Of a DNA stretch of 64,000 nt, positions 1 to 64,000 are shown one piece after another. The translations under genes were made by a program, and so were the position numbers. The notes beneath the pieces were generated by a model. The model had not been told where the DNA came from. It made no database searches and worked only from the letters and a program-made list of their open reading frames with translations. The stretch covers positions 124,001 to 188,000 of the forward strand of contig NZ_NEFD01000004.1 of NCBI RefSeq assembly GCF_002252155.1, written 5' to 3'. The first letter of the stretch is position 1, and every line of letters starts with the position of its first letter. Source of the stretch: Wohlfahrtiimonas sp. G9077. Lineage in GTDB: Bacteria; Pseudomonadota; Gammaproteobacteria; Cardiobacteriales; Wohlfahrtiimonadaceae.

Positions 1-690
1 CTTATCAACCGCAAACCTGATCAAGTGGAAATTGATCCAACAGCAAGCGCAGATAGCTTAACCGCATTTGATCGCCCAACGATTCGCCGTGCGATCACAG
101 CCTCTTCGATGTTAGAAACCATTGCAATGCTGGCCATCTGTTTGAGCGTTGGGACTGCGATTGCAGGTTACCTTAAAGGCACAGCTGTTGAGTTGCCAAC
201 CTTTGTGTGCGTATTGTTCGTGGGCGTGATCATCAGCAACGTTGTGAACTTTGTGCCAAGCTATCAAATCTTTGAACGCGCGGTTTCCATTGCAGGTAAC
301 GTTTGTTTATCCCTCTTCTTAGCCATGGCATTGATGAGCTTGAAATTATGGGATTTGGCAACGTTGGCGGTGCCAATGTTGGTGATCCTGACAGTTCAAA
401 CCATCGTCATGGCAATGTACGCCATCTTTGTGACATATCGCTTAATGGGGCGTGACTATACTGCGGCAGTATTGTCTGCTGGTCACTGTGGCTTTGGTAT
501 GGGTGCCACACCAACTGCGATTGCAAACATGCAAGTAGTGACAGAAAAATATGGCCCTGCACCGGTTGCCTTCATCGTGGTGCCAATGGTGGGCGCATTC
601 TTCATTGATCTTGTGAACGTGATTGTGATTCAAGGCTTCTTGAAATTGCCAATGTTCACCAGTATGTTGACGGCGGTGCCAACACCATAA
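1..690 (+). CDS. gltS: Sodium/glutamate symporter GltS, C-terminal part
   Basis: The frame is open from base 1, so the gene begins upstream of the window and about 229 C-terminal residues remain of a family that is usually near 400. GltS imports glutamate with sodium across the inner membrane. Visible family motifs are LPTFVCVLFVGVIISN and FGMGATPTAIANMQ, the latter belonging to a conserved re-entrant/transport segment, followed by VVPMVGAFFIDLVN. Several hydrophobic membrane segments alternate with short loops. The stop at 688-690 is followed within 25 bases by a strong terminator, so the transcription unit ends here. Confidence 0.93.
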   Translation, partial: LINRKPDQVEIDPTASADSLTAFDRPTIRRAITASSMLETIAMLAICLSVGTAIAGYLKGTAVELPTFVCVLFVGVIISNVVNFVPSYQIFERAVSIAGNVCLSLFLAMALMSLKLWDLATLAVPMLVILTVQTIVMAMYAIFVTYRLMGRDYTAAVLSAGHCGFGMGATPTAIANMQVVTEKYGPAPVAFIVVPMVGAFFIDLVNVIVIQGFLKLPMFTSMLTAVPTP

Positions 691-713
691 TGCAGTCAAT
701 TCCTTGACGCTGA

Positions 714-744
714 GCCATTGAAGGGAACTTCAATGGCTTTTTTT
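714..744 (+). terminator. Rho-independent terminator of gltS
   Basis: A perfect 10-bp stem (714-723 with 728-737) closes a GGAA tetraloop and is followed by seven T. It separates gltS from the downstream queuosine operon. Confidence 0.92.
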
Positions 745-752
745 ATGGAGAT

Positions 753-761
753 TGCTATACT
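753..761 (+). promoter_or_regulatory. Extended -10 promoter of the queCDE operon
   Basis: TGCTATACT is an extended -10 element (TG-N-TATACT). It lies just after the gltS terminator and about 19 bases before the riboswitch aptamer, so transcription would begin near 768. No good -35 is visible, as expected for an extended -10 promoter. Confidence 0.55.
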
Positions 762-779
762 ATGCAAACGCTAATGAGC

Positions 780-813
780 AGAGGTTCTAGCGCAACCCTC
801 TATAAAAAACTAA
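780..813 (+). promoter_or_regulatory. preQ1-I riboswitch
   Basis: The bases match the class I preQ1 aptamer. P1 pairs AGAGG (780-784) with CCTCT (797-801), the loop is TTCTAGC-rich, and an A-rich tail TATAAAAAAC leads into CTAA. P2 forms a pseudoknot when TAG (788-790) pairs with CTA (810-812). The Shine-Dalgarno AAGGAG (812-817) abuts or overlaps the pseudoknot strand, and no terminator lies between aptamer and start codon, so control is probably translational: preQ1 binding would hide the ribosome site of queC. The motif and its place upstream of queCDE agree with the known family; ligand response is inferred. Confidence 0.93.
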
Positions 814-823
814 GGAGATCATT

Positions 824-1486
824 GTGAATAAAGATCGTGCGATCGTCGTTTTTAGTGGCGGTCAGGACAGTACAACCTGTCTATTTTGGGCACAAAAACA
901 ATTCAAAGAAGTCATTGCCTTGACTTTCGATTACGGACAAAGACACAGCAACGAGGTTCAGCATGCCAAAGCCATTGCCGACAAGCTTGGCGTGGAATGG
1001 TTATCCATTGAGCTGGATCTGTTTCAAAAACTCACCAAAAATGCCTTAACATCGCCAGATGTTGCCATTGAAATGGCTGAAGGTGAATTGCCTTCAACAT
1101 TCGTGCCTGGTCGTAATCATCTATTTTTCTCCATTGCAGCGATGGTGGCTTATCAAAGAGATGCGAAACACATTGTGGTGGGCGTCAGTGAAACGGATTT
1201 CAGTGGCTATCCGGATTGTCGGGATCAATTTGTCAAATCCCTCAATGTCACGCTAGATTTAGCGATGGAAGCCCCCTTTGAGATTCATACGCCATTAATG
1301 TGGCGCGATAAAGCGGCTGTTTGGGCGTTATCAGATGAATTGGGCGCCTTTGAATTTGTCAGAGATCATACGCTCACTTGTTATGAAGGGATTCCGGCTG
1401 CAGGTTGCGGCAAATGTCCTGCCTGTATTTTGCGTCAAAATGGGTTAGAAACCTATTTGGCCGACAAAGCAAACAAGGAGGCGTGA
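824..1486 (+). CDS. queC: 7-cyano-7-deazaguanine synthase QueC
   Basis: QueC makes preQ0 from 7-carboxy-7-deazaguanine, ammonia and ATP, the third step of queuosine precursor synthesis in the cytoplasm. The 220-residue protein has the PP-loop SGGQDSTT at residues 11-18 and the zinc-binding cysteines C186, C195, C198 and C201 near the C-terminus ([11 protein letters not shown]). Translation starts at GTG 824 behind AAGGAG (812-817), which adjoins the preQ1-I aptamer. The stop TGA shares one base with the queD start, so the two are translationally coupled. Length is normal for the family. Confidence 0.97.
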
Positions 1487-1911
1487 TGCTACAGCAATTT
1501 TATCCAACTGTGACGCATGTCTTTCGTTATGAGCTCAATAAAGACATGCATTTTGCCGCCGCCCATTTCATTCCCAATGATTCTGCCGGTGTTTGCCAAC
1601 GCGTACATGGGCATACGTATTTTGCCAATGTCACGATTGCAGGGGATCAATTGGATGCGTGCGGATTTTTGGTGAATTTCCAAACCCTCAAGCATTTGGT
1701 GCATGGTGAATATGATCACACTTTATTGAATGATCATGCGGATTTTAACGGTGCGCCGCCATCCACAGAAATTGTGGCAGAGCGCATTTGGCGCCGCATT
1801 CAGGATCATTTGAATCAGCTAGACAATCAGCCGCGCTGCGTGCAGGTTTTGGTGCGTGAAACGCCCACAAGTTATGTGCGTTATTTGCCCCGTGCGGAGG
1901 ATTTCGTATGA
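1486..1911 (+). CDS. queD: 6-carboxy-5,6,7,8-tetrahydropterin synthase QueD
   Basis: QueD converts dihydroneopterin triphosphate to 6-carboxytetrahydropterin, the entry step from GTP to queuosine. The 141-residue protein shows the CxxxHGH motif with C37 as the catalytic thiol and H41/H43, plus H27, as zinc ligands. An in-frame start at 1405 would overlap queC by 80 bases; ATG 1486 is preferred because AAGGAG (1475-1480) precedes it and it overlaps the queC stop by one base. The end overlaps queE in an ATGA junction. It is the middle gene of a queC-queD-queE operon under a preQ1-I riboswitch. Confidence 0.95.
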   Translation: MLQQFYPTVTHVFRYELNKDMHFAAAHFIPNDSAGVCQRVHGHTYFANVTIAGDQLDACGFLVNFQTLKHLVHGEYDHTLLNDHADFNGAPPSTEIVAERIWRRIQDHLNQLDNQPRCVQVLVRETPTSYVRYLPRAEDFV

Positions 1912-2615
1912 ATTTTCCTGTGTTGGAAATCTTTGGCCCCACGGTGCAAGGCGAAGGGATGGTCATTGGGCGCAAAACTTGTTTCATTCGTTTAGCAGCG
2001 TGTGATTATCAATGTGTGTGGTGTGATTCTAAATTCACGTGGGATGGCTCTGTCAAGCCGGATCTGATGACGATTGAGATGATCATTGAACATGTCAATC
2101 AATTGCATGAGGATCAAGTGGATCACGTCACCATCAGCGGTGGCAATCCCGCCCTTTATAAGGGGCTTGATCAATTGGTGCTTGCTTTAAATGCTGCCGG
2201 TTACCAAACGGCGATTGAAACGCAAGGCTCCCATTGGAATGATGGCCTTAAACTCATTGATGAAGTGACCCTTTCTCCAAAGCCGCCCTCAAGTGGCATG
2301 AATACAGATTTTACAGTGCTCGATGAGATGATCACTCAACTAGAAGGCCGTCATATTTCTCTTAAAGTTGTAGTGTTTGATCGCATGGATTTACTTTATG
2401 CTGAGATGATCCATCAGCGTTATCCGCATCTCCCGATGTTTGTACAAGCGGGCAATGATCAAACATTGGAGGCAGATGAAGCAAATACATCGCTCCATTT
2501 ACTCAAGCGCTATGCGGTGCTTGTGGATGAAGTGATGCGTTCGACTGTGCTTAAAAATGTGCGTGTATTGCCGCAAATGCATGCGCTGCTTTGGGGCAAT
2601 CGCCGCGGCGTTTAG
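1908..2615 (+). CDS. queE: 7-carboxy-7-deazaguanine synthase QueE
   Basis: QueE is a radical SAM enzyme that contracts 6-carboxytetrahydropterin to 7-carboxy-7-deazaguanine, the substrate of QueC. The N-terminal FGPTVQGEG is typical, and the cluster-binding cysteines C32, C36 and C39 form CxxxCxxC (CDYQCVWC). TISGGNPAL is the glycine-rich SAM-binding stretch. At 235 residues it is close to the usual proteobacterial length. It starts inside the queD stop (ATGA) and ends just before a bidirectional terminator shared with glnA, so it closes the operon. Confidence 0.95.
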   Translation: MNFPVLEIFGPTVQGEGMVIGRKTCFIRLAACDYQCVWCDSKFTWDGSVKPDLMTIEMIIEHVNQLHEDQVDHVTISGGNPALYKGLDQLVLALNAAGYQTAIETQGSHWNDGLKLIDEVTLSPKPPSSGMNTDFTVLDEMITQLEGRHISLKVVVFDRMDLLYAEMIHQRYPHLPMFVQAGNDQTLEADEANTSLHLLKRYAVLVDEVMRSTVLKNVRVLPQMHALLWGNRRGV

Positions 2616-2629
2616 TTTGTATAGCAAAT

Positions 2630-2656
2630 AAAAAAGGCGCATTGAGCGCCTTTTTT
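2630..2656. terminator. Bidirectional terminator between queE and glnA
   Basis: GGCGC (2636-2640) pairs with GCGCC (2646-2650) around ATTGA. Six A precede and six T follow, so it can end the plus-strand que operon and the minus-strand glnA transcript. Confidence 0.9.
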
Positions 2657-2671
2657 GTCGGAAGATTTAAC

Positions 2672-4084
2672 TTAGAGTGAATAGTACAACTCAAATTCCG
2701 CAGGATGTGGAATGCGGTTCACATATTCATACTCTTTTGTTTTGAGCGCAATGTATGCATCAATGAAATCATCATTGAAAACATTGCCTTGTTTTAAGAA
2801 GGCGCGATCTGCATCTAATGCTTTGATGGCTTCTTCTAAGCTAAAGCACACTTGTGGAATGTCTTGTAATTGCTCTTTTGGCAAATCATACAAATCTTTA
2901 TCCATCGCTTCACCTGGGTGAATTTTGTTTTGGATGCCATCTAAACCCGCCATCAATAACGCTGCAAATGCTAAATAAGGGTTGGCAGTGGAATCCGGGA
3001 AGCGCACTTCAATGCGGCGTGCTTTCGGGTTATTGATGTATGGAATGCGGATTGAAGCAGAGCGGTTTTTTGCTGAATAAGCCAACATCACAGGTGCTTC
3101 AAAATGAGGCACTAAACGCTTATAGCTGTTCGTTGATGGGTTGGTGAAGGCATTGAGCGCGTGAGCATGCTTAATCACGCCGCCAATGAAGTAAAGGGCT
3201 GTATCTGACAATCCCGCGTAGTTTTCACCGGTAAAAAGGTTTTTACCATCTTTCATCAAAGAGATGTGGACATGCATGCCAGAGCCACTGGTATTGTGCA
3301 AAGGTTTTGGCATGAATGTGGCAGTTTTACCATATTGGTGCGCCGTATTTTTGATGGCATATTTGAGTAATTGCGTTTCATCGGCTTTAGCCACCAATGT
3401 ATTGAATTTGACACCAATTTCAGATTGGCCTGCGCTTGCCACTTCGTGATGGTGTACTTCTGTTTCAATGCCTAGTGCTTCGATCATTTCGCACATTTGT
3501 GCACGCAATTCATGTAAGCGATCAATCGGAGCAATCGGAGAATAACCACCTTGGACACCATTTCTGTGGGCAAGGTTATTTTCCATTAAATCTGAGTTCC
3601 ATGAGGCTTCTTCAGCATCAACTGTGTAACCCACATTGCCCATTTCTGTGCTGTAGGACACATTGTCAAAAATGAAGAATTCGTTTTCTGGCCCTAAAAA
3701 TGCATCATCCGCAATGCCTGTGGATACCAAGTAATTTTGTGCCAATTTTGCAATGGAGCGTGGATCTCTTGAGTAATGCTGCAATGTAGAAGGTTCCACG
3801 ATGTCACAATGGATCATCAATGTTTTGTGATTATAAAAAGGATCAAGGCGTGCAGTTTTAGGATCTGGCATCAAAATCATGTCAGAATCTTCAACGCCTT
3901 TCCAACCCTTGAAGCTTGAGCCATCGAACATTTTGCCTTCTTCAAAGAAATCTTCATTGATCTGGCGTGCTGGCACGGTTAAATGATGTTCTAACCCTTT
4001 GATATCCGTAAAGCGTAAATCAACGTATTTCACCTCTTCATCTTGAATGAAGGATAATATGGAAGAAGCAGTAAACTCAGACAT
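2672..4084 (-). CDS. glnA: Glutamine synthetase, type I (GlnA)
   Basis: GlnA forms glutamine from glutamate, ammonium and ATP in the cytoplasm as a dodecamer. The 470-residue product matches [19 protein letters not shown] near the N-terminus, [10 protein letters not shown] metal-ligand segment, [17 protein letters not shown] nucleotide/glutamate region, and the adenylylation loop DLYDLP with Tyr399, which marks the GSI-beta subtype controlled by GlnE. A longer in-frame start exists at 4129, but [10 protein letters not shown] at 4084 is preceded by AAAAGGA and fits the family. A sigma-54-like element lies about 50 bases upstream, in keeping with nitrogen control. No glnL/glnG follows in this window. 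Confidence 0.97.
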
Positions 4085-4131
4085 GATAAGCATCCTTTTA
4101 AGAGCGCAGAAAGAATTAATTGTAATCAAAT

Positions 4132-4147
4132 TGCGAAGGGTCCGCCA
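4132..4147 (-). promoter_or_regulatory. Candidate sigma-54 promoter of glnA
   Basis: Read on the minus strand the bases are TGGCGGACCCTTCGCA. The GG and GC dinucleotides have the exact RpoN spacing (GG, ten bases, GC), and 12 of 16 positions fit TGGCACGN4TTGCA. It would start RNA near 4121, about 37 bases before the glnA start. NtrC sites were not recognised upstream, so this rests on spacing and gene identity. Confidence 0.45.
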
Positions 4148-4186
4148 AATATTTCTTCAGCCTTTTCGCAACTTTTCAAATGGGCA

Positions 4187-4525
4187 TCATTGCATCATCG
4201 CAAAGAGGGCTAAAAATCCATTTAAAGCACCAATACCCACCGCAAGGCTAATGAACACATTGCCAAAGCGGATATATGATAGCAAAACTAAGACTAAGGC
4301 GAGGGCTTCTGAGAAAATTTTAAAAAGATCAGGATTTGGGCTAAAGGCATCTAAACTGCTGAGGATTAAAATGGTCATCACCGCCATCGGCAAGGCAAAG
4401 TTTAATGCCACCAACCAACGTTGCCTTAATAATCGTTGTGGCACTAACGTTGGAAAAGCGCGCTGAATGAGGGTGATCGCGCCCATCACTAAAATGCCAA
4501 TCAGTAATAATGGAATCGGTAACAT
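4187..4525 (-). CDS. azlD: AzlD-family branched-chain amino acid exporter subunit
   Basis: A 112-residue, almost wholly hydrophobic protein with about four membrane segments, matching the AzlD/YgaH family. With AzlC it forms an inner-membrane exporter of branched-chain amino acids (or their analogues). It carries TLVPQRLLRQRWLVALNFALP, a typical AzlD loop, and ends GALNGFLALFAMMQ. It begins directly after the azlC stop with no gap, so it is the second gene of an azlC-azlD pair. Substrate is inferred from the family. Confidence 0.82.
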   Translation of the reverse strand: MLPIPLLLIGILVMGAITLIQRAFPTLVPQRLLRQRWLVALNFALPMAVMTILILSSLDAFSPNPDLFKIFSEALALVLVLLSYIRFGNVFISLAVGIGALNGFLALFAMMQ

Positions 4526-5209
4526 TTAAGCCTCCACTTTCTGTTTTTGTTGCATGACATAATGGAGCAAAATGCCTGCAATGGTGATCACAAGCGCGAT
4601 GATCAATAATGCTTTTGGAAAGAGCACATAAGCGATCAAAAAGGCAGGCAATGCAATCAACATGGGATAAAGGACTTTTTTCTGCTTCCATTGTTCGTAC
4701 CACAAAATGACAAATAGGCAGGTGAGGGCAAACTCCAAATTCGGAATCCATTGCCCAAGTTTATGGCCAGCCATGACGCCTAAAATGGTCCCCGTGATCC
4801 AATAACTGTGCACACAGGTGGCAATTTTTAAAAAGAGGGATTTTTGTTTCTCCTTTGGCAAGGTTGTCATCAATGAAAATGCTTCATCGGTGAGGCAAAA
4901 GAGGCAGTAGGTGCGCTTGAGTTTTGATTCAGGCAATGCATCCATTAAAGGCAGCGCATAAAAAATGTGACGAAGGTTAATGGCGAATGTGTTGATGGCT
5001 AAATCTAACACCGATGCGCCCATCGCCACCGGTTGAATCGCGGCATATTGAGCCGCACCTGAAAAGACAGTGATACTGATGAAAATTGAGATCCATGCGG
5101 GAATGTCCGCGGCGCTTGATAATACGCCAAAAGCCATGGCTGCAGGAATGTAACCCATTGCAACAGGCGTTGAGACTTTTAGTGCCTCTCTCCATGTGGA
5201 GCGTTCCAT
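4526..5209 (-). CDS. azlC: AzlC-family branched-chain amino acid exporter subunit
   Basis: A 227-residue inner-membrane protein of the AzlC/YgaZ family. The N-terminal REALKVSTPVAMGYIPAAMA and the motif FSGAAQYAAIQP are characteristic, and LTDEAFSL follows in the middle of the protein. Together with the adjoining AzlD it would export leucine, isoleucine or valine. An open frame extends to 5320, but ATG 5209 is preceded by GAGG and begins with the family's usual MERSTWREALK-like start. The pair diverges from the LysO-type exporter at 5369. Confidence 0.85.
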   Translation of the reverse strand: MERSTWREALKVSTPVAMGYIPAAMAFGVLSSAADIPAWISIFISITVFSGAAQYAAIQPVAMGASVLDLAINTFAINLRHIFYALPLMDALPESKLKRTYCLFCLTDEAFSLMTTLPKEKQKSLFLKIATCVHSYWITGTILGVMAGHKLGQWIPNLEFALTCLFVILWYEQWKQKKVLYPMLIALPAFLIAYVLFPKALLIIALVITIAGILLHYVMQQKQKVEA

Positions 5210-5368
5210 AATATCCTCATTTGTCAGTGGTTGAATTTTATTGTTATGTTCAATTGATGCGCATGATTCTATAAGAGATTGTGGGGGTTGTATAGTATTG
5301 AAGCATTGGCAACTGAGCAAGATGTCTGCTACTCTTTGTGATTCTGTTTTTTGATGGGTTGATTCATC

Positions 5369-6304
5369 ATGATGTTGCTTAACTTGCTGTGGATTCTAGC
5401 GCCGTTGTTCATCGGCTTTTTTACAGTTGTGCGCTCGAAAACACTTTTGAAGCTGATTGACCATAGCCTAATGATCCTGATCTATTTGATTCTTTTTGTG
5501 ATGGGGTTAAGCTTGGCCACGATGGAAAATCTCAACAGTGAGCTTGGCAACATTCTTTGGCAAACGGCGATTTACATCGTTTGTATTTTGGGGATGAATC
5601 TTCTGTTTTGCATCTATTTAGATCGCGCTTTGCCCGTCACAACACAAAAGGCCGCTGATTATCAAACCTCGACTTGGAGGCTTGTGTGGAATGCCGCAAA
5701 GCTCCTTGGCGCAATTGTGGTAGGGATTTTTGTGGGGCAAGGGATTTTAGCCCTCAATATTTTGGCGATGCACGATTTTAAAGTGATCAACGATGTGCTT
5801 GGGCAGGGCGCTTTGATGTTGCTGTTATTGTTTGTGGGCATTCAGCTACGCAGCAATGGCATTGGTTTAAAGGCAGTTTTTCTCAATCGTTATGGTTTGA
5901 TTTTGAGTGTGGCGGTGATCATCTCCTCTTTTGTGGGCGGCATCATTGCCGCATGGCTCAATGGTCGTCCGGTGTTAGAAGGCCTTGCCATCAGTTCAGG
6001 TTTTGGTTGGTATTCATTGTCCGCAAGCGTGTTGCAAAAAAGCTTAGGGCCCACCGTAGGCAGCATCGCCTTTTTTAATGATCTCTTTCGTGAGTTCTTT
6101 GCCTTTGCAGTGATTCCGCTTCTAATGGCGCGTTATCCACTATCTGCAGTGGCATCGGGCGGGGCAACATCGTTGGATTTTGTGTTGCCGTTAATCCAAA
6201 AAACAGGCGGTATTAAAGTGGTGCCCATCGCCATCAGCTTTGGGTTCATCATCAATTTAGTGGCGCCATTTTTCTTGGTCTTCTTTGGCAGCTTAGCGCA
6301 ATAA
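5369..6304 (+). CDS. lysO: LysO-type lysine exporter (DUF340 family)
   Basis: This 311-residue inner-membrane protein aligns by eye along its whole length with E. coli LysO (YbjE), which exports lysine and its toxic analogue thialysine. Shared motifs are LILFVMGLSLA, LLLFVGIQLRSNGI, ISSGFGWYSLS, GPTVGSIAFFNDL and GATSLDFVLPLIQKTGG. About eight to ten membrane segments are visible. The start is preceded only by a weak GGGTTG ribosome site. It is divergent from azlCD, another amino acid exporter, so this is a small cluster for relieving amino acid excess. Confidence 0.88.
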   Translation: MMLLNLLWILAPLFIGFFTVVRSKTLLKLIDHSLMILIYLILFVMGLSLATMENLNSELGNILWQTAIYIVCILGMNLLFCIYLDRALPVTTQKAADYQTSTWRLVWNAAKLLGAIVVGIFVGQGILALNILAMHDFKVINDVLGQGALMLLLLFVGIQLRSNGIGLKAVFLNRYGLILSVAVIISSFVGGIIAAWLNGRPVLEGLAISSGFGWYSLSASVLQKSLGPTVGSIAFFNDLFREFFAFAVIPLLMARYPLSAVASGGATSLDFVLPLIQKTGGIKVVPIAISFGFIINLVAPFFLVFFGSLAQ

Positions 6305-6328
6305 AAAACCTACGTTGCCGTAGGTTTT
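6303..6328. terminator. Terminator between lysO and the MFS gene
   Basis: A perfect 10-bp stem (6305-6314 with 6319-6328) around TTGC. The six A at 6303-6308 make a good U-tract for the minus strand; the plus strand has only four T. Confidence 0.85.
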
Positions 6329-6336
6329 GTGTGGAA

Positions 6337-7692
6337 TTACAGTGCAGGCGCAGCCGCAAGGGGTGCAGCCTCATCTTCTGCCTGCCAACCTTTGTAGGCT
6401 AACGGTATAAAGGCAATAACGATGGCCAATGCCGCAATGAACCATAAGTAGTACGCAACGCCCATCGGGGTGATTTTAAGCAGTGCGATGGCAATGGCCG
6501 GCGTCAATGCACTGAAAATGGCATAGGCAATGTTGTATGAGAAGGATAATCCGCTGAAGCGAATGGCTGGCGGGAACATGCGCGTGGCAATGATCGGCGG
6601 CAATGATGTGCAGCCTGCAAAAAAGCCCATCACTGCGTATAACGTCATCATCAATGGCACAGATGGGTTGTACATCAATGTGGTGTAAAATACGGCTGAG
6701 CTTATGATCAATCCGCCCCAAAAGAAGAGGGAGGCTTGACGTGTTTTAATGCGATCTTCCATCATGCCGCACACAACGCAACCAATCACAATGAACACAG
6801 CAGCCACTAAACCAGATGCGCGCGTAATGAGTGGATCCATGCCATAAATGCCTTGCAGCACTTTAACGGGCGTAAATAAAATGCCGAGCATCACGGTTGT
6901 GGAGAGTGACCAAGTGAGTAAACCAGTCAATAAGCAAGCCAGACGGTGCTTTTTCACAACGGCAACAATGGGAATCTCTTTAGACAACGCACGTTTTTTT
7001 GCCATTTCTTGGAATACGGGCGTTTCTGATAAAAAGCGGCGCAAATATACCGCCACTAAGCCCAAAATACCGCCGATGATGAATGGAATTCTCCACGCGT
7101 AATCGGTGATGGCGGCTTTATTGTCCGCATAGATGATGTCGATGCCAAGGGAGATGGAAAAGCCCAATAAAATCCCGCCAGCAATGCCGCCCGTTAAAAT
7201 GCCAATGCCAAGGCCGTAATGTTTTTTCGGTGCATGTTCTGCAATGAACACCCAAGCGCCTGGCATTTCACCACCAATGGCAGCGCCTTGTAACACACGA
7301 AAGAGGATCAATAATATGGGGGCAAAGATGCCAATGGTTTCATATGTGGGCATGATGCCAATGCACAATGTCGGAATGGCCATCATAAAGATGCTGAGGG
7401 TGAACATTTTTTTGCGTCCCAATGTATCCCCAAAGTGCGCCATGACAACGCCGCCAATGGGGCGCGCTAAGTAACCAGCTGCAAAGCCACCCCATGCGAA
7501 AATATCGCCCCAAAAGCCCGCAGCAAGATCTGCCGGTAAAAAGAGCGGTTTGACTACAGTTTCAATGTATAGGGCATAGATGACAAAATCGTAAAACTCT
7601 AAAGTGCCGCCTAGGGCAGAAAGTGAGAGGGTTTTTTTATCCTCTTTTGTCAATGGTTGGCGCCTTGATATGGGCTGAGCGATGTCACTCAT
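6337..7692 (-). CDS. MFS transporter, metabolite:H+ symporter (MHS) family; probable aromatic amino acid or related solute uptake
   Basis: The 451-residue protein has twelve predicted membrane segments and MHS-type motifs: LGGTLEFYDFVIYALY near the N-terminus, the loop motif HFGDTLGRKKMF, FRVLQGAAIGGEMPGAWVFI, and LSETPVFQEM before a central loop. MHS members (ProP, KgtP, ShiA) take up organic solutes with protons. The family alone does not give a substrate. The 170-base leader upstream encodes a peptide with eight consecutive Tyr/Phe codons followed by a terminator, and trpR-trpXYZ diverges from it, so a role in tyrosine, phenylalanine or aromatic precursor uptake is inferred. The start at 7692 is preceded by AAAGGAG. 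Confidence 0.8.
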   Translation of the reverse strand: MSDIAQPISRRQPLTKEDKKTLSLSALGGTLEFYDFVIYALYIETVVKPLFLPADLAAGFWGDIFAWGGFAAGYLARPIGGVVMAHFGDTLGRKKMFTLSIFMMAIPTLCIGIMPTYETIGIFAPILLILFRVLQGAAIGGEMPGAWVFIAEHAPKKHYGLGIGILTGGIAGGILLGFSISLGIDIIYADNKAAITDYAWRIPFIIGGILGLVAVYLRRFLSETPVFQEMAKKRALSKEIPIVAVVKKHRLACLLTGLLTWSLSTTVMLGILFTPVKVLQGIYGMDPLITRASGLVAAVFIVIGCVVCGMMEDRIKTRQASLFFWGGLIISSAVFYTTLMYNPSVPLMMTLYAVMGFFAGCTSLPPIIATRMFPPAIRFSGLSFSYNIAYAIFSALTPAIAIALLKITPMGVAYYLWFIAALAIVIAFIPLAYKGWQAEDEAAPLAAAPAL

Positions 7693-7730
7693 GGTTAACT
7701 CCTTTGTTGATTTTTTATCGTAGTGGTCAT

Positions 7731-7757
7731 AAAAAAACCCGCCATTTGGCGGGTTTC
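7731..7757 (-). terminator. Attenuator terminator in the leader of the MFS gene
   Basis: On the minus strand AACCCGCC (7755-7748) pairs with GGCGGGTT (7743-7736) around AAAT and is followed by seven U. It lies 40 bases upstream of the MFS start and downstream of the aromatic leader peptide, where a transcription attenuator belongs. The plus strand has only three T after the stem, so it is directional. Confidence 0.88.
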
Positions 7758-7774
7758 GGAAAAATTGTGTGGTT

Positions 7775-7864
7775 TTATTTCTGCATCACAAAAAAGCTCC
7801 GAGTCCCGCAGGGCTTGAAGTAATAGAAATAAAAGAAATAAACCAGTGCAATCATTTTGTTCAT
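7775..7864 (-). CDS. Tyr/Phe-rich leader peptide (attenuator)
   Basis: A 29-codon reading frame whose residues 9-16 are YFFYFYYF: four tyrosine and four phenylalanine codons in a row (7817-7840). It ends KPCGTRSFFVMQK. The codon run is followed at once by a hairpin (7794-7816) and, after the stop, by the terminator at 7731-7757. GCGGG in the first hairpin (plus 7805-7809) can instead pair with CCCGC of the terminator's first arm (7749-7753), giving the usual pause, antiterminator and terminator set. A ribosome stalled for charged tRNA-Tyr or tRNA-Phe would free the antiterminator and switch on the MFS gene. The start ATG has only a weak ribosome site; ATG 7855 is an alternative. Confidence 0.72.
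   Translation of the reverse strand: MNKMIALVYFFYFYYFKPCGTRSFFVMQK
7794..7816 (-). promoter_or_regulatory. Pause/antiterminator segment of the aromatic leader
   Basis: Read on the minus strand, AAGCCCTG pairs with CGGAGCTT with one C-A mismatch, and six U follow (plus 7790-7795). The loop carries GCGGGACT, whose GCGGG is complementary to the first arm of the downstream terminator. It begins immediately after the last phenylalanine codon of the leader, so a ribosome stalled there would cover the 5' arm. Confidence 0.6.
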
Positions 7865-7929
7865 GTCATCTTTTGTACAATTGTTCTGAAATAATTGCAA
7901 GTCTCTCCATAAAAATGATGAAAAAAAAA

Positions 7930-7957
7930 TTGACAAAATGGCAAACTGTACTATCAT
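7930..7957 (+). promoter_or_regulatory. Promoter of trpR-trpXYZ
   Basis: TTGACA (7930-7935) and TATCAT (7952-7957) are separated by 16 bases, giving a start near 7964. The -10 lies inside the TrpR operator. A weaker opposite-facing promoter for the MFS leader may use TTGTCA (minus, 7931-7936) and TTTTAT (minus, 7909-7914), so the two -35 boxes overlap. Confidence 0.8.
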
Positions 7958-7970
7958 GGTAGTACAGTTT
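7943..7970. promoter_or_regulatory. TrpR operator
   Basis: A 28-base palindrome with a single mismatched pair. Its core is GTACTA, six bases, TAGTAC, the same half-sites and spacing as the E. coli trp operator (GTACTA...TAGTAC). It covers the -10 and transcription start of trpR, so tryptophan-loaded TrpR should shut off its own gene and the downstream transporter. It lies about 40 to 70 bases upstream of the divergent MFS leader start. Confidence 0.88.
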
Positions 7971-7988
7971 GATTGGGAGTATTTGAGT

Positions 7989-8273
7989 ATGAAAAATGAA
8001 GATTATAAAGCCTTGTGTGATGCATTATTGACGATTGAGGATGCACAAAGCATGAACGCTTTTTTACGTGATCTTTGTACGCCCAATGAGTATGCCGCAT
8101 TTGTGGAGCGCTGGCGTGTGTGTCGCTTGTTGGCAAAAGAGCAATATTCATACCGAGAAATTCATGCCCTTACCGGGGCAAGTTTGACCACAATTGGGCG
8201 TGTTGCACGCTTCTTAAAAGATGAAAATAACAATGGTTACACCGCCGTTTTGGCAAAGATTGATCAAGCATAA
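7989..8273 (+). CDS. trpR: Trp operon repressor family protein TrpR
   Basis: A 94-residue TrpR-family DNA-binding protein. TPNEYAAFVERWRVCRLL and the helix-turn-helix at about residues 51-76 (YREIHALTGASLTTIGRVAR) match TrpR. The end, NNGYTAVLAKI, resembles the YerC/YecD branch of the family, so it may differ in detail from enteric TrpR. The open frame reaches back to 7938, but ATG 7989 has GGGAG (7975-7979) nine bases ahead and the promoter start near 7964 leaves no room for the longer form. It is followed after 20 bases by an ABC importer, and a TrpR operator covers its promoter, so it is probably autoregulated. Confidence 0.9.
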   Translation: MKNEDYKALCDALLTIEDAQSMNAFLRDLCTPNEYAAFVERWRVCRLLAKEQYSYREIHALTGASLTTIGRVARFLKDENNNGYTAVLAKIDQA

Positions 8274-8293
8274 TTAAACATCAGGAGTATGGA

Positions 8294-9262
8294 ATGAAAA
8301 AGACAGTATTGGCAGCAGCGCTTGGTATGGTGACTTTATTCGGTGCATCATATGCTGAGATGAAAAAAGTTTATGTGAACCAAATCGTTGAGCACCCGGC
8401 ATTAGATCAAACGGCGCGTGGCATTAAAGATGGCTTAGAAAAACGCGGCTATAAAGTGGGTGAAAATTTAGATTATCGCGTGGAATCTGCGCAAGGTAAC
8501 ATTGCTTTAGCCAGTCAAATTTCCTCTAAATTTGTGAGCCAAAAAGCAGATGTGACGGTGGGCATTGGCACAACATCAGCCCAAAGCTTAGTCAAAGCTG
8601 CCAATGAAGGGAAAACCAAAATGATTTTCTCCTCCATTACTGATCCATTAACGGCAAGTTTAGTGACCAAATTATCAGGCTCAAACAGCAATGTGACAGG
8701 CATGTCCAACAAAGTGGATGTGGTGCCACAGTTTGAATTGTTTAAAGAGTTATTGCCAAACCTTAAAACCATTGGTTTTATCTATAATCCTGCAGAAGCG
8801 AACTCCATTCAGCAGTTAGATGATGTACAAAAAGCAGCCAAACAATTGGGCTTAACGATTGTTGAGCAAGCCGTGAATAAAACATCTGATGTGCCACAAG
8901 CTGCAACACGCTTAGCGGGCAGAACAGATGCGCTCTTCATTTATGGTGATAATACTGCTTTAGCGGCGCTTGAAAGCATCGTCATGGCGGCAACAAAAGA
9001 GAAAAAACCTGTGTTTGTGGCAGATACGGATGCGGTTGAATTAGGCGCATTGGCCGCCCTTGGTCCTAATCAATATGATTTAGGGTTAGACACCGCAGAA
9101 ATGATCGCCGATGTGTTAGATGGCAAAGACATCAACACCATTGATGTGGGTTTCCCAAGTGGTTTAGAGCTTTACATCAACCAAGATGCGGCAGATAAAT
9201 TGGGCTACACATTCCCAGAAGCCGTGACAGCGAAAGCTGCAAAAATCATCAAAAAGGATTAA
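8294..9262 (+). CDS. trpX: ABC transporter substrate-binding protein, TrpX type
   Basis: A 322-residue periplasmic binding protein of the ABC_sub_bind family (COG2984). Residues 1-21 form a signal peptide ending GASYA. The mature chain begins KKVYVNQIVEHPALDQTARGI, typical of the family, and contains VGIGTTSAQ, FSSITDPLTASLV and LFIYGDNTA. It is the first of three ABC genes directly after trpR and behind a TrpR operator, so tryptophan (or a tryptophan precursor) is the likely ligand. That substrate is inference from context; the family also binds other small molecules. AGGAG precedes the start. Confidence 0.85.
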   Translation: MKKTVLAAALGMVTLFGASYAEMKKVYVNQIVEHPALDQTARGIKDGLEKRGYKVGENLDYRVESAQGNIALASQISSKFVSQKADVTVGIGTTSAQSLVKAANEGKTKMIFSSITDPLTASLVTKLSGSNSNVTGMSNKVDVVPQFELFKELLPNLKTIGFIYNPAEANSIQQLDDVQKAAKQLGLTIVEQAVNKTSDVPQAATRLAGRTDALFIYGDNTALAALESIVMAATKEKKPVFVADTDAVELGALAALGPNQYDLGLDTAEMIADVLDGKDINTIDVGFPSGLELYINQDAADKLGYTFPEAVTAKAAKIIKKD

Positions 9263-9268
9263 TGTTGC

Positions 9269-10114
9269 ATGATCAGTATGTATGAGTTGGAGATGAGCCT
9301 GATTTTAGGGCTCATCTATGGGATCGTCGGGATGGGGATCTATTTAACGTTTCGCGTGATTGATTTCCCAGATTTAACCTGCGATGGTAGTTTTGTGTTA
9401 GGTGCAGCCATTTCAAGCGTGATGATTAAATATGGATACAATCCCTATTTTTCACTCTTGATGGCGATTGCAGGCGGCATGCTTGCAGGTTCTGTCACAG
9501 GCATTTTAAATTGCTATTTTAAAGTGACGGACTTATTGGCGGGGATTTTGGTGGCATTTATGCTCTATTCCGTCAATATCCATGTGATGGGCGGCATTCC
9601 TAACATTTCATTGCTGGGTAAAACAACGATTTTCACCTTCTCACCACTGATCTATTTAGCCATCATTGCCATTGTGCTTGTGGCGGTGTTCACTTGGTTT
9701 TTGAGCACCAATCTAGGTTTATCACTGCGCGCCATCGGTCAAAATAAGCGATTATGCTTAAATGGCGGCGTGAATGTTAAATGGATGATCATTTTAGGCG
9801 TGGCGCTCGGCAATGGTTTGATCGCCCTTGGCGGCGCATTGTTCTCTCAGCAGCAAGGCTTTGGGGATTTAACCTCAGGCATTGGGACGATCATTGCAGG
9901 GTTTGCTGCAGTGATCATCGGTGAGAAAATCTTGCCATTTCGCTCCCTTTGGGTGAAATTATTGAGCTGCGTCATTGGTTCAATTGCATATCGCGTGGTG
10001 ACATCGGTGGCCTTAAACGTTGAATTCTTACACCTTCAAACCTCAGACTTTAACTTGATTGCAGGTTTATTGATTGTGGTGATTATGGCAATGCCGGGAC
10101 GTAAAAATGCTTAA
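9269..10114 (+). CDS. trpY: ABC transporter permease, TrpY type
   Basis: A 281-residue inner-membrane permease of the branched-chain-type family (COG4120). Recognisable are GLIYGIVGMGIYLTFRVIDF, DLTCDGSFVLGAA and the end segment HLQTSDFNLIAGLLIVVIMA. About eight membrane segments are visible. AAGGAT inside the end of trpX (9254-9259) places the start at ATG 9269. It overlaps the ATPase gene by eight bases. With the neighbours it forms a complete importer, by context for tryptophan. Confidence 0.87.
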   Translation: MISMYELEMSLILGLIYGIVGMGIYLTFRVIDFPDLTCDGSFVLGAAISSVMIKYGYNPYFSLLMAIAGGMLAGSVTGILNCYFKVTDLLAGILVAFMLYSVNIHVMGGIPNISLLGKTTIFTFSPLIYLAIIAIVLVAVFTWFLSTNLGLSLRAIGQNKRLCLNGGVNVKWMIILGVALGNGLIALGGALFSQQQGFGDLTSGIGTIIAGFAAVIIGEKILPFRSLWVKLLSCVIGSIAYRVVTSVALNVEFLHLQTSDFNLIAGLLIVVIMAMPGRKNA

Positions 10115-10874
10115 ATTAGAATCCATCGATGTGGTTGTGGCAAAAGGCACAAAGCTTGAGCGAGAAGTGCTCTCTAACCTAAATCTTGAAGTAAAAAAAG
10201 GCGAGTTTTCCGTCATCATTGGCGGCAATGGCGCGGGTAAATCCACTTTGTTTAATGTGATTTCAGGTTTTATGAAGCCTGCGAAAGGTCGCATTTTGAT
10301 TGATGATGTGGATGTGACGAATGCATCCCAGCAAAAGCGTGCAAAAGATGTCTCCATTGTGATGCAAGATCCGCGTGTGGGCACCATGGAACGCATGACG
10401 ATTTTAGAAAACATGGCATTTGCCGCTAAACGCGGTAAATTTAGGGGCTTACAGTTTTTCAACGGCAAGGCTCAGCGTGAATTTTTCCAAGATCGTTTAT
10501 CGTTATTGAACATGGGGCTTGAGGATCGCTTATCCGATTCCGTAATGAATTTATCAGGCGGGCAGCGCCAAGCGTTGAGTTTGATCATGGCGATTTTGGC
10601 AGATTCTAAGATTTTACTCTTAGATGAAATCACTGCTGCCCTTGACCCAAAAATTGCGGAAACGGTGATGTACTTGGCCAACAAAATTGTGGAAGACTCC
10701 GATTTAACCTGTTTAATGATCACCCATAACATGCATCACGCCATTGAATATGGCGATCGCACGATGCTCCTTAAAAATGGTCAGTTCTTAAAAACATTCA
10801 CCCGTGAAGAGAAGCAAAACATTTCAGCGCCTGCATTAGCGGGGATGTTTGAAGCAGACTTTGCGGATGTATAA
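10107..10874 (+). CDS. trpZ: ABC transporter ATP-binding protein, TrpZ type
   Basis: A 255-residue ABC ATPase (COG1101) that drives the TrpXY importer. Walker A GGNGAGKST is at residues 39-47, the signature LSGGQ begins at 149, Walker B ILLLDE at 169-174, and the switch histidine is H207 in MITHNMHH. It overlaps trpY by eight bases and ends just before a terminator, closing the trpR-trpX-trpY-trpZ operon. Confidence 0.9.
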   Translation: MLKLESIDVVVAKGTKLEREVLSNLNLEVKKGEFSVIIGGNGAGKSTLFNVISGFMKPAKGRILIDDVDVTNASQQKRAKDVSIVMQDPRVGTMERMTILENMAFAAKRGKFRGLQFFNGKAQREFFQDRLSLLNMGLEDRLSDSVMNLSGGQRQALSLIMAILADSKILLLDEITAALDPKIAETVMYLANKIVEDSDLTCLMITHNMHHAIEYGDRTMLLKNGQFLKTFTREEKQNISAPALAGMFEADFADV

Positions 10875-10893
10875 TCCTGTTGTTCATAAAGTT

Positions 10894-10917
10894 GCCCTGC
10901 ATTGCAGGGCTTTTTTT
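10894..10917 (+). terminator. Terminator of the trpR-trpXYZ operon
   Basis: GCCCTGC (10894-10900) pairs with GCAGGGC (10904-10910) around ATT, followed by seven T. The T-run overlaps the stop codon of the convergent gene at 10916. Confidence 0.9.
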
Positions 10918-11854
10918 ATCCATGAATCTTTGGCGTGATGCGCACATAGATGAGCTCGCCCACAAGTTCCACCAAGGTTTGTGTGACAATTGCGGTGATG
11001 GCAATCAGCACCCATTGGCTTGGTAAGGCCAATGCAAAGGGCAATACCGCCAGTGAATTGCGTGTACCTGCGCTATAAATCACTGTGCGAAGTTCATTGG
11101 AGGGCAATTTAAATGATCGCCCAAGCATGAGATTAATGAGGAACATGATCACCATAAATCCAATATAAATGGGGATCAATTGTTGCAATAATGTTAAATC
11201 TGACACCACCACAGTAATATTGCTGCTCACAATGATGAACAACACAAGTGCCATCAGCGGTACGGGCAAAGCATTAGAAATGGATTGTGTGATTTGACTC
11301 CATCGATGCTTTTGTGTGCTCTGTACAAGGACAGCCGCAACGCAAGGCAATAACATTAAGACAAAAAATGATTCCACAAAGGGCTGAATGGAAAGCGCAG
11401 CGACAAAGCTTTGCCCCAAAAATAGATAAATATAAATGGGTAAAAGCAGTATTTGCAGGATCAATAAAATCGGCGTCGCGGCCAGCATCAATTTGCCATC
11501 GCCTTTGCCAAGGGTTGTGAACACCACGACATAATCAATACACGGCGTCAGTAACACCAATAAAATGCCAAATTGAATGGCAGGATGATGGGGAAAATAG
11601 GGAAAAACCACACTCAAGACAAGCGGAATGATTACAAAGTTGCTCAATAAAATGGTACATAAAAACCGCGGCGCTTTTAAAATATCGAGGAATTTTAAAA
11701 AAGGAATCTGTACAAACATTCCATACATGAGGATGCCAAGCGCGATGGGTAAAGCATCCATCAGATTGACCGGCATAGATAAACCCATCACAACGGCAAT
11801 GCTAAGGGTGATGAGATAAATGCGCACTTGAAATTGTTCGAGCAAAGCTTGCAC
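10916..11854 (-). CDS. Bile acid:sodium symporter / ACR3-like membrane transporter
   Basis: A 312-residue inner-membrane protein with about ten segments. LLTPCIDYVVVFTTLGKGDGKLMLAATP carries the conserved Pro-Cys of the ACR3 arsenite exporters, and the pattern RNSLAVLPFALALP also fits the BART (bile/arsenite/riboflavin) superfamily. No arsR or arsC lies nearby, so arsenite export is possible but unproved. The frame opens at a TTG at 11911, but GTG 11854 is the better start: AGGAG stands seven bases upstream. It is convergent with the trp transporter operon and divergent from panB. Confidence 0.7.
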   Translation of the reverse strand: MQALLEQFQVRIYLITLSIAVVMGLSMPVNLMDALPIALGILMYGMFVQIPFLKFLDILKAPRFLCTILLSNFVIIPLVLSVVFPYFPHHPAIQFGILLVLLTPCIDYVVVFTTLGKGDGKLMLAATPILLILQILLLPIYIYLFLGQSFVAALSIQPFVESFFVLMLLPCVAAVLVQSTQKHRWSQITQSISNALPVPLMALVLFIIVSSNITVVVSDLTLLQQLIPIYIGFMVIMFLINLMLGRSFKLPSNELRTVIYSAGTRNSLAVLPFALALPSQWVLIAITAIVTQTLVELVGELIYVRITPKIHG

Positions 11855-11902
11855 AGAGTGGCTCCTAAATGATTCAAGGATAGCACTTTTTGTGAGCGGC
11901 GT

Positions 11903-11908
11903 TATAAT
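11903..11908 (+). promoter_or_regulatory. -10 box of the panBC promoter
   Basis: TATAAT is a perfect -10, giving a start near 11915, about 23 bases before the panB ATG. No convincing -35 is seen at the proper distance. Confidence 0.5.
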
Positions 11909-11937
11909 CAAGCTCCTTTTATCAAGTAGGAATGATC

Positions 11938-12729
11938 ATGATTACAGTGACCACATTGAAACAGTTGAAGGCTAAGCAAGAAAAAATCACCATGCTGACG
12001 TGTTATGATGCATCGTTTGCCCGCGTGATGGAAACCGCAGGCGTTGAGATTTTATTGATTGGCGATTCATTGGGCATGACGGTTCAGGGACACACAAGCA
12101 CATTGCCTGTCACATTAGAGCACATGGTGTATCACACACAAAATGTGGCGCGCGGCAATCAAACGGCACTATTGCTTGCTGATTTACCGTTTGGCAGCTA
12201 TGAAGCCGATCACATCAGTGCATATCAAAATGCGGCGGCCTTAATGAAGGCGGGCGCTCATATGGTGAAATTAGAAGGCGGCATGCCTCAAGTGGAAAAA
12301 ACAGCTTATTTAACGGCACGCTCCATTCCTGTGTGTGCCCATTTAGGTTTAACGCCGCAATCGGTCAATACATTGGGTGGCTATCGCGTGCAAGGGCGCG
12401 ATGAGCACGCGGCACAAGCATTATTAGCTGCGGCTAAAGCCCATGAAGCAGCGGGCGCTGCCTTGTTGGTATTAGAGTGCATTCCGGCATCATTGGCAAA
12501 AGCGGTGACTGAGGCGCTGAGCATTCCTGTGATTGGCATTGGGGCGGGTAAAGATTGCGATGGACAAGTTTTGGTGTTACAAGATTTACTCGGCATTTAT
12601 CCGAAACCACCGAAATTTGCGAAAAATTTCCTACAGGGTCAAGATTCCATTTTAGCCGCCATTGCAGCATACATTGCGGCGGTTAAAGCGGGGACTTTTC
12701 CTGAATCCATTCATACATTTGAAGCATAA
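11938..12729 (+). CDS. panB: 3-methyl-2-oxobutanoate hydroxymethyltransferase PanB
   Basis: PanB transfers a hydroxymethyl group from methylene-tetrahydrofolate to ketoisovalerate, making ketopantoate for pantothenate and coenzyme A. The 263-residue protein contains [34 protein letters not shown] and [20 protein letters not shown], all diagnostic. ATG 11938 is chosen over ATG 11932 because TAGGA (11927-11931) would leave no spacer for the earlier codon. It is followed after nine bases by panC; panD is not in this window. Confidence 0.96.
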
Positions 12730-12738
12730 GAGGATTAC

Positions 12739-13566
12739 ATGAAAATCATCCATTCCATTGAAGCGTTGCGTGCCCTTCGTCAAACGTTATCATCCGTGGC
12801 ATTAGTGCCCACAATGGGCAATCTGCACGATGGGCATTTATCCTTAGTTGAGCGCGCAAAAGCTGCGGCCGATCACGTGATTGTCTCCATTTTTGTCAAT
12901 CCCATTCAGTTTGGTGAAAATGAGGATTTTGGCAGTTATCCACGCACGTTAGAGGCGGACTGCGAAAAATTGGCCAAAGCAGGCGTGACAGCAGTGTTTG
13001 CACCAAGTGCCAGTGAGATGTATCCATCTGGCGTGCAATCTGTGCGTGTGGTGCCCTCAAGCATTCAAAATGAGTTGTGCGGCGCAACGCGTGATGGGCA
13101 CTTTAATGGCGTTGCCACTGTGGTGACTAAGCTTTTTAACATTGTCACGCCAGATTGCGCGTGCTTTGGCGAGAAGGATTTTCAGCAACTGCACATCATC
13201 AAAGAGATGGTTCGTGAGCTCAATGTGCCGGTTGAAATCATCTCTGTGCCCATTAAACGCGATGAAAAAGGTTTGGCATTGTCGAGTCGCAATGGTTATT
13301 TATCGTCTGAAGAAAAAGTGCAAGCCATTGAATTGTCCGAATGCTTACAAAATGTGCGCGCAGCAGTGTTAGCGGGCAATGAGGATTTACGCGCCATTGA
13401 ACAAAAGGCTAAAGATGATTTAAATGCCAAAGGTTGGCAGGTGGATTATTTATCGATTCGTGATGCCGACACATTGGCTGTTGCCAATTTGCGCACAGAT
13501 CATTTGATTGTGCTTGCAGCGGCTAAAATGGGTGCAACGCGCTTATTAGATAATTTACGCATTTAA
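12739..13566 (+). CDS. panC: Pantothenate synthetase PanC
   Basis: PanC joins pantoate and beta-alanine using ATP to make pantothenate. The 275-residue protein carries the nucleotidylyl-transferase motif PTMGNLHDGHLSL at residues 24-36 with H30 and H33, FGEKDFQQL, and the KMSKS-like LSSRNGYLS. AGAGGA precedes the start. It forms a two-gene operon with panB and is closed by a strong terminator at 13587-13616. Confidence 0.96.
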   Translation: MKIIHSIEALRALRQTLSSVALVPTMGNLHDGHLSLVERAKAAADHVIVSIFVNPIQFGENEDFGSYPRTLEADCEKLAKAGVTAVFAPSASEMYPSGVQSVRVVPSSIQNELCGATRDGHFNGVATVVTKLFNIVTPDCACFGEKDFQQLHIIKEMVRELNVPVEIISVPIKRDEKGLALSSRNGYLSSEEKVQAIELSECLQNVRAAVLAGNEDLRAIEQKAKDDLNAKGWQVDYLSIRDADTLAVANLRTDHLIVLAAAKMGATRLLDNLRI

Positions 13567-13586
13567 AAGTTGCAGATGGACACAGA

Positions 13587-13616
13587 AGCATATCTCAAGC
13601 GAGATATGCTTTTTTT
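13587..13616 (+). terminator. Terminator of panBC
   Basis: A perfect 10-bp stem (13587-13596 with 13601-13610) around AAGC, followed by six T. Confidence 0.92.
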
Positions 13617-13618
13617 GA

Positions 13619-14050
13619 TTATGCTTTTTTAACACCTAAAATTACATGCGGTGCTTTAAAGAGGGCTTTAACTTTTTGACCGGCTTTAAGGTCTAAGTTT
13701 TCAACGCTTTCATTGGTGACGATGGCCACAAGCTCAATACCTTCTTCTGTTTTGACAAAGATTTCACTGTTCACAGCGCCGGTTTTAACGTCCGTGACGA
13801 TGGTGCTAAATTGGTTACGCGTGGAGAATTCATATTCATCCGTGTCTTCAGCGAGGATGATCCACGGTGCTTTGATGAGGGCGATCACTTCTTGCCCAAC
13901 AGATAATTCTAAACGACGAGTGCTGCCTTGTGTAATGCCCGCGACGATCTCTAAGCCATGGCCGATGTCGATGATCACTTCATCGTTGGTCGCTCCGGTT
14001 TGGATGGCTTCGATGGTGCCTGTAAATTGGTTGCGTGCTGTTGTTTTCAT
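13619..14050 (-). CDS. Tandem Mop (TOBE) domain molybdate-binding protein
   Basis: A 143-residue soluble protein built from two Mop/TOBE repeats, roughly residues 6-69 and 75-139. Each begins with a matching element (ARNQFTGTI and TRNQFSTIV) and ends with a matching one (ALIKAPWIIL and ALFKAPHVIL). Di-Mop proteins such as ModG bind and store molybdate or tungstate in the cytoplasm. No modABC transporter or molybdenum-cofactor gene adjoins it here, so the function rests on the domain alone. The start is preceded by AAGGAA. Confidence 0.85.
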   Translation of the reverse strand: MKTTARNQFTGTIEAIQTGATNDEVIIDIGHGLEIVAGITQGSTRRLELSVGQEVIALIKAPWIILAEDTDEYEFSTRNQFSTIVTDVKTGAVNSEIFVKTEEGIELVAIVTNESVENLDLKAGQKVKALFKAPHVILGVKKA

Positions 14051-14166
14051 GTTTCCTTCCTTACTTTACTTATGTTGTACTCTTGATGGTTCTTTCTTGA
14101 ACGCATTTGGAATCATACACCATCTCGCAGGCAGGAAGATAGCCCTAAAAATGTGGGCGCGCGAAA

Positions 14167-14874
14167 TTAAAAATTCACATAACGTGTTGGATTGATTGGG
14201 GATCCGTTCACACGAATTTCAAAATGGAGGATGTTGCGACCTTCTGAACTTTTACCCATGGTGCCAATTTGTTGTCCACTTTTCACACGTTCGCCTTCGC
14301 GCACAGAGATGGAGGATAAATAGCCATAGGCTGTGTAAACACTGTTTGAATGTTTAATGATGACCAATTGCCCAAAGCCGCCGCTGCCAACGCCTGCATA
14401 CACCACTTGACCATTGTTGGCGCTGGTGACAGGTTGATTGAGGTTGCCGGCAATTTGAATGCCTTTATGGCCAGGTAAATTTGGATTAAAGCTGCGCACC
14501 ACTTTCCCTTGTGTGGGTTTATGCCAGCCGCCCATTTTGGGGATGGGTTGATTGTTATAAGTGCTCGGCGCTTTAATGGTGTGATCAGCAACGCTGGTGG
14601 TTTTATTGGGTTTGTATGTTGAAGATGAGGTGGATGCCACAGCGCGACTGTCACGCACTTTAGCACCGCCTCTGATCTTCAATTGTTGGCCGACTCGAAT
14701 GTGATCAGGATTAGAAATGTGATTCATGCGACTTAACTCAGCGACCGAAAGATTGTAACGATTGGCAATGCTGTTTAAAGAGTCGCCGGGGCGAACGGTA
14801 TACACACCATGGCTAGAACAGGCAGCAATCACCAACATGAACGGAACGATGAGGGTTGTACGCATAGATTTCAT
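14167..14874 (-). CDS. nlpD: NlpD-like lipoprotein with LysM and degenerate LytM (M23) domains
   Basis: A 235-residue outer-membrane lipoprotein. The signal peptide ends VIAAC with lipidated C19. A LysM domain spans about residues 25-67 (YTVRPGDSLNSIANRYNLS) and binds peptidoglycan. The C-terminal LytM fold (about 135-232) has lost its zinc ligands: HKGIQIAG replaces HxGxD and ILHFEIR replaces HxH. The same losses occur in E. coli NlpD, which activates amidases rather than cutting the wall, so a role in cell separation is likely. ATG 14874 is taken as start; 14865 is possible. Unlike in enterics, rpoS is not next to it. Confidence 0.85.
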   Translation of the reverse strand: MKSMRTTLIVPFMLVIAACSSHGVYTVRPGDSLNSIANRYNLSVAELSRMNHISNPDHIRVGQQLKIRGGAKVRDSRAVASTSSSTYKPNKTTSVADHTIKAPSTYNNQPIPKMGGWHKPTQGKVVRSFNPNLPGHKGIQIAGNLNQPVTSANNGQVVYAGVGSGGFGQLVIIKHSNSVYTAYGYLSSISVREGERVKSGQQIGTMGKSSEGRNILHFEIRVNGSPINPTRYVNF

Positions 14875-14980
14875 TGTCTTTTTATGAGTCTTCCAAAAAT
14901 TTAAACAAGTTCGCAAAATAACCACTTTAATTGAGATTGTAAAGGATTAATTTTGCGAACATCCTGATGATTCTGAGCCA

Positions 14981-17302
14981 TTACTCAGTGGCGCAAATGG
15001 CGGTGATGTTCACCACACGGCGCACTGTGGCAATGTTGGTGAGAATCTGTACCGGTTTGGCAAAGCCTGTCAAAATCGGGGCCACCACAACACTTTGCGT
15101 AATGGATTTGGCAAAGTTGTACGTCACGTTTGCAGAATCGATGTTATTGAACACAAATAAGTTAGCATTGTTCGCTAAACGATTGGTGGGCAAATATTCA
15201 TCACGATGATGTTTAAAGAGCGCAAGTTCAGGCTGCATCTCGCCATCGACGGCTAAGGTTGGCGCTTTCTCTTGCAAAATGGCCAACGTTTCACGCATTT
15301 TACGAGAGAATTCTGTATCCGCAGAACCAAAGTTTGAGTGCGAAATCAATCCAACGCTTGGCGTTAAACCAAAGCGCTCCACAATTTTTGTCGCAGCCAA
15401 TGTGATGTTCGCGAGCTCCACCGCCGATGGATTGACGGTGACATGCGTATCTGTGAAAAAGAGCGGGCCTTCTGAGGAGAGCAATAAACTCACCGCGGAG
15501 GGTGCTTGGTTGGCATCTTTTAAGCCCACCGTATCGGTAATGTGCTCTAAATGATTTTGATATTGACCCAATGTGCCGGCCACAATCCCATCAATGAAAC
15601 CTTGATCGAGCAACATGCCGCTTAAAACATTCGGGCGCATCTGTAAGCGGTGATAAGCCCAGTCGGAGGTTAAGCCTTTGCGGCACATTTTGGCATAATA
15701 TGCCTCATGGCATGCGGCTAAATGTGGTGGATCGCGGTAATCGATGATTTGGACATAATCGCGATTGGTGCGGCTGATGGTATCATCGCGGCCAAGCACT
15801 TTGGTGGGCAATGTGATGGATAAATCCGCCAATTTTGCTTGAATCACTTCTGCGCGTCCCACTAACACAGGATTGGCCAATTGCTCATTGAAGATGATTT
15901 CAGCGGCACGCAATACGCGCTCATCTTCACCTTCCACATAAGCAATGGTGCGGTAATTGTGTTTCGCTTCATCAAATAAAGGCTTCATGATCATCGATGA
16001 GCGATACACGAGCGACGTTAAATGTTGGCGGTATTCGTTTAAATCCTCAATTGGGCGCTTAGCCACGCCAGACTCCATCGCAGCTTTGGCAACAGCGACT
16101 GGCAACTCAATGATGAGGCGTGAGTCAAATGGTTTTGGGATGATGCTCTCTTTACCAAATTTTGCCGTCATGCCTTTGCGAGAATGGGGCATGTTGATGC
16201 TTGCACTTTGCTGTGCGAGGCGAGCAATGGCATTGACGCACGCAATTTTCATGGCTTCGTTGATTTCTGTGGCACCACAATCTAGTGCGCCGCGGAATAA
16301 GAAGGGGAAGCACAATACGTTATTGATTTGGTTTGGATAATCTGAGCGACCTGTAGCCATGATGGCATCTGGGCGAACCTCTAACACCAATTCAGGGCGA
16401 ATTTCAGGCTCAGGATTAGCAAGTGCAAAAATGATTGGGTTTGGTGCCATTGTTTGAACCATTTCAGGCTTTAACACGCGCGGGGCAGATAAACCTAAGA
16501 AAATGTCTGCATCACAAATGGCATCGGCTAAGGTGTTGTGGGGCGTTTCTTGTTGATAGACTTTGTTGTATTGATTTAAAGTCTCTTCAGGGCGGCGCGT
16601 GTTGATGATGCCGTCGATGTCAGACACCAAAATATTCTCTTTTTTAAGGCCAAGGGAGACCAATAAGTTTAAACAGGCAAGGGCAGCAGCACCGGCGCCG
16701 CTACACACTAAGCGCACTGATTCAATCGGTTTATTCACCAATTTTAAGGCATTCATAATGCCAGCGGCCACGATGATGGCAGTGCCGTGTTGATCATCAT
16801 GGAACACAGGAATGTTCATGCGCGCTTTTAATGCCGCTTCAATCTCAAAGCATTCAGGGGCTTTAATATCTTCTAAGTTAATGCCGCCAAACGTGGGTTC
16901 TAAACTGGCCACCGCTTCAATGAATTTTTGTGGATCTTGTTCATCCACTTCAATGTCAAACACATCAATGCCTGCAAATTTTTTAAAGAGAACGCCTTTG
17001 CCCTCCATTACAGGTTTACCGGCAAGGGCGCCGATGTTGCCTAAGCCTAAAACAGCAGTACCATTAGAAATAACCGCCACTAAATTACCTTTTGCGGTGT
17101 AATCAAGGGCGGCTAAGGGATTTTCTTTAATCTCCTCACAAGGGTAAGCAACACCCGGTGAGTAAGCAAGGGATAGATCGCGTTGGTCACTCACGGGTTT
17201 TGAGGGAACAACCGCCACTTTGCCGGGTTTAGGAAAGCGGTGATAATTGAGCGCCGCCTTTCTAAACTCTATCTCTTTTTGTGCTTTATCGTTGGTTGTC
17301 AT
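14981..17302 (-). CDS. maeB: NADP-dependent malic enzyme MaeB with phosphotransacetylase-like domain
   Basis: A 773-residue two-part protein. The N-terminal malic enzyme (about 1-430) converts malate to pyruvate and CO2 with NADP; it shows [44 protein letters not shown] and the dinucleotide site [16 protein letters not shown]. The C-terminal part (about 440-773) resembles phosphate acetyltransferase, as in all MaeB proteins, where it acts in allosteric control by acetyl-CoA. Length is close to the 759 of E. coli MaeB. GGAGGA stands before ATG 17302. It is divergent from rpoH. Confidence 0.95.
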
Positions 17303-17460
17303 GATTCCTCCAGAATGTGTTAAATTGTGTAAAATTTACGCATGAAAATGCTAAAATTTAATGGTTAATGTTACCAAAAAATGTAATTATTGACTATTCT
17401 ATATAAAGTATTAGAAATATAATAGAGGCCGAGCACAACATCGTTCTCGATGATCTGTGT

Positions 17461-17466
17461 TATAAT
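17461..17466 (+). promoter_or_regulatory. -10 box upstream of rpoH
   Basis: TATAAT, 28 bases before the rpoH start, would give a short leader of about 21 bases. A second TATAAT occurs at 17418-17423. Neither has a clear -35. The short leader means the long structured upstream region typical of heat-sensing mRNAs is absent if this site is used. Confidence 0.4.
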
Positions 17467-17493
17467 CGTCCCATCAATTTTAGGGAGGTTTAC

Positions 17494-18360
17494 ATGAATA
17501 AATCCTTAGTGTTAAGAGCCAATTCATTACCTGCAGTCAGTGATGATTTTAGCGCGTACACCTCTGCCATTGCAGATATCCCAACTTTAACGGCAGAAGA
17601 AGAGCGCGAGCTTGCAACCCGTTTGATTGAACACAATGACATCCAAGCGGCGCAGTTGCTTGTGATTGCCCATTTAAAATTTGTTGTACACATTGCCAAA
17701 GGCTTTGCCGGCTATGGTTTACCTTTAGTGGATTTGGTCCAAGAGGGCAATGTGGGCTTAATGAAAGCGGTCAAACGCTTTGACCCAAAATATAATGTCC
17801 GTTTGATCTCCTTTGCAGTTCATTGGATCAAGTCGGAAATCCATGATTTTGTGATTCGTAATTGGCGCATTGTGAAAGTGGCCACCACAAAAGCACAACG
17901 CAAACTCTTTTTTAATTTACGTTCTTCTAAAGAGCGTTTAGGCTGGCTCAATGAAAATGAGGCTGCAACCATTGCCGATGAGCTCAATGTGAGCGTTGAT
18001 GAAGTCAAGCGCATGGAATCTCGTCTGTTTTCCAATGATGTTTCCTTTGACTTATCAAACAGTGATGATGACAATGAGCATTATTCACCCTCTGAATGGT
18101 TGGCCGATGAAGAGATGGATCCATCGATGCAAGTGGAACAAGATGACACAGACAATCGTCGCCTAGAAGCTTTGACAAAAGCGATGGCAAGTTTAGATGA
18201 TCGCAGTCGTGACATTGTTCAGCGCCGTTGGATGGAAGTGGATGACAGTAAAAAACCGACGTTGCATGAATTGGCAGCAGAATATTCAGTCTCCGCAGAG
18301 CGCATTCGTCAAATCGAAGCGCAAGCGATGACAAAATTGAAGAAGTTTTTAGTGGAATAA
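17494..18360 (+). CDS. rpoH: RNA polymerase sigma factor RpoH (sigma-32)
   Basis: RpoH directs RNA polymerase to heat-shock promoters. The 288-residue protein has region 2 (LVDLVQEGNVGLMKAVKRFDP), the RpoH-specific box at about 135-150 (QRKLFFNLRSSKERLG), and a region 4 helix-turn-helix with YSVSAERIRQIEAQAM. The RpoH box separates it from other sigma-70 family members. TAGGGAGG precedes the ATG. dolP follows after 13 bases and gor after that, so envelope and redox functions may share its transcript. E. coli rpoH is usually next to ftsYEX; that is not the case here. Confidence 0.96.
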   Translation: MNKSLVLRANSLPAVSDDFSAYTSAIADIPTLTAEEERELATRLIEHNDIQAAQLLVIAHLKFVVHIAKGFAGYGLPLVDLVQEGNVGLMKAVKRFDPKYNVRLISFAVHWIKSEIHDFVIRNWRIVKVATTKAQRKLFFNLRSSKERLGWLNENEAATIADELNVSVDEVKRMESRLFSNDVSFDLSNSDDDNEHYSPSEWLADEEMDPSMQVEQDDTDNRRLEALTKAMASLDDRSRDIVQRRWMEVDDSKKPTLHELAAEYSVSAERIRQIEAQAMTKLKKFLVE

Positions 18361-18373
18361 TCGGATTGAGCGT

Positions 18374-18976
18374 ATGAGCTATCGAAAAATTTTAGCATTG
18401 GTTTTTGGGGCATTGATTTTGCCCCTTTCAGGTTGTGCTCCAGCTTTAGTATTTGGCACAGTTGGCACAACGGGCGTGATTATGGCGGATCGGCGCGCAA
18501 ACTCTGTGATCATTGAAGATCAAGAGATTGAATTTAAAATCGATGGCATCATTCGTGATTTGCCATACAGCTCTAAAAACCACATCAATAAGGTGAGTTA
18601 TAATCGCCATGTATTGTTAGCAGGTGAAGTGTACACCCGTGACATTGGCATTACCCTTGAAGAGCAAGTGAAAAAAATTCCAGGCGTTGTTGAAGTGTAC
18701 AATGAGCTTGTGATTGCGCCGCCTTCTTCCATGGCTGAGCGCGCAGAAGACACCTTCATCACTGCAAAAGTCAAAGGTGAAATTGCGCTTTTGACCATCT
18801 CGCCTGATTTTTATGCGGGCAATGTTAAAGTGGTGACAGAGCGTGGCTATGTTTATTTAATGGGCTTACTTAAACCGACAGAGATGCAACCTGTGATCGA
18901 TGCCGCTCGCAAAGTGTCCGGCGTGATTGAAGTGGTGCCATTATTCCAAACGTATTACCTAGAAAAGAAAGGATAA
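18374..18976 (+). CDS. dolP: BON-domain outer-membrane lipoprotein DolP (YraP)
   Basis: A 200-residue lipoprotein: the signal peptide ends LSGC with C21. Two BON domains follow (about residues 48-115 and 125-197), the first with NRHVLLAGEV and the second with KVVTERGYVYLMGLL, near-identical in layout to E. coli DolP, which protects outer-membrane integrity and assists the BAM complex. It sits between rpoH and gor, 13 and 9 bases away, so co-transcription is likely. In E. coli its relative is a sigma-E gene near diaA; the link to rpoH here is different. Confidence 0.87.
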   Translation: MSYRKILALVFGALILPLSGCAPALVFGTVGTTGVIMADRRANSVIIEDQEIEFKIDGIIRDLPYSSKNHINKVSYNRHVLLAGEVYTRDIGITLEEQVKKIPGVVEVYNELVIAPPSSMAERAEDTFITAKVKGEIALLTISPDFYAGNVKVVTERGYVYLMGLLKPTEMQPVIDAARKVSGVIEVVPLFQTYYLEKKG

Positions 18977-18985
18977 GGATAGAGA

Positions 18986-20323
18986 ATGAAATATGATGTG
19001 ATTGCCCTTGGTGCCGGTTCCGGCGGCATCTCCGTTGTGGAACGCGCAGCAAGCTATGGCGCAAAATGTTTAGTGATTGAAAAAGGCACTGTGGGCGGTA
19101 CATGTGTGAATGTGGGTTGTGTGCCTAAAAAGATCATGTGGAATGCATCTCACGTGGCCGACACCATTCACAATGCCACAGGTTATGGTTTTGATGTGGC
19201 TTACAAAGGCTTTTCATGGGCAACCTTGAAAGAAAAGCGTGATGGTTACATCAACGGCATCACTCAGTGGTACGGCGGTTACATTGAGTCTTTGGGCATT
19301 GATTATGTGGAAGGCGCCGCTAAATTTGTGGATGATCACACCATTGAGGTCGATGGCAAGCAATACACAGCCGATCACATTGTGATTTCAACAGGCGGTC
19401 GTCCACGTGTGCCATCGGATGTGAAAGGCGCTGAGCTTGGCATCACATCGGATGATTTCTTTGCCTTAGAAACACAACCAAAACGCATTGCAGTGATTGG
19501 CGCCGGTTATATTGCCGTTGAAATTGCGCAGTTGATGCATGGTTTAGGCTCTGAATCTCATTTATTCTGTCGTCATGACAATGTGCTTCGCAGCTTTGAT
19601 GACTTTGTGACCGATGAATTGAAGTTAGAACTAGAAAAAACCGTTCATTTACACACAAATTCAGCAATTGAAGCATTAGAGCAGAGAGACAATGGCATTG
19701 CTGTGATCTCAAACCATGGCGCGATTGAAGTAGATACCGTCATTTGGGCGATTGGCCGTGATTTAAATACCGATAATATTGGTTTGGAAAATACCTCTGT
19801 CACCGTTGAAGCCGGTGGCGTGATTCCCACAGATCAATTCCAAGAAACAAATGTCAAAGGCGTATTTGCTTTAGGCGACATCACTGGTAAATTCCCATTA
19901 ACGCCAGTGGCCATTGCTGCAGCGCGCCGTTTAGCGGATCGTTTATATGGTGGCAAAGAGGGTAGATACTTACCGTATGAGAACATTGCGAGCATTGTGT
20001 TTTCTCATCCACCGATTGGCACTGTGGGCATGACGGAAAAAGAGGCCAAAGCCCAATATGGTGAAGATGCCATTAAGTGCTACACCACATCTTTCACATC
20101 GATGTATTCAAGCTTTACGCCAAATCCTGTCAAAACAGCCATGAAACTCATTGTGGCAGGCGAGAATGAAAAAGTTGTGGGCGTGCATTTGTTTGGTCCA
20201 CAAGTGGATGAAATGCTCCAAGGCTTTGCAGTTGCGGTGCGTATGGGTGCTACGAAACAAGATTTTGATGATACAGTGGCCCTTCACCCAACTTCCGCAG
20301 AAGAATTGGTCACAATGCGCTAA
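18986..20323 (+). CDS. gor: Glutathione-disulfide reductase Gor
   Basis: Gor reduces oxidised glutathione with NADPH in the cytoplasm. The 445-residue flavoprotein has the FAD site GAGSGGIS, the redox disulfide C40/C45 in [13 protein letters not shown], a second Rossmann site [11 protein letters not shown], and the C-terminal dimer-interface motif HPTSAEE with H434 and E439. [10 protein letters not shown] and [21 protein letters not shown] are typical of bacterial Gor rather than lipoamide dehydrogenase. It is the last gene of the rpoH-dolP-gor run and is followed by a hairpin that overlaps the pitA ribosome site. Confidence 0.95.
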
Positions 20324-20349
20324 ACTTAAAATTCATTTTGTATTACAAT

Positions 20350-20379
20350 AGCTCTTTTCGTAGTTAAAAGAGCTTTTTT
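20350..20379 (+). terminator. Terminator-like hairpin between gor and pitA
   Basis: AGCTCTTTT (20350-20358) pairs with AAAAGAGCT (20366-20374) around seven bases, followed by a run of T ending one base before the pitA ATG. The second arm contains AAGAG, the only ribosome site available to pitA, so the structure may terminate gor, sequester pitA translation, or both. Confidence 0.75.
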
Positions 20380-21846
20380 ATGTTCGCAGAATTCTTCTCA
20401 GGGATTGATTGGCAGTTAATCGCGATATTGATTGGGTCCGTTGGGCTGGTGTTAGCTTTTGAGTTTGTCAATGGATTCCATGATACCGCCAATGCCGTGG
20501 CTACAGTGATTTTCACCAAATCCATGAAGCCAGGGATGGCGGTTTTTTTATCGGGCATATTTAACTTTTTAGGGGTGGCCTTTGGTGGCTTAGCCGTGGC
20601 ATATGCCATTGTGAATCTCTTGCCGATGGAATTATTGGCAACGGCAAACTCCACAAAAGGTTTGGTGATGATCTTTTCACTCTTGATTGCGGCGCTCATT
20701 TGGAACTTAGGCACATGGTTCTTTGGCATTCCGGCATCGAGCTCGCACGCCTTGATTGGCTCCATTTTAGGTGTGGGTTTGGCCAATGCTTTGATTGAGC
20801 ATGGCTCTTTAGTGGAAGGCGTGAACTGGCACAAAGCTTGGGATGTCTTTTTCTCACTATTATTCTCACCCATCATCGGAGCGGGGATTGCCGGCTTATT
20901 CATGATTCTATTGTTAAAATGGAAGCCAAAAAGCAACATTCACAAAACCCCGCACATTCGCCATAACATTGAGAAGAAAAAACGTCCGCCATTTTGGCCG
21001 CGCTTTTGCTTGGTGTGTTCGGCAATGGGCATGAGCTTTGCCCATGGTCAAAACGATGGTCAAAAAGGCATTGGCCTTGTGATGCTTGTGCTCTTTAGCA
21101 TCGTGCCAGCGCAATTTGTGGTGAACATGAATTCAAACGTTTATGACATTCAGCAAACAAAAGTGGCTGCGCAATTGATTGTGACATCATATGACAAAAA
21201 CAAAGATGTGATGGAGCAGATCTTCCCAAAACCCACGCACGAGATGAAAACATTGTTCAGCTGTGAGCCTTCAGAAATGGTCAAACATGCTGATAAATTG
21301 GTGGGATTATTAAATGGCATCACAAGTTACAGTCAATTAGATACAGATCAACGTTGGGCTGTGCGCAATGAGGTGTTGTGCCTTGGCAACATCTCTAAAA
21401 AATTAGAGCATGCCGATGAGTTATCAAGTGCGGATCGTCAAACGTACAAGAGCATTTCCAAAGATTTAACAAAAACAACACAATACGCACCCATTTGGGT
21501 GATTTTGGCGGTGGCTGTGGCACTGGGTTGTGGCACCATGATTGGCTGGCGCCGTGTTGTGAATACTGTAGGCGGTAAAATCGGTAAAAAAGAGATGACG
21601 TATGCTCAAGGCATGAGTGCTCAAATTACCGCAGGTGTGTCGATTGCATCTGCCAGTTATTTTGGTTTACCTGTTTCTACGACACATATTCTATCAAGTG
21701 CCGTTGCAGGGACAATGGTGGCCAATAAGTCTGGCCTACAGGCCTCCACAGTTCGAAGCATTTTGATGGCTTGGGTATTAACATTGCCTGTGTCCATCAT
21801 TTTAGCCTTTGGACTGTATTACATTGGTAACCATTTATTTATCTAG
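20380..21846 (+). CDS. pitA: Low-affinity inorganic phosphate transporter PitA
   Basis: PitA imports metal-phosphate complexes by proton symport at the inner membrane. The 488-residue protein has the repeated signature NGFHDTANAVATVIFTKSM near the N-terminus and YGLPVSTTHILSS-type sequence near the C-terminus, with HGQNDGQKGIGLVML between them and a large cytoplasmic loop rich in charged residues (about 250-370). It aligns with E. coli PitA over its length, which supports ATG 20380 as the start even though it follows a terminator-like T-run at once. tsaC follows after three bases. Confidence 0.95.
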   Translation: MFAEFFSGIDWQLIAILIGSVGLVLAFEFVNGFHDTANAVATVIFTKSMKPGMAVFLSGIFNFLGVAFGGLAVAYAIVNLLPMELLATANSTKGLVMIFSLLIAALIWNLGTWFFGIPASSSHALIGSILGVGLANALIEHGSLVEGVNWHKAWDVFFSLLFSPIIGAGIAGLFMILLLKWKPKSNIHKTPHIRHNIEKKKRPPFWPRFCLVCSAMGMSFAHGQNDGQKGIGLVMLVLFSIVPAQFVVNMNSNVYDIQQTKVAAQLIVTSYDKNKDVMEQIFPKPTHEMKTLFSCEPSEMVKHADKLVGLLNGITSYSQLDTDQRWAVRNEVLCLGNISKKLEHADELSSADRQTYKSISKDLTKTTQYAPIWVILAVAVALGCGTMIGWRRVVNTVGGKIGKKEMTYAQGMSAQITAGVSIASASYFGLPVSTTHILSSAVAGTMVANKSGLQASTVRSILMAWVLTLPVSIILAFGLYYIGNHLFI

Positions 21847-21849
21847 ATT

Positions 21850-22410
21850 ATGAACAAATTATTGACAGTTGAAGAAGGGGCTGCGGCATTGATCGCTCAA
21901 GAGATCATTGTCTACCCCACAGAGGGCGTTTATGGCATCGGCGGCGATGCGCGCAATGTTGAATTGGCCAAGAAAATCTGTGCCATCAAAGGGCGCCCCT
22001 TAAGCAAAGGGCTCATTGTATTAGTGGATGATTTATCTCGCTTAGGCGATTGGATCATTCCGTTAACAGATGAACAAAAAGCACGCATGAAAACATTAGA
22101 TTATGGCTTTCATCACACATGGCTTGTGCCGAAAACTGCAAATTGCCCCGTTGAATTGTCGGGTGATTCTGATGATTTGGCTGTGCGCTTAACCACACAT
22201 GACACAGCGCGTGCTTTATGTGAAAAATTGGGGGCACCGCTCATTTCCACAAGTGCCAATGCTCAAGGTGAGCCATCCATTTTAACCGAAGATGATGCGT
22301 TGGCCTTTGATCATCCCTTCATTTTTGGTGTGGTGGATGGAAAATTGGGCGGTTTGCCACAAGCCACCAAGATCCAGCATGTGGTGACAGGCGAGGTTTA
22401 CCGCGTCTAA
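21850..22410 (+). CDS. tsaC: Threonylcarbamoyl-AMP synthase TsaC
   Basis: TsaC (YrdC/Sua5 core) makes threonylcarbamoyl-adenylate from threonine, bicarbonate and ATP for the t6A modification of ANN-decoding tRNAs. The 186-residue protein has VYPTEGVYGIGGDA, KGRPLSKGLIVLV and the phosphate-binding LISTSANAQGEP. It lacks the Sua5 extension. Only three bases part it from pitA, and its ribosome site is weak, so it probably depends on pitA read-through. An AT-rich hairpin without a T-run (22410-22431) follows the stop. Confidence 0.93.
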   Translation: MNKLLTVEEGAAALIAQEIIVYPTEGVYGIGGDARNVELAKKICAIKGRPLSKGLIVLVDDLSRLGDWIIPLTDEQKARMKTLDYGFHHTWLVPKTANCPVELSGDSDDLAVRLTTHDTARALCEKLGAPLISTSANAQGEPSILTEDDALAFDHPFIFGVVDGKLGGLPQATKIQHVVTGEVYRV

Positions 22411-22518
22411 ATTTTGATTCCCATCAAAATTGTGCAGAAAATAAAACCTTTTAGGTTTATGATTCAATGGAGTGCGGCATAATAGCTCGAATTGATGGAA
22501 AACCATAAAGGAAGCACA

Positions 22519-23034
22519 ATGACAAATTTAGATTATAAAACTCCCCCGAATATGGAACTCTCTGATTTGCCAGAAGGCGTCACGGCGTATGAAGAGAAAA
22601 CTTTGACCTATTACGATGGGTCGACGCGTCGCATTTATGTGGTGGATGAAGAGGTTCCATATCCTGATGGTCGCTTGATTGTTTCGCGCACCAATACCGA
22701 TGGTATCATTACGCATGCGAACCAAGCATTTGTGGACATGTCTGCATGGACAGAAGAAGAGCTCATTGGCTCGCCACATTCGATTTTGCGTCATCCGGAT
22801 GTACCGCCTGAAATCTTTAAAGATTTGTGGGATACCGTGCAATCAGGTCAGCCTTGGCGTGGATTTGTGAAGAATTTGCGTAAAGATGGTCGTTATTATT
22901 GGGTGTATGCAACCGCTAGCCCAAACTATGATGATGGTCACATTATTGCGTACACATCTGTGCGCCGTAAGCCTTCGCAAGAAGGGGTGAACCAAACTTT
23001 GGAAACCATTGCTAAATTGTGGGCAGCAGAGTAA
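22519..23034 (+). CDS. Single PAS-domain protein, Aer-like
   Basis: A 171-residue soluble protein with one PAS domain at about residues 55-150. The domain is of the Aer type: TNTDGIITHANQAFVDMS, GSPHSILRHPDVPPEIFKDLW, WRGFVKNLRKDGRYYWV. In Aer this domain binds FAD and senses redox state or oxygen. Here no HAMP, methyl-accepting, kinase or GGDEF part follows, so its partner is unknown. An upstream in-frame ATG at 22492 exists, but AAAGGAAG stands before ATG 22519. It is a single gene between tsaC and a bidirectional terminator. Confidence 0.85.
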   Translation: MTNLDYKTPPNMELSDLPEGVTAYEEKTLTYYDGSTRRIYVVDEEVPYPDGRLIVSRTNTDGIITHANQAFVDMSAWTEEELIGSPHSILRHPDVPPEIFKDLWDTVQSGQPWRGFVKNLRKDGRYYWVYATASPNYDDGHIIAYTSVRRKPSQEGVNQTLETIAKLWAAE

Positions 23035-23060
23035 TCAACAGCCCATTAAACAAGAGTCAT

Positions 23061-23091
23061 AAAAAAAGCCCAATTCACATTGGGCTTTTTT
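23061..23091. terminator. Bidirectional terminator between the PAS gene and the TonB receptor
   Basis: GCCCAAT (23068-23074) pairs with ATTGGGC (23079-23085) around TCAC, flanked by seven A and six T. Confidence 0.93.
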
Positions 23092-23105
23092 GTGGCTAAG
23101 AATGT

Positions 23106-25133
23106 TTAGAAGTTGATGCTCACACCCAACCAATAACGGCGGCCATCTAGGTTTTTACCATAAGTGTCTTGGTTCACACGTTGATTGGTGATGTTATAGA
23201 CACCGGCAAAGACGCTGGCATCTTTCGTCACTTGGTAAGATCCGCCAAGATCCCATGTGGTGTAATCAGGATAAACGTAGTCGATCCCTTTTTTGCTGCG
23301 GCCACTGGTTTCGATCTCTTTACCACGGTAATTGACTTGTGTCCAAAGGTTGGCTTTTTCCGTCATTTGCCAATCAGCATGGAGATTAAAGATATGCTTA
23401 GGAATGCGATTTAACGGTTTGCCTTTATGGATGCCACTGGTTTGTTCAGTTTTATTGTAAGTGTAGCTGGTGGATAATTTAACAGTATCCATCGGATACC
23501 ACTGTGCAGAAAGCTCTGCACCATAGAGTTTTGCGGTGTCTACGTTTTGGTTGGTGTTGATGAATCTAAAGCCATAATCACACGCATCACCAATTTTACA
23601 TACGGTGATTTCTTGGATTTTGTCTTTAAATTTAGTGTAGAACACTGTGGCATCTAAGCTTAATTGATCATTTGGTGAGAAGTTTAAGCTCACTTCATAG
23701 TTTAAAGATTTCTCAGGTTTAAGATCAGGATTGCCCAAAATCACGCCATTGCCGCCAGGGCCGCCGGTGCCATGACCCCAATCGGCCACCGCTTGACGAA
23801 TGTTTGGCGTGCGATAACCAGAAGAGATGCCGCCTTTTAATGTCCAAGCATCATCAATGTTCCATACTGCATATAAACGTGGTGTCACTTCGCCGCCATA
23901 GTTTTCATCATGCTCATAACGCACGCCTGCGGTTAGGGCAAAGTTATCTAAAATCCACCATTCATCTTCCACAAAAATGGCATAGCTTTTGCGGGAGATG
24001 TTATTGACGGATTTTTTCAATTGGTTGTTACTATCTGTGAGTTTTTCATCGCGATATTGCGCGCCAACCGTCACAGTATGTGTGGCGATCGGAATGATCA
24101 CATTGCCGGTGACTTCCGTATTTTTTACGATCATTTTACGCGTGGTGTTGTTATTTTTCTCATGGGCAATCAACAAATCACTGGTGATGCCATTGTCAAA
24201 CTCACCTAAATAACGTACGGAAAAGTTATCACGGGTATATTTTTCTGTTTTATCTTCGTTTTTGATCCATTGACCGGTTTTTTTATTCTCATAACCTTCC
24301 GCTAAGGTTTTGCCCACATGATAAATGCGCTTTTGTGTGCTTGTGGCTGCTTCAAGCTCAAAGGTTTGACCTTTAACAGGTACGATTGTGAGTTTACCGC
24401 CAATGTTGGTCAAATCACGTCCGGGGGTCTCTTCAAGGTGTTTGTCCTCTTTACGATGGCTGTATTTGCCATACACTTGCAAACCTAACGTCTCTTTAAT
24501 GAGCGGGCCATTTAAATAAAATTCTGTGTTGCCATAATTGCCTTGGTCAGAGTTGTGTTGCACCGTGTAATCGGCGCGCACATTGCCCATCCACTGATCG
24601 GTGATTTTCTTGGTGATGACATTCACAACGCCGCCCATGGCATCTGAACCATAACGAGAAGACATTGGGCCGCGCACCACTTCAACGCGCTCGATGGCGG
24701 CTAAGGGTGGAATCCAACCTTGCTCAATGCCAGAGCCATCGCTGTTTGGGCGAGATCCGCGGGAATTTTGACGTTTACCATCCACCATCATCAATGTGTA
24801 TTGTGGTGCCATGCCGCGAATGCTGATGTCTTGGCTCGCGCCGCCACCTGTGATGACAACGCCCGGTACATCTTTAATGGCATCAGTCACATCACGAAAG
24901 GGTGCATTGTCTAAGGCTTCTTTAGACACCAAAGAGATGGAGGCTGGTGCACTTTTCACTTCTTGGCTAAAACCACCGGCAGTAACCACCACTTTTGAGA
25001 GGTCAATGATAGAAGTCTCATCAGAGTAATTGTTTAAATCATCTAAAGTTTCGTTCACTTGTGCAGCAGCAGGGGAGAGAACAGCAATGACAGCGCATGC
25101 CATTAAGCTTTTGCGCGGGTTAAATGTGGGCAT
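23106..25133 (-). CDS. TonB-dependent outer-membrane receptor, CirA-like (catecholate siderophore)
   Basis: A 675-residue outer-membrane receptor. A signal peptide covers about residues 1-24 (ending PAAA). A TonB box-like KVVVTA lies near residue 48, then the plug domain with DISIRGM, TLMMVDGKRQNSR and EVVRGPMSSRYGSDAMGGV, the last being nearly the same as in E. coli CirA. The rest is beta-barrel, ending in a strand with terminal phenylalanine (LGVSINF). CirA imports iron with catechol siderophores; that ligand is inferred. A Fur box overlaps its likely promoter. No tonB, exbBD or siderophore genes adjoin it. Confidence 0.88.
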   Translation of the reverse strand: MPTFNPRKSLMACAVIAVLSPAAAQVNETLDDLNNYSDETSIIDLSKVVVTAGGFSQEVKSAPASISLVSKEALDNAPFRDVTDAIKDVPGVVITGGGASQDISIRGMAPQYTLMMVDGKRQNSRGSRPNSDGSGIEQGWIPPLAAIERVEVVRGPMSSRYGSDAMGGVVNVITKKITDQWMGNVRADYTVQHNSDQGNYGNTEFYLNGPLIKETLGLQVYGKYSHRKEDKHLEETPGRDLTNIGGKLTIVPVKGQTFELEAATSTQKRIYHVGKTLAEGYENKKTGQWIKNEDKTEKYTRDNFSVRYLGEFDNGITSDLLIAHEKNNNTTRKMIVKNTEVTGNVIIPIATHTVTVGAQYRDEKLTDSNNQLKKSVNNISRKSYAIFVEDEWWILDNFALTAGVRYEHDENYGGEVTPRLYAVWNIDDAWTLKGGISSGYRTPNIRQAVADWGHGTGGPGGNGVILGNPDLKPEKSLNYEVSLNFSPNDQLSLDATVFYTKFKDKIQEITVCKIGDACDYGFRFINTNQNVDTAKLYGAELSAQWYPMDTVKLSTSYTYNKTEQTSGIHKGKPLNRIPKHIFNLHADWQMTEKANLWTQVNYRGKEIETSGRSKKGIDYVYPDYTTWDLGGSYQVTKDASVFAGVYNITNQRVNQDTYGKNLDGRRYWLGVSINF

Positions 25134-25160
25134 AATGATCCTTTGATTGATAACATTGTT

Positions 25161-25188
25161 TTCATATTTGAATGATAATTATTATCAA
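25161..25188 (-). promoter_or_regulatory. Promoter of the TonB receptor gene
   Basis: Read on the minus strand, TTGATA (25183-25188) and TATGAA (25161-25166) are 16 bases apart. The -35 lies within the Fur box, so bound Fur would block polymerase. Confidence 0.5.
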
Positions 25189-25189
25189 A
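25171..25189. promoter_or_regulatory. Fur box
   Basis: The palindrome TGATAAT-T-ATTATCA (25173-25187) matches the Fur consensus of inverted GATAAT hexamers. It is 40 bases upstream of the TonB receptor start. Another partial match, ATAATCATTA at 25233-25242, could serve the divergent side or extend Fur binding. Confidence 0.85.
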
Positions 25190-25298
25190 TAGAAGTAATA
25201 GTCAAATGAATAAAGGTTTACTTTTGTAAACAATAATCATTAGCTTTTGGTAATTATTATTTAAATGTCTGAATTACAAGTAATCTACAAAGATAAGA

Positions 25299-25317
25299 TT
25301 CAAATAATAAATTTGAA
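25299..25317. repeat. Inverted repeat upstream of the alcohol dehydrogenase gene
   Basis: TTCAAAT, five bases, ATTTGAA. It overlaps a TTGAAA that could serve as a -35 (25313-25318), so it may be an operator for an unknown regulator of the dehydrogenase. The region is AT-rich and chance is not excluded. Confidence 0.4.
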
Positions 25318-25421
25318 ACTGACTGAAAATTGTGCTAATTCTAGTGGTCATGCAATCGATTCATCCTGAAGAACCACAAGACTCATGTCAGTCAATTAAT
25401 CTAAAAATAGGAGGATTAGTC

Positions 25422-26504
25422 ATGACAAACACAATGAAAGCGATGGTGTATTACGGTAAAGATGATGTGCGATTTGAAGAACGCCCAAAACCTGAGATTA
25501 TCGAGCCCACCGATGCCATCATTCGGTTAATCACAACCACCATCTGCGGCACAGATTTGGGCATTATTAAAGGTAAAAATCCAGAAATTGCATCCACGGC
25601 TAAAGAGAAAACTGGCGCATTCAATGGCCGCATTTTAGGTCACGAAGGCGTTGGCATTGTGGAAGCAGTGGGCAGTGCGGTGAAAAATTTTAAAGTGGGT
25701 GATGAGGTGATCATCTCATGTGTTTCCCGCTGTGGCACCTGTGAAAATTGCCAAAAACAGCTCTATGCTCACTGTTTAAATGGTGGCGGTTGGATCATGG
25801 GTTATATGATCGATGGCACGCAAGCTGAATATGTGCGCACGCCGTTTGCGGACACATCCTTATATCATCTGCCAGAAGCCTTAGATGAAAATGTGGCGGT
25901 GCTTTTGTCCGATGCATTGCCAACATCCCATGAAATTGGCGTGCAATATGGTGATGTTAAACCCGGTGACACAGTCGCAATTGTTGGCGCAGGTCCCATT
26001 GGCATGGCGGCATTGTTAACCGCGCAACTCTATTCCCCAAGTGAAATCATTGTGGTGGATATGGATGAAAACCGTTTAGACATGGCGCTCGATATGGGTG
26101 CAACGATGGTGATCAATTCAGGAAAAGAAGAGCCCATTGCGCGCATTTTAAAAGAGACTGGCGGACGCGGCGTTGATTGTGCGATTGAAGCGGTTGGCAT
26201 TCCTGAAACGTGGGATGTGTGCCAACATGTGGTGAAAGAGGGCGGCAACATTGCCAACGTTGGCGTCCATGGTCAATCAGTGAGTTTCGCCCTTGAAAAA
26301 TTGTGGATCAAAAACCTAACCATCACCACAGGATTGGTCAATGCAAACACAACGGACATGCTGTTAAAAACATGTTGTTCAGGTAAATTGCCGTTGGATA
26401 AAATGATCACCCACCAATTTAAATTCGATGATTTAGAGCTTGCGTATCAAGTCTTTAAAAACGCAGCCGATGAAAAAGCGATGAAAGTGATCATCAATTA
26501 TTAA
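25422..26504 (+). CDS. Zinc-dependent alcohol dehydrogenase
   Basis: A 360-residue medium-chain dehydrogenase (COG1063). The catalytic zinc site is C42, H74 and E75 (ICGTDLG, GHEGVGIV), and the structural zinc cysteines are C104, C107, C110 and C118 (CGTCENC plus C). A Rossmann motif GAGPIGMAAL follows, with VVDMDENR suggesting NAD. It resembles secondary-alcohol or butanediol-type dehydrogenases, but the substrate cannot be read from the sequence. The frame opens at 25332; ATG 25422 is chosen because AGGAGG precedes it. It is a single gene ending before a bidirectional terminator. Confidence 0.88.
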   Translation: MTNTMKAMVYYGKDDVRFEERPKPEIIEPTDAIIRLITTTICGTDLGIIKGKNPEIASTAKEKTGAFNGRILGHEGVGIVEAVGSAVKNFKVGDEVIISCVSRCGTCENCQKQLYAHCLNGGGWIMGYMIDGTQAEYVRTPFADTSLYHLPEALDENVAVLLSDALPTSHEIGVQYGDVKPGDTVAIVGAGPIGMAALLTAQLYSPSEIIVVDMDENRLDMALDMGATMVINSGKEEPIARILKETGGRGVDCAIEAVGIPETWDVCQHVVKEGGNIANVGVHGQSVSFALEKLWIKNLTITTGLVNANTTDMLLKTCCSGKLPLDKMITHQFKFDDLELAYQVFKNAADEKAMKVIINY

Positions 26505-26516
26505 TTGACAGTCATG

Positions 26517-26543
26517 AAAAAAGCGGGCATTGCCCGCTTTTTT
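26517..26543. terminator. Bidirectional terminator between the dehydrogenase and alaS
   Basis: GCGGGC (26523-26528) pairs with GCCCGC (26532-26537) around ATT, flanked by six A and six T. Confidence 0.92.
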
Positions 26544-26563
26544 ACTATTCATTGCACGATGGA

Positions 26564-29170
26564 TTAAAGCTGTGCTTTGATCCAAGTGGATGCCGCGGCT
26601 AAAGCGTCGTCTACTTTTTCACCATGCTGACCGCCCGCTGTGGCAGAATCAGGGCGACCGCCGCCTTTACCGCCAACAATGGCAGCAGCAACATTCACAA
26701 ATTCGCCCGCTTTCACTTTGGCTGTCAATGATTTCTCAATGGCGGCAACCAAAGTTGCTTTACCATCCACAGCAGAGCCTAACAACACGATGCCTTGAGA
26801 TTGATCACGCAATTTGTCTGCCAATTCACGCAGCATTTTGGTTTCAACTTCTGGCACATGGGCGATGATCACTTTGACATCATTGATCACTTCAGCATTG
26901 GCCAATAACTCACCGCTTGAGGCTAAGGCCAATTTTGATTTCGCTTGTTGCAATGCTTTATCAGAGGCTTTTAAATCTGCCAATGTTTGCTCAGATTTGG
27001 TCACAAGTTGTTCTGGCGTAGATTTAAAGAGCTCAGACAATGTGGCGATCAAACGCTCAGATTCTTGCGTAATGGAAAGCGCATGTAAACCTGTAGTGGC
27101 TTCAATGCGGCGAACGCCAGAGGCAATGCCTGTTTCATATAAAATCTTAAATGGACCGATGTCACCTGTGCGCGCCACATGTGTACCGCCGCAAAGCTCA
27201 ATGGAATGACCCATTTCAACCACACGGACATTGTCGCCATATTTCTCACCAAAGAGTGCCATTGCACCTTTAGCTTTAGCATCATCAATCGGCATCACTT
27301 CAATGGCCACAGGCTCATTGGCGATGATGGCTGCATTGACATGAGATTCAATCGCTTGCAATACATCCAATGGAATCGCTGCATTGTGAGAGAAGTCAAA
27401 GCGTAAGCGGTTAAAGGTCACCATTGAACCTTTTTGCTCAACGTGATCACCTAAAACAGCCTGTAATGCATGATGCAATAAATGTGTGGCGGAGTGATTT
27501 TTACGGATGTCGTTGCGATAGCTTTCATCAATTTTCGCATGGACCGTCGCGCCTTTTGTCAATGAACCGCGGCTCATGTGACCAAAGTGTAAAATGGCAT
27601 CCCCTTGTTTTTTGGTATCTTCAACGATGAAAAGATTGTCACCAATGGAGATCGCACCATGGTCACCAACTTGGCCACCAGATTCTGCATAAAATGGCGT
27701 GCGCTCAAGCACCACAATGCCGTGATCACCTTCAGATAATGCATCCACCAACTCGCCATCTTTGGCCAATTCTAGGATCACAGTGTCTAAATGATTCTCT
27801 GTATAACCCACAAATTCAACGGGTTTGGTTAAATCAATGGCGACAGTTTTTTCTGCACTGAATTGATTGGCTGCACGAGCACGGGCACGTTGTTCTTCCA
27901 TGCACGCTTCAAAGCCATCCATATCGAGGGCCAATTGTTGCTCACGGGCAATGTCATTGGTTAAATCAACCGGGAAGCCGTAAGTGTCATACAATTTGAA
28001 GATGGTTTCACCAGAAATGGTTGTGGCACCATTGAGGGCTTTGATGTCCGCTTCTAACAGTTTTAAACCATTTTCAAGGGTTTCAGCAAAGCGCATCTCT
28101 TCTTGTTTGATGGCCGCTTCAATGTGAGCTTGTTTTTCGATCAACTCAGGGTACGCATCGCCCATCACATCGGCTAAAGTTTTGGCCAATGTATGGAAGA
28201 ATAGACCTTTTTGCCCCAATTTATAACCATGACGCACAGCGCGGCGGATGATGCGGCGAAGCACATAACCACGGCCTTCGTTTGAAGGCAATACGCCATC
28301 GGCAATTAAGAATGCCACTGAGCGAATGTGATCGCTGATGACTTTTAATGAGTTGTGTTTAAGATCTGTGCAACCCGTTGCCGTTGCAGCGGCTTTGATC
28401 AATGTTTGGAATAGATCAATGTCATAGTTGTCATTGACATGTTGCAATACCGCAGATAAACGCTCTAAGCCCATGCCTGTATCTACAGAAGGCTTTGGCA
28501 ATGGATGCAAGACACCGGCTTCATCGCGGTTAAATTGCATGAACACCAAGTTCCAAATTTCGATGAAACGGTCGCCATCTTCTTCAGGAGATCCCGGAGG
28601 ACCGCCCCAAATATGATCACCGTGGTCATAGAAAATTTCAGAACATGGACCACATGGACCTGTATCACCCATTTGCCAGAAGTTATCTGAGCTGCCATCT
28701 TCTTTTAAGCCAATGCGGATGATGCGCTCAGCAGGCACGCCAATTTCATCTTTCCAGATGTCATAGGCTTCATCATCGTTATGGAATACAGTGACGGTTA
28801 ATTTTTCAGCCGGAAAACCATACACTTGCGTGAGCAATTCCCACGCAAAGTTAATGGCATCTTTCTTGAAATAATCGCCGAAACTGAAGTTCCCCAACAT
28901 TTCGAAAAATGTATGATGGCGCGCAGTAAAGCCCACGTTTTCTAAGTCGTTGTGTTTACCACCGGCACGCACGCAGCGTTGTGAAGTGGTTGCACGCACA
29001 TAATCGCGCTTTTCTAAGCCTAAAAATAGGTCTTTAAACTGGTTCATCCCTGCGTTTGTAAAGAGCAACGTTGGGTCATTATGCGGAACCAATGAACTTG
29101 AAGCGACTTCTGTGTGCCCTTTTGAAGCAAAGAAGTCTAAAAATTTTCGGCGTATTTCAGTAGTTTTCAT
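26564..29170 (-). CDS. alaS: Alanyl-tRNA synthetase AlaS
   Basis: AlaS charges tRNA-Ala. The 868-residue protein is close to the 876 of E. coli. The class II core begins [16 protein letters not shown] and includes [15 protein letters not shown] and [22 protein letters not shown]. The editing domain has the zinc motif [12 protein letters not shown] and [13 protein letters not shown], and the C-Ala domain ends [16 protein letters not shown] at 29182 extends the frame, but ATG 29170 gives the family start [10 protein letters not shown]. There is no clear ribosome site, and leuD ends only 27 bases upstream, so translation may depend on leuD. Confidence 0.97.
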
Positions 29171-29197
29171 AAAAATATACAAAGGTTTAATTAAAAG

Positions 29198-29863
29198 TTA
29201 CAGAGCGTGATCCATAAAGACCCAAGGGGTTTTTTGTTTCATGCGCTCTTCATAAGCTTTGATGTCATCTGTGTGTTGAAGGGTCAGACCAATGTCGTCA
29301 AAACCATTGAGCAAGCAATATTTACGGAATGCATCCACATCAAAAGTGAACGGTGAGTGTAATCCTTTCCCGTCGAGTTGACAAATGAGTTGCTGGCTTG
29401 GCAGATCAATGATGATCTCTAAGCCTTCATGCTGATGAATCAGTTCAATGATTATATCAACATCTTCTGCCGAGAGCACAATCGGTAACACACCATTTTT
29501 AAAACAGTTGTTAAAAAAGATGTCTGAATAACTTGGCGCAATGACGGCACGAAAACCGTAATCATCCAATGCCCAAACGGCATGCTCACGAGAAGAGCCG
29601 CAGCCAAAGTTTTCACGGGCCACTAAAATGGAGGCACCTTGATAACGGGCTTGATTGAGTGAGAAATCAGGATTGATTGGGCGCGTGCTGTTATCCATGC
29701 CAGGGGCGCCAACATCTAAATAGCGCCATTCATCAAAAAGATTCACGCCAAAGCCTGAGCGTTTGATGGATTTTAAAAATTGTTTTGGGATGATGGCATC
29801 CGTGTCGATGTTCGGGCGATCGATGGCAACGGCAATGCCTTGATGAGTGGTGAATGGTTTCAT
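29198..29863 (-). CDS. leuD: 3-isopropylmalate dehydratase small subunit LeuD
   Basis: LeuD is the small swivel subunit of isopropylmalate isomerase in leucine synthesis and works with LeuC. The 221-residue protein contains [38 protein letters not shown] and [12 protein letters not shown]. It starts nine bases after the leuC stop with AAGGAGA before it. alaS follows after 27 bases. leuA and leuB are not in the window. Confidence 0.97.
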
Positions 29864-29872
29864 GGGATCTCC

Positions 29873-31273
29873 TTATAACGTACGAACATCAACAAAATGG
29901 CCAGCAATTGCAGCAGCGGCTGCCATGGCAGGGCTCACTAAATGTGTGCGTCCGCCAGCACCTTGACGACCTTCAAAGTTGCGGTTAGAGGTCGAAGCGC
30001 AGTGTTCGCCAGGATTTAAGCGATCATTATTCATGGCTAAACACATAGAGCAACCTGGTTCTCGCCATTCAAAGCCCGCTTCCGTGAAGATTTTATCTAA
30101 GCCTTCGGCTTCCGCTTGTGCTTTGACTAAGCCTGAGCCTGGCACAATCATGGCTTGTAAAATGTTCGGTGCCACTTTTTTGCCTTTGGCCACAGCCGCC
30201 GCTTCACGCAGATCTTCAATGCGTGAGTTCGTGCAAGAACCAATGAATACTTTGGTTAAAGGAATGGCAGATAATGGCATGTTGGCCGTTAAATCCATGT
30301 AGGCCAAAGCTTTTTCCATGCCTGAGCGCTTGACAGGATCGCTCTCTTTGGCAGGATCAGGAATGCACTCATCAATGGCAATGACCATTTCAGGGCTCGT
30401 GCCCCAGCTCACTTGTGGTTTGATCTCGTTGGCATTTAAACGCACTACATGATCAAATTGCGCGCCTTCATCAGAATGTAAGGTATTCCAATAAGCCACT
30501 GCTTGATCCCACATCTCACCTTTTGGTGAGAGCGGACGATCTTTCACAAATTCTAATGTGGTGTCATCCACAGCAACCATCCCAACACGGGCGCCGGCTT
30601 CAATGGCCATGTTACAAATGGTCATGCGCCCTTCCATCGATAGACTTCGGATGGCAGAACCTGAAAACTCAATGGCGTAACCTGTGCCGCCTGAGGTGCC
30701 AATTTCACGGATGATGGCAAGCACAATGTCTTTTGCCGTCACGCCCGCTTGCAATTGACCTTCGACAATGATGTTCATGGCTTTAGATTTTTTTTGCACA
30801 AGGCAGCATGTTGCCATGACATGTTCCACTTCGCTTGTGCCAATGCCAAAGGCAAGGGCACCAAAGGCGCCATGAGTTGCCGTGTGAGAATCCCCGCACA
30901 CAACTGTCATGCCGGGGAGCGTTGCACCTTGCTCAGGTCCCACAACGTGCACAATGCCGCGGCGAATGTCGCCAACAGGGAAATAGGTCACGCCGGCTGC
31001 GCGTGCATTTTGATCCAATGTATCCACCTGCAATTTAGAGATGGGATCATCAATGGTTGTAAAGCCTGGTGTGGTTGGCGTATTGTGATCAGGTGTTGCA
31101 ATGATGGAGTTTTTACGCCAAAGGTCGCGTCCTGCCAGTCGCAGTCCTTCAAATGCTTGAGGACTGGTGACTTCATGGATGATGTGTCGATCAATGTACA
31201 ATAAAGCGGTGCCATCTTCTTCTGTGCGCACAACGTGGGCGTCCCATAACTTATCGTAAAGCGTTTTGGCCAT
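29873..31273 (-). CDS. leuC: 3-isopropylmalate dehydratase large subunit LeuC
   Basis: LeuC carries the 4Fe-4S cluster that isomerises 2- to 3-isopropylmalate. The 466-residue protein has the cluster cysteines in GSCTNSR and GCSMCLAMN, and [29 protein letters not shown]. It begins [15 protein letters not shown], as usual, with GGGGAG ahead of the ATG. It is first in a leuC-leuD-alaS run. The gap to the divergent proB is about 100 bases, too short for a long leucine attenuator, and none is seen. Confidence 0.97.
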
Positions 31274-31381
31274 TTTAAAACTCCCCTAAAATTAAACATC
31301 CTGCTATGATAATCTCGTCACAAATCTTATCTTTTTATGCAAATTAATTTGCCACGAACTAGACATCATAATATGAATTGT

Positions 31382-32491
31382 ATGGAAAAAGAAACTCTTT
31401 GGGTAATTAAAATTGGCAGCGCCATGATCACCAATGGCGGTGTGGGAATTGACTATTCTTTGCTCGATGATTATGCATCACAAATTGCACAATTACAGGC
31501 AAAAGGTTATCAAATTGTGGTGGTTTCATCAGGGGCGGTTGCCGCAGGGATGAAACGATTAGGCTGGACATCAAGGCCGACAGAATTAAGTGAGTTGCAG
31601 GCAGCAGCGGCCGTTGGGCAAGCAAAATTGGTGGAAGCTTGGCAAATGGCTTTGCAAAAGCATCAATTGACAGCCGCCCAAGTCTTATTGACCCATGAAG
31701 ATGCACTGGATCGCACGCGTTATTTAAACATTCGTGCCACGCTCAATGCTTTGATTCATCACAATGTGGTGCCGATCATCAATGAGAATGATACAGTGTC
31801 ATACGATGAGTTTTGCATCGGGGATAATGATACGCTCGGCGCTTTGGTGGCCAACCTCATTGAAGCCGATACTTACATCATTTTGACAGATCAACAAGGT
31901 TTATATAATAAAGATCCACGTAAAAACAGCGATGCCCAATTGCTGCATCATGTGCGCGCGATGGACCCATCTTTACTGGAAATGGCCAGCCCAGAAGGCG
32001 GTAGTTTAGGCAAAGGCGGCATGTACACGAAAGTGAAGGCGGCGCAAAAAGCGGCCACGAGCGGCACACAAACGTACATTGTGTATGGTAAAGCGGACAA
32101 TGGCTTGTTGCGCGTGGCCAATCATGAAGAGATCGGCACGCAATTTGAGCCAGAAGATACAACAATGGCGGCGAAAAAACGTTGGATTCTCAATCAAGCC
32201 CATGTGCTTGGCAGCGTTGTGGTGGACAAAGGGGCAGAGCAAGCCCTGATGGCGCATAAGAAAAGTTTGTTACCGATTGGCGTCATTGCCGTCAATGGTG
32301 AATTTCAACGCGGCGACATCATTGCATGTTTAAATGAAGCCGGCGAAGAGCTTGGGCGCGGTTTATGCACCTATCATTCACAAGAGGTACAAAAGCTCTT
32401 GAAAACGCCTTCAAGTGACATCATTAATAAACTGGGTTATGTGATTTCTGAAGAGATTATTCATAGAAACAATTGGGTATCCCATCAATAA
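31382..32491 (+). CDS. proB: Glutamate 5-kinase ProB
   Basis: ProB phosphorylates glutamate, the first step of proline synthesis. The 369-residue protein begins ETLWVIKIGSAMIT, followed by VVSSGAVAAGM, INENDTVS, GDNDTLGALVANLI and GGMYTKVKAAQKA of the amino-acid kinase fold; the last 90 residues are a PUA domain. In-frame ATGs also occur at 31337 and 31373, and none has a convincing ribosome site. ATG 31382 gives the family's normal length (367 in E. coli). proA does not follow; secA does. Confidence 0.94.
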   Translation: MEKETLWVIKIGSAMITNGGVGIDYSLLDDYASQIAQLQAKGYQIVVVSSGAVAAGMKRLGWTSRPTELSELQAAAAVGQAKLVEAWQMALQKHQLTAAQVLLTHEDALDRTRYLNIRATLNALIHHNVVPIINENDTVSYDEFCIGDNDTLGALVANLIEADTYIILTDQQGLYNKDPRKNSDAQLLHHVRAMDPSLLEMASPEGGSLGKGGMYTKVKAAQKAATSGTQTYIVYGKADNGLLRVANHEEIGTQFEPEDTTMAAKKRWILNQAHVLGSVVVDKGAEQALMAHKKSLLPIGVIAVNGEFQRGDIIACLNEAGEELGRGLCTYHSQEVQKLLKTPSSDIINKLGYVISEEIIHRNNWVSHQ

Positions 32492-32558
32492 GTTCTTTTT
32501 GACGTCAAAATACGTTAAAATGCCCCGTTAATTCATATTTATTATTAGAAGGACAGCC

Positions 32559-35309
32559 ATGTTTGGTGCGATTGCAAAAAAGATTTTTGGAACCCGAAAT
32601 GATCGCTTGGTAAAAGAGGCTCAGAAGACTGTTAAAGTAATCAATGCGCTTGAGCCGACAATGCAAGCGATGACGGATGAAGAGTTACAACAACAAACCA
32701 TCAAGTTTCGTGAACGCATTCAAAATGGCGAGTCTTTAAATAAGCTCTTGCCTGAGGCGTTTGCAACTTTGCGTGAAGCGAGTAGCCGCGTGATGGGCAT
32801 GCGCCATTATGATGTGCAAATGATCGGCGGGATTGTATTGCATCAAGGCAAAATCGCTGAAATGCGCACCGGTGAAGGTAAAACATTGGTGGCAACCCTT
32901 GCTGTGTATTTAAATGCATTAGAAGGCAAGGGCGTGCACGTTGTGACGGTCAATGATTACTTAGCAAAGCGTGACGCCGCCTGGATGGGTAAGCTTTATC
33001 GTTGGATGGGTTTAAGTGTGGGCGTTGTGGTGTCCGATCAGGCGCCAGATGAGAAAAAATCAGCCTATGAAGCCGACATTACTTATTGTACGAACAATGA
33101 AATCGGCTTTGATTACCTTCGCGATAACATGAGCTTTGATCCTGAACATAAAGTACAGCGTCCATTGAACTTTGCGGTGATCGATGAGGTGGATTCCATC
33201 TTGATCGATGAAGCAAGAACGCCACTCATCATTTCAGGCCCTGCGGAAGGTTCGGAAGATTTATACAAAGCCATCAATGAGATCGTGCCTTATTTGAAAA
33301 AAGCCGATGCCAATGGCGACAATGACTTTACGATCAATGAAAAAGATCGCCAAGTGTTATTGACAGAAGTGGGCCATGAACATGCTGAAAATTTATTGGT
33401 GGAAGCTGGTTTACTCAAAGCGGGTGAAAGCTTATATGATGCCAATAACTTAAAATTGTATCATCATTTAGACAGCTGCTTGCGTGCGCATCATTTATTC
33501 CGCCGTGATGTGGAGTATTTGATTAAAAACAATGAAATCATCATTGTCGATGAGCACACAGGCCGTACATTGGCAGGACGTCGCTGGTCAGATGGTTTAC
33601 ATCAAGCCATTGAAGCGAAAGAGGGCGTGCCGATCAAACCTGAAAACCAAACATTGGCATCCATCACGTTCCAGAATTTATTTAGAATTTATAAAAAATT
33701 GTCCGGGATGACGGGAACCGCCGATACAGAAGCGCCTGAGCTTTTAGAAATTTATGGCTTAGAAGTGGTGGTGATTCCAACGAATAAAGCCATTCAGCGT
33801 AAAGATTATGGGGATTTGATCTTCTTAACGCAGCGCGAAAAATATGAAGCCATCATTAAAGACATCGAAGCATGCCGCGAAGCAGGGCAACCGGTTTTAG
33901 TGGGCACAGCATCTGTTGAAGTGTCTGAATTGTTGGCAGAGATGCTCAAGGCGCGTGGCATTCATCATGAAGTTTTGAATGCAAAACAGCATGAACGTGA
34001 AGCGTATATTGTGGGTGCTGCCGGTAAACCTGGCGCCGTGACGATTGCCACAAATATGGCCGGCCGCGGTACGGACATCGTGCTTGGCGGTAACTTTGAG
34101 ATGGAAATGGAAGCCTATCCGGATGCCACAGCCGCAGAGCGCGCTGCCATGAAAGCTGAATGGCAAAAACGCCATGATGATGTCTTGGCAAAAGGTGGTT
34201 TACACATCATCGGGACAGAGCGTCATGAATCACGCCGCATCGACAATCAGTTGCGTGGCCGTGCCGGTCGTCAAGGGGATGTGGGTTCATCACGCTTCTA
34301 TTTGTCGTTAGAAGATAACTTGATGCGCATCTTCACCTCGCCTTCAGCATACAACATGATGAAAAAGCTTGGCATGGGCGATGGCATTCCGCTTGAACAT
34401 AAATGGATCAGTCGTTCAATTGAAAATGCTCAGCGTAAAGTGGAAGGTCATAACTTTGAGATTCGTAAGAACTTATTGCAATATGACAACGTGGCCAATG
34501 ATCAGCGTAAAGTGATCTATCAACAGCGTGATGACATTTTAGCGGCATCGGATGTGGGTCCGGCCATTGATGCGATTCGTGAAACTGTGTTCCGTGAATT
34601 GGTTGCGAAACACATTCCACCACAATCCTTCCCTGAGCAATGGGATATGGAAGGTTTAGAGGCGAAATTGTCTCGTGACTTTATGATGGATGTGAAGCTT
34701 GAAGATTGGCTCAAAGAGGATGATACCCTTGAGTATGAAGGCGTGGTTGCACGCTTAATTGAGATGAACCAAAAAGCATATCGCAATAAGCAATACATCA
34801 CATTGCCCGATACTGGCGAAGAAATCTCCATTGTGGATCAAGAAAACTTCAAAGCCTTTGAGAAAAATGTATTGTTGCAACTTTTAGATCGCAACTGGAA
34901 AGATCATTTAGCGGCGATGGATTATTTGCGTCAAGGCATTCAATTGCGTGCGTATGCACAAAAACGTCCTGAGCAAGAGTATAAACGCGAAGCTTTTGAA
35001 ATGTTTGAGATGATGTTAGATCGCATCTATTATGAAACCATTGGCTTCTTAAGTCGTTTAACGATTGAATTGCCAAAAGTGACGGAAGAGGATGCCAAAG
35101 CGATTGAAGCATTGAAAAATACCGATGAAGAAACAGAAGTATTGATGCAACGCTCATTCAGTGATGCTGGTGTTTCTAATGAGGTTCAAGCGCCAGAGCA
35201 AAATAATGTGATGGATGCATTGGGCTTAGACTTTAGCGCTGTGGGTCGTAATGATGAATGTCCGTGCGGCTCTGGTAAAAAATATAAGCATTGCCACGGT
35301 AAAATCTAA
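32559..35309 (+). CDS. secA: Preprotein translocase ATPase SecA
   Basis: SecA drives proteins through the SecYEG channel. The 916-residue protein starts FGAIAKKIFGTRNDR and shows MRTGEGKTLVATL (Walker A), VIDEVDSILIDEARTPLIISG, TNMAGRGTDIVLGGN and ERHESRRIDNQLRGRAGRQGD. The C-terminal zinc motif CPCGSGKKYKHCH is intact. AGAAGGA precedes the ATG. No secM-like arrest peptide lies upstream: the gap from proB is 67 bases and holds no such frame. Confidence 0.98.
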   Translation: MFGAIAKKIFGTRNDRLVKEAQKTVKVINALEPTMQAMTDEELQQQTIKFRERIQNGESLNKLLPEAFATLREASSRVMGMRHYDVQMIGGIVLHQGKIAEMRTGEGKTLVATLAVYLNALEGKGVHVVTVNDYLAKRDAAWMGKLYRWMGLSVGVVVSDQAPDEKKSAYEADITYCTNNEIGFDYLRDNMSFDPEHKVQRPLNFAVIDEVDSILIDEARTPLIISGPAEGSEDLYKAINEIVPYLKKADANGDNDFTINEKDRQVLLTEVGHEHAENLLVEAGLLKAGESLYDANNLKLYHHLDSCLRAHHLFRRDVEYLIKNNEIIIVDEHTGRTLAGRRWSDGLHQAIEAKEGVPIKPENQTLASITFQNLFRIYKKLSGMTGTADTEAPELLEIYGLEVVVIPTNKAIQRKDYGDLIFLTQREKYEAIIKDIEACREAGQPVLVGTASVEVSELLAEMLKARGIHHEVLNAKQHEREAYIVGAAGKPGAVTIATNMAGRGTDIVLGGNFEMEMEAYPDATAAERAAMKAEWQKRHDDVLAKGGLHIIGTERHESRRIDNQLRGRAGRQGDVGSSRFYLSLEDNLMRIFTSPSAYNMMKKLGMGDGIPLEHKWISRSIENAQRKVEGHNFEIRKNLLQYDNVANDQRKVIYQQRDDILAASDVGPAIDAIRETVFRELVAKHIPPQSFPEQWDMEGLEAKLSRDFMMDVKLEDWLKEDDTLEYEGVVARLIEMNQKAYRNKQYITLPDTGEEISIVDQENFKAFEKNVLLQLLDRNWKDHLAAMDYLRQGIQLRAYAQKRPEQEYKREAFEMFEMMLDRIYYETIGFLSRLTIELPKVTEEDAKAIEALKNTDEETEVLMQRSFSDAGVSNEVQAPEQNNVMDALGLDFSAVGRNDECPCGSGKKYKHCHGKI

Positions 35310-35329
35310 GTTTGTAAAGGTTTAAAAAG

Positions 35330-35351
35330 TCCCGCATTGGCGGGATTTTTT
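35330..35351 (+). terminator. Terminator of secA
   Basis: TCCCGC (35330-35335) pairs with GCGGGA (35340-35345) around ATTG, followed by six T. Confidence 0.9.
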
Positions 35352-35375
35352 ATGGGCGGATAAAATTGAGGCAAT

Positions 35376-35401
35376 AAAAAAGCCCTTGAAAAAGGGCTTT
35401 T
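35376..35401 (-). terminator. Terminator of rpsT
   Basis: AGCCCTT (35381-35387) pairs with AAGGGCT (35392-35398). The six A at 35376-35381 form the U-tract on the minus strand, just past the rpsT stop. Confidence 0.88.
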
Positions 35402-35415
35402 GAATGCATTTTGAA

Positions 35416-35682
35416 TTAAGCAGCGATTGCTTTGATTCGTGCGTTCAAACGGCTCACTAAACGAGCAGTTGTTTTCTTATGAAATAAGCCTTTGTTAGAA
35501 GCGCGATCTAAAACGCCTTGTGCTTTTTTCAATGCATCTTGAGCAGCAGTGACGTTGTTTTCTTGGATCGCTTTCAATACTTTCTTAACATAAGTACGAG
35601 TCATTGAACGATATGAAGCATTTGCTAAACGGCTTTTTTCCGCTTGGCGTACGCGTTTTCTTGCTTGAGCTGAGTTTGCCAA
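35416..35682 (-). CDS. rpsT: 30S ribosomal protein S20 (RpsT)
   Basis: S20 is an 88-residue, lysine/arginine-rich helical protein that binds 16S rRNA early in 30S assembly. The sequence ANSAQARKRVRQAEKSRLANASYRS is typical. The start codon is TTG, with GGAG eight bases ahead. E. coli rpsT also starts with UUG, where the weak codon is needed for S20 to repress its own translation, so the same control is likely here. A good sigma-70 promoter lies 40 bases upstream. It is a single gene between its promoter and terminator. Confidence 0.96.
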   Translation of the reverse strand: MANSAQARKRVRQAEKSRLANASYRSMTRTYVKKVLKAIQENNVTAAQDALKKAQGVLDRASNKGLFHKKTTARLVSRLNARIKAIAA

Positions 35683-35730
35683 AGGTATTCTCCAAATATA
35701 ACCAATAGTTTAAACAATATAAGACGCAAC

Positions 35731-35759
35731 ATTATCTTGTTTTTCCACACAAAAGTCAA
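35731..35759 (-). promoter_or_regulatory. Promoter of rpsT
   Basis: On the minus strand TTGACT (35754-35759) and GATAAT (35731-35736) are 17 bases apart, giving a start near 35724 and a leader of about 42 bases. Confidence 0.65.
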
Positions 35760-35799
35760 TCATGCTTCGGATTAAAACAGCGGACAACGCGGCTTAATG

Positions 35800-35824
35800 A
35801 AAAAAAAGAGCTGCGAGCAGCTCT
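35800..35824 (-). terminator. Terminator of the metNIQ operon
   Basis: AGAGCTGC (35807-35814) pairs with GCAGCTCT (35817-35824) around a tight loop. The eight A at 35800-35807 form the U-tract on the minus strand. Confidence 0.88.
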
Positions 35825-35860
35825 CTTATTGTGAATCATTATAGCGCATATCCTGCAAAA

Positions 35861-36634
35861 TTAGAATGCAGGTAAAATGCTGCCTTCATATTTTGTTTCG
35901 ATGAATTGTTTCATCTCATCAGAGTGAAGGATTTTCATGAGTTCTTTCACATTTTCTTTCTCATTGTTGCCATCTTTGACCACAACGATGTTTACGTAAG
36001 GTGAGTTTTTGTCTTCAATGATCAATGCATCTTTCACAGGATTTAAATCTGCATCTAATGCAAAGTTTGTGTTGATGAGGGCTAAATCCACTTCATCGAT
36101 GGTGCGTGCAAGCATGGGTGCTTCAAGTTCTACAAATGAGAGGTTTTTAGGATTCTCTTTGATGTCTTGAATTGTGGCCAAAATGTTCGTTGGATCTGTC
36201 AATGTGATCACGCCATTGTTGTGCAATAAAATCAATGCACGGCCACCATTGGTGGGGTCATTTGGAATGGCCACTTTACCGTTTTGTGGTAAGTCTTTCA
36301 CATCTTTGATCTTTTTAGAATAGCCACCCAATGGTTCTAAATGCACGCCGCCCACAGACACCAATGTCATGTCATTGGCTTTGTTAAATTCATCTAAATA
36401 GGGTTGATGTTGCATGAAGTTTGCATCGACTTCACCTTCGTTGAGCATGATGTTTGGCAACACATAATCGGTCACCACAACCACGTCAATGTTGAAATCT
36501 TTAGGGGCAAGTGTTTGTGCGTGTTCTAAAATTTCAGCATGTGGCACAGGAGATGCTGCCACTTTGATGGTTTCATTGGCATTGGCAAAAAATGGCAATG
36601 CAGAAATGAGAAGCGCTGTTGCAAATTTCTTCAT
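35861..36634 (-). CDS. metQ: Methionine ABC transporter substrate-binding protein MetQ
   Basis: A 257-residue periplasmic binding protein of the NlpA/MetQ family. After a signal peptide of about 19 residues (ending FANA) come KVAASPVPHAEIL, NFMQHQPYLDEFN, VAIPNDPTNGGRAL and ALINTNFAL, all diagnostic. E. coli MetQ is a lipoprotein, but here no lipobox cysteine is present near the cleavage site, so it appears to be soluble in the periplasm. AGGAG precedes the start. It is last in metN-metI-metQ. Confidence 0.93.
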   Translation of the reverse strand: MKKFATALLISALPFFANANETIKVAASPVPHAEILEHAQTLAPKDFNIDVVVVTDYVLPNIMLNEGEVDANFMQHQPYLDEFNKANDMTLVSVGGVHLEPLGGYSKKIKDVKDLPQNGKVAIPNDPTNGGRALILLHNNGVITLTDPTNILATIQDIKENPKNLSFVELEAPMLARTIDEVDLALINTNFALDADLNPVKDALIIEDKNSPYVNIVVVKDGNNEKENVKELMKILHSDEMKQFIETKYEGSILPAF

Positions 36635-36665
36635 GAATAAACTCCTAAATATTGGATGGTCATTG

Positions 36666-37403
36666 TTATTTTCGTGTGAGACGACGCATGAATGTATCGC
36701 CCACTAATTGAATAGTTTGCGCGATAATAATGATAATTACAATCACAAAATTTGTAATTTCAGGTTGATTGCGGTGGAAGCCAAAACGTGTGGCCAAATC
36801 GCCAAGGCCGCCTGCACCAACCACGCCTGCCATTGCGGTAAAGGAGAGGAGGAGAATCCCTGTAATAGTGGCGCCTGCAATTAAGCTTGGGCGAGCTTCA
36901 CGCAATAAGATCGAGAAGATAATCTTGTGCATTGGTGTGCCCATACTGACAGCAGCCTCTATGATGCCTCGATCCACTTCACGCAGAGATGTTTCTACAA
37001 GTTTGGCAAAAAATGGAATCGCACCAATGGTCAAGGGCACAATTGCGCCTTTAACGCCAAAGGAAGTGCCCACAATATTTTTTGTATAGGGCAATAGATA
37101 AATGATCAGAATCAAAAAGGGAATGGAGCGCAAAATATTGGTGAAAATCGATAAAATCGGATACACCACACGATTTTGCATGAGTTGTTTTGGGCTTGTG
37201 AGGTATAAAATCACCCCAAGCATGATGCCAAAAATGGTGGTCAATGCCCAAGATGCGGAAAGCATTTGCAAGGTGGCTTCGGTGCCTTCCCAGAGCATGC
37301 TCACTTTCACTTTAGGAAAATAGGGCGTGATGAATTCTTGAAGAGCATTCGCTGCCCATACTTTGAAATCTGTGTACAGAGAGGTTTCGATGAGATTTGA
37401 CAT
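36666..37403 (-). CDS. metI: Methionine ABC transporter permease MetI
   Basis: A 245-residue inner-membrane permease with five or so segments. It has FTNILRSIPFLILIIYLLP, the GTPMHKIIFSILLREARPSLIAG coupling helix and SFTAMAGVVGAGGLGDLA, as in MetI. It is slightly longer at the N-terminus than E. coli MetI (217 residues). It starts three bases after the metN stop, and metQ follows after 31 bases. Confidence 0.95.
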   Translation of the reverse strand: MSNLIETSLYTDFKVWAANALQEFITPYFPKVKVSMLWEGTEATLQMLSASWALTTIFGIMLGVILYLTSPKQLMQNRVVYPILSIFTNILRSIPFLILIIYLLPYTKNIVGTSFGVKGAIVPLTIGAIPFFAKLVETSLREVDRGIIEAAVSMGTPMHKIIFSILLREARPSLIAGATITGILLLSFTAMAGVVGAGGLGDLATRFGFHRNQPEITNFVIVIIIIIAQTIQLVGDTFMRRLTRK

Positions 37404-37406
37404 AGT

Positions 37407-38435
37407 TTATAAAGTGACCGCTAATGTATGAATGTTTTTCGCTGCAAATTCTTCTAAGGCGCGTTGCTGAACCTCGGCGCTACCATTTAAGGCAACGAGC
37501 AATTGACCATACGGCAAATCACGAATGTAGCTGATGTTGCCAGACAGGATTGAGAAATGCACGCCGGTGGATTTGATGATGTCACTTAAATGAGGGTGAT
37601 AGGAATCTTCCCCGGAATAAGTGATTTGATAAAGGTTTGCCCCTTTCATTGGGCTGTTTTTCAAATGAACTTTAAGCTCAGCATAATGACTATTGTCTAA
37701 AATAAACTCTTTGGTCACTTCGTGTTGAGGATTTAAAAATACCTCTTCAACAGGGCCACATTCCACAATTTGACTGGCATGAATGACGCCCACTTTATGG
37801 CAGATTTTACGGATTACTTCCATTTCATGGGTGATGAGCACAATCGTTAAACCAAGCTTTTGATTAATTTCACGCAGGAGCTCCAAAATGGACTGTGTGG
37901 TTTGTGGATCAAGGGCAGATGTCGCTTCATCACACAATAATACTTTTGGCTTGTTAGCGAGGGCTCTAGCGATCCCTACGCGCTGTTTTTGTCCGCCAGA
38001 GAGTTGGGCGGGGTATTTTTTGGCATGTTCTGTTAAACCCACCAATTCTAGTAATTCATTGACGCGGGCGGTGATCTCCGATTTTGACATCTTCTCTAAG
38101 CGAAGAGGGAAGGCAATGTTGTCAAAAATGGTTTGGCTGGAGAAGAGGTTAAAGTGCTGGAAAATCATGCCGATTTTGCGGCGCTCATGCATTAACTCGC
38201 GTTTGCTTAAGGTGGTTAAATCCACTTGATCTAAAATGACGTGGCCACTTGAAGGTTTTTCCAATAAATTAAGGCAGCGAATCAACGTACTTTTGCCGGC
38301 GCCAGAGTGCCCGATGACACCGAAGATTTCGCCGGCTTCAATGGTCAAAGAGATGTCTGAGAGGGCAGTGATGTTGCCTTTCGCAGTCGGATAGGATTTT
38401 GAAATATGGTCTAATGTGATCACGGATAGAATCAT
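37407..38435 (-). CDS. metN: Methionine ABC transporter ATP-binding protein MetN
   Basis: A 342-residue ABC ATPase that powers D- and L-methionine import. It has Walker A GHSGAGKST, the signature LSGGQKQRVGIARAL, Walker B VLLCDEATSALD and the C-terminal NIL regulatory domain (about 260-342) that lets internal methionine inhibit transport. ATG 38435 is taken as start, but GTG 38423 (ITLDHISKSYPT) aligns better with the E. coli N-terminus; neither has a clear ribosome site. No S-box or MetJ-type operator was recognised upstream. Confidence 0.95.
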   Translation of the reverse strand: MILSVITLDHISKSYPTAKGNITALSDISLTIEAGEIFGVIGHSGAGKSTLIRCLNLLEKPSSGHVILDQVDLTTLSKRELMHERRKIGMIFQHFNLFSSQTIFDNIAFPLRLEKMSKSEITARVNELLELVGLTEHAKKYPAQLSGGQKQRVGIARALANKPKVLLCDEATSALDPQTTQSILELLREINQKLGLTIVLITHEMEVIRKICHKVGVIHASQIVECGPVEEVFLNPQHEVTKEFILDNSHYAELKVHLKNSPMKGANLYQITYSGEDSYHPHLSDIIKSTGVHFSILSGNISYIRDLPYGQLLVALNGSAEVQQRALEEFAAKNIHTLAVTL

Positions 38436-38510
38436 CTACAGTCTAAAAAGATACCGCACAATCTAGCATAATACGGCATTAATTTGAAGATGAGACGATT
38501 TTCAGGCAAT

Positions 38511-38536
38511 AAAAAAGCAACCCTGAGGTTGCTTTT
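38511..38536 (-). terminator. Terminator of rpmB-rpmG
   Basis: GCAACC (38517-38522) pairs with GGTTGC (38527-38532) around CTGA, with six A at 38511-38516 giving the U-tract on the minus strand. Confidence 0.88.
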
Positions 38537-38558
38537 GTGTGTTTTTAAACAAGTAAAC

Positions 38559-38726
38559 TTATTTAATACGTGCTTCTTTGTATAAAACGTGTTTACGAAC
38601 AACTGGATCATATTTCATGAACTCTAATTTTTCAGGAGTTGTTCTTTTGTTTTTAGTTGTAGTGTAAAAATGACCTGTTTCAGCCGTTGACACTAATTTG
38701 ATTTTTTCTCTGATACCTTTTGCCAT
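38559..38726 (-). CDS. rpmG: 50S ribosomal protein L33 (RpmG)
   Basis: A 55-residue reading frame beginning [20 protein letters not shown] and ending [10 protein letters not shown], matching E. coli L33 in length and almost every position. It lacks the zinc cysteines, as in E. coli. AAGGAGC precedes the ATG, and rpmB ends 11 bases upstream, giving the standard rpmB-rpmG pair. Confidence 0.97.
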
Positions 38727-38737
38727 GATAAAGCTCC

Positions 38738-38974
38738 TTAGATTTTCTCACCACGTGCACGCATATCTTTAAGAACAGCATCGATGCCTTTTTTATCGAT
38801 AGTTCTTAAACCAGCAGATGTTACGCGTAATGTTACAAAGCGCTGTTCGCTTTCTACCCAAATACGATGTGAGTGAAGATTTGGTAAAAAACGACGGCGA
38901 GTTTTATTGTTTGCGTGAGAAACGTTGTTCCCAACAGCAGGTGCTTTACCAGTGACTTGACAAACTTTACTCAT
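38738..38974 (-). CDS. rpmB: 50S ribosomal protein L28 (RpmB)
   Basis: A 78-residue ribosomal protein, the same length as in E. coli: [40 protein letters not shown] and [15 protein letters not shown]. It heads the rpmB-rpmG operon, with its own promoter about 75 bases upstream, between it and pilT. Confidence 0.97.
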
Positions 38975-39047
38975 AATTAAAATAACCTATTTCAATAAAT
39001 TAAATTCTTTGAGGAACGCAAAGACGGCCCTTAAAAACAGACACGTC

Positions 39048-39075
39048 ATTATACGTATTTCAAAAAAATATGCAA
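39048..39075 (-). promoter_or_regulatory. Promoter of rpmB-rpmG
   Basis: On the minus strand TTGCAT (39070-39075) and TATAAT (39048-39053) are 16 bases apart. The start would be near 39041, leaving a leader of about 66 bases. It begins only nine bases past the pilT stop. Confidence 0.68.
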
Positions 39076-39083
39076 TACACTGA

Positions 39084-40121
39084 TTAAGTGAAATCAGCGG
39101 GGTTCTTAGCCTTACTTGCTGCAACTTCTGCATCAATGATGCCCGCTCGAACTAGCTGCATCAAGTGCTGATCAAGGGTTTGCATGCCAAAGGATTGGCC
39201 AGTTTGAATCGCAGAATACATCTGTGCAATTTTATCTTCACGAATCAGATTTCGAATTGCATTCGTACCCATAAGAATTTCCCAAGCAGCCACACGACCG
39301 CCGCCTTTTTTCTTCAAAAGTGATTGCGCAACAACGGCTTGTAAGGATTCAGATAACATTGAACGAACCAATGGTTTTTCACCTTCTGGGAAAACGTCAA
39401 TGATACGATCGATCGTCTTCGCCGCCGATGTGGTATGGAGGGTACCAAATACTAAGTGACCCGTTTCCGCAGCGGTTAAGGCTAAACGAATGGTTTCTAA
39501 GTCACGAAGCTCACCCACCAAGATAACGTCTGGATCTTCACGAAGAGCAGAGCGCAACGCATTGTTAAACGAGAGAGTATCTCGGTGCACTTCACGTTGG
39601 TTGATGAGTGATTTTCTTGGCGTGTGTACGAACTCAATGGGGTCTTCCACCGTCAAGATATGGTAAGGATGATGCTTGTTTAGGTAGTCAATCATTGCAG
39701 CTAACGTCGTTGACTTACCTGAACCTGTGGGCCCTGTCACCAACACTAAACCACGAGGCACCGAAACCATTTGGCGGAAAATGGCAGGCATGCCAAGTTC
39801 ATCCATGGATTTAATGTTGTTAGGGATTGTTCTAAAAACAGCGCCAACGCCACGATTTTGGTGGAAGGCGTTGACACGGAAACGAGATAAACCAGGAACA
39901 TCTACAGAGAAGTCAGCTTCTAACTCTGCATCAAAGGTTCTGCGCTGAGTATCATTCATGATGCCATAAATCAAATCATAAACCATATCGTTATTGAGCG
40001 CAGGTGCATTGATTCTTGTTACGTCACCATCGATGCGCAGCAAAGGGGGCAATCCTGCTGACAAGTGCAAATCCGATGCCCCGGATTTGACCACAAATGT
40101 GAGTAGATCTGTAATGTTCAT
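39084..40121 (-). CDS. pilT: Type IV pilus retraction ATPase PilT
   Basis: PilT is the hexameric motor that retracts type IV pili for twitching and DNA uptake. The 345-residue protein has Walker A GPTGSGKST at 130-138, the Asp box LTVEDPIEFVH, Walker B DVILVGELRD, the His box TGHLVFGTLHT, and the C-terminal AIRNLIRE motif needed for retraction. It stands alone: pilU, which often follows, is absent, and no pilin genes adjoin it. A FimX-like pilus regulator is encoded at 48825, about 9 kb away. Confidence 0.96.
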   Translation of the reverse strand: MNITDLLTFVVKSGASDLHLSAGLPPLLRIDGDVTRINAPALNNDMVYDLIYGIMNDTQRRTFDAELEADFSVDVPGLSRFRVNAFHQNRGVGAVFRTIPNNIKSMDELGMPAIFRQMVSVPRGLVLVTGPTGSGKSTTLAAMIDYLNKHHPYHILTVEDPIEFVHTPRKSLINQREVHRDTLSFNNALRSALREDPDVILVGELRDLETIRLALTAAETGHLVFGTLHTTSAAKTIDRIIDVFPEGEKPLVRSMLSESLQAVVAQSLLKKKGGGRVAAWEILMGTNAIRNLIREDKIAQMYSAIQTGQSFGMQTLDQHLMQLVRAGIIDAEVAASKAKNPADFT

Positions 40122-40181
40122 AATTTTCTCATTAGTTTTTTTAATAGAAATAACGTTCGTATTCTAAACGACAAAATGGCA

Positions 40182-40853
40182 TCAGTCTAATTTTGCATTT
40201 GATTTTAATCGACCGATGATGTCGGCGTAATCTTTTTGCGTGAAAATTGCGCTGCCTGCCACAAAGGTATCCGCCCCTGCTTTAGAGATCGCTTCGATGT
40301 TATCGGCATTGACGCCGCCATCAATTTCAAGGCGAATGTCTAAGCCTTTTTCATCGATGATTGCGCGCAATTGTACCAATTTATCTAATGCCGATGGAAT
40401 GAACTTTTGTCCACCAAAGCCAGGGTTCACACTCATCACAAGCACCATGTCTAAGTAATCCCAAACATGATCAAGCACATGGATGGATGTGGCCGGATTT
40501 AACACTAAGCCCGCTTTACAGCCCAAAGATTTGATGAGCTGAAGGGAGCGATCCACATGCAAAGAGGCTTCTGGATGGAATGTGATGTAGGTGGCGCCTG
40601 CCTTTGCAAAGGCTTCGATCATGCGATCGACAGGTGAAACCATCAAATGCACATCAATGGGTGCAGTGACGCCATAATCACGCAAAGCTTTGCAAATCAT
40701 GGGGCCAAACGTTAAGTTTTCCACATAGTGATTGTCCATCACGTCAAAGTGAATGATGTCAGCGCCTGCGTCTAATACGGCATTGACTTCCTCACCTAAG
40801 CGAGCGAAGTCTGCGGATAAAATCGATGGGGCGATCCAAGGAGTTTGTTTCAT
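40182..40853 (-). CDS. rpe: Ribulose-phosphate 3-epimerase Rpe
   Basis: Rpe interconverts ribulose 5-phosphate and xylulose 5-phosphate in the pentose phosphate pathway. The 223-residue TIM barrel has [49 protein letters not shown] and [11 protein letters not shown]. It starts three bases after the hemL stop, so the two are co-transcribed. gph and trpS, which follow rpe in E. coli, are not here. Confidence 0.97.
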
Positions 40854-40856
40854 GGG

Positions 40857-42140
40857 TTAACCTTTGATGTCTGCTAATGTTTCGTCGATGGCTTTGAGGG
40901 TTTGGTCTAAATCTTCATACGTATGCGCATTCGATAAGAAACCGGCTTCAAATGCACTTGGTGCTAAATAAATGCCGCGCTCAAGTAAGCCATGATAGAA
41001 CTGTTTGAAAAATTCGATGTCGCTGGTGAGCGCATCTTTGTATGTATTGACGGGTTGATTGGTGAAGAATAAACCGAACATGCCGCACACATGATTGATG
41101 TGGATCGGTACATCATGTTTTGCAAAGATTTTAGCAATGCCATCCATTAAGTAATCGGTTTTGGCTTTGAGCTCATCATAAAAGCCCTCTTCAGACACCA
41201 ATTCTAATGTGGCGAGACCTGCTGCCATGGCCACAGGATTGCCCGATAATGTGCCCGCTTGATACACCGCACCATTTGGGGATAAATGGGCCATGATTTC
41301 AGCTTTACCACCAAAGGCGCCCACAGGCATGCCGCCGCCAATCACTTTACCGAAGGTTGATAAGTCAGGCGTGATGTTAAATAAGCCTTGGGCAGAATGT
41401 TTGTGCACACGAAAACCGGTCATCACTTCATCCATGATGAACACAGCGCCTGCATCGGTACAGCAATCACGAATGGTTTGTAAGAATTCACGTGATGGTG
41501 GGATGCAGTTCATGTTGCCGGCAATCGGTTCTACAATCACGCAGGCAATTTCATCGCCATATTTGGCAAATGCTTCTTTAAGCTCATCGGGATTGTTGTA
41601 TTCAAGTACGATTGTGTGCTGTGTTAAATCTGCCGGTACGCCCGGTGAAGAAGGTTCTGCAAAGGTCAATAAACCGGAACCTGCTTTCACTAACAGTGAA
41701 TCTGAATGGCCATGATAGCAGCCTTCAAATTTGATGATTTTGTTGCGGCCAGTGTAACCACGGGCTAAACGAATGGCGCTCATGGTGGCTTCTGTGCCTG
41801 AACTTACCATGCGTACGCTGTCCATTGAAGGGATGATCTCAAGTACTTTTTTGGCCAAAGCGGTTTCAGAAACCGTAGGTGCACCAAAAGAGAGGCCATT
41901 TTTTGCCGTTTCCACAACCGCTTCGATCACTTTAGGGTGCGCATGCCCCACAATCATCGGGCCCCATGAACCCACATAATCGATGTATTTTTTATCATTG
42001 ACGTCATAGACATAAGCGCCTTCACCTTTTTTGAAAAACACAGGTGCACCGCCCACTTGTTTAAATGCGCGCACAGGAGAGTTCACGCCGCCTGGAATGT
42101 ATTGTTGTGCTTCTTCGTAAAGTGCTTCAAAACTGACCAT
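40857..42140 (-). CDS. hemL: Glutamate-1-semialdehyde 2,1-aminomutase HemL
   Basis: HemL makes 5-aminolevulinate for heme by the C5 pathway. The 427-residue PLP enzyme has [16 protein letters not shown] near the N-terminus, [31 protein letters not shown] and the PLP lysine in [15 protein letters not shown]. Length matches E. coli (426). It is the first gene of hemL-rpe and divergent from rsfS. Confidence 0.97.
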
Positions 42141-42282
42141 TTCTCAACCTTCAAAACTTAGAAATAAAGCTAATATTCTAGCAAAATTAATTAAGATTTA
42201 ATTGTTAAATTAAAATGAAGTACAATAACCGGCACGATGTGTATTAATGATTGATGAATTTTAAATTAATTGGATGAATTTT

Positions 42283-42597
42283 ATGTCAGAAGCAATGAAG
42301 AATATTGTTGAAACAACCTTAGATGATATGAAAGGTGTGGATATTAAAGTATTCGATGTCAGCGAAATTGTGAAGTATACCGACTGGGCAGTGATTGTCA
42401 CAGGGACTTCTTCGACTCACCTTAAAGCGATGGCCGATAAGCTTGAAATCAACATGAAAGGTCAAGGCTATACAGTGATCGGGATTGAAGGCGTGGAAAG
42501 TGGCAACTGGGTGTTGCAAGATTACGGTGACATCGTAGTGCACATCATGACAAAAGATGCGCGCGAGTTTTATCAGTTAGAAAAATTATTCATCTAG
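42283..42597 (+). CDS. rsfS: Ribosome silencing factor RsfS
   Basis: RsfS binds L14 on the 50S subunit and blocks subunit joining in starvation. The 104-residue protein shows KGVDIKVFDVSE, YTDWAVIVTGTSSTHLKAMAD, SGNWVLQDYGDIVVHIM and FYQLEKLF. ATG 42283 is chosen over 42274 because GGA (42272-42274) stands at the proper distance. rlmH begins one base after the stop, the pair usually found downstream of nadD; nadD is not here. Confidence 0.95.
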   Translation: MSEAMKNIVETTLDDMKGVDIKVFDVSEIVKYTDWAVIVTGTSSTHLKAMADKLEINMKGQGYTVIGIEGVESGNWVLQDYGDIVVHIMTKDAREFYQLEKLFI

Positions 42598-42598
42598 T

Positions 42599-43069
42599 AT
42601 GATTGTTCACCTCATTGCCATTGGCAACAATATGCCGAGTTGGGTGAAAGAGGGTTTTGATGAGTATCAAAGCCGTCTTCGAAATGAAGTGCAACTCAAA
42701 ATGGTGGAAATTCCTGCTCAAGCACGCAAAAAAAATGCGGACATCTCGAAAATCCTTAAAGAAGAGGGACAAAAAATGCTCGCTGCGGTGCCTAAAGGTG
42801 CGCGTATTGTGGGGCTTGATGTGGTGGGTAAAGCGGTGACAACGCCAGAGCTCAGTCAAATGATGGCAGGGTGGTTACAAGGCGGCACAGACATCGCTTT
42901 GCTAATTGGTGGTCCTGAAGGTTTCTCTGATGAGGTCAAACAAAGCTTTGAGCAGAGCATTTCTCTATCTAAACTGACATTACCGCATCCGATGGTGCGC
43001 ATTTTAGTGGCAGAGCAATTGTTCCGTGGTTGGAGTATTTTGCACAATCACCCGTATCATCGTGAATAA
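42599..43069 (+). CDS. rlmH: 23S rRNA pseudouridine-1915 N3-methyltransferase RlmH
   Basis: RlmH methylates a pseudouridine in helix 69 of 23S rRNA on assembled ribosomes. The 156-residue SPOUT protein (155 in E. coli) has the knot motif LLIGGPEGFSDEV, SLSKLTLPHPMVRILVAEQLFRGW and the terminal HNHPYHRE. It is one base from rsfS and is followed by a bidirectional terminator. Confidence 0.97.
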   Translation: MIVHLIAIGNNMPSWVKEGFDEYQSRLRNEVQLKMVEIPAQARKKNADISKILKEEGQKMLAAVPKGARIVGLDVVGKAVTTPELSQMMAGWLQGGTDIALLIGGPEGFSDEVKQSFEQSISLSKLTLPHPMVRILVAEQLFRGWSILHNHPYHRE

Positions 43070-43082
43070 TATTGAAGACATT

Positions 43083-43112
43083 AAAAAAGCCTGATCATTG
43101 ATCAGGCTTTTT
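43083..43112. terminator. Bidirectional terminator between rlmH and fabB
   Basis: GCCTGAT (43089-43095) pairs with ATCAGGC (43101-43107), flanked by six A and five T. Confidence 0.9.
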
Positions 43113-43125
43113 GATATGGGGTTAA

Positions 43126-44346
43126 TTAACCTTTATAACGGCTAAGAACCACAGTTGCATTTGTACCACCAAAGCCAAAGCTGTTGCTCATGATGTTATT
43201 GATTTCAACATCTTCCACTTTTTTGCGGATGATGGGGAAGTTTTCCAATAAAGGATCAATGTTATCAATGTGCATGCTCGCTTGAAGGAAATTGTTTTCC
43301 ATCATCAAGAGTGAATAGATCACTTCATTGACGCCAGCTGCGCCCAATGCATGGCCAGTTTGTGATTTTGTTGAAGAGATCATTGGGAATTTATCACCAA
43401 AGACACGTTCAACGGCCATGATTTCAGGAATGTCACCGGCAGGTGTGGATGTGCCGTGTGCATTGATGTAATCAATTGGGCCTGTCACTGTGGACAATGC
43501 TTGACGCATACAGCGCTCTGCGCCTTCACCACTTGGGGCAACCATGTCATAACCATCAGACGTTGCACCGTAACCTGTGATTTCTGCATAGATGTGTGCA
43601 CCACGGGCCAATGCGTGTTCTAACTCTTCAACCACCACGATACCGCCACCGCCAGAGATCACAAAACCATCACGGTCGCGATCATATGGACGAGATGCCA
43701 CAGATGGATTGTCATTGTATTTTGAAGACAATGCGCCCATTGCATCAAACATTGCGCTCATAAATGGGTGTAATTCTTCACCGCCACCGGCAAAGATCAC
43801 ATCTTGTTTACCCAATTGGATTTGCTCAACGGCATTACCAATACAGTGGGCAGAAGTTGAACATGCTGAGCTGATGGAGTAGTTCACACCTTTGATTTTA
43901 AATGGTGTGGCCAAACATGCAGACACAGTCGAACCCATTGTACGAGTCACCATGTAAGGGCCCATTTTTTTGGTGGCGCCTGTTTTACGCATGCTGTCAA
44001 CGGCATCAATTTGATTGCGCGTTGATGCACCGCCAGAACCCACGATTAAACCTGTGCGTTCATTTGAAACCATTTCAGGGGGTAATTTTGAGTCTTCAAT
44101 CGCTTGTTCCATCGCTAAATAAGCGTATGCCGCAGCATCTGCCATAAAGCGGAAAGTTTTACGATCAATATGCTCAGCAGGGTTGATGCGAATGGCACCG
44201 TGAACATGGGATCTAAAACCGAGATCAGCCATCTCTTGAGAGAATTCAATACCTGACTTACCTGATTTGAGAGACTCTAATACTTCTTCTTTGTTGTTTC
44301 CGATACTAGAAATAATCCCAAGACCTGTGATAACAACACGTCTCAT
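43126..44346 (-). CDS. fabB: 3-oxoacyl-ACP synthase I FabB
   Basis: FabB elongates fatty acids and is required for the unsaturated branch that begins with FabA. The 406-residue condensing enzyme has the catalytic triad C162 ([12 protein letters not shown]), H297 ([11 protein letters not shown]) and H332 ([11 protein letters not shown]), and the end [17 protein letters not shown]. It follows fabA by 17 bases. The fabA-fabB pairing, common in Pseudomonas-like bacteria and absent in E. coli, ensures balanced unsaturated fatty acid synthesis. Confidence 0.97.
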
Positions 44347-44363
44347 AATGTTTCTCCTAAACG

Positions 44364-44879
44364 TTAAAAATTATCTGTTGAGGTAAAAAGACCAACTTTG
44401 AGGTCATGTCCTGTGTAGATGATTTTACCATCTACGGATAAAGTCGCATCTGCAATACCCATCGTCAATTTGCGCAAAATAACACGTTTCATGTGAATGT
44501 GGTAAGTTATTTTTTTCGCTGTTGGTAAGACTTGACCGGAGAATTTCACTTCACCACAACCAAGCGCGCGGCCGCGACCAAGGCCGCCTTTCCAACCTAA
44601 GTAGAAGCCAACCAATTGCCACATTGCATCTAAGCCAAGGCAACCTGGCATAACGTTGTCACCGATGAAGTGACAAGGGAAAAACCATAAATCAGGATTG
44701 ATGTCGAGTTCAGCGACGATTAAACCTTTATTGTAGTTGCCACCATCTTCAGTGATTTCCACAATGCGATCACACATCAACATTGGTGGCATTGGCAATT
44801 GTGCATTGCCTTCACCAAATAAGTTGCCTTTTGCGCATTCAATCAGTTCTTCTTTGGTATAACTTGCTTGTTTTGTCAC
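44364..44879 (-). CDS. fabA: 3-hydroxydecanoyl-ACP dehydratase/isomerase FabA
   Basis: FabA dehydrates 3-hydroxydecanoyl-ACP and isomerises the product to cis-3-decenoyl-ACP. The 171-residue protein has the catalytic H70 in [15 protein letters not shown] and D84 in [12 protein letters not shown], the same numbers as in E. coli. It is the first gene of fabA-fabB. Two TATAAT boxes lie upstream. Confidence 0.97.
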
Positions 44880-44909
44880 ATCAATTCCTTTGAAAATAGT
44901 GGATATTCA

Positions 44910-44931
44910 ATTATAAAATCCGATGATTATA
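44910..44931 (-). promoter_or_regulatory. Possible fabA promoter -10 boxes
   Basis: On the minus strand TATAAT occurs at 44926-44931 and at 44910-44915, within the 47 bases between the glycosyltransferase stop and fabA. No strong -35 is seen for either. They suggest that fabAB has its own promoter. Confidence 0.35.
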
Positions 44932-45946
44932 CTGTTTTATCGGATGGATTGAAAATGGTTTGGTAGTGATTCAGAACGTCATTTGCCGTGATTTGGTCAA
45001 TTTTATTGTCATTTCCAAAATTTTTGGCCTCAAGCACGGTGACTTTTTCCCCATAAGGCTTCGATTGTGTTGGATTTGTCGGGCCAAAGAGGGCGATGAC
45101 GGGTGCATCACTTGCGGCGGCAAAGTGTGCAATGCCGGTGTCGTTGGCCACAATGAGCGCAGCGCCATTGAGCCAATAAGGAATGTCTAACAGCGCCGTT
45201 TGATCACAAAGATTGAGGATGCGTGCATCACTGTCAGAAATTTGTTTGCAGATTTCTGCTTCACTGCCGGCGCCAAGGACTAAAATGCGCGTGACGCAGC
45301 CATTGTTGAATAATAATTGCGCAAGCTCAATGAAGCGCTCAGGATGCCAACGTTTTTCAGGATGTTGTGGGCTGCAGCCTGGCACAAACACAGCAAAGGC
45401 ATGATCTTCTAGGAGATGTTGCTTTTTCTCTTCAATGCGTTTGATGATTTCAGGCGATGCAATGATGCGTGGACGCGTACTTGTGCGCACAACGCCCACA
45501 CTTTTGAGCGCCGCATAAAAGCGATCGACTACGTGATTGTTTTCAATGTCATGGGGTTCGATGTGATTGTCATAGCACCAATGACGACTGCGTCCAATGA
45601 TGGTTGCGCGAGTAAAGCGGAGAGTTTTTGCCGCAGAGAGCAACATGCGGGAGCGATCACTGTTTTGTAGATCAATGATCAGATCATAATTTTCTTGTTT
45701 TAATGTGGTGAGCCAACGCCAAGTGGCGCCAAAGCCCTGTTTTCTGAGTTTAAAGTCAATGAGTTGATGAAAACGATCATCATGCACAAAGAGCTGATGC
45801 CACGGAGGGAGCACATTTAAATCAATCTTTGCGCGGGGAAAGGCCGCTTTAATGTCATCAAAGGTGCTGCTTGCAAGCACACAATCGCCCATCGCGCTCC
45901 ATTGAATGATCAAAATGCGTCGATAATCTTTCACAAGGTTATTCAT
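44927..45946 (-). CDS. Glycosyltransferase family 9 (ADP-heptose:LPS heptosyltransferase-like)
   Basis: A 339-residue cytoplasmic glycosyltransferase of the WaaC/WaaF/WaaQ family, which adds heptoses to the LPS inner core. RRILIIQWSAMGDCVLASSTFDDIKAAFP is the family's N-terminus, and FVPGCSPQHPEKRWHPERFIELA, VANDTGIAHFAAASDAPVIALFGPTNP belongs to the ADP-heptose-binding half. Which heptose it adds cannot be told. Upstream frame to 46033 is rejected; ATG 45946 has AAAGGA ahead and overlaps the lpxL stop by eight bases, indicating coupling. Confidence 0.87.
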   Translation of the reverse strand: MNNLVKDYRRILIIQWSAMGDCVLASSTFDDIKAAFPRAKIDLNVLPPWHQLFVHDDRFHQLIDFKLRKQGFGATWRWLTTLKQENYDLIIDLQNSDRSRMLLSAAKTLRFTRATIIGRSRHWCYDNHIEPHDIENNHVVDRFYAALKSVGVVRTSTRPRIIASPEIIKRIEEKKQHLLEDHAFAVFVPGCSPQHPEKRWHPERFIELAQLLFNNGCVTRILVLGAGSEAEICKQISDSDARILNLCDQTALLDIPYWLNGAALIVANDTGIAHFAAASDAPVIALFGPTNPTQSKPYGEKVTVLEAKNFGNDNKIDQITANDVLNHYQTIFNPSDKTV

Positions 45947-46841
45947 AAAGATCCTTTTCACCTTCAGGGCGAGTTTTAAAGCGGCGATGCGCCCATAAAT
46001 ATTGCTCGGGGGCTTCGATGATCCATGATTCAAACATTTTATTCAAACGCTCGCAATCTTCCATGGGCGACTCAGATGGAAAATGGTCAAGGGCAGGCAG
46101 GATTTTAACGCGATATTGATGGCCTTCACGAATGCAATAATAGGGCAGCACTTTGGCTTTGCCCACTTTGGCCATTTGGGATGTTGCTGTGATCATCAGC
46201 GCTTTGACGCCAAAGAAGTCCACAAACACATGATCACTGCCGCCGTAGTTTTGATCCGGTGCATACCAAAGGAGCTTGCCTTGACGAAGGAGTTTGATGG
46301 TTTTGCGAATTTCGTTGCGATTGACGGGCTCATTTTGTGATTGAGCGGTGCGCATTTTAAATTGGCGCTCTTCATAGGCGCGGTTTTTATGCTGACGATA
46401 CATCGCCACAAAGGGCGTTTTGAGCGTAATGGCGCGGGCGCCCAACTCAAGGTTACAAAAGTGCACCGTCAATAAAAGGGCGCCATCACCGGAAGATTTG
46501 ACGGCCTCTAAATGTTCTAAACCTTCATAGATAAAGAGATCTTTGACTTGATCCTCAGGCTTTAACCAAGCGGCTAAGGTTTCAAAAATGCCCATGCCAA
46601 GGGCTTTAAAGTTCGCTTGAACGAGTTTGGTTTGTGCATCTTTTGATAAATCAGGGAAGCACAACGCAATGTTGCGCTCCACAATGTGGCGGCGTTTTTT
46701 CGCCACATAGTACGAGAGCATGCCAATGCCTTTGCCTGCGGCTAGTAAGATGGGCATTGGCAATCTCGCAATGTATTTGCCAACCCAGAAGCCTAAGGCA
46801 ATCGCATGATCTTTAATCCAATTCGGCTTGTGGTATTGCAT
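45939..46841 (-). CDS. lpxL: Lipid A acyltransferase, LpxL/HtrB family (first copy)
   Basis: A 300-residue inner-membrane enzyme that adds a secondary acyl chain to lipid A precursors. The active-site motif HFxxxE is HFCNLE in LLTVHFCNLELGARAI, followed by YRQHKN and LLWYAPDQNYGGSDHVFV, the conserved DQN element. It ends EQYLWAHRRFKTRPEGE, shared with the second copy at 59343. It lies three bases after gpt and overlaps the heptosyltransferase gene, giving an LPS operon. Confidence 0.9.
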   Translation of the reverse strand: MQYHKPNWIKDHAIALGFWVGKYIARLPMPILLAAGKGIGMLSYYVAKKRRHIVERNIALCFPDLSKDAQTKLVQANFKALGMGIFETLAAWLKPEDQVKDLFIYEGLEHLEAVKSSGDGALLLTVHFCNLELGARAITLKTPFVAMYRQHKNRAYEERQFKMRTAQSQNEPVNRNEIRKTIKLLRQGKLLWYAPDQNYGGSDHVFVDFFGVKALMITATSQMAKVGKAKVLPYYCIREGHQYRVKILPALDHFPSESPMEDCERLNKMFESWIIEAPEQYLWAHRRFKTRPEGEKDLYE

Positions 46842-46843
46842 GA

Positions 46844-47320
46844 TTACTGTTTGTTTTGATCACAAATTGGTGCGATGAAATGCACAGCTGTGTCCCAAGG
46901 TTGCTCAATCCATGTATCTTGTGATACATCGATGACGTTAAAGTCCACCAAAGGTTTGCCTTGTGGTTTTGCAAAAATGGTGACGAAGTATGCTTTTGGA
47001 TACAATTGACGGATCAATTTTGCCGTATTGCCAGAGTCCACTAAGTCATCGATGATGACAAAGCCTTCGCCTTCATTCGGTAAATTACACTCTTTGACGA
47101 GTTGCATGTCTGTTTGCTGTTGATATTCATGGTAGCTTGCAATGCACAAAGTATCCACGTAACGAATGTTCAATTCGCGCGCAACGATCGCAGAAGGTAC
47201 TAAACCACCACGACTGACCGCAATGATCCCTTTCCACTCTTGACGTTCGATTAAATGTTGAGATAAAGCTTTCCCGTGAACTTGGAGCATATCCCAAGTA
47301 ACTAAATATTTTTTCGACAT
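46844..47320 (-). CDS. gpt: Xanthine phosphoribosyltransferase Gpt
   Basis: Gpt salvages xanthine and guanine by joining them to PRPP. The 158-residue protein starts [19 protein letters not shown] and has [20 protein letters not shown], the PRPP motif [13 protein letters not shown] and [12 protein letters not shown], matching E. coli Gpt (152 residues). The open frame extends to 47614 across rimO, but ATG 47320 gives the known N-terminus. lpxL follows after two bases. Confidence 0.95.
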
Positions 47321-47344
47321 TTTGGTTTCCAGTAGATGAGGTTC

Positions 47345-47353
47345 TGATATAAA
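47345..47353 (+). promoter_or_regulatory. Possible extended -10 promoter for rimO
   Basis: TGATATAAA reads as TG-N-TATAAA. It would start RNA near 47361 and give a leader of about 83 bases that contains the terminator-like hairpin at 47388-47430. Confidence 0.4.
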
Positions 47354-47387
47354 ATAGCCGGTTATTATAGTTTTTTTTCTTTGATTA

Positions 47388-47430
47388 CACCAGTCAAAAC
47401 ATTTGCTGATTTGACTGGTGATCTTTTTTT
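47388..47430 (+). terminator. Terminator-like hairpin in the rimO leader
   Basis: CACCAGTCAAA (47388-47398) pairs perfectly with TTTGACTGGTG (47410-47420) around 11 bases. ATC and seven T follow. It faces rimO, whose start is only 13 bases on, and the gene to the left points the other way, so it cannot be an ordinary 3' terminator. On the minus strand there is no U-tract directly after the stem. Confidence 0.78.
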
Positions 47431-47443
47431 GTAAGGTTAGACA

Positions 47444-48760
47444 GTGACGACTCCTAAGATTGGCTTTGTTTCCCTCGGTTGCCCAAAAGCATTGGTTGAC
47501 TCCGAATATATCTTGACGCAATTGCGTACAGAAGGATATGAAATTGTTCCACAATACAATGATGCGGACCTTGTTGTGGTCAACACTTGTGGCTTTATTG
47601 ATTCTGCGGTGCAAGAGAGTTTAGATGCCATTGGCGAAGCGTTGGATGAAAATGGCAAAGTGATTGTCACCGGCTGTTTAGGTGCTAAAGCTGACACCAT
47701 TTTGGAAAAATATCCCAATGTATTGAGTGTGACCGGCCCACATGCATTCCAAGAATTGATGGGCGCTGTGCACCATCATTTGCCAAAACCACATGATCCA
47801 TTCATGGATTTAGTGCCACAAGCGGGCATCAAATTGACGCCGCGCCATTATGCATATTTAAAAATTGCTGAAGGTTGTAATCACAGTTGTACCTTCTGCA
47901 TCATTCCGACGATGCGCGGTAAACATCAATCGTATCCTGTGGAAAATGTATTGTCACAGGCGAAAAAATTGGTAAGTTCAGGCGTTAAAGAGTTATTGGT
48001 GGTGGCGCAAGATACCAGTGCTTATGGCGTGGATGTGAAATATAAAACAGGCTTTGCCGATGGTAAACCTGTCAGAACACACATTCAAAACCTTTGTGAA
48101 GAGCTTGGCAAAATGGATGCTTGGGTGCGTTTGCATTACATCTATCCTTATCCGCATGTGGATCATTTGATTCCCTTGATGGCAGAAGGCAAAATTTTGC
48201 CATACATCGATGTGCCCATGCAGCATGCATCACCACGCATTTTAAAAGCGATGAAGCGCCCGGCAAACAGTGAAAATATGTTGATGCGTATCAAAAAATG
48301 GCGCGAAATTTGCCCTGAAATCACCATTCGTTCGACATTCATTGTGGGTTTCCCAGGGGAAACGGAAGAAGAGTTCCAAATGCTCTTAGATTTCATTGAA
48401 GAGGCACGTTTAGATCGCGTGGGTGCATTCATTTATTCGCCAGTAGAAGGCGCACCGGCCAATGACATTGCAGAACTCATTCCGGTTGAGATTCAAGAAG
48501 AACGTTTAGGTCGCTTTATGGAGCTTCAAGCGCGCATTTCTGCAGAGAAATTGGCCCTTAAAGTGGGACAAACGTTAGAAGTGTTGGTGGATGATTTTGA
48601 TGCTGAAAATGGCGTGGCCATCGGTCGCACCAAAGCCGATGCACCCGAGATTGATGGTTTGGTCTACATTGATGGCGCCGATGCTTCGTGTGTGGGTAAA
48701 ATTGTCAATGTCTTGATTGATGAAGCGGACACCTATGATTTATATGGTGAGCTCATCTAA
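47444..48760 (+). CDS. rimO: Ribosomal protein S12 methylthiotransferase RimO
   Basis: RimO adds a methylthio group to Asp89 of ribosomal protein S12, using two 4Fe-4S clusters. The 438-residue protein has the first cluster cysteines C13, C49 and C78, the radical SAM cysteines C145, C149 and C152 ([10 protein letters not shown]), and a C-terminal TRAM domain (about 370-438). GTG 47444 is the start, with AAGG ahead. A terminator-like hairpin lies in its leader, so expression may be attenuated. Confidence 0.96.
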
Positions 48761-48824
48761 CATGAGTTTTGTGCCGAATTAAGCTACACTATGGAAGTTA
48801 AAATTCACGAAATGGGTAATGATA

Positions 48825-50912
48825 ATGGCCAATGATATTTACAGAATTCTTTATGTTGAAAGCAGTGCAGAAAAGGTCACTCAACTCAAGCAGTTGATTC
48901 GTGTGTCGAGTGTTGAGAGTAAAATCACTTTTGATGTGGCAACGACAGATTCTGTGGATGGCGTCAAAGTTGCCCTAACGAAAGAAGGTTGTGACTTAAT
49001 TCTGTTGCAAGATTCACCGAAAGTGCCGGATTTAAAAGAGATCACAGATGCCATCGGCATGCAAAGCGTGCCGGTGCTTGTGTTAGTGGCAGAGGAGCAA
49101 TTTCTAGAAAAACGCCAAATCATGATGCAAGAAGGGGCGCTGGATGTGGGCTCATTGCAGCAAAGTGATGTATTGTTTAAACAGATCGTGCGTGCCATTT
49201 TTGAGCGTAAAAATCAGCAAGGTTACCGCCAAACGTTAGAAAAAAACGCTCAACTCTCCGAAATCACTGCGCAATTGGCCGCGCAATCTGAAGATTTAAT
49301 TGCTTATTTTGGTGCCGCCGATGGCCTATTTTTATATGCCAACCAAGCCTTTTTAAAATATTTTGGCTGGCAAGATTTTAATGAATTGGCCGCAACCACA
49401 GCACTTGAATACATTGGTGCAGAGCAATCGGCAACCTTTAAAAAGATGATGAAGATTGCGAGCAAAACAGGCAAAGAACAACAAGCGATGCTTAATCTCA
49501 TCAATCCACGCACGGGCAGTGCTTTGGAAGAAATGGTGACGATTAAACCTGCGATGCACGAAGAATTGCCTTGTCTTGAGATCTTTGTGGCCCAATCGAA
49601 TGCAGGGCCAGCGGCGCCAGTTGTGGTGGAAGCGGCGCCTTCGATGGCGGCACAGTTTTATAATCGTTTGGCCTTCATTGAAAATTTATCCAACTTTGTG
49701 GGCAGTTCATCTTGGTTGGTGAGTTTGGTGTTGGAAGATTATTTTAATTTCCGCAAAAAATATGGCGTGGAGATTTTAGAATCCTACTTCATTGGATTGG
49801 CCAAACATTTAGAATCACAGATCAGTAATCTACATTATGCGCGCTATTCTGATGAAAGCATTGTGCTATTGCTCACCAACAGCGACATGACCAAAGTCGA
49901 TCGCTTAGGCATGGCGATTGTGGCCAGCGCAGAAGGTTATGTATTTAAGGCGGGCGATGCAAGTTTTCATGGTGCCTTTTCCTTCTCTTACACCAATTTA
50001 GGCGATTCGGTCGATGGCATCAATGATGCGTGCGCGCGCTTAGATGAGTTATCGGGCTTATTAGAAACGCGCGTTGTCTTTACAGATAAAAAAGAGGAAT
50101 CAACGCGCGCCATTCAAGCGGTTCAGCATGGCGTTGAAACATTGGAAGTTGGCGACATCGATGAAGAGTACATGCCACTCTTTACCGCATTAAACAGTGA
50201 CAATGTGCGTCAAACGTACATTCCGGTGGCAGACTTTTTGGCTCAAGGCCAAGAGAATTACATTGCAAGCTTTGCCCTGCGTGATGAAAAGGGCGAACCT
50301 GTGGTTTGGAATCGAAGTTTCACGTTTACCTCAGACAATGTCTTGATGCGTGATTTGGATCAATTCATGCTCTCAACAGCTGCGGATAACCTTGCTAAGG
50401 TTGAGGGCGGCAATAAACGCATTTTAGTGCCGTTATCCATGTACTTTTTAACCAAGCCTGAATATTTGATCGATTGGATTGAGAAAAATGCCAAAGCGCC
50501 ATGCAGCAGTCATCAAATCATCTTTGGTTTGGCAGAAGAGGTGGTGGATGAGCATTTTGAGGCGGCCAAACACTTCTTTAGCATCATTGCCGATGCAGGC
50601 TTTGCTGGCATGGTGTATGACGTTGTCGACATCACTTCAACCATGGTCAGTGAGCTTGATGTGGCGATGGTGGCATTGTCCGAAAACTGTATTGGCCGAA
50701 TGAGCCGCAGCATCTCGAGTGATGAGATGATTAAATTGCCAAAATTATTACAAGATTTAGAGCGCAAAGGCGCAGGTTTAATGGCCACGGGCGTTAATTC
50801 ACCCACAAGCATGACATTGGTTTGGGAATACACCATTCCTTATGCTTCTGGCACGATGATTGGTGCGGTGACAGAGTCATTGGACTTTGATTTTTCACAA
50901 GTGATTATGTAA
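48825..50912 (+). CDS. FimX-like protein: degenerate REC-PAS-GGDEF-EAL
   Basis: A 695-residue cytoplasmic protein with the layout of P. aeruginosa FimX, which binds c-di-GMP and controls type IV pilus assembly. Residues 5-125 look like a receiver (RILYVESSAEKV), but the phosphoacceptor position is Gln62 (DLILLQDSP). A PAS domain covers about 155-260, then an Ala/Pro linker. The GGDEF fold (about 285-430) has YSDES at 341-345 in place of GGDEF, and the EAL-like part (about 445-695) has ASFALRD where EAL should be. Neither cyclase nor phosphodiesterase activity is expected. ATG 48819 is the alternative start. lptE follows after 11 bases. Confidence 0.78.
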   Translation: MANDIYRILYVESSAEKVTQLKQLIRVSSVESKITFDVATTDSVDGVKVALTKEGCDLILLQDSPKVPDLKEITDAIGMQSVPVLVLVAEEQFLEKRQIMMQEGALDVGSLQQSDVLFKQIVRAIFERKNQQGYRQTLEKNAQLSEITAQLAAQSEDLIAYFGAADGLFLYANQAFLKYFGWQDFNELAATTALEYIGAEQSATFKKMMKIASKTGKEQQAMLNLINPRTGSALEEMVTIKPAMHEELPCLEIFVAQSNAGPAAPVVVEAAPSMAAQFYNRLAFIENLSNFVGSSSWLVSLVLEDYFNFRKKYGVEILESYFIGLAKHLESQISNLHYARYSDESIVLLLTNSDMTKVDRLGMAIVASAEGYVFKAGDASFHGAFSFSYTNLGDSVDGINDACARLDELSGLLETRVVFTDKKEESTRAIQAVQHGVETLEVGDIDEEYMPLFTALNSDNVRQTYIPVADFLAQGQENYIASFALRDEKGEPVVWNRSFTFTSDNVLMRDLDQFMLSTAADNLAKVEGGNKRILVPLSMYFLTKPEYLIDWIEKNAKAPCSSHQIIFGLAEEVVDEHFEAAKHFFSIIADAGFAGMVYDVVDITSTMVSELDVAMVALSENCIGRMSRSISSDEMIKLPKLLQDLERKGAGLMATGVNSPTSMTLVWEYTIPYASGTMIGAVTESLDFDFSQVIM

Positions 50913-50923
50913 GGGGATCAACA

Positions 50924-51433
50924 ATGACAATGACTCGACGCAGTGTATTGCTAGGCGCAGCTGCCTTAATGCTTACCGGTTGTGGTTTTCATTTGCGTGG
51001 CGCCATCAAATGGCCGAAAGCGTATCAAAATGTTTATATGGCAGGTTATAACCCCGATGATCGCCAAACCTTTTACAGTGCCGTGGCCAAATATTTTCCT
51101 GATCATGTGCAATTGGTGCAAAATGAAGCGAATGCTGACTTGATCATTCAGGTGCTCTCTGAACAACAAAGTTCACGCGCTGTGTCAGGCTTAGCGGTGG
51201 ATCGTGCCACAGAAGAAGTGGTGACGTTAACCATTGTGGTGCAAGTGAAAGATCGTGATGGTCAAGAGATTTTACCGCCAACAACATTGATGCGTGAGCG
51301 TGACTTTAGCTATCAAGAAGCGGCGTTACTCAGTAAATCCACCGACAGCCAACGTGTATCTGCAGCGCTTCGCGAAGAGCTTGCCGCCATGTTCATGCGC
51401 CGTTTAGAAGCGGCATTACGAGTCCAGCCATGA
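50924..51433 (+). CDS. lptE: LPS-assembly lipoprotein LptE
   Basis: LptE plugs the LptD barrel that places LPS in the outer leaflet. The 169-residue protein has a signal peptide ending LTGC (C20) followed at once by GFHLRG, the LptE hallmark. VSGLAVDRATEEVVTLTIVVQV and the helical C-terminus with REELAAMFMRRLEAAL also fit. A twin-arginine-like TRRSVLLG precedes the hydrophobic core, unusual for LptE. In enterics lptE lies between leuS and holA; here it sits between the fimX-like gene and dtd, with a four-base overlap to dtd. Confidence 0.86.
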   Translation: MTMTRRSVLLGAAALMLTGCGFHLRGAIKWPKAYQNVYMAGYNPDDRQTFYSAVAKYFPDHVQLVQNEANADLIIQVLSEQQSSRAVSGLAVDRATEEVVTLTIVVQVKDRDGQEILPPTTLMRERDFSYQEAALLSKSTDSQRVSAALREELAAMFMRRLEAALRVQP

Positions 51434-51867
51434 TTGCCTTGATTCAACGGGTCAATCACGCCAGTGTCAAGGTGGATGGCAAAGTCATCGGGGCGATTGA
51501 TGCCGGTTTATTGGCGCTTGTGGCCATTGAGAAACATGACACGCCACAAACGGTGGAAAAGATGGTGGAAAAAATCGTCCATTATCGAATTTTTTCTGAT
51601 GATGCCGGTAAAATGAATCGCTCATTACAAGATGTTGATGGCGGATTGTTATTGGTGTCGCAATTTACGTTGCTGGCCAATACCGATAAAGGGCGCCGTC
51701 CATCCTTTACAGAAAGCCCGCCGGTTGAGATGAGCATGGCGCTGTATGCGCACAGCATAGAACATGCCAAAACATTGCTGCCAACGGTGGCACAAGGGGA
51801 ATTTGGGGCCGATATGAAAGTATCCTTAGAAAACGATGGCCCTGTCACATTTTGGTTAGAAGTGTAG
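51430..51867 (+). CDS. dtd: D-aminoacyl-tRNA deacylase Dtd
   Basis: Dtd removes D-amino acids and glycine wrongly attached to tRNA. The 145-residue protein (145 in E. coli) starts MIALIQRVNHASVKVDG and has the two signature motifs SQFTL and NDGPVT that form the cross-subunit active site. It overlaps lptE by four bases (ATGA), and ruvB begins at the very next base after its stop. Confidence 0.97.
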   Translation: MIALIQRVNHASVKVDGKVIGAIDAGLLALVAIEKHDTPQTVEKMVEKIVHYRIFSDDAGKMNRSLQDVDGGLLLVSQFTLLANTDKGRRPSFTESPPVEMSMALYAHSIEHAKTLLPTVAQGEFGADMKVSLENDGPVTFWLEV

Positions 51868-52875
51868 ATGATAGAATCCGATAGAATATTGATCAGCGGT
51901 GAAAAGCAGCGCGAAGAAACCGTCATTGATCGCGCCATTCGCCCCAAACGTTTACAAGATTACACAGGGCAAGCGGCGCTTCGCAATCAGTTAGAAATTT
52001 TCATCACGGCGGCACGCAATCGTGGTGAAGCGCTCGATCATGTGCTGCTCTTTGGGCCGCCAGGATTGGGAAAAACAACGCTTGCGCACATCATTGCCCA
52101 TGAGTTGGATGTGGGGTTAAAGCAAACTTCTGGCCCTGTACTTGAAAAAGCAGGGGATTTGGCGGCATTATTGACGAATTTAGAGCCCAATGATGTGCTG
52201 TTCATCGATGAGATCCATCGTTTAAGCCCGATGATTGAAGAGGTGCTCTATCCTGCGCTTGAGGATTATCAGCTCGACATCATGATCGGTGAAGGGCCCG
52301 CAGCCCGCTCCATTAAAATTGATTTGCCGCCCTTTACATTGGTGGGCGCCACAACGCGGGCAGGATTATTAACCTCGCCGCTGCGTGATCGCTTTGGCAT
52401 CATGTCCCGCTTGCAGTTTTATTCCAATGATGAATTGACCAACATTGTGTTGCGCTCAGCCTCACTGTTGAATGTGGAATTGATGCCAGAGGGCGCCGCT
52501 GAAATAGGGAAGCGCTCCCGCGGTACGCCAAGGATTGCCAATCGTTTATTGCGCCGCGTGCGCGATGTGGCAGAGGTGCGTTCAAATGGCGTCATTGATG
52601 TGGCCATTGCTAAAGAAGCATTAAACATGTTGGAAATTGATGCCTATGGTTTAGATGAGCACGATCGCCGTTTGTTGCAGTTGATTGTGGAAAAATTTTC
52701 AGGCGGTCCTGTGGGGTTAGATACGATTGCCTCAGCTTTAGGGGAAGATCGCGGTACGTTAGAAGATGTGATTGAGCCTTACTTGATTCAAGAGGGCTTC
52801 ATTATGCGCACCCCAAAAGGTCGCGTGGCCACTGAAAAGTGTTGGCAATATTTTGGCTTAGAGATGGAAGCATGA
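51868..52875 (+). CDS. ruvB: Holliday junction branch migration helicase RuvB
   Basis: RuvB is the AAA+ motor that moves Holliday junctions with RuvA. The 335-residue protein has [11 protein letters not shown], Walker [12 protein letters not shown], Walker [11 protein letters not shown], the arginine-finger region [18 protein letters not shown] and the winged helix ending [16 protein letters not shown]. It starts directly after the dtd stop and overlaps nagZ by four bases. ruvA and ruvC, its usual neighbours, are not in the window. Confidence 0.97.
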
Positions 52876-53831
52876 TGCAAAAAACAGGTGGATTGATCAT
52901 CGGATTACAAGGTACAACCGTCACGACTCAAGAGCGTGCATGGCTTATGCATCCTTTGGTGGTGGGCGTGATTTTATTCACCCGCAATTATGAAAGCTTA
53001 GAGCAGCTCATTTTGTTGACGGCAAAAATCAAAATGATCAACCCGAAATTAATGATCTCTGTGGATCATGAAGGTGGGCGCGTTCAGCGTTTTCGTGAGG
53101 GATTCAGCCGTTTACCACCGATGGGATCATTAAAAGAGTTGTATGCACAAAATATGCATTCAGCCCTCATGCAAGCGGAGCATTATGGTTATGTGATGGC
53201 TTCAGAGCTCAAGCAAGTGGGTGTGGATTTTAGCTATGCGCCCGTGTGTGACATTGATTATGGGCACAATACCGTGATTGGCGATCGCGCCTTTCACAGT
53301 GAGCCCGATGCTGTGGCAGCATTGGTGATGGCCTTTTATCAAGGCATTCGTCGCGCTGGCTCCATTGGTGTGGCTAAGCATTTTCCGGGACATGGTTATG
53401 TGTCAGTGGATACCCATTTAGGGATTGGCATTGATGAGCGCTCGCTTGATGAGATCGAACGCACAGATTTATTGCCCTTCATCACATTGATTGATGCGGG
53501 CATAGAAGGCGTGATGCCTGCACACATCATCTATACAGCGATTGATGATGCCCATACAGCGGTCACTTCACGCACATGGCTCACTTATCTTCGTAATGTG
53601 TTGCATTTTGACGGCGCGATCATCAGTGATGATTTAGACATGCAAGGGGCGGCACATTTAGGCAGTGCGATTGAAAAAGCACAAGCCTGCTTTGATGCAG
53701 GCATTGACATCATTTTGTGCTGCAATGATTTTGCGGCGATTGAGGAACTGTTATCACTGACCACAGAGCGCAGCCTCAGTGAGGATGTGCGCTTTCGTTG
53801 TGAAGTGATGCGAGCCCATTTACAACATTGA
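52872..53831 (+). CDS. nagZ: Beta-N-acetylhexosaminidase NagZ
   Basis: NagZ removes GlcNAc from anhydro-muropeptides in the cytoplasm during wall recycling; its products can induce AmpC beta-lactamase in species that have AmpR. The 319-residue GH3 enzyme has [16 protein letters not shown], the flexible catalytic loop motif KHFPGHG and the nucleophile region [10 protein letters not shown]. It starts in the ruvB stop (ATGA); an upstream frame to 52839 is rejected. Its last 56 bases overlap a convergent gene on the other strand. Confidence 0.95.
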
Positions 53832-54564
53832 TGGGCAGGCGCTTACACATGTGAGGATCAAAGCGCATGCCTAAATCGTAATGTAAAACGCCATCAGGAT
53901 CACGATACGCATAGGCATAATGATCATCATAATAATGCCATACATAGAGTGCATCAATGGGAAAACCGGCCTCAATTTTCAACTTTTTGGTTAAAGTTTT
54001 ATTGAGGTGAAAGCAGCCCATGAATTCTAAATCATGGGCTTTGAGCCCATCTTCATCGATCAATAAGTCACCATATTCATAGCGCATAAATGGCGCGATG
54101 CCACGCTCTTCTTGATCAGTCAATCCTGTGGTACCAAACCAATCGGCCGTTTCTAAAGCGCAAGCTTCGGCCCGTTCATTGCGTTCAAAAACATCATCGG
54201 TGATGAAATCATCTTTCAGGACATAAAAGAATTCTGTTTTGCAGTGCCCTGAATAAAAGAGCTCAGCATTTGAATTGGGTAAAGGCACAGCAATATTGTG
54301 CATGCCTTGAATGAGGGAGGGATCATTTTCTTCGCTGAGCCATAAAAATTGTGACACCACAATGTGTAAAGCGGCATCAATGGGATCAAAACGACGAGAG
54401 AGCTCAATGGTGGTGTGTTCAGATAAACCTTCGGCAGAAAGCTGCATGCGCTCAGGCAAGGCTAAGAAATCTTGATAGGATTGTGTTTTTAACGCATCAA
54501 CCAGCGCTTCAAAGATGGCATTGTCTTTTGTATGTATTGTTTTTAACACAATGATCGTCTCCAT
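53776..54564 (-). CDS. Conserved-looking hypothetical protein, family not recognised
   Basis: A 262-residue acidic, soluble protein with no signal peptide or membrane segment; I do not recognise the family. The central part is rich in aromatic and acidic residues (FFYVLKDDFITDDVF, LYVWHYYDDHYAYAYRDPDG), and the C-terminus has FDPHMCKRLP. Codon use looks like that of its neighbours, which supports a real gene. ATG 54564 is taken as the start (GTG 54582 is possible); neither has a strong ribosome site. It faces nagZ and overlaps its 3' end by 56 bases, and no terminator lies between them. It is divergent from nfo. Confidence 0.65.
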   Translation of the reverse strand: METIIVLKTIHTKDNAIFEALVDALKTQSYQDFLALPERMQLSAEGLSEHTTIELSRRFDPIDAALHIVVSQFLWLSEENDPSLIQGMHNIAVPLPNSNAELFYSGHCKTEFFYVLKDDFITDDVFERNERAEACALETADWFGTTGLTDQEERGIAPFMRYEYGDLLIDEDGLKAHDLEFMGCFHLNKTLTKKLKIEAGFPIDALYVWHYYDDHYAYAYRDPDGVLHYDLGMRFDPHMCKRLPINVVNGLASLHNESAHPH

Positions 54565-54689
54565 TTTGGTAACAATGCTCACTAGTTTACGGGGAATTGA
54601 AAAAAATACTTTGATCTAGTGACAGTTTTTGCTTTAAAAAACATTTAACTGCATTAAAATGTAAACTTTTGTCGATGGGATTGAAAGGT

Positions 54690-55541
54690 ATGACCTATTT
54701 TGTGGGCGCACATGTCAGCGCATCCGGCGGGGTTGATTTAGCGCCGCAACGAGCGAAAGAGATTGGGGCAAATGCATTTGCCTTATTTACAAAAAATCAG
54801 CGCCAATGGAAAGCAAAACCGCTTGAGCCCAAAGTGATTGCCAATTTTAAAAAAGAGTGTTTTAAACTTGGCTTTAAGGGCAACCAAATTTTGCCCCATG
54901 ACAGTTATCTCATTAATTTAGGGCATCCGGAAACAGAAGGGCTCAACAAATCGCGTGAAGCCTTTTTAGATGAGTTGCAACGCTGCGAGCAATTGGGCAT
55001 TGAGTTGTTGAACTTTCATCCGGGCAGTCATTTAAATAAAATCAATGTTTCTGATTGTTTAGCGCGCATTGGCGAGTCCATTAACATTGCGCTGGATCAA
55101 ACGAAAAATGTGGTAGCAGTGATTGAAAACACGGCAGGGCAAGGCAGCAATTTAGGCTTTGAGTTTGAGCAATTGGCAGAAATCATTGATCATGTGGAAG
55201 ATAAAAGCCGCGTGGGCGTATGCATCGATACTTGTCATGCCTTTGTGGCAGGGTATGATTTACGCACGTTTGAAGCGTGTGAAAAAACATTCACAGCCTT
55301 TGATGAGATCGTCGGTTATCGATATCTACGTGCCATGCATTTAAACGATGCGAAAACAGACTTTGAAAGCCGCGTGGATCGCCATGCAAGTTTAGGACAA
55401 GGCACCATTGGTTTAGGGGCATTTGAATACATCATGCAGCAACCACAATTTGAAGGCATTCCCTTGATTTTAGAAACCACAAATCCTGAGATTTGGGATC
55501 AAGAGATCGGTTTATTGCGCAGTTTTACACAGGAAGCATGA
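54690..55541 (+). CDS. nfo: Endonuclease IV (Nfo)
   Basis: Nfo cleaves DNA at abasic sites and removes blocked 3' ends in base excision repair. The 283-residue TIM-barrel enzyme has [50 protein letters not shown] and [22 protein letters not shown], containing the three-zinc ligands. ATG 54690 gives the family start; upstream TTG/ATG codons at 54669 and 54675 are less likely. It overlaps rsmJ by four bases. Confidence 0.96.
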
Positions 55542-56290
55542 TGGATTCATTAGCATTAATTTTGCCAGAAGATGGGCAAATGCCAACATTGGCCAATACT
55601 TACACAGTGCAAGGCACAGATGTGACTTACCCATCATTTGTGTGGGATGGGCAATCGCTCTTTTGGCAAGATGAAGCGAAACAAAAATTAAAAGTGGACT
55701 TTGCCTCCCCAAAACAGTTGTGGCGTTTTTCTAAACTCAATAAAGCCCAAGAGCCCATTTTACGGGCTTTAAAATGGAAAAATGGCGAAGGTCAAACGGT
55801 GTGGGATTTAACGGCAGGACTTGGGCGCGATGGTGGATTGCTGGCATATTCTGGTTGTACAGTGACATTCTTTGAGCGCAACCCCACGTTGCAAATTCTG
55901 CTCTCTGAGGCGATTTTTAGCCTGCAAACAGAGATGCCAGAGATGGCCGCGCGCATTACGTTAAATGCCATGAGCTCGATTGATCATTTAAAATTGGCAT
56001 TAAAAGATGACACCATGGTATTGCCAAACAGTTGTTATATGGATCCGATGTATCCGCATCGCAAAAAATCAGCCTTGGTGAAATTAGATCTACGCATGGT
56101 GCGTGATTTAGTGGGCGATGATCCAGACAGTGCAGAGTTACTGTCATTGGCGATTGATTTGCTAAAAAGTGGCCGTGGCATGCAGCGCGTGGTGGTCAAG
56201 CGTCCAGCGAAATCAGAATATTTGGGGGATTTTAAACCCAGTTACAGCGTTGAAGCGCCCAATACGCGCCTCGATGTCTATGTGCCTTAA
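55538..56290 (+). CDS. rsmJ: 16S rRNA guanine-1516 N2-methyltransferase RsmJ
   Basis: RsmJ methylates G1516 of 16S rRNA. The 250-residue protein has the SAM-binding [19 protein letters not shown] followed by FFERNP, and the family signature [29 protein letters not shown] lies near the end, as in E. coli RsmJ (YhiQ). It begins in the nfo stop (ATGATG), with AGGAAG ahead; the second ATG at 55541 is an alternative. A HAD gene follows after nine bases. Confidence 0.93.
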
Positions 56291-56299
56291 GGAGTCAAC

Positions 56300-56974
56300 A
56301 TGAAACAGTTACAAGGGGCCATTTTTGATGTGGATGGCTTGCTCTTTAATACCGAGCAGCTCTATTGCGACATCTGCATTGATGTGGCGCCTAAATATGG
56401 CATCACTTCGTATGATGAGCACTATTATCGCCGTTATTTGGGCACATCGAATCAAGATTTATACACGATTTATCGTCAAGATTTCCCTTTTTTGAGTATT
56501 GAGGCTGTGGATCAATTCATTCGCGAAGTGCAGTCGATTGCAGAGGGTTACTTGTTGGCCGGCAATGTGGCCATCAAGCCTGGTGCCGCTGAGTTATTGG
56601 CATTTTTAGCATCCCATGAGATTCCTTGTGTGATTGCTTCAAACAATTATGCCCATTTCATTGATGCGATGCTCACGCATCATGGCATTCGCGAGCATTT
56701 TGGAGAGATTTATGCCCTTGATCACATTGAAAATCCAAAGCCACATCCGGAAATTGTTCATAAAGCGGTGGATTTTTTAGGGCAAGCGCATGGCGATGTG
56801 GTGATGTTTGAAGATTCCACCAATGGTGCAAAGGCTGCGATTGCCGCCAATGTGCCGGTGATCATGGTGCCGGATATGTTGCCGCCGCCCGATGCACTTC
56901 GTCCCTCTTTGCTCAAAGAGTGCGAAAGCTTAAAACATGCATCTGACTTTATTCAGCAGCATTACCATTGGTAA
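56300..56974 (+). CDS. HAD-superfamily hydrolase (beta-phosphoglucomutase-like phosphatase)
   Basis: A 224-residue cytoplasmic HAD hydrolase. Motif I is FDVDGLLFNTE with the nucleophile D10 and D12, motif II is CVIASNN, motif III lysine is in NPKPHPEI, and motif IV is MFEDSTNGAKAA. The helical cap after motif I puts it in the subclass with YniC, GPH and beta-phosphoglucomutase. The substrate is probably a small sugar phosphate, but it cannot be named. AAGGAG precedes the start, and a bidirectional terminator follows. Confidence 0.85.
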   Translation: MKQLQGAIFDVDGLLFNTEQLYCDICIDVAPKYGITSYDEHYYRRYLGTSNQDLYTIYRQDFPFLSIEAVDQFIREVQSIAEGYLLAGNVAIKPGAAELLAFLASHEIPCVIASNNYAHFIDAMLTHHGIREHFGEIYALDHIENPKPHPEIVHKAVDFLGQAHGDVVMFEDSTNGAKAAIAANVPVIMVPDMLPPPDALRPSLLKECESLKHASDFIQQHYHW

Positions 56975-56980
56975 GAGGAT

Positions 56981-57008
56981 AAAAAAGCGAACAGATGTTC
57001 GCTTTTTT
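56981..57008. terminator. Bidirectional terminator between the HAD gene and yqgE
   Basis: GCGAAC (56987-56992) pairs with GTTCGC (56997-57002), flanked by six A and six T. Confidence 0.92.
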
Positions 57009-57010
57009 CA

Positions 57011-57571
57011 TTAGGCGGTGCCAATTTCTTGGGATAAGCTTTGAATTTTTACCCCAGAACTTTCAAACAGATCATTCCACAGCAATTCGCGTTCATCGCG
57101 TGAGAAGAGAAACTGCTTATCAAAGGGCAGCGGCATCCATACATTGCGCTTTAACTCTTCATTAAATTGCTCGGTGCTCCAGACAGAATAGCTGTCAATG
57201 ATGGAGTGAGAAATCTCAGGATAAGACTCAATGATCGTGGCCAGAACATCGGCGGAGGTTGTGATGTCCACACCGGGCGCAATTTCCACAGCTTTGTGCC
57301 ATTTTTGAATATGTTCATGGAGCACAAACAGTTCTTTTAAGCGCACAGGGCCGCCTGAGATGAAGTTCAATTTATCGATATCTTTAGGGTCAATGGCCAG
57401 ATCATATTGGGCAGAGATCTCATCTTTTGAGAGTAAATTTTGTTGATTGATGATGACACCCAGCACAAATTGATCCGTATGTTCGAGCACGAAGATCACC
57501 GAACGATGAAATACTTCATCGTCGATGTGAGGCATGCTGATCAAAAATTGGCCGCGAAAATTAACTGACAT
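57011..57571 (-). CDS. yqgE: UPF0301 (YqgE/AlgH) family protein
   Basis: A 186-residue protein of the YqgE/AlgH family. FRGQFLISMPHIDDEVFHRSVIFVLEHT is the family N-terminus, and FISGGPV and SGYSVW-like DSYSVWSTEQFNEELKRNVWM follow. Its function is unsettled. In many proteobacteria it lies directly after gshB and before yqgF, as it does after gshB here (11-base overlap), though yqgF is missing. ATG 57571 is preferred over the upstream 57595 because it gives the normal length. Confidence 0.93.
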   Translation of the reverse strand: MSVNFRGQFLISMPHIDDEVFHRSVIFVLEHTDQFVLGVIINQQNLLSKDEISAQYDLAIDPKDIDKLNFISGGPVRLKELFVLHEHIQKWHKAVEIAPGVDITTSADVLATIIESYPEISHSIIDSYSVWSTEQFNEELKRNVWMPLPFDKQFLFSRDERELLWNDLFESSGVKIQSLSQEIGTA

Positions 57572-58529
57572 GTTGCTGAGATTTCCATTGATCAATGAGC
57601 ACTGTCATCAGATCACGTCCAACGGGAATGCCCGTGACGTTCTCAATTTGACGAATGCCCGTGGGGCTTGTGACGTTGATTTCTGTTAAATATCCACCGA
57701 TCACATCTAATCCCACAAAGGTTAAGCCACGTTTTTTAAGTTCCGGGGCAAGGCGGGCACACAATTCAAAGTCACGTTCGGTTAATGCTTCAACCACCGC
57801 TGTACCGCCAACAGCTAAGTTTGCACGGGTTTCACCCTTAGGTGGAATGCGCACCATGGCATAAGGCACCGGTTCACCATCAATGATGAGGATGCGTTTA
57901 TCGCCCTCTTTAATGGCCGGTAAATATTTTTGCATCATGACGGTGGTGGTTTGTTGTGCCGTTAATGTCTCTAAAATCACGTTTAAATTTGGATCATCTT
58001 TTTGGATTCTAAATATGGCTGTGCCGCCCATGCCATCAAGGGGTTTGATGATGGTGTCTTCATGTTTTTCAATGAAGGCTTTTAATAGATGATATTGACT
58101 GGTGACAAGTGTGATTGGGCATACATCCGGGAACCATGCAGTGAACAATTTTTCATTGCAATCACGAAGGGAGCGCGGATCATTGCACACGATTGCCCCT
58201 TGTTTTTGTGCAAGTTCTAATAGGTAAGTGACGTAGATGTAGTGCATGTCAAAGGGCGGATCTTTACGCTGCACAATGATGTCTTGATCTGAAAATGTCA
58301 CAATTTCAGCTTCTTTGAGCTGATACCAATCGTGTTCTGTTAAATCGATCGTAACGGCTTGAACGGTAGACTTGACCACACCTTCCTCAATGAAGATGTG
58401 GGCAGGATTGATGTAAAAGCACTCATCCACTAAATCTTGAGCAGCCATCATCATGGACAATGTGCTGTCTTTGTGAATGTTAAGCGTATGGAGCGGATCC
58501 ATGACGAAGAATATGCGAGGCAAGCTCAT
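57561..58529 (-). CDS. gshB: Glutathione synthetase GshB
   Basis: GshB adds glycine to gamma-glutamylcysteine with ATP. The 322-residue ATP-grasp protein has FVMDPLHTLNIHKDST near the N-terminus, NDPRSLRDCNEKL, IIKPLDGMGGTAIF, RILIIDGEPVPYAMVRIP and the C-terminal GLDVIGGYLTEINVTSPTG. It overlaps yqgE by 11 bases. rsmE ends 72 bases upstream. With gor at 18986 the window holds two parts of glutathione metabolism; gshA is not seen. Confidence 0.96.
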   Translation of the reverse strand: MSLPRIFFVMDPLHTLNIHKDSTLSMMMAAQDLVDECFYINPAHIFIEEGVVKSTVQAVTIDLTEHDWYQLKEAEIVTFSDQDIIVQRKDPPFDMHYIYVTYLLELAQKQGAIVCNDPRSLRDCNEKLFTAWFPDVCPITLVTSQYHLLKAFIEKHEDTIIKPLDGMGGTAIFRIQKDDPNLNVILETLTAQQTTTVMMQKYLPAIKEGDKRILIIDGEPVPYAMVRIPPKGETRANLAVGGTAVVEALTERDFELCARLAPELKKRGLTFVGLDVIGGYLTEINVTSPTGIRQIENVTGIPVGRDLMTVLIDQWKSQQHVS

Positions 58530-58601
58530 GGCAATTTCCTAAATTGAGAATAAAATTCCGTTGCCAAATACTATGGGGCTTGCGTGAAGAAAAAACAAGG
58601 G

Positions 58602-59339
58602 TTAGGCCCAATCTCCTAAGAGCGCATGCAAGCTACTGATGACAGAGAGCGCGGCGGTTTCGGTGCGCAAAATTCTCGGGCCAAGGGTCACAGGATGACA
58701 ATTTTTTTGTGAAGAGAGCCAAGCAAGCTCTGCGTCACTAAAGCCGCCTTCAGGCCCAATGATGATGCCAAAGGCATGTTCTGTGTGATGATTTTTGAGC
58801 CAATGACCAAGGGAGCATTCCGCAGTGGGGGAGAGAATTAAATAGGGGCGATCTAACAGTAATGCATCAATATTTTTAAGGGATGCAAAAGGGGTCAGCA
58901 TTGGCACTTTATTTAAGCCTGATTGTTCACAAGCGCTTTCAATGATGCCTTGCCAATGGCTCAGTTTTTTCTCTTGTTTATCGCTGTCATTGAGTTTAAA
59001 ACTGCTGTGTTCACTCATAAAAGGGGTTAAACGATTGACGCCAAGCTCCACCGCTTTTTGAAACACAAAGTCCATTTTGTCGAATTTTGCAAAGCTTTGG
59101 ATCAAATGTACATCAAAAGGCGCACTGCGATCAATGGCAATGTGAGCATGCAATGTCACAGTGAGAGATCGTTTACCAATCTCACTGATCACAGCCGGAT
59201 ATTCGCCGCCTTCGCCATTAAACAGCACAAGGTGATCGCCCACTTTTTTACGCATCACACGCACGATGTGATTGAATTGTGGTTCTTTAAGTTCAACGGT
59301 TGCGTGGGGAGCCAGCGGTGCTTGAGTATAAATGCGCAT
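58602..59339 (-). CDS. rsmE: 16S rRNA uridine-1498 N3-methyltransferase RsmE
   Basis: RsmE methylates U1498 of 16S rRNA. The 245-residue protein has an N-terminal PUA-like part (HNHI-like FNHIVRVMRKKVGDHLVLFNG) and a SPOUT methyltransferase knot with QSFAKFDKMDFVFQKAVELGV, SACEQSGLNKVP, IIGPEGGFSDAEL and LGPRILRTETAALSVIS. It begins three bases after the second lpxL stop. The rsmE-gshB-yqgE order is common in gammaproteobacteria. Confidence 0.96.
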   Translation of the reverse strand: MRIYTQAPLAPHATVELKEPQFNHIVRVMRKKVGDHLVLFNGEGGEYPAVISEIGKRSLTVTLHAHIAIDRSAPFDVHLIQSFAKFDKMDFVFQKAVELGVNRLTPFMSEHSSFKLNDSDKQEKKLSHWQGIIESACEQSGLNKVPMLTPFASLKNIDALLLDRPYLILSPTAECSLGHWLKNHHTEHAFGIIIGPEGGFSDAELAWLSSQKNCHPVTLGPRILRTETAALSVISSLHALLGDWA

Positions 59340-59342
59340 GAA

Positions 59343-60260
59343 TTAATCCAAATGCTGATAACGGTCAGGTTCGCCCTCAGGGGCAGTTTTAAAGCGTTTA
59401 TATGTCCACAAATATTGCTCAGGGGCTTTGCGGATTTCAGTTTCAATGGCGTGATTGAGCACAGTGACAGAAGTCAATGTATCCGGATCACGCAATTGAT
59501 CATCAATTTTAATGAGCTCAATGGTGAATGTACCGGTGGCCAAATCGCGTTTAGAGACGACAAGATATGCCGGAATGTCAAAGCGATGGGCTAAGCGCGA
59601 GACAAGCCCCATTGTGTTGGTGGGAATGCCAAAAAAGGGTGCAAAAATGCCTTCGCCATGTCCGGGATCTTGATCCGGTAAAATGCCAACGCTGCGCCCA
59701 TTTTTCATGGCTTTCATCATGTCGCGGATGCCTTGTGTGGTGGTGGAAACAAGCACGGCACCATTTTTCCCGCGCCCTTCGATGATGATGGGATCAATGT
59801 ACAAACGGCTTGGGCGATAAAGCGTCGCTAAAGGGTACAAGGATGAGGCATACAAACCACTTAATTCCCATGAGCCAAAGTGCGGCGTGATGAAGATCAT
59901 TTGATCATATTGCGCCTGATCTTGGGTAAATTCAGGTGGCACAGTGATGTGACTGACCGATTGCAAAATCTTCTCATAGGGATTGAGCCACATAAAACTC
60001 ATCTCAAAGAGGGTGGCCGAATTGTGGCGCAGCGTCTCTTTGAGTCGTTTTTGGTGTTCATCTTCTGATAAATCAGGAAATGCTAAGCGAAGATTGCGTG
60101 CAGCAATTTGACGGGTTTGGTTTGGAATGTGATACAGCCCAAAGGCAATCAGATCAGAGAGTCGATACAAGCTTTTGAGCGAAAAGCGCGCAAAGAACCG
60201 CAATAAAGCGGTGATCACTTTTGCGCGAATGCGGCGGCGTAATGGTATCGAATCGCTCAT
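59343..60260 (-). CDS. Lipid A acyltransferase, LpxL/HtrB family (second copy)
   Basis: A 305-residue inner-membrane acyltransferase, paralogous to the protein at 45939. The HFxxxE site is HFGSWE in FITPHFGSWELSGLYASS, then LYRPSR and VGILPDQDPGHGEGIFAPFFG. It ends EQYLWTYKRFKTAPEGEPDRY. One copy probably adds the first secondary acyl chain and the other the second, like LpxL and LpxM; which is which cannot be told by eye. It lies two bases after mlaA and three before rsmE. Confidence 0.88.
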   Translation of the reverse strand: MSDSIPLRRRIRAKVITALLRFFARFSLKSLYRLSDLIAFGLYHIPNQTRQIAARNLRLAFPDLSEDEHQKRLKETLRHNSATLFEMSFMWLNPYEKILQSVSHITVPPEFTQDQAQYDQMIFITPHFGSWELSGLYASSLYPLATLYRPSRLYIDPIIIEGRGKNGAVLVSTTTQGIRDMMKAMKNGRSVGILPDQDPGHGEGIFAPFFGIPTNTMGLVSRLAHRFDIPAYLVVSKRDLATGTFTIELIKIDDQLRDPDTLTSVTVLNHAIETEIRKAPEQYLWTYKRFKTAPEGEPDRYQHLD

Positions 60261-60262
60261 GA

Positions 60263-61015
60263 TTATTGCTCAGCGTTTTGACGGGCGATGTCTGCGATGG
60301 AAAAATCGTCGTCATCATCGTCATAGGATTTTTCAGGAATGTCGATGCCCGCTTTACGCAATTGATTGTTGCGGTATTGCAAAACGGCTTCACGCTGGAA
60401 TGTATAGTTATCCAGTGAGATTTTTTTAGAGATGTTGTCGGCCGATAACAATTCAGAACGTGCATTGACGACATCGACGGCCGCAAGCGCCAATTCTGTT
60501 TTAAAGTCAATCAAGTAGCCGTTTGGATTGGTGGCAAATACATCCACGCCAAAGCCCACTTGATCACGCATGGTGCGCGGTGGCAAGAATGGCAAAAGGA
60601 AATAGTTCGTGTCTTTCCAACCATAATAGGCAAGCGTCATCCCAAAATCAGCTTGTTGATACTCTGGCAATTTAAAGGTATTGGTCAGGTCAATGAGTCC
60701 TGCAAGCCCAAAGGTGCTGTTAAAGACAAAGCGGTGCATGGATTCAAGTGCAGCCACAGGTTTGCCTTGTAAAAGATTATTGACCACATTGCGAGGCTCT
60801 GTGATGTTACTAAAAGCGTTAGACACGCCTTCGCGCATTAAACCTGGCGTAATGGCACGGTAACCGGTGGCCACAGGTTTTAATAAAACTTCATCAACAG
60901 TGGTGTTAAATGCATACACTTTTCGGTTATAGCTTTCATAGGGGTCGGCAGGATTGCTGCCCGCACAACCTGCGAGGATCAAAGTGCCAAGAAGAAGCGT
61001 TGTTAATTTATTCAT
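60263..61015 (-). CDS. mlaA: Phospholipid-binding lipoprotein MlaA (VacJ)
   Basis: MlaA sits in the outer membrane and removes misplaced phospholipids from its outer leaflet. The 250-residue lipoprotein has a signal ending LAGC (C17), then DPYESYNRKVYAFNTTVDEVLLKPVATGYR, GVSNAFSNITEPRNVVNNLLQG and YFLLPFLPPRTMRDQVG. An aspartate run (SYDDDDDDFS) near the C-terminus is unusual. The rest of the Mla system (mlaFEDCB) is not here; instead an ABC-2 exporter pair lies directly upstream. Confidence 0.94.
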   Translation of the reverse strand: MNKLTTLLLGTLILAGCAGSNPADPYESYNRKVYAFNTTVDEVLLKPVATGYRAITPGLMREGVSNAFSNITEPRNVVNNLLQGKPVAALESMHRFVFNSTFGLAGLIDLTNTFKLPEYQQADFGMTLAYYGWKDTNYFLLPFLPPRTMRDQVGFGVDVFATNPNGYLIDFKTELALAAVDVVNARSELLSADNISKKISLDNYTFQREAVLQYRNNQLRKAGIDIPEKSYDDDDDDFSIADIARQNAEQ

Positions 61016-61046
61016 GGGATGCTCAAAAGAATGTATTTAGAAATTT

Positions 61047-61820
61047 TTAGTATTTTAACCCAGTCCCGCGATTCATTAAATGATTCGCCGCTGCAAACAA
61101 TACCACCAATAACAGGCTCAATAAGCCTAATGTCCAACCAATGTGAATGTCAGAGATGCCAAGCATGCTGTAACGAAAACCATTGACCATGTATAAAATC
61201 GGATTGAAGTAGGAGAGTTTTTCCCAAAATGGTGGCAACAATGTCACTGAATAGAAGATGCCACCTAAATAGGTCAAAGGCGTGAGCACGAACGTTGGCA
61301 CAATGGAGATGTCATCAAAAGAGTTTGCAAACACTGCATTGATAAAGCCCGCTAATGCAAAAACGGCAGAGGTCAATAAAAAGACCGTGATCGTCAATAC
61401 AAAGTGCTGGATGGAGATGGGCGTGAAAAATAGAGTGACAATCGTCACAATGACGCCCACAAATACGCCGCGCGCGATGCCGCCCGCCACATAACCTGAA
61501 ATGATGAGTAAATTAGAGACCGGCGAGACTTGCAGCTCTTCCACATAATGTTGGAATTTTGCCCCAAAGAAGGAGGAGACGACATTGGCATAGCTGTTAT
61601 TGATGACAGTGAGCATGATTAAGCCCGGCGCAATGTATTCAATGTAACTAAAGCCGCCCATATCACCAATTTTGCCACCAATGATTTTGCCAAAAATCAC
61701 AAAATACAAAGCCGTTGTGATGGCAGGGGGCAATAAGGTTTGTGGCCAAATGCGCACAAAGCGTAAAATCTCTTTGATGAGAATGGTTTGGAAGGCAATC
61801 CAATTGACATGTTTATTCAT
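61047..61820 (-). CDS. yadH: ABC-2 type transporter permease YadH
   Basis: A 257-residue inner-membrane permease with six segments, matching E. coli YadH (256 residues): RIWPQTLLPPAITTALYFVIFG, APGLIMLTVINNSYANVVSSFF, ELQVSPVS and GGIFYSVTLLPPFWEKLS. The exported substrate is unknown. ATG 61820 is chosen because GAGGA lies six bases ahead; ATG 61832 is possible. It overlaps the ATPase gene by eight bases. Its position next to mlaA and an lpxL gene suggests an envelope lipid role, which is inference. Confidence 0.9.
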   Translation of the reverse strand: MNKHVNWIAFQTILIKEILRFVRIWPQTLLPPAITTALYFVIFGKIIGGKIGDMGGFSYIEYIAPGLIMLTVINNSYANVVSSFFGAKFQHYVEELQVSPVSNLLIISGYVAGGIARGVFVGVIVTIVTLFFTPISIQHFVLTITVFLLTSAVFALAGFINAVFANSFDDISIVPTFVLTPLTYLGGIFYSVTLLPPFWEKLSYFNPILYMVNGFRYSMLGISDIHIGWTLGLLSLLLVVLFAAANHLMNRGTGLKY

Positions 61821-62763
61821 GGCTGTCCTCATGGTTTCCCGTCAGTTTGATGAAAAGTTCTTCTAAGCGATTGGCGCGGTTGCGCAGTGTTTCCACTTGG
61901 ATGTTTTGTGCATTTAAGGTTTTGAACACTTCGCTGATGGTGTGAGGCTTGGCAATTTCCGCTTCTAACGTCATCTCATTGATGAGGCGAAAGGCAATAC
62001 CTTCAGCCGCTTGTGGCGCTTCGGTTAAAGGTGCGCTTAAACTCAACACAAAGGCTTCGGATTGAAGTTGGCGCAACAGATGATCCATCGAGCAATGCTC
62101 AATGATTTCACCATGGCTGATGATGGCGATGTTTTTACAGAGTAACTCCGCCTCTTCTAGATAATGCGTCGTTAAAATGATGGTGGTGCCCGTTGTATTG
62201 ATCTCTTGAAGCAGTTCCCAGGTTTGGCGGCGAATCTCAATGTCAACGCCTGCAGTGGGTTCATCTAAAATCAAGAGCTTTGGCTCATGCATCAATGCAC
62301 GCGCAATCAATAAGCGGCGCTTCATGCCGCCGGATAAATTGCGGGCCATTACGCGGGCTTTATCGGAAAGATTCAACAATTTGAGATATTTGGCCGCGCG
62401 TTCTTTGGCAATTTTGCGGGGTACGCCAAAGTAACCGGCTTGATTGACGAGGATGTCCTCACACAGTTCAAACTGATTGAAGTTAAACTCTTGTGGCACT
62501 AAACCCACTAAGGATTTAGCCGCACGCATCTCTTTTTTATGATCATGGCCAAAAATTTCCACCTGACCATTTGTGGCATCTAATAAACCTGTAATGATGC
62601 TGATGGTGGTGGATTTACCGGCACCATTTGGGCCAAGCAAGGCGAAAAAGTCGCCTTGTGCCACGGTCAAATTGATGCCTTTTAATGCCACTTTGCCATT
62701 GTGATAGGTTTTGGCCAATCCGCGAATGGCAAGGGCCGGTTGCTTTGCATTAATCTCTGTCAT
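61813..62763 (-). CDS. yadG: ABC transporter ATP-binding protein YadG
   Basis: A 316-residue ABC ATPase (308 in E. coli YadG), partner of YadH. It has Walker A GPNGAGKSTT, VPQEFNFNQFE, the signature LSGGMKRRLLIARALMHEP, Walker B LLILDEPTAGVD and the switch TTHYLEEAE; NRANRLEELFIKLT ends it. The frame stays open to 63072 across the rluB tail, but that part is a shadow of low-complexity sequence. ATG 62763 matches the known start and overlaps rluB by 14 bases. Confidence 0.92.
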   Translation of the reverse strand: MTEINAKQPALAIRGLAKTYHNGKVALKGINLTVAQGDFFALLGPNGAGKSTTISIITGLLDATNGQVEIFGHDHKKEMRAAKSLVGLVPQEFNFNQFELCEDILVNQAGYFGVPRKIAKERAAKYLKLLNLSDKARVMARNLSGGMKRRLLIARALMHEPKLLILDEPTAGVDIEIRRQTWELLQEINTTGTTIILTTHYLEEAELLCKNIAIISHGEIIEHCSMDHLLRQLQSEAFVLSLSAPLTEAPQAAEGIAFRLINEMTLEAEIAKPHTISEVFKTLNAQNIQVETLRNRANRLEELFIKLTGNHEDSHE

Positions 62764-63790
62764 ATCTACGATTGTTTGATTTACCTGAAGTGCGAGCAGG
62801 GCGCGCTGGGCGGCTGCCATCGCTGCGTTTGGCGCCATCAAAGCGCTTTGTATCCCCAAAAGATGGGCGTGATGAACGCTCGTTGCGTTCAGTGCGCGGT
62901 GCGCGCTCACTTCTGTCTGTGCGTTCTGAACGATCGGTTCGCTCACCGCGAGATTTGCGATCTCCCATTGGGCGATCTGGGGCAAATTTACGGTTGGGTT
63001 TTGCACGATACGCACCGCGTTTATTGTCAGGGGCAACGTAGAAGTTTTCCATTCTAAATTGCATGCCGGCATCTTCTAATAAGGCTTTGGTATCCTCGAT
63101 CTCTAAATCAATGGAGTGACCAGAACGCAATGATTTTGGTAGCGTAAAGCTGCCATAGCGCACACGAATCAAGCGAGAAACGGTCAAGCCTTGAGATTCC
63201 CATAAGCGGCGCACTTCGCGGTTTTTACCGCCTTTTAAAATAACGTGATACCAAATGTTCGCGCCTTCACCGCCTGAGTAGAGAATGTCATCGAATTTAG
63301 AGAGGCCATCTTCAAATTCCACTCCATTTTTCATGTTTGTCACCATCTCTTCTGTTAAGGTGCCAAGTACACGAACGGCGTATTCACGTTCGATTTCACT
63401 CGAAGGATGCATCATTTTGTTGGCCAATTCACCATCATTGGTGAGGAGCAATAAGCCTTGCGTGTTGATGTCTAAGCGGCCAATGGAAATCCAACGGCCA
63501 TTTTTGATGGGTGGCAAGCTGTCAAAAACAGTGCGGCGGCCATCAGGATCATTGCGCGTCGTCACTTCGCCCACAGGTTTATTGTAGGCAATAATGCGGC
63601 GCACGAATGGGGAATCATCCAATTTTATCGGCTGACCATCCACAAGGATCTTCTCTGAACCATCGACGGTGGTGCCAAGGGCGGCCACTTTACCATTGAC
63701 GCTGATTCGCCCTTCGCGAATCCAATCCTCCATGGTGCGGCGTGAGCCTAAACCAAGATTTGCCAATACTTTTTGTAAACGTTCGCTCAT
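62750..63790 (-). CDS. rluB: 23S rRNA pseudouridine-2605 synthase RluB
   Basis: RluB converts U2605 of 23S rRNA to pseudouridine. The 346-residue protein has an S4 RNA-binding domain (about 1-60: ERLQKVLANLGLGSRRTMEDWI), the catalytic D107 in GRLDINTQGLLLLTNDG, and KGGKNREVRRLWESQGL. From about residue 265 to the end it is a disordered, arginine/serine-rich tail with repeats such as RTDRSERTDRSERAP. Such basic tails occur in RluB and probably hold rRNA. Its end overlaps yadG by 14 bases. Confidence 0.93.
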   Translation of the reverse strand: MSERLQKVLANLGLGSRRTMEDWIREGRISVNGKVAALGTTVDGSEKILVDGQPIKLDDSPFVRRIIAYNKPVGEVTTRNDPDGRRTVFDSLPPIKNGRWISIGRLDINTQGLLLLTNDGELANKMMHPSSEIEREYAVRVLGTLTEEMVTNMKNGVEFEDGLSKFDDILYSGGEGANIWYHVILKGGKNREVRRLWESQGLTVSRLIRVRYGSFTLPKSLRSGHSIDLEIEDTKALLEDAGMQFRMENFYVAPDNKRGAYRAKPNRKFAPDRPMGDRKSRGERTDRSERTDRSERAPRTERNERSSRPSFGDTKRFDGAKRSDGSRPARPARTSGKSNNRRYDRD

Positions 63791-63866
63791 AGTTCTTCCG
63801 ATAAAATGTGATAGAAAAAGGTCTATATTCTACCGAAAAAACTGTCTAAAGCCTATTGCATTTATT

Positions 63867-64000
63867 TTAATCTTCAACAAGCGGTAAGCGAATGGTGACA
63901 ATCAATCCATCTACGGCGCCATTTTCAAAGGAGATCGAGCCATTGTGATGCTTGATGATCTCATTGGTAATGGTGAGCCCTAAGCCATAACCGCCATCTT
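63867..64000 (-). CDS. Sensor histidine kinase, C-terminal fragment
   Basis: The last 44 codons of a gene that continues past the window edge. DGGYGLGLTITNEIIKHHNG is the G2 box of a HATPase_c domain, followed by the usual closing strand (GLIVTIRLPLVED). This places it in the HPK family of two-component sensors. The full protein, its signal and its response regulator cannot be seen. It points toward rluB, with 76 bases between. Confidence 0.85.
   Translation of the reverse strand, partial: DGGYGLGLTITNEIIKHHNGSISFENGAVDGLIVTIRLPLVED

Follow-up and report, generated by a model that had tools for sequence, protein, structure and literature searches.

The fly-associated bacterium Wohlfahrtiimonas carries, ahead of a gene for an MHS-family symporter, what we hold with high confidence to be a classical attenuator of the trp/phe kind, in which a translating ribosome controls transcription; when Tyr/Phe run short, this leader very probably turns the transporter on. 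The element lies on the minus strand of a 64-kb stretch of a 2.1-Mb genome (hereafter, the window), where it combines a run of Tyr and Phe codons with three mutually exclusive RNA helices, is conserved in six species, and is tied to a single clade of transporters (Table 1). What is new is the target, an MHS-family symporter that arose by duplication within the genus: the original prediction knew of no leader peptide assigned to an MHS-type symporter, and the open literature, in a survey that covered few subscription papers, likewise yielded no leader-peptide attenuator on an MHS transporter.

Table 1. Features of the attenuator and its surroundings (window positions unless a contig is given).
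Feature	Position	Strand	Basis
Putative promoter: -35 TTGCAA (7900-7895), 17-nt spacer, -10 TACAAA (7877-7872)	7900..7872	-	invariant block, six species
Leader peptide gene, 29 codons, MNKMIALVYFFYFYYFKPCGTRSFFVMQK (ATG 7864-7862, UAA 7777-7775)	7864..7775	-	sequence; orthologues in 6/6 genus genomes
Sensor: eight consecutive Tyr/Phe codons, YFFYFYYF (4 Tyr, 4 Phe)	7840..7817	-	simulations; run of 5-8 in relatives
P1, long-range helix enclosing hairpin 1:2: CUGGUUUAUUUCU (7846-7834) with AGAAAUAAAACC (7782-7771)	7846..7771	-	conserved
Hairpin 1:2, pause/anti-antiterminator: CUUCAAGCCC (7820-7811) with GGGACUCGGAG (7807-7797)	7820..7797	-	forms in 6/6 species
Antiterminator 2:3: GCGGGACUCGGA (7809-7798) with UCCGAAACCCGC (7760-7749)	7809..7749	-	MFE fold of regions 2-3, 6/6 species
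Intrinsic terminator 3:4: AAACCCGCC-AAAU-GGCGGGUUUUUUU (second arm also GGCGGGUUU), then U-run	7756..7731	-	folding, 6/6 species
Shine-Dalgarno of transporter, AAAGGAG, outside the RNA structures	7705..7699	-	retained in relatives
Regulated gene: MHS-family MFS symporter, 451 aa	7692..6337	-	model match, paralogue tree
Palindrome ACTGTACTA-CCATGA-TAGTACAGT, likely HisR operator of divergent operon, outside the attenuator	7945..7968		motif likeness
Tyr attenuator/PRAI paralogue	L140 1501-2195 (same genome, G000:C8:279421-280037); also L138, L142, L143, L144, L206, L207, L208		

The original prediction had described a 29-codon frame with eight aromatic codons in a row, and the short leader frame with a run of sensed-amino-acid codons that marks a classical attenuator is indeed present: eight of its ten aromatic codons are consecutive, and the other two form an FF pair beyond the run. 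YFFYFYYF is the only run of at least five Tyr/Phe codons in the window, and no run of eight or more appeared in 300 windows simulated with a first-order Markov model. Across all six Wohlfahrtiimonas genomes (the window strain, W. chitiniclastica, W. larvae, W. populi and two MAGs, which fall into only three well-separated clades), the runs measure 8, 8, 7, 5, 6 and 6 codons, differing by whole codons only, and every residue in them is Tyr or Phe. The window strain and W. chitiniclastica share the peptide MNKMIALVYFFYFYYFKPCGTRSFFVMQK; its counterparts are MNKIIALVYFFYFYFKPCGTRRIL in W. larvae, MNKIIALVYFFYFKPCGTRRIL in W. populi, and MKNMIVAVYFYYYFES and MNKIIVAVYFYYYFES in the two MAGs. Beyond the run, the tail of the peptide and the position of its stop codon vary among species, the C-terminal parts of different clades are unrelated, and two species stop directly after the run (FES*); in the two MAGs, UAA lies in the stretch that separates region 1 from region 2, an arrangement shared with trpL. 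Because neither stop nor tail is conserved, the codons and the RNA pairings, and not the peptide as a product, are what selection keeps. In three genomes the leader could be extended upstream in frame, but a stop or a frame change closes this extension in the other three, and it was rejected.

Folding of the minus-strand leader, which the original prediction had proposed, gave three helices whose energies were computed in all six species. The prediction had placed a hairpin right after the aromatic codons and a strong terminator upstream of an MFS gene, and had noted that GCGGG in the first hairpin is complementary to the first arm of the terminator, so that three mutually exclusive structures could form; all of this holds, and the terminator, as in classical attenuators, stands between leader and structural gene. 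Hairpin 1:2 lies directly 3' of the run at -7.7 to -8.8 kcal/mol, the antiterminator at -14.9 to -19.0 kcal/mol and the terminator at -15.7 to -17.0 kcal/mol; the MFE fold of the full leader contains the terminator, and that of regions 2-3 by themselves is the antiterminator. In the core of the antiterminator, GCGGGACUCGG of region 2 pairs with CCGAAACCCGC of region 3 (GCGGG, 7809-7805, with CCCGC, 7753-7749), and a UCGGA:UCCGA block lengthens the helix.

All three helices form in each species despite sequence change: region 3 reads CCCAGAGCCC in place of CCGAAACCC in two species, with the pairing to region 2 kept through CUC:GAG, and P1 (GUUUAUUU with AAAUAAAC) still pairs in relatives, in which three pairs have changed on both sides. 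The folding energy of the leader lies below that of dinucleotide shuffles in every species (z -2.6 to -4.2), and the antiterminator is more stable than in shuffles in which the terminator arm was held fixed (z -2.7 to -4.2), with at most 5 of 500 shuffles matching its stability. The covariation term of RNAalifold was unfavourable (+3); the MAFFT alignment used has two rows shifted by one column at the terminator, and conservation of the antiterminator was judged by folding each species separately.

These structures support the attenuator interpretation offered in the original prediction. When charged Tyr-tRNA or Phe-tRNA is short, a ribosome would stall on the aromatic run and cover region 1 (UUCAAGCCC); region 2 would then pair with region 3, no terminator would form, and the transporter would be transcribed. 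A ribosome that does not stall would melt or cover region 2, region 3 would pair with region 4, and transcription would end before the gene. Masking the RNA with a ribosome reproduced this behaviour in equilibrium values that assume a footprint and leave co-transcriptional folding outside the model: the probability of 2:3 was 0.99-1.0 with the mask on the first or penultimate aromatic codon, where it covers region 1 but not region 2, lower with the last aromatic codon in the A-site (0.45-0.75), and 0 with region 2 covered. With no ribosome and the RNA ending at region 3, 2:3 formed in 38-99% of molecules at equilibrium, so basal termination is not secured by hairpin 1:2 on its own and must be settled by kinetics or by region 4.

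The start of the leader transcript may be unusual. A block of the form TTGC-N17-TAnAAA-N(7-8)-ATG is kept in all six species, two of which have a different upstream gene, and the distance from the -10 to the leader ATG is 7 nt in the window and 7-8 nt across species. We rate the promoter as putative because its hexamers are weak and TTGCAA/TACAAA was not listed by a consensus promoter scan. The transporter has a Shine-Dalgarno sequence but the leader ATG has none, and this lack, together with a conserved -10-like block so near the ATG, suggests that the leader mRNA may be leaderless, starting at or next to the AUG. An inverted repeat, TGCTT...AAGCA, occurs between the presumed -35 and -10 (7872-7900, minus strand) in several species, is weak in the window, and is a possible operator.

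The leader precedes the orthologous MHS transporter in each of the six genus genomes, and the covariance search in relatives that the original prediction had called for found the aromatic codons and alternative pairings kept in all of them. Model R1, built from the same six leaders that it scores, gave them 118-148 bits (E 1e-17 to 1e-23); it recovered no transporter leader in the rest of the order (32 genomes) and, with stricter filters, none in 369 genomes across the class. In a set of 79 loci, every orthologue from outside the genus lacks a terminator within 200 bases of the gene start. Candidate leaders before the 65%-identical paralogue, or before orthologues in Orbaceae, Morganellaceae and Burkholderiales, were rejected as chance aromatic-looking frames that have no terminator near the gene. 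In the W. populi assembly (L036 2492-2770) the leader region is duplicated beside an N, almost certainly an assembly artefact.

The regulated gene probably encodes an MHS-type (TIGR00883-like) symporter: its product matches the full model with E 2.4e-79 but, at 267 bits, stays below the cut-off of 443. It is 99% identical to its counterpart in W. chitiniclastica DSM 18708. In a tree of these proteins, the leader-bearing transporters form one clade (100/100), sister to a clade of leaderless Wohlfahrtiimonas paralogues that are 65% identical to the transporter and have diverged less: the stem of the leader-bearing clade measures 0.83 changes per site, versus 0.16 for the paralogue clade. Such a topology fits a history in which the gene was duplicated at the level of the genus and one copy then captured the attenuator and changed fast. 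The transporter presumably imports Tyr, Phe or a precursor, although neither neighbours nor PDB relatives nor characterised homologues point to a definite substrate: the only PDB match was a phosphate transporter (2e-6), and gene neighbourhood, tried as a guide, was uninformative. pheA is present in every genome of the family, and no aromatic leader precedes it in the genome of the window strain.

On the divergent side (7938-10874, plus strand) lie a TrpR-family regulator and an ABC transporter annotated as TrpX-like. A regulon study names the regulator/ABC operon of W. chitiniclastica HisR-HisXYZ (PMC9413887), and the proteobacterial HisR motif given there is similar to the palindrome at 7945-7968; the genes are very likely hisR-hisXYZ, and a reading as TrpR with a Trp transporter operon was rejected in favour of this one. 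The palindrome overlaps an 11/12 plus-strand promoter match, and hisR probably starts at an ATG near 7989, downstream of it. In the two MAG species (L035, L038, 2444-2775), an SMR-family-like gene adjoins the transporter leader in the place that hisR occupies in the others. Elsewhere in the window, a preQ1 riboswitch (RF00522, 43.3 bits) occurs at 775-819 on the plus strand, just upstream of queuosine genes, and queC, queD and queE-like frames at 824-2615 were named by eye.

The covariance search also led to a pure-Tyr leader (e.g., MNQFFANYYYYYYLHKREI, MNLNFATYYYYYYLHHAGGIVVRG) before a gene for a PRAI-like protein, a paralogue of TrpF, in six Wohlfahrtiimonas genomes and two of the sister genus. 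It contains five or six consecutive Tyr codons, one of them replaced by Asp in W. chitiniclastica. In the paralogue, Ser replaces the catalytic Cys and the catalytic Asp of true TrpF is lost; a normal TrpCF is also present in each of the eight genomes. Model R2, built on this Tyr leader, scored 50-59 bits against the transporter leaders of four species and 50 bits against the trpE leader of the genus, cross-matches that suggest, without proving, common descent of the three kinds of leader. A tentative extension, which we consider rather less probable than not, is that one trp-type attenuator was re-used through its sensor codons (Trp for trpE, Tyr for the dead TrpF paralogue, Tyr/Phe for a new, fast-diverging transporter with a possibly leaderless leader mRNA), and that aromatic regulation was thereby rebuilt from attenuators without TyrR.

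Among known systems, the leader resembles Phe_leader (RF01859), the pheA and pheST attenuators of enterobacteria, in its aromatic-codon leader peptide, its 1:2, 2:3 and 3:4 helices and its terminator; here, however, Tyr codons are as frequent as Phe codons, and the target, in all six genomes, is an MHS transporter and not a phenylalanine biosynthesis enzyme or a tRNA synthetase gene. Its full-length match to the Phe_leader model, at 36.5 bits, is the best in this genome but falls below the cut-off of 55, and the many weak matches of such whole-genome searches make the scores useful only for ranking. The same layout and GCGGG/CCCGC core recur in Trp_leader (RF00513) and in the trp attenuator of the genus (MTHFTQYLWWHISSSREMVLCVQ), in which the sensor codons are Trp rather than Tyr/Phe; the Trp_leader model gave the transporter leader 27.6 bits, below the Rfam cut-off of 41. 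Trp-codon leaders (MTHFTQYLWWHISSSREMVLCVQ, MNNNVFSFNFWWQISREREI) precede trp genes in the genus and its sister genus (L228; L127/L231), and that before the trpE-like gene (L228, G000:C1:672326-672440) is similar to the Tyr leader that precedes the TrpF paralogue. In Firmicutes, Tyr or Phe T-boxes control aromatic amino acid transporters of other families, NhaC and NSS (PMC2494555); these too are amino-acid-specific RNA attenuators on transporter genes, but T-boxes bind tRNA directly, whereas the sensor proposed here is the translating ribosome. E. coli assigns the same presumed physiological task, control of aromatic amino acid transporters, to TyrR, a protein repressor/activator, and no TyrR domain was detected in the Wohlfahrtiimonas family: the TyrR helix-turn-helix model, which found its E. 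coli control, had no match in 18 family genomes.

That an aromatic run and an ordinary terminator came to stand before the gene by chance has a negligible probability: although the AT-rich region favours TWY codons, the simulations produced no such run, and its conservation in six species, with length changes by whole codons, refutes this reading. Also highly improbable is a reading in which the product of the frame is a small membrane protein with a function of its own and the hairpins only end the transcript. The peptide is hydrophobic and conserved at its start, and MIALVYFFYFYYF could pass for a short transmembrane segment; however, the run admits only Tyr and Phe, never Leu, Ile, Val or Ala, its length varies, the C-terminal part differs between clades or is missing after FES*, and the antiterminator is conserved as RNA. 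Attenuation may instead be real, with the run sensing how fast translation proceeds in general (aromatic-tRNA supply, antibiotics), and the cargo something other than Tyr/Phe, for example a shikimate-pathway intermediate or an unrelated carboxylate. We regard this as a serious minority possibility, since MHS relatives, by weak model matches, include shikimate, proline/betaine and dicarboxylate carriers, no neighbour fixes the substrate, and pheA is at hand for phenylalanine biosynthesis. In classical attenuators, however, the sensor codon generally corresponds to the product of the gene under control, and a precursor from the pathway would also be consistent with the leader.

Action of the terminated leader RNA or the peptide in trans, besides or instead of attenuation, is very unlikely. 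Termination would leave an RNA of about 130 nt, GGGACTCGGA is strongly conserved, and peTrpL of Sinorhizobium has been reported to act in trans (PMC7298713), but the double pairing duty of the conserved block fully explains it, and no target or trans phenotype is known. The attenuation proposed here, by a ribosome translating the Tyr/Phe run, extends leader-peptide attenuation to a new type of transporter in Gammaproteobacteria, and assigns to an MHS symporter a testable signal and a probable class of substrate. Aromatic metabolism in this lineage seems to rest on several related attenuators, and a lineage so equipped, in which no TyrR was detected, is a good place to study how the amino acid specificity of attenuators changes.
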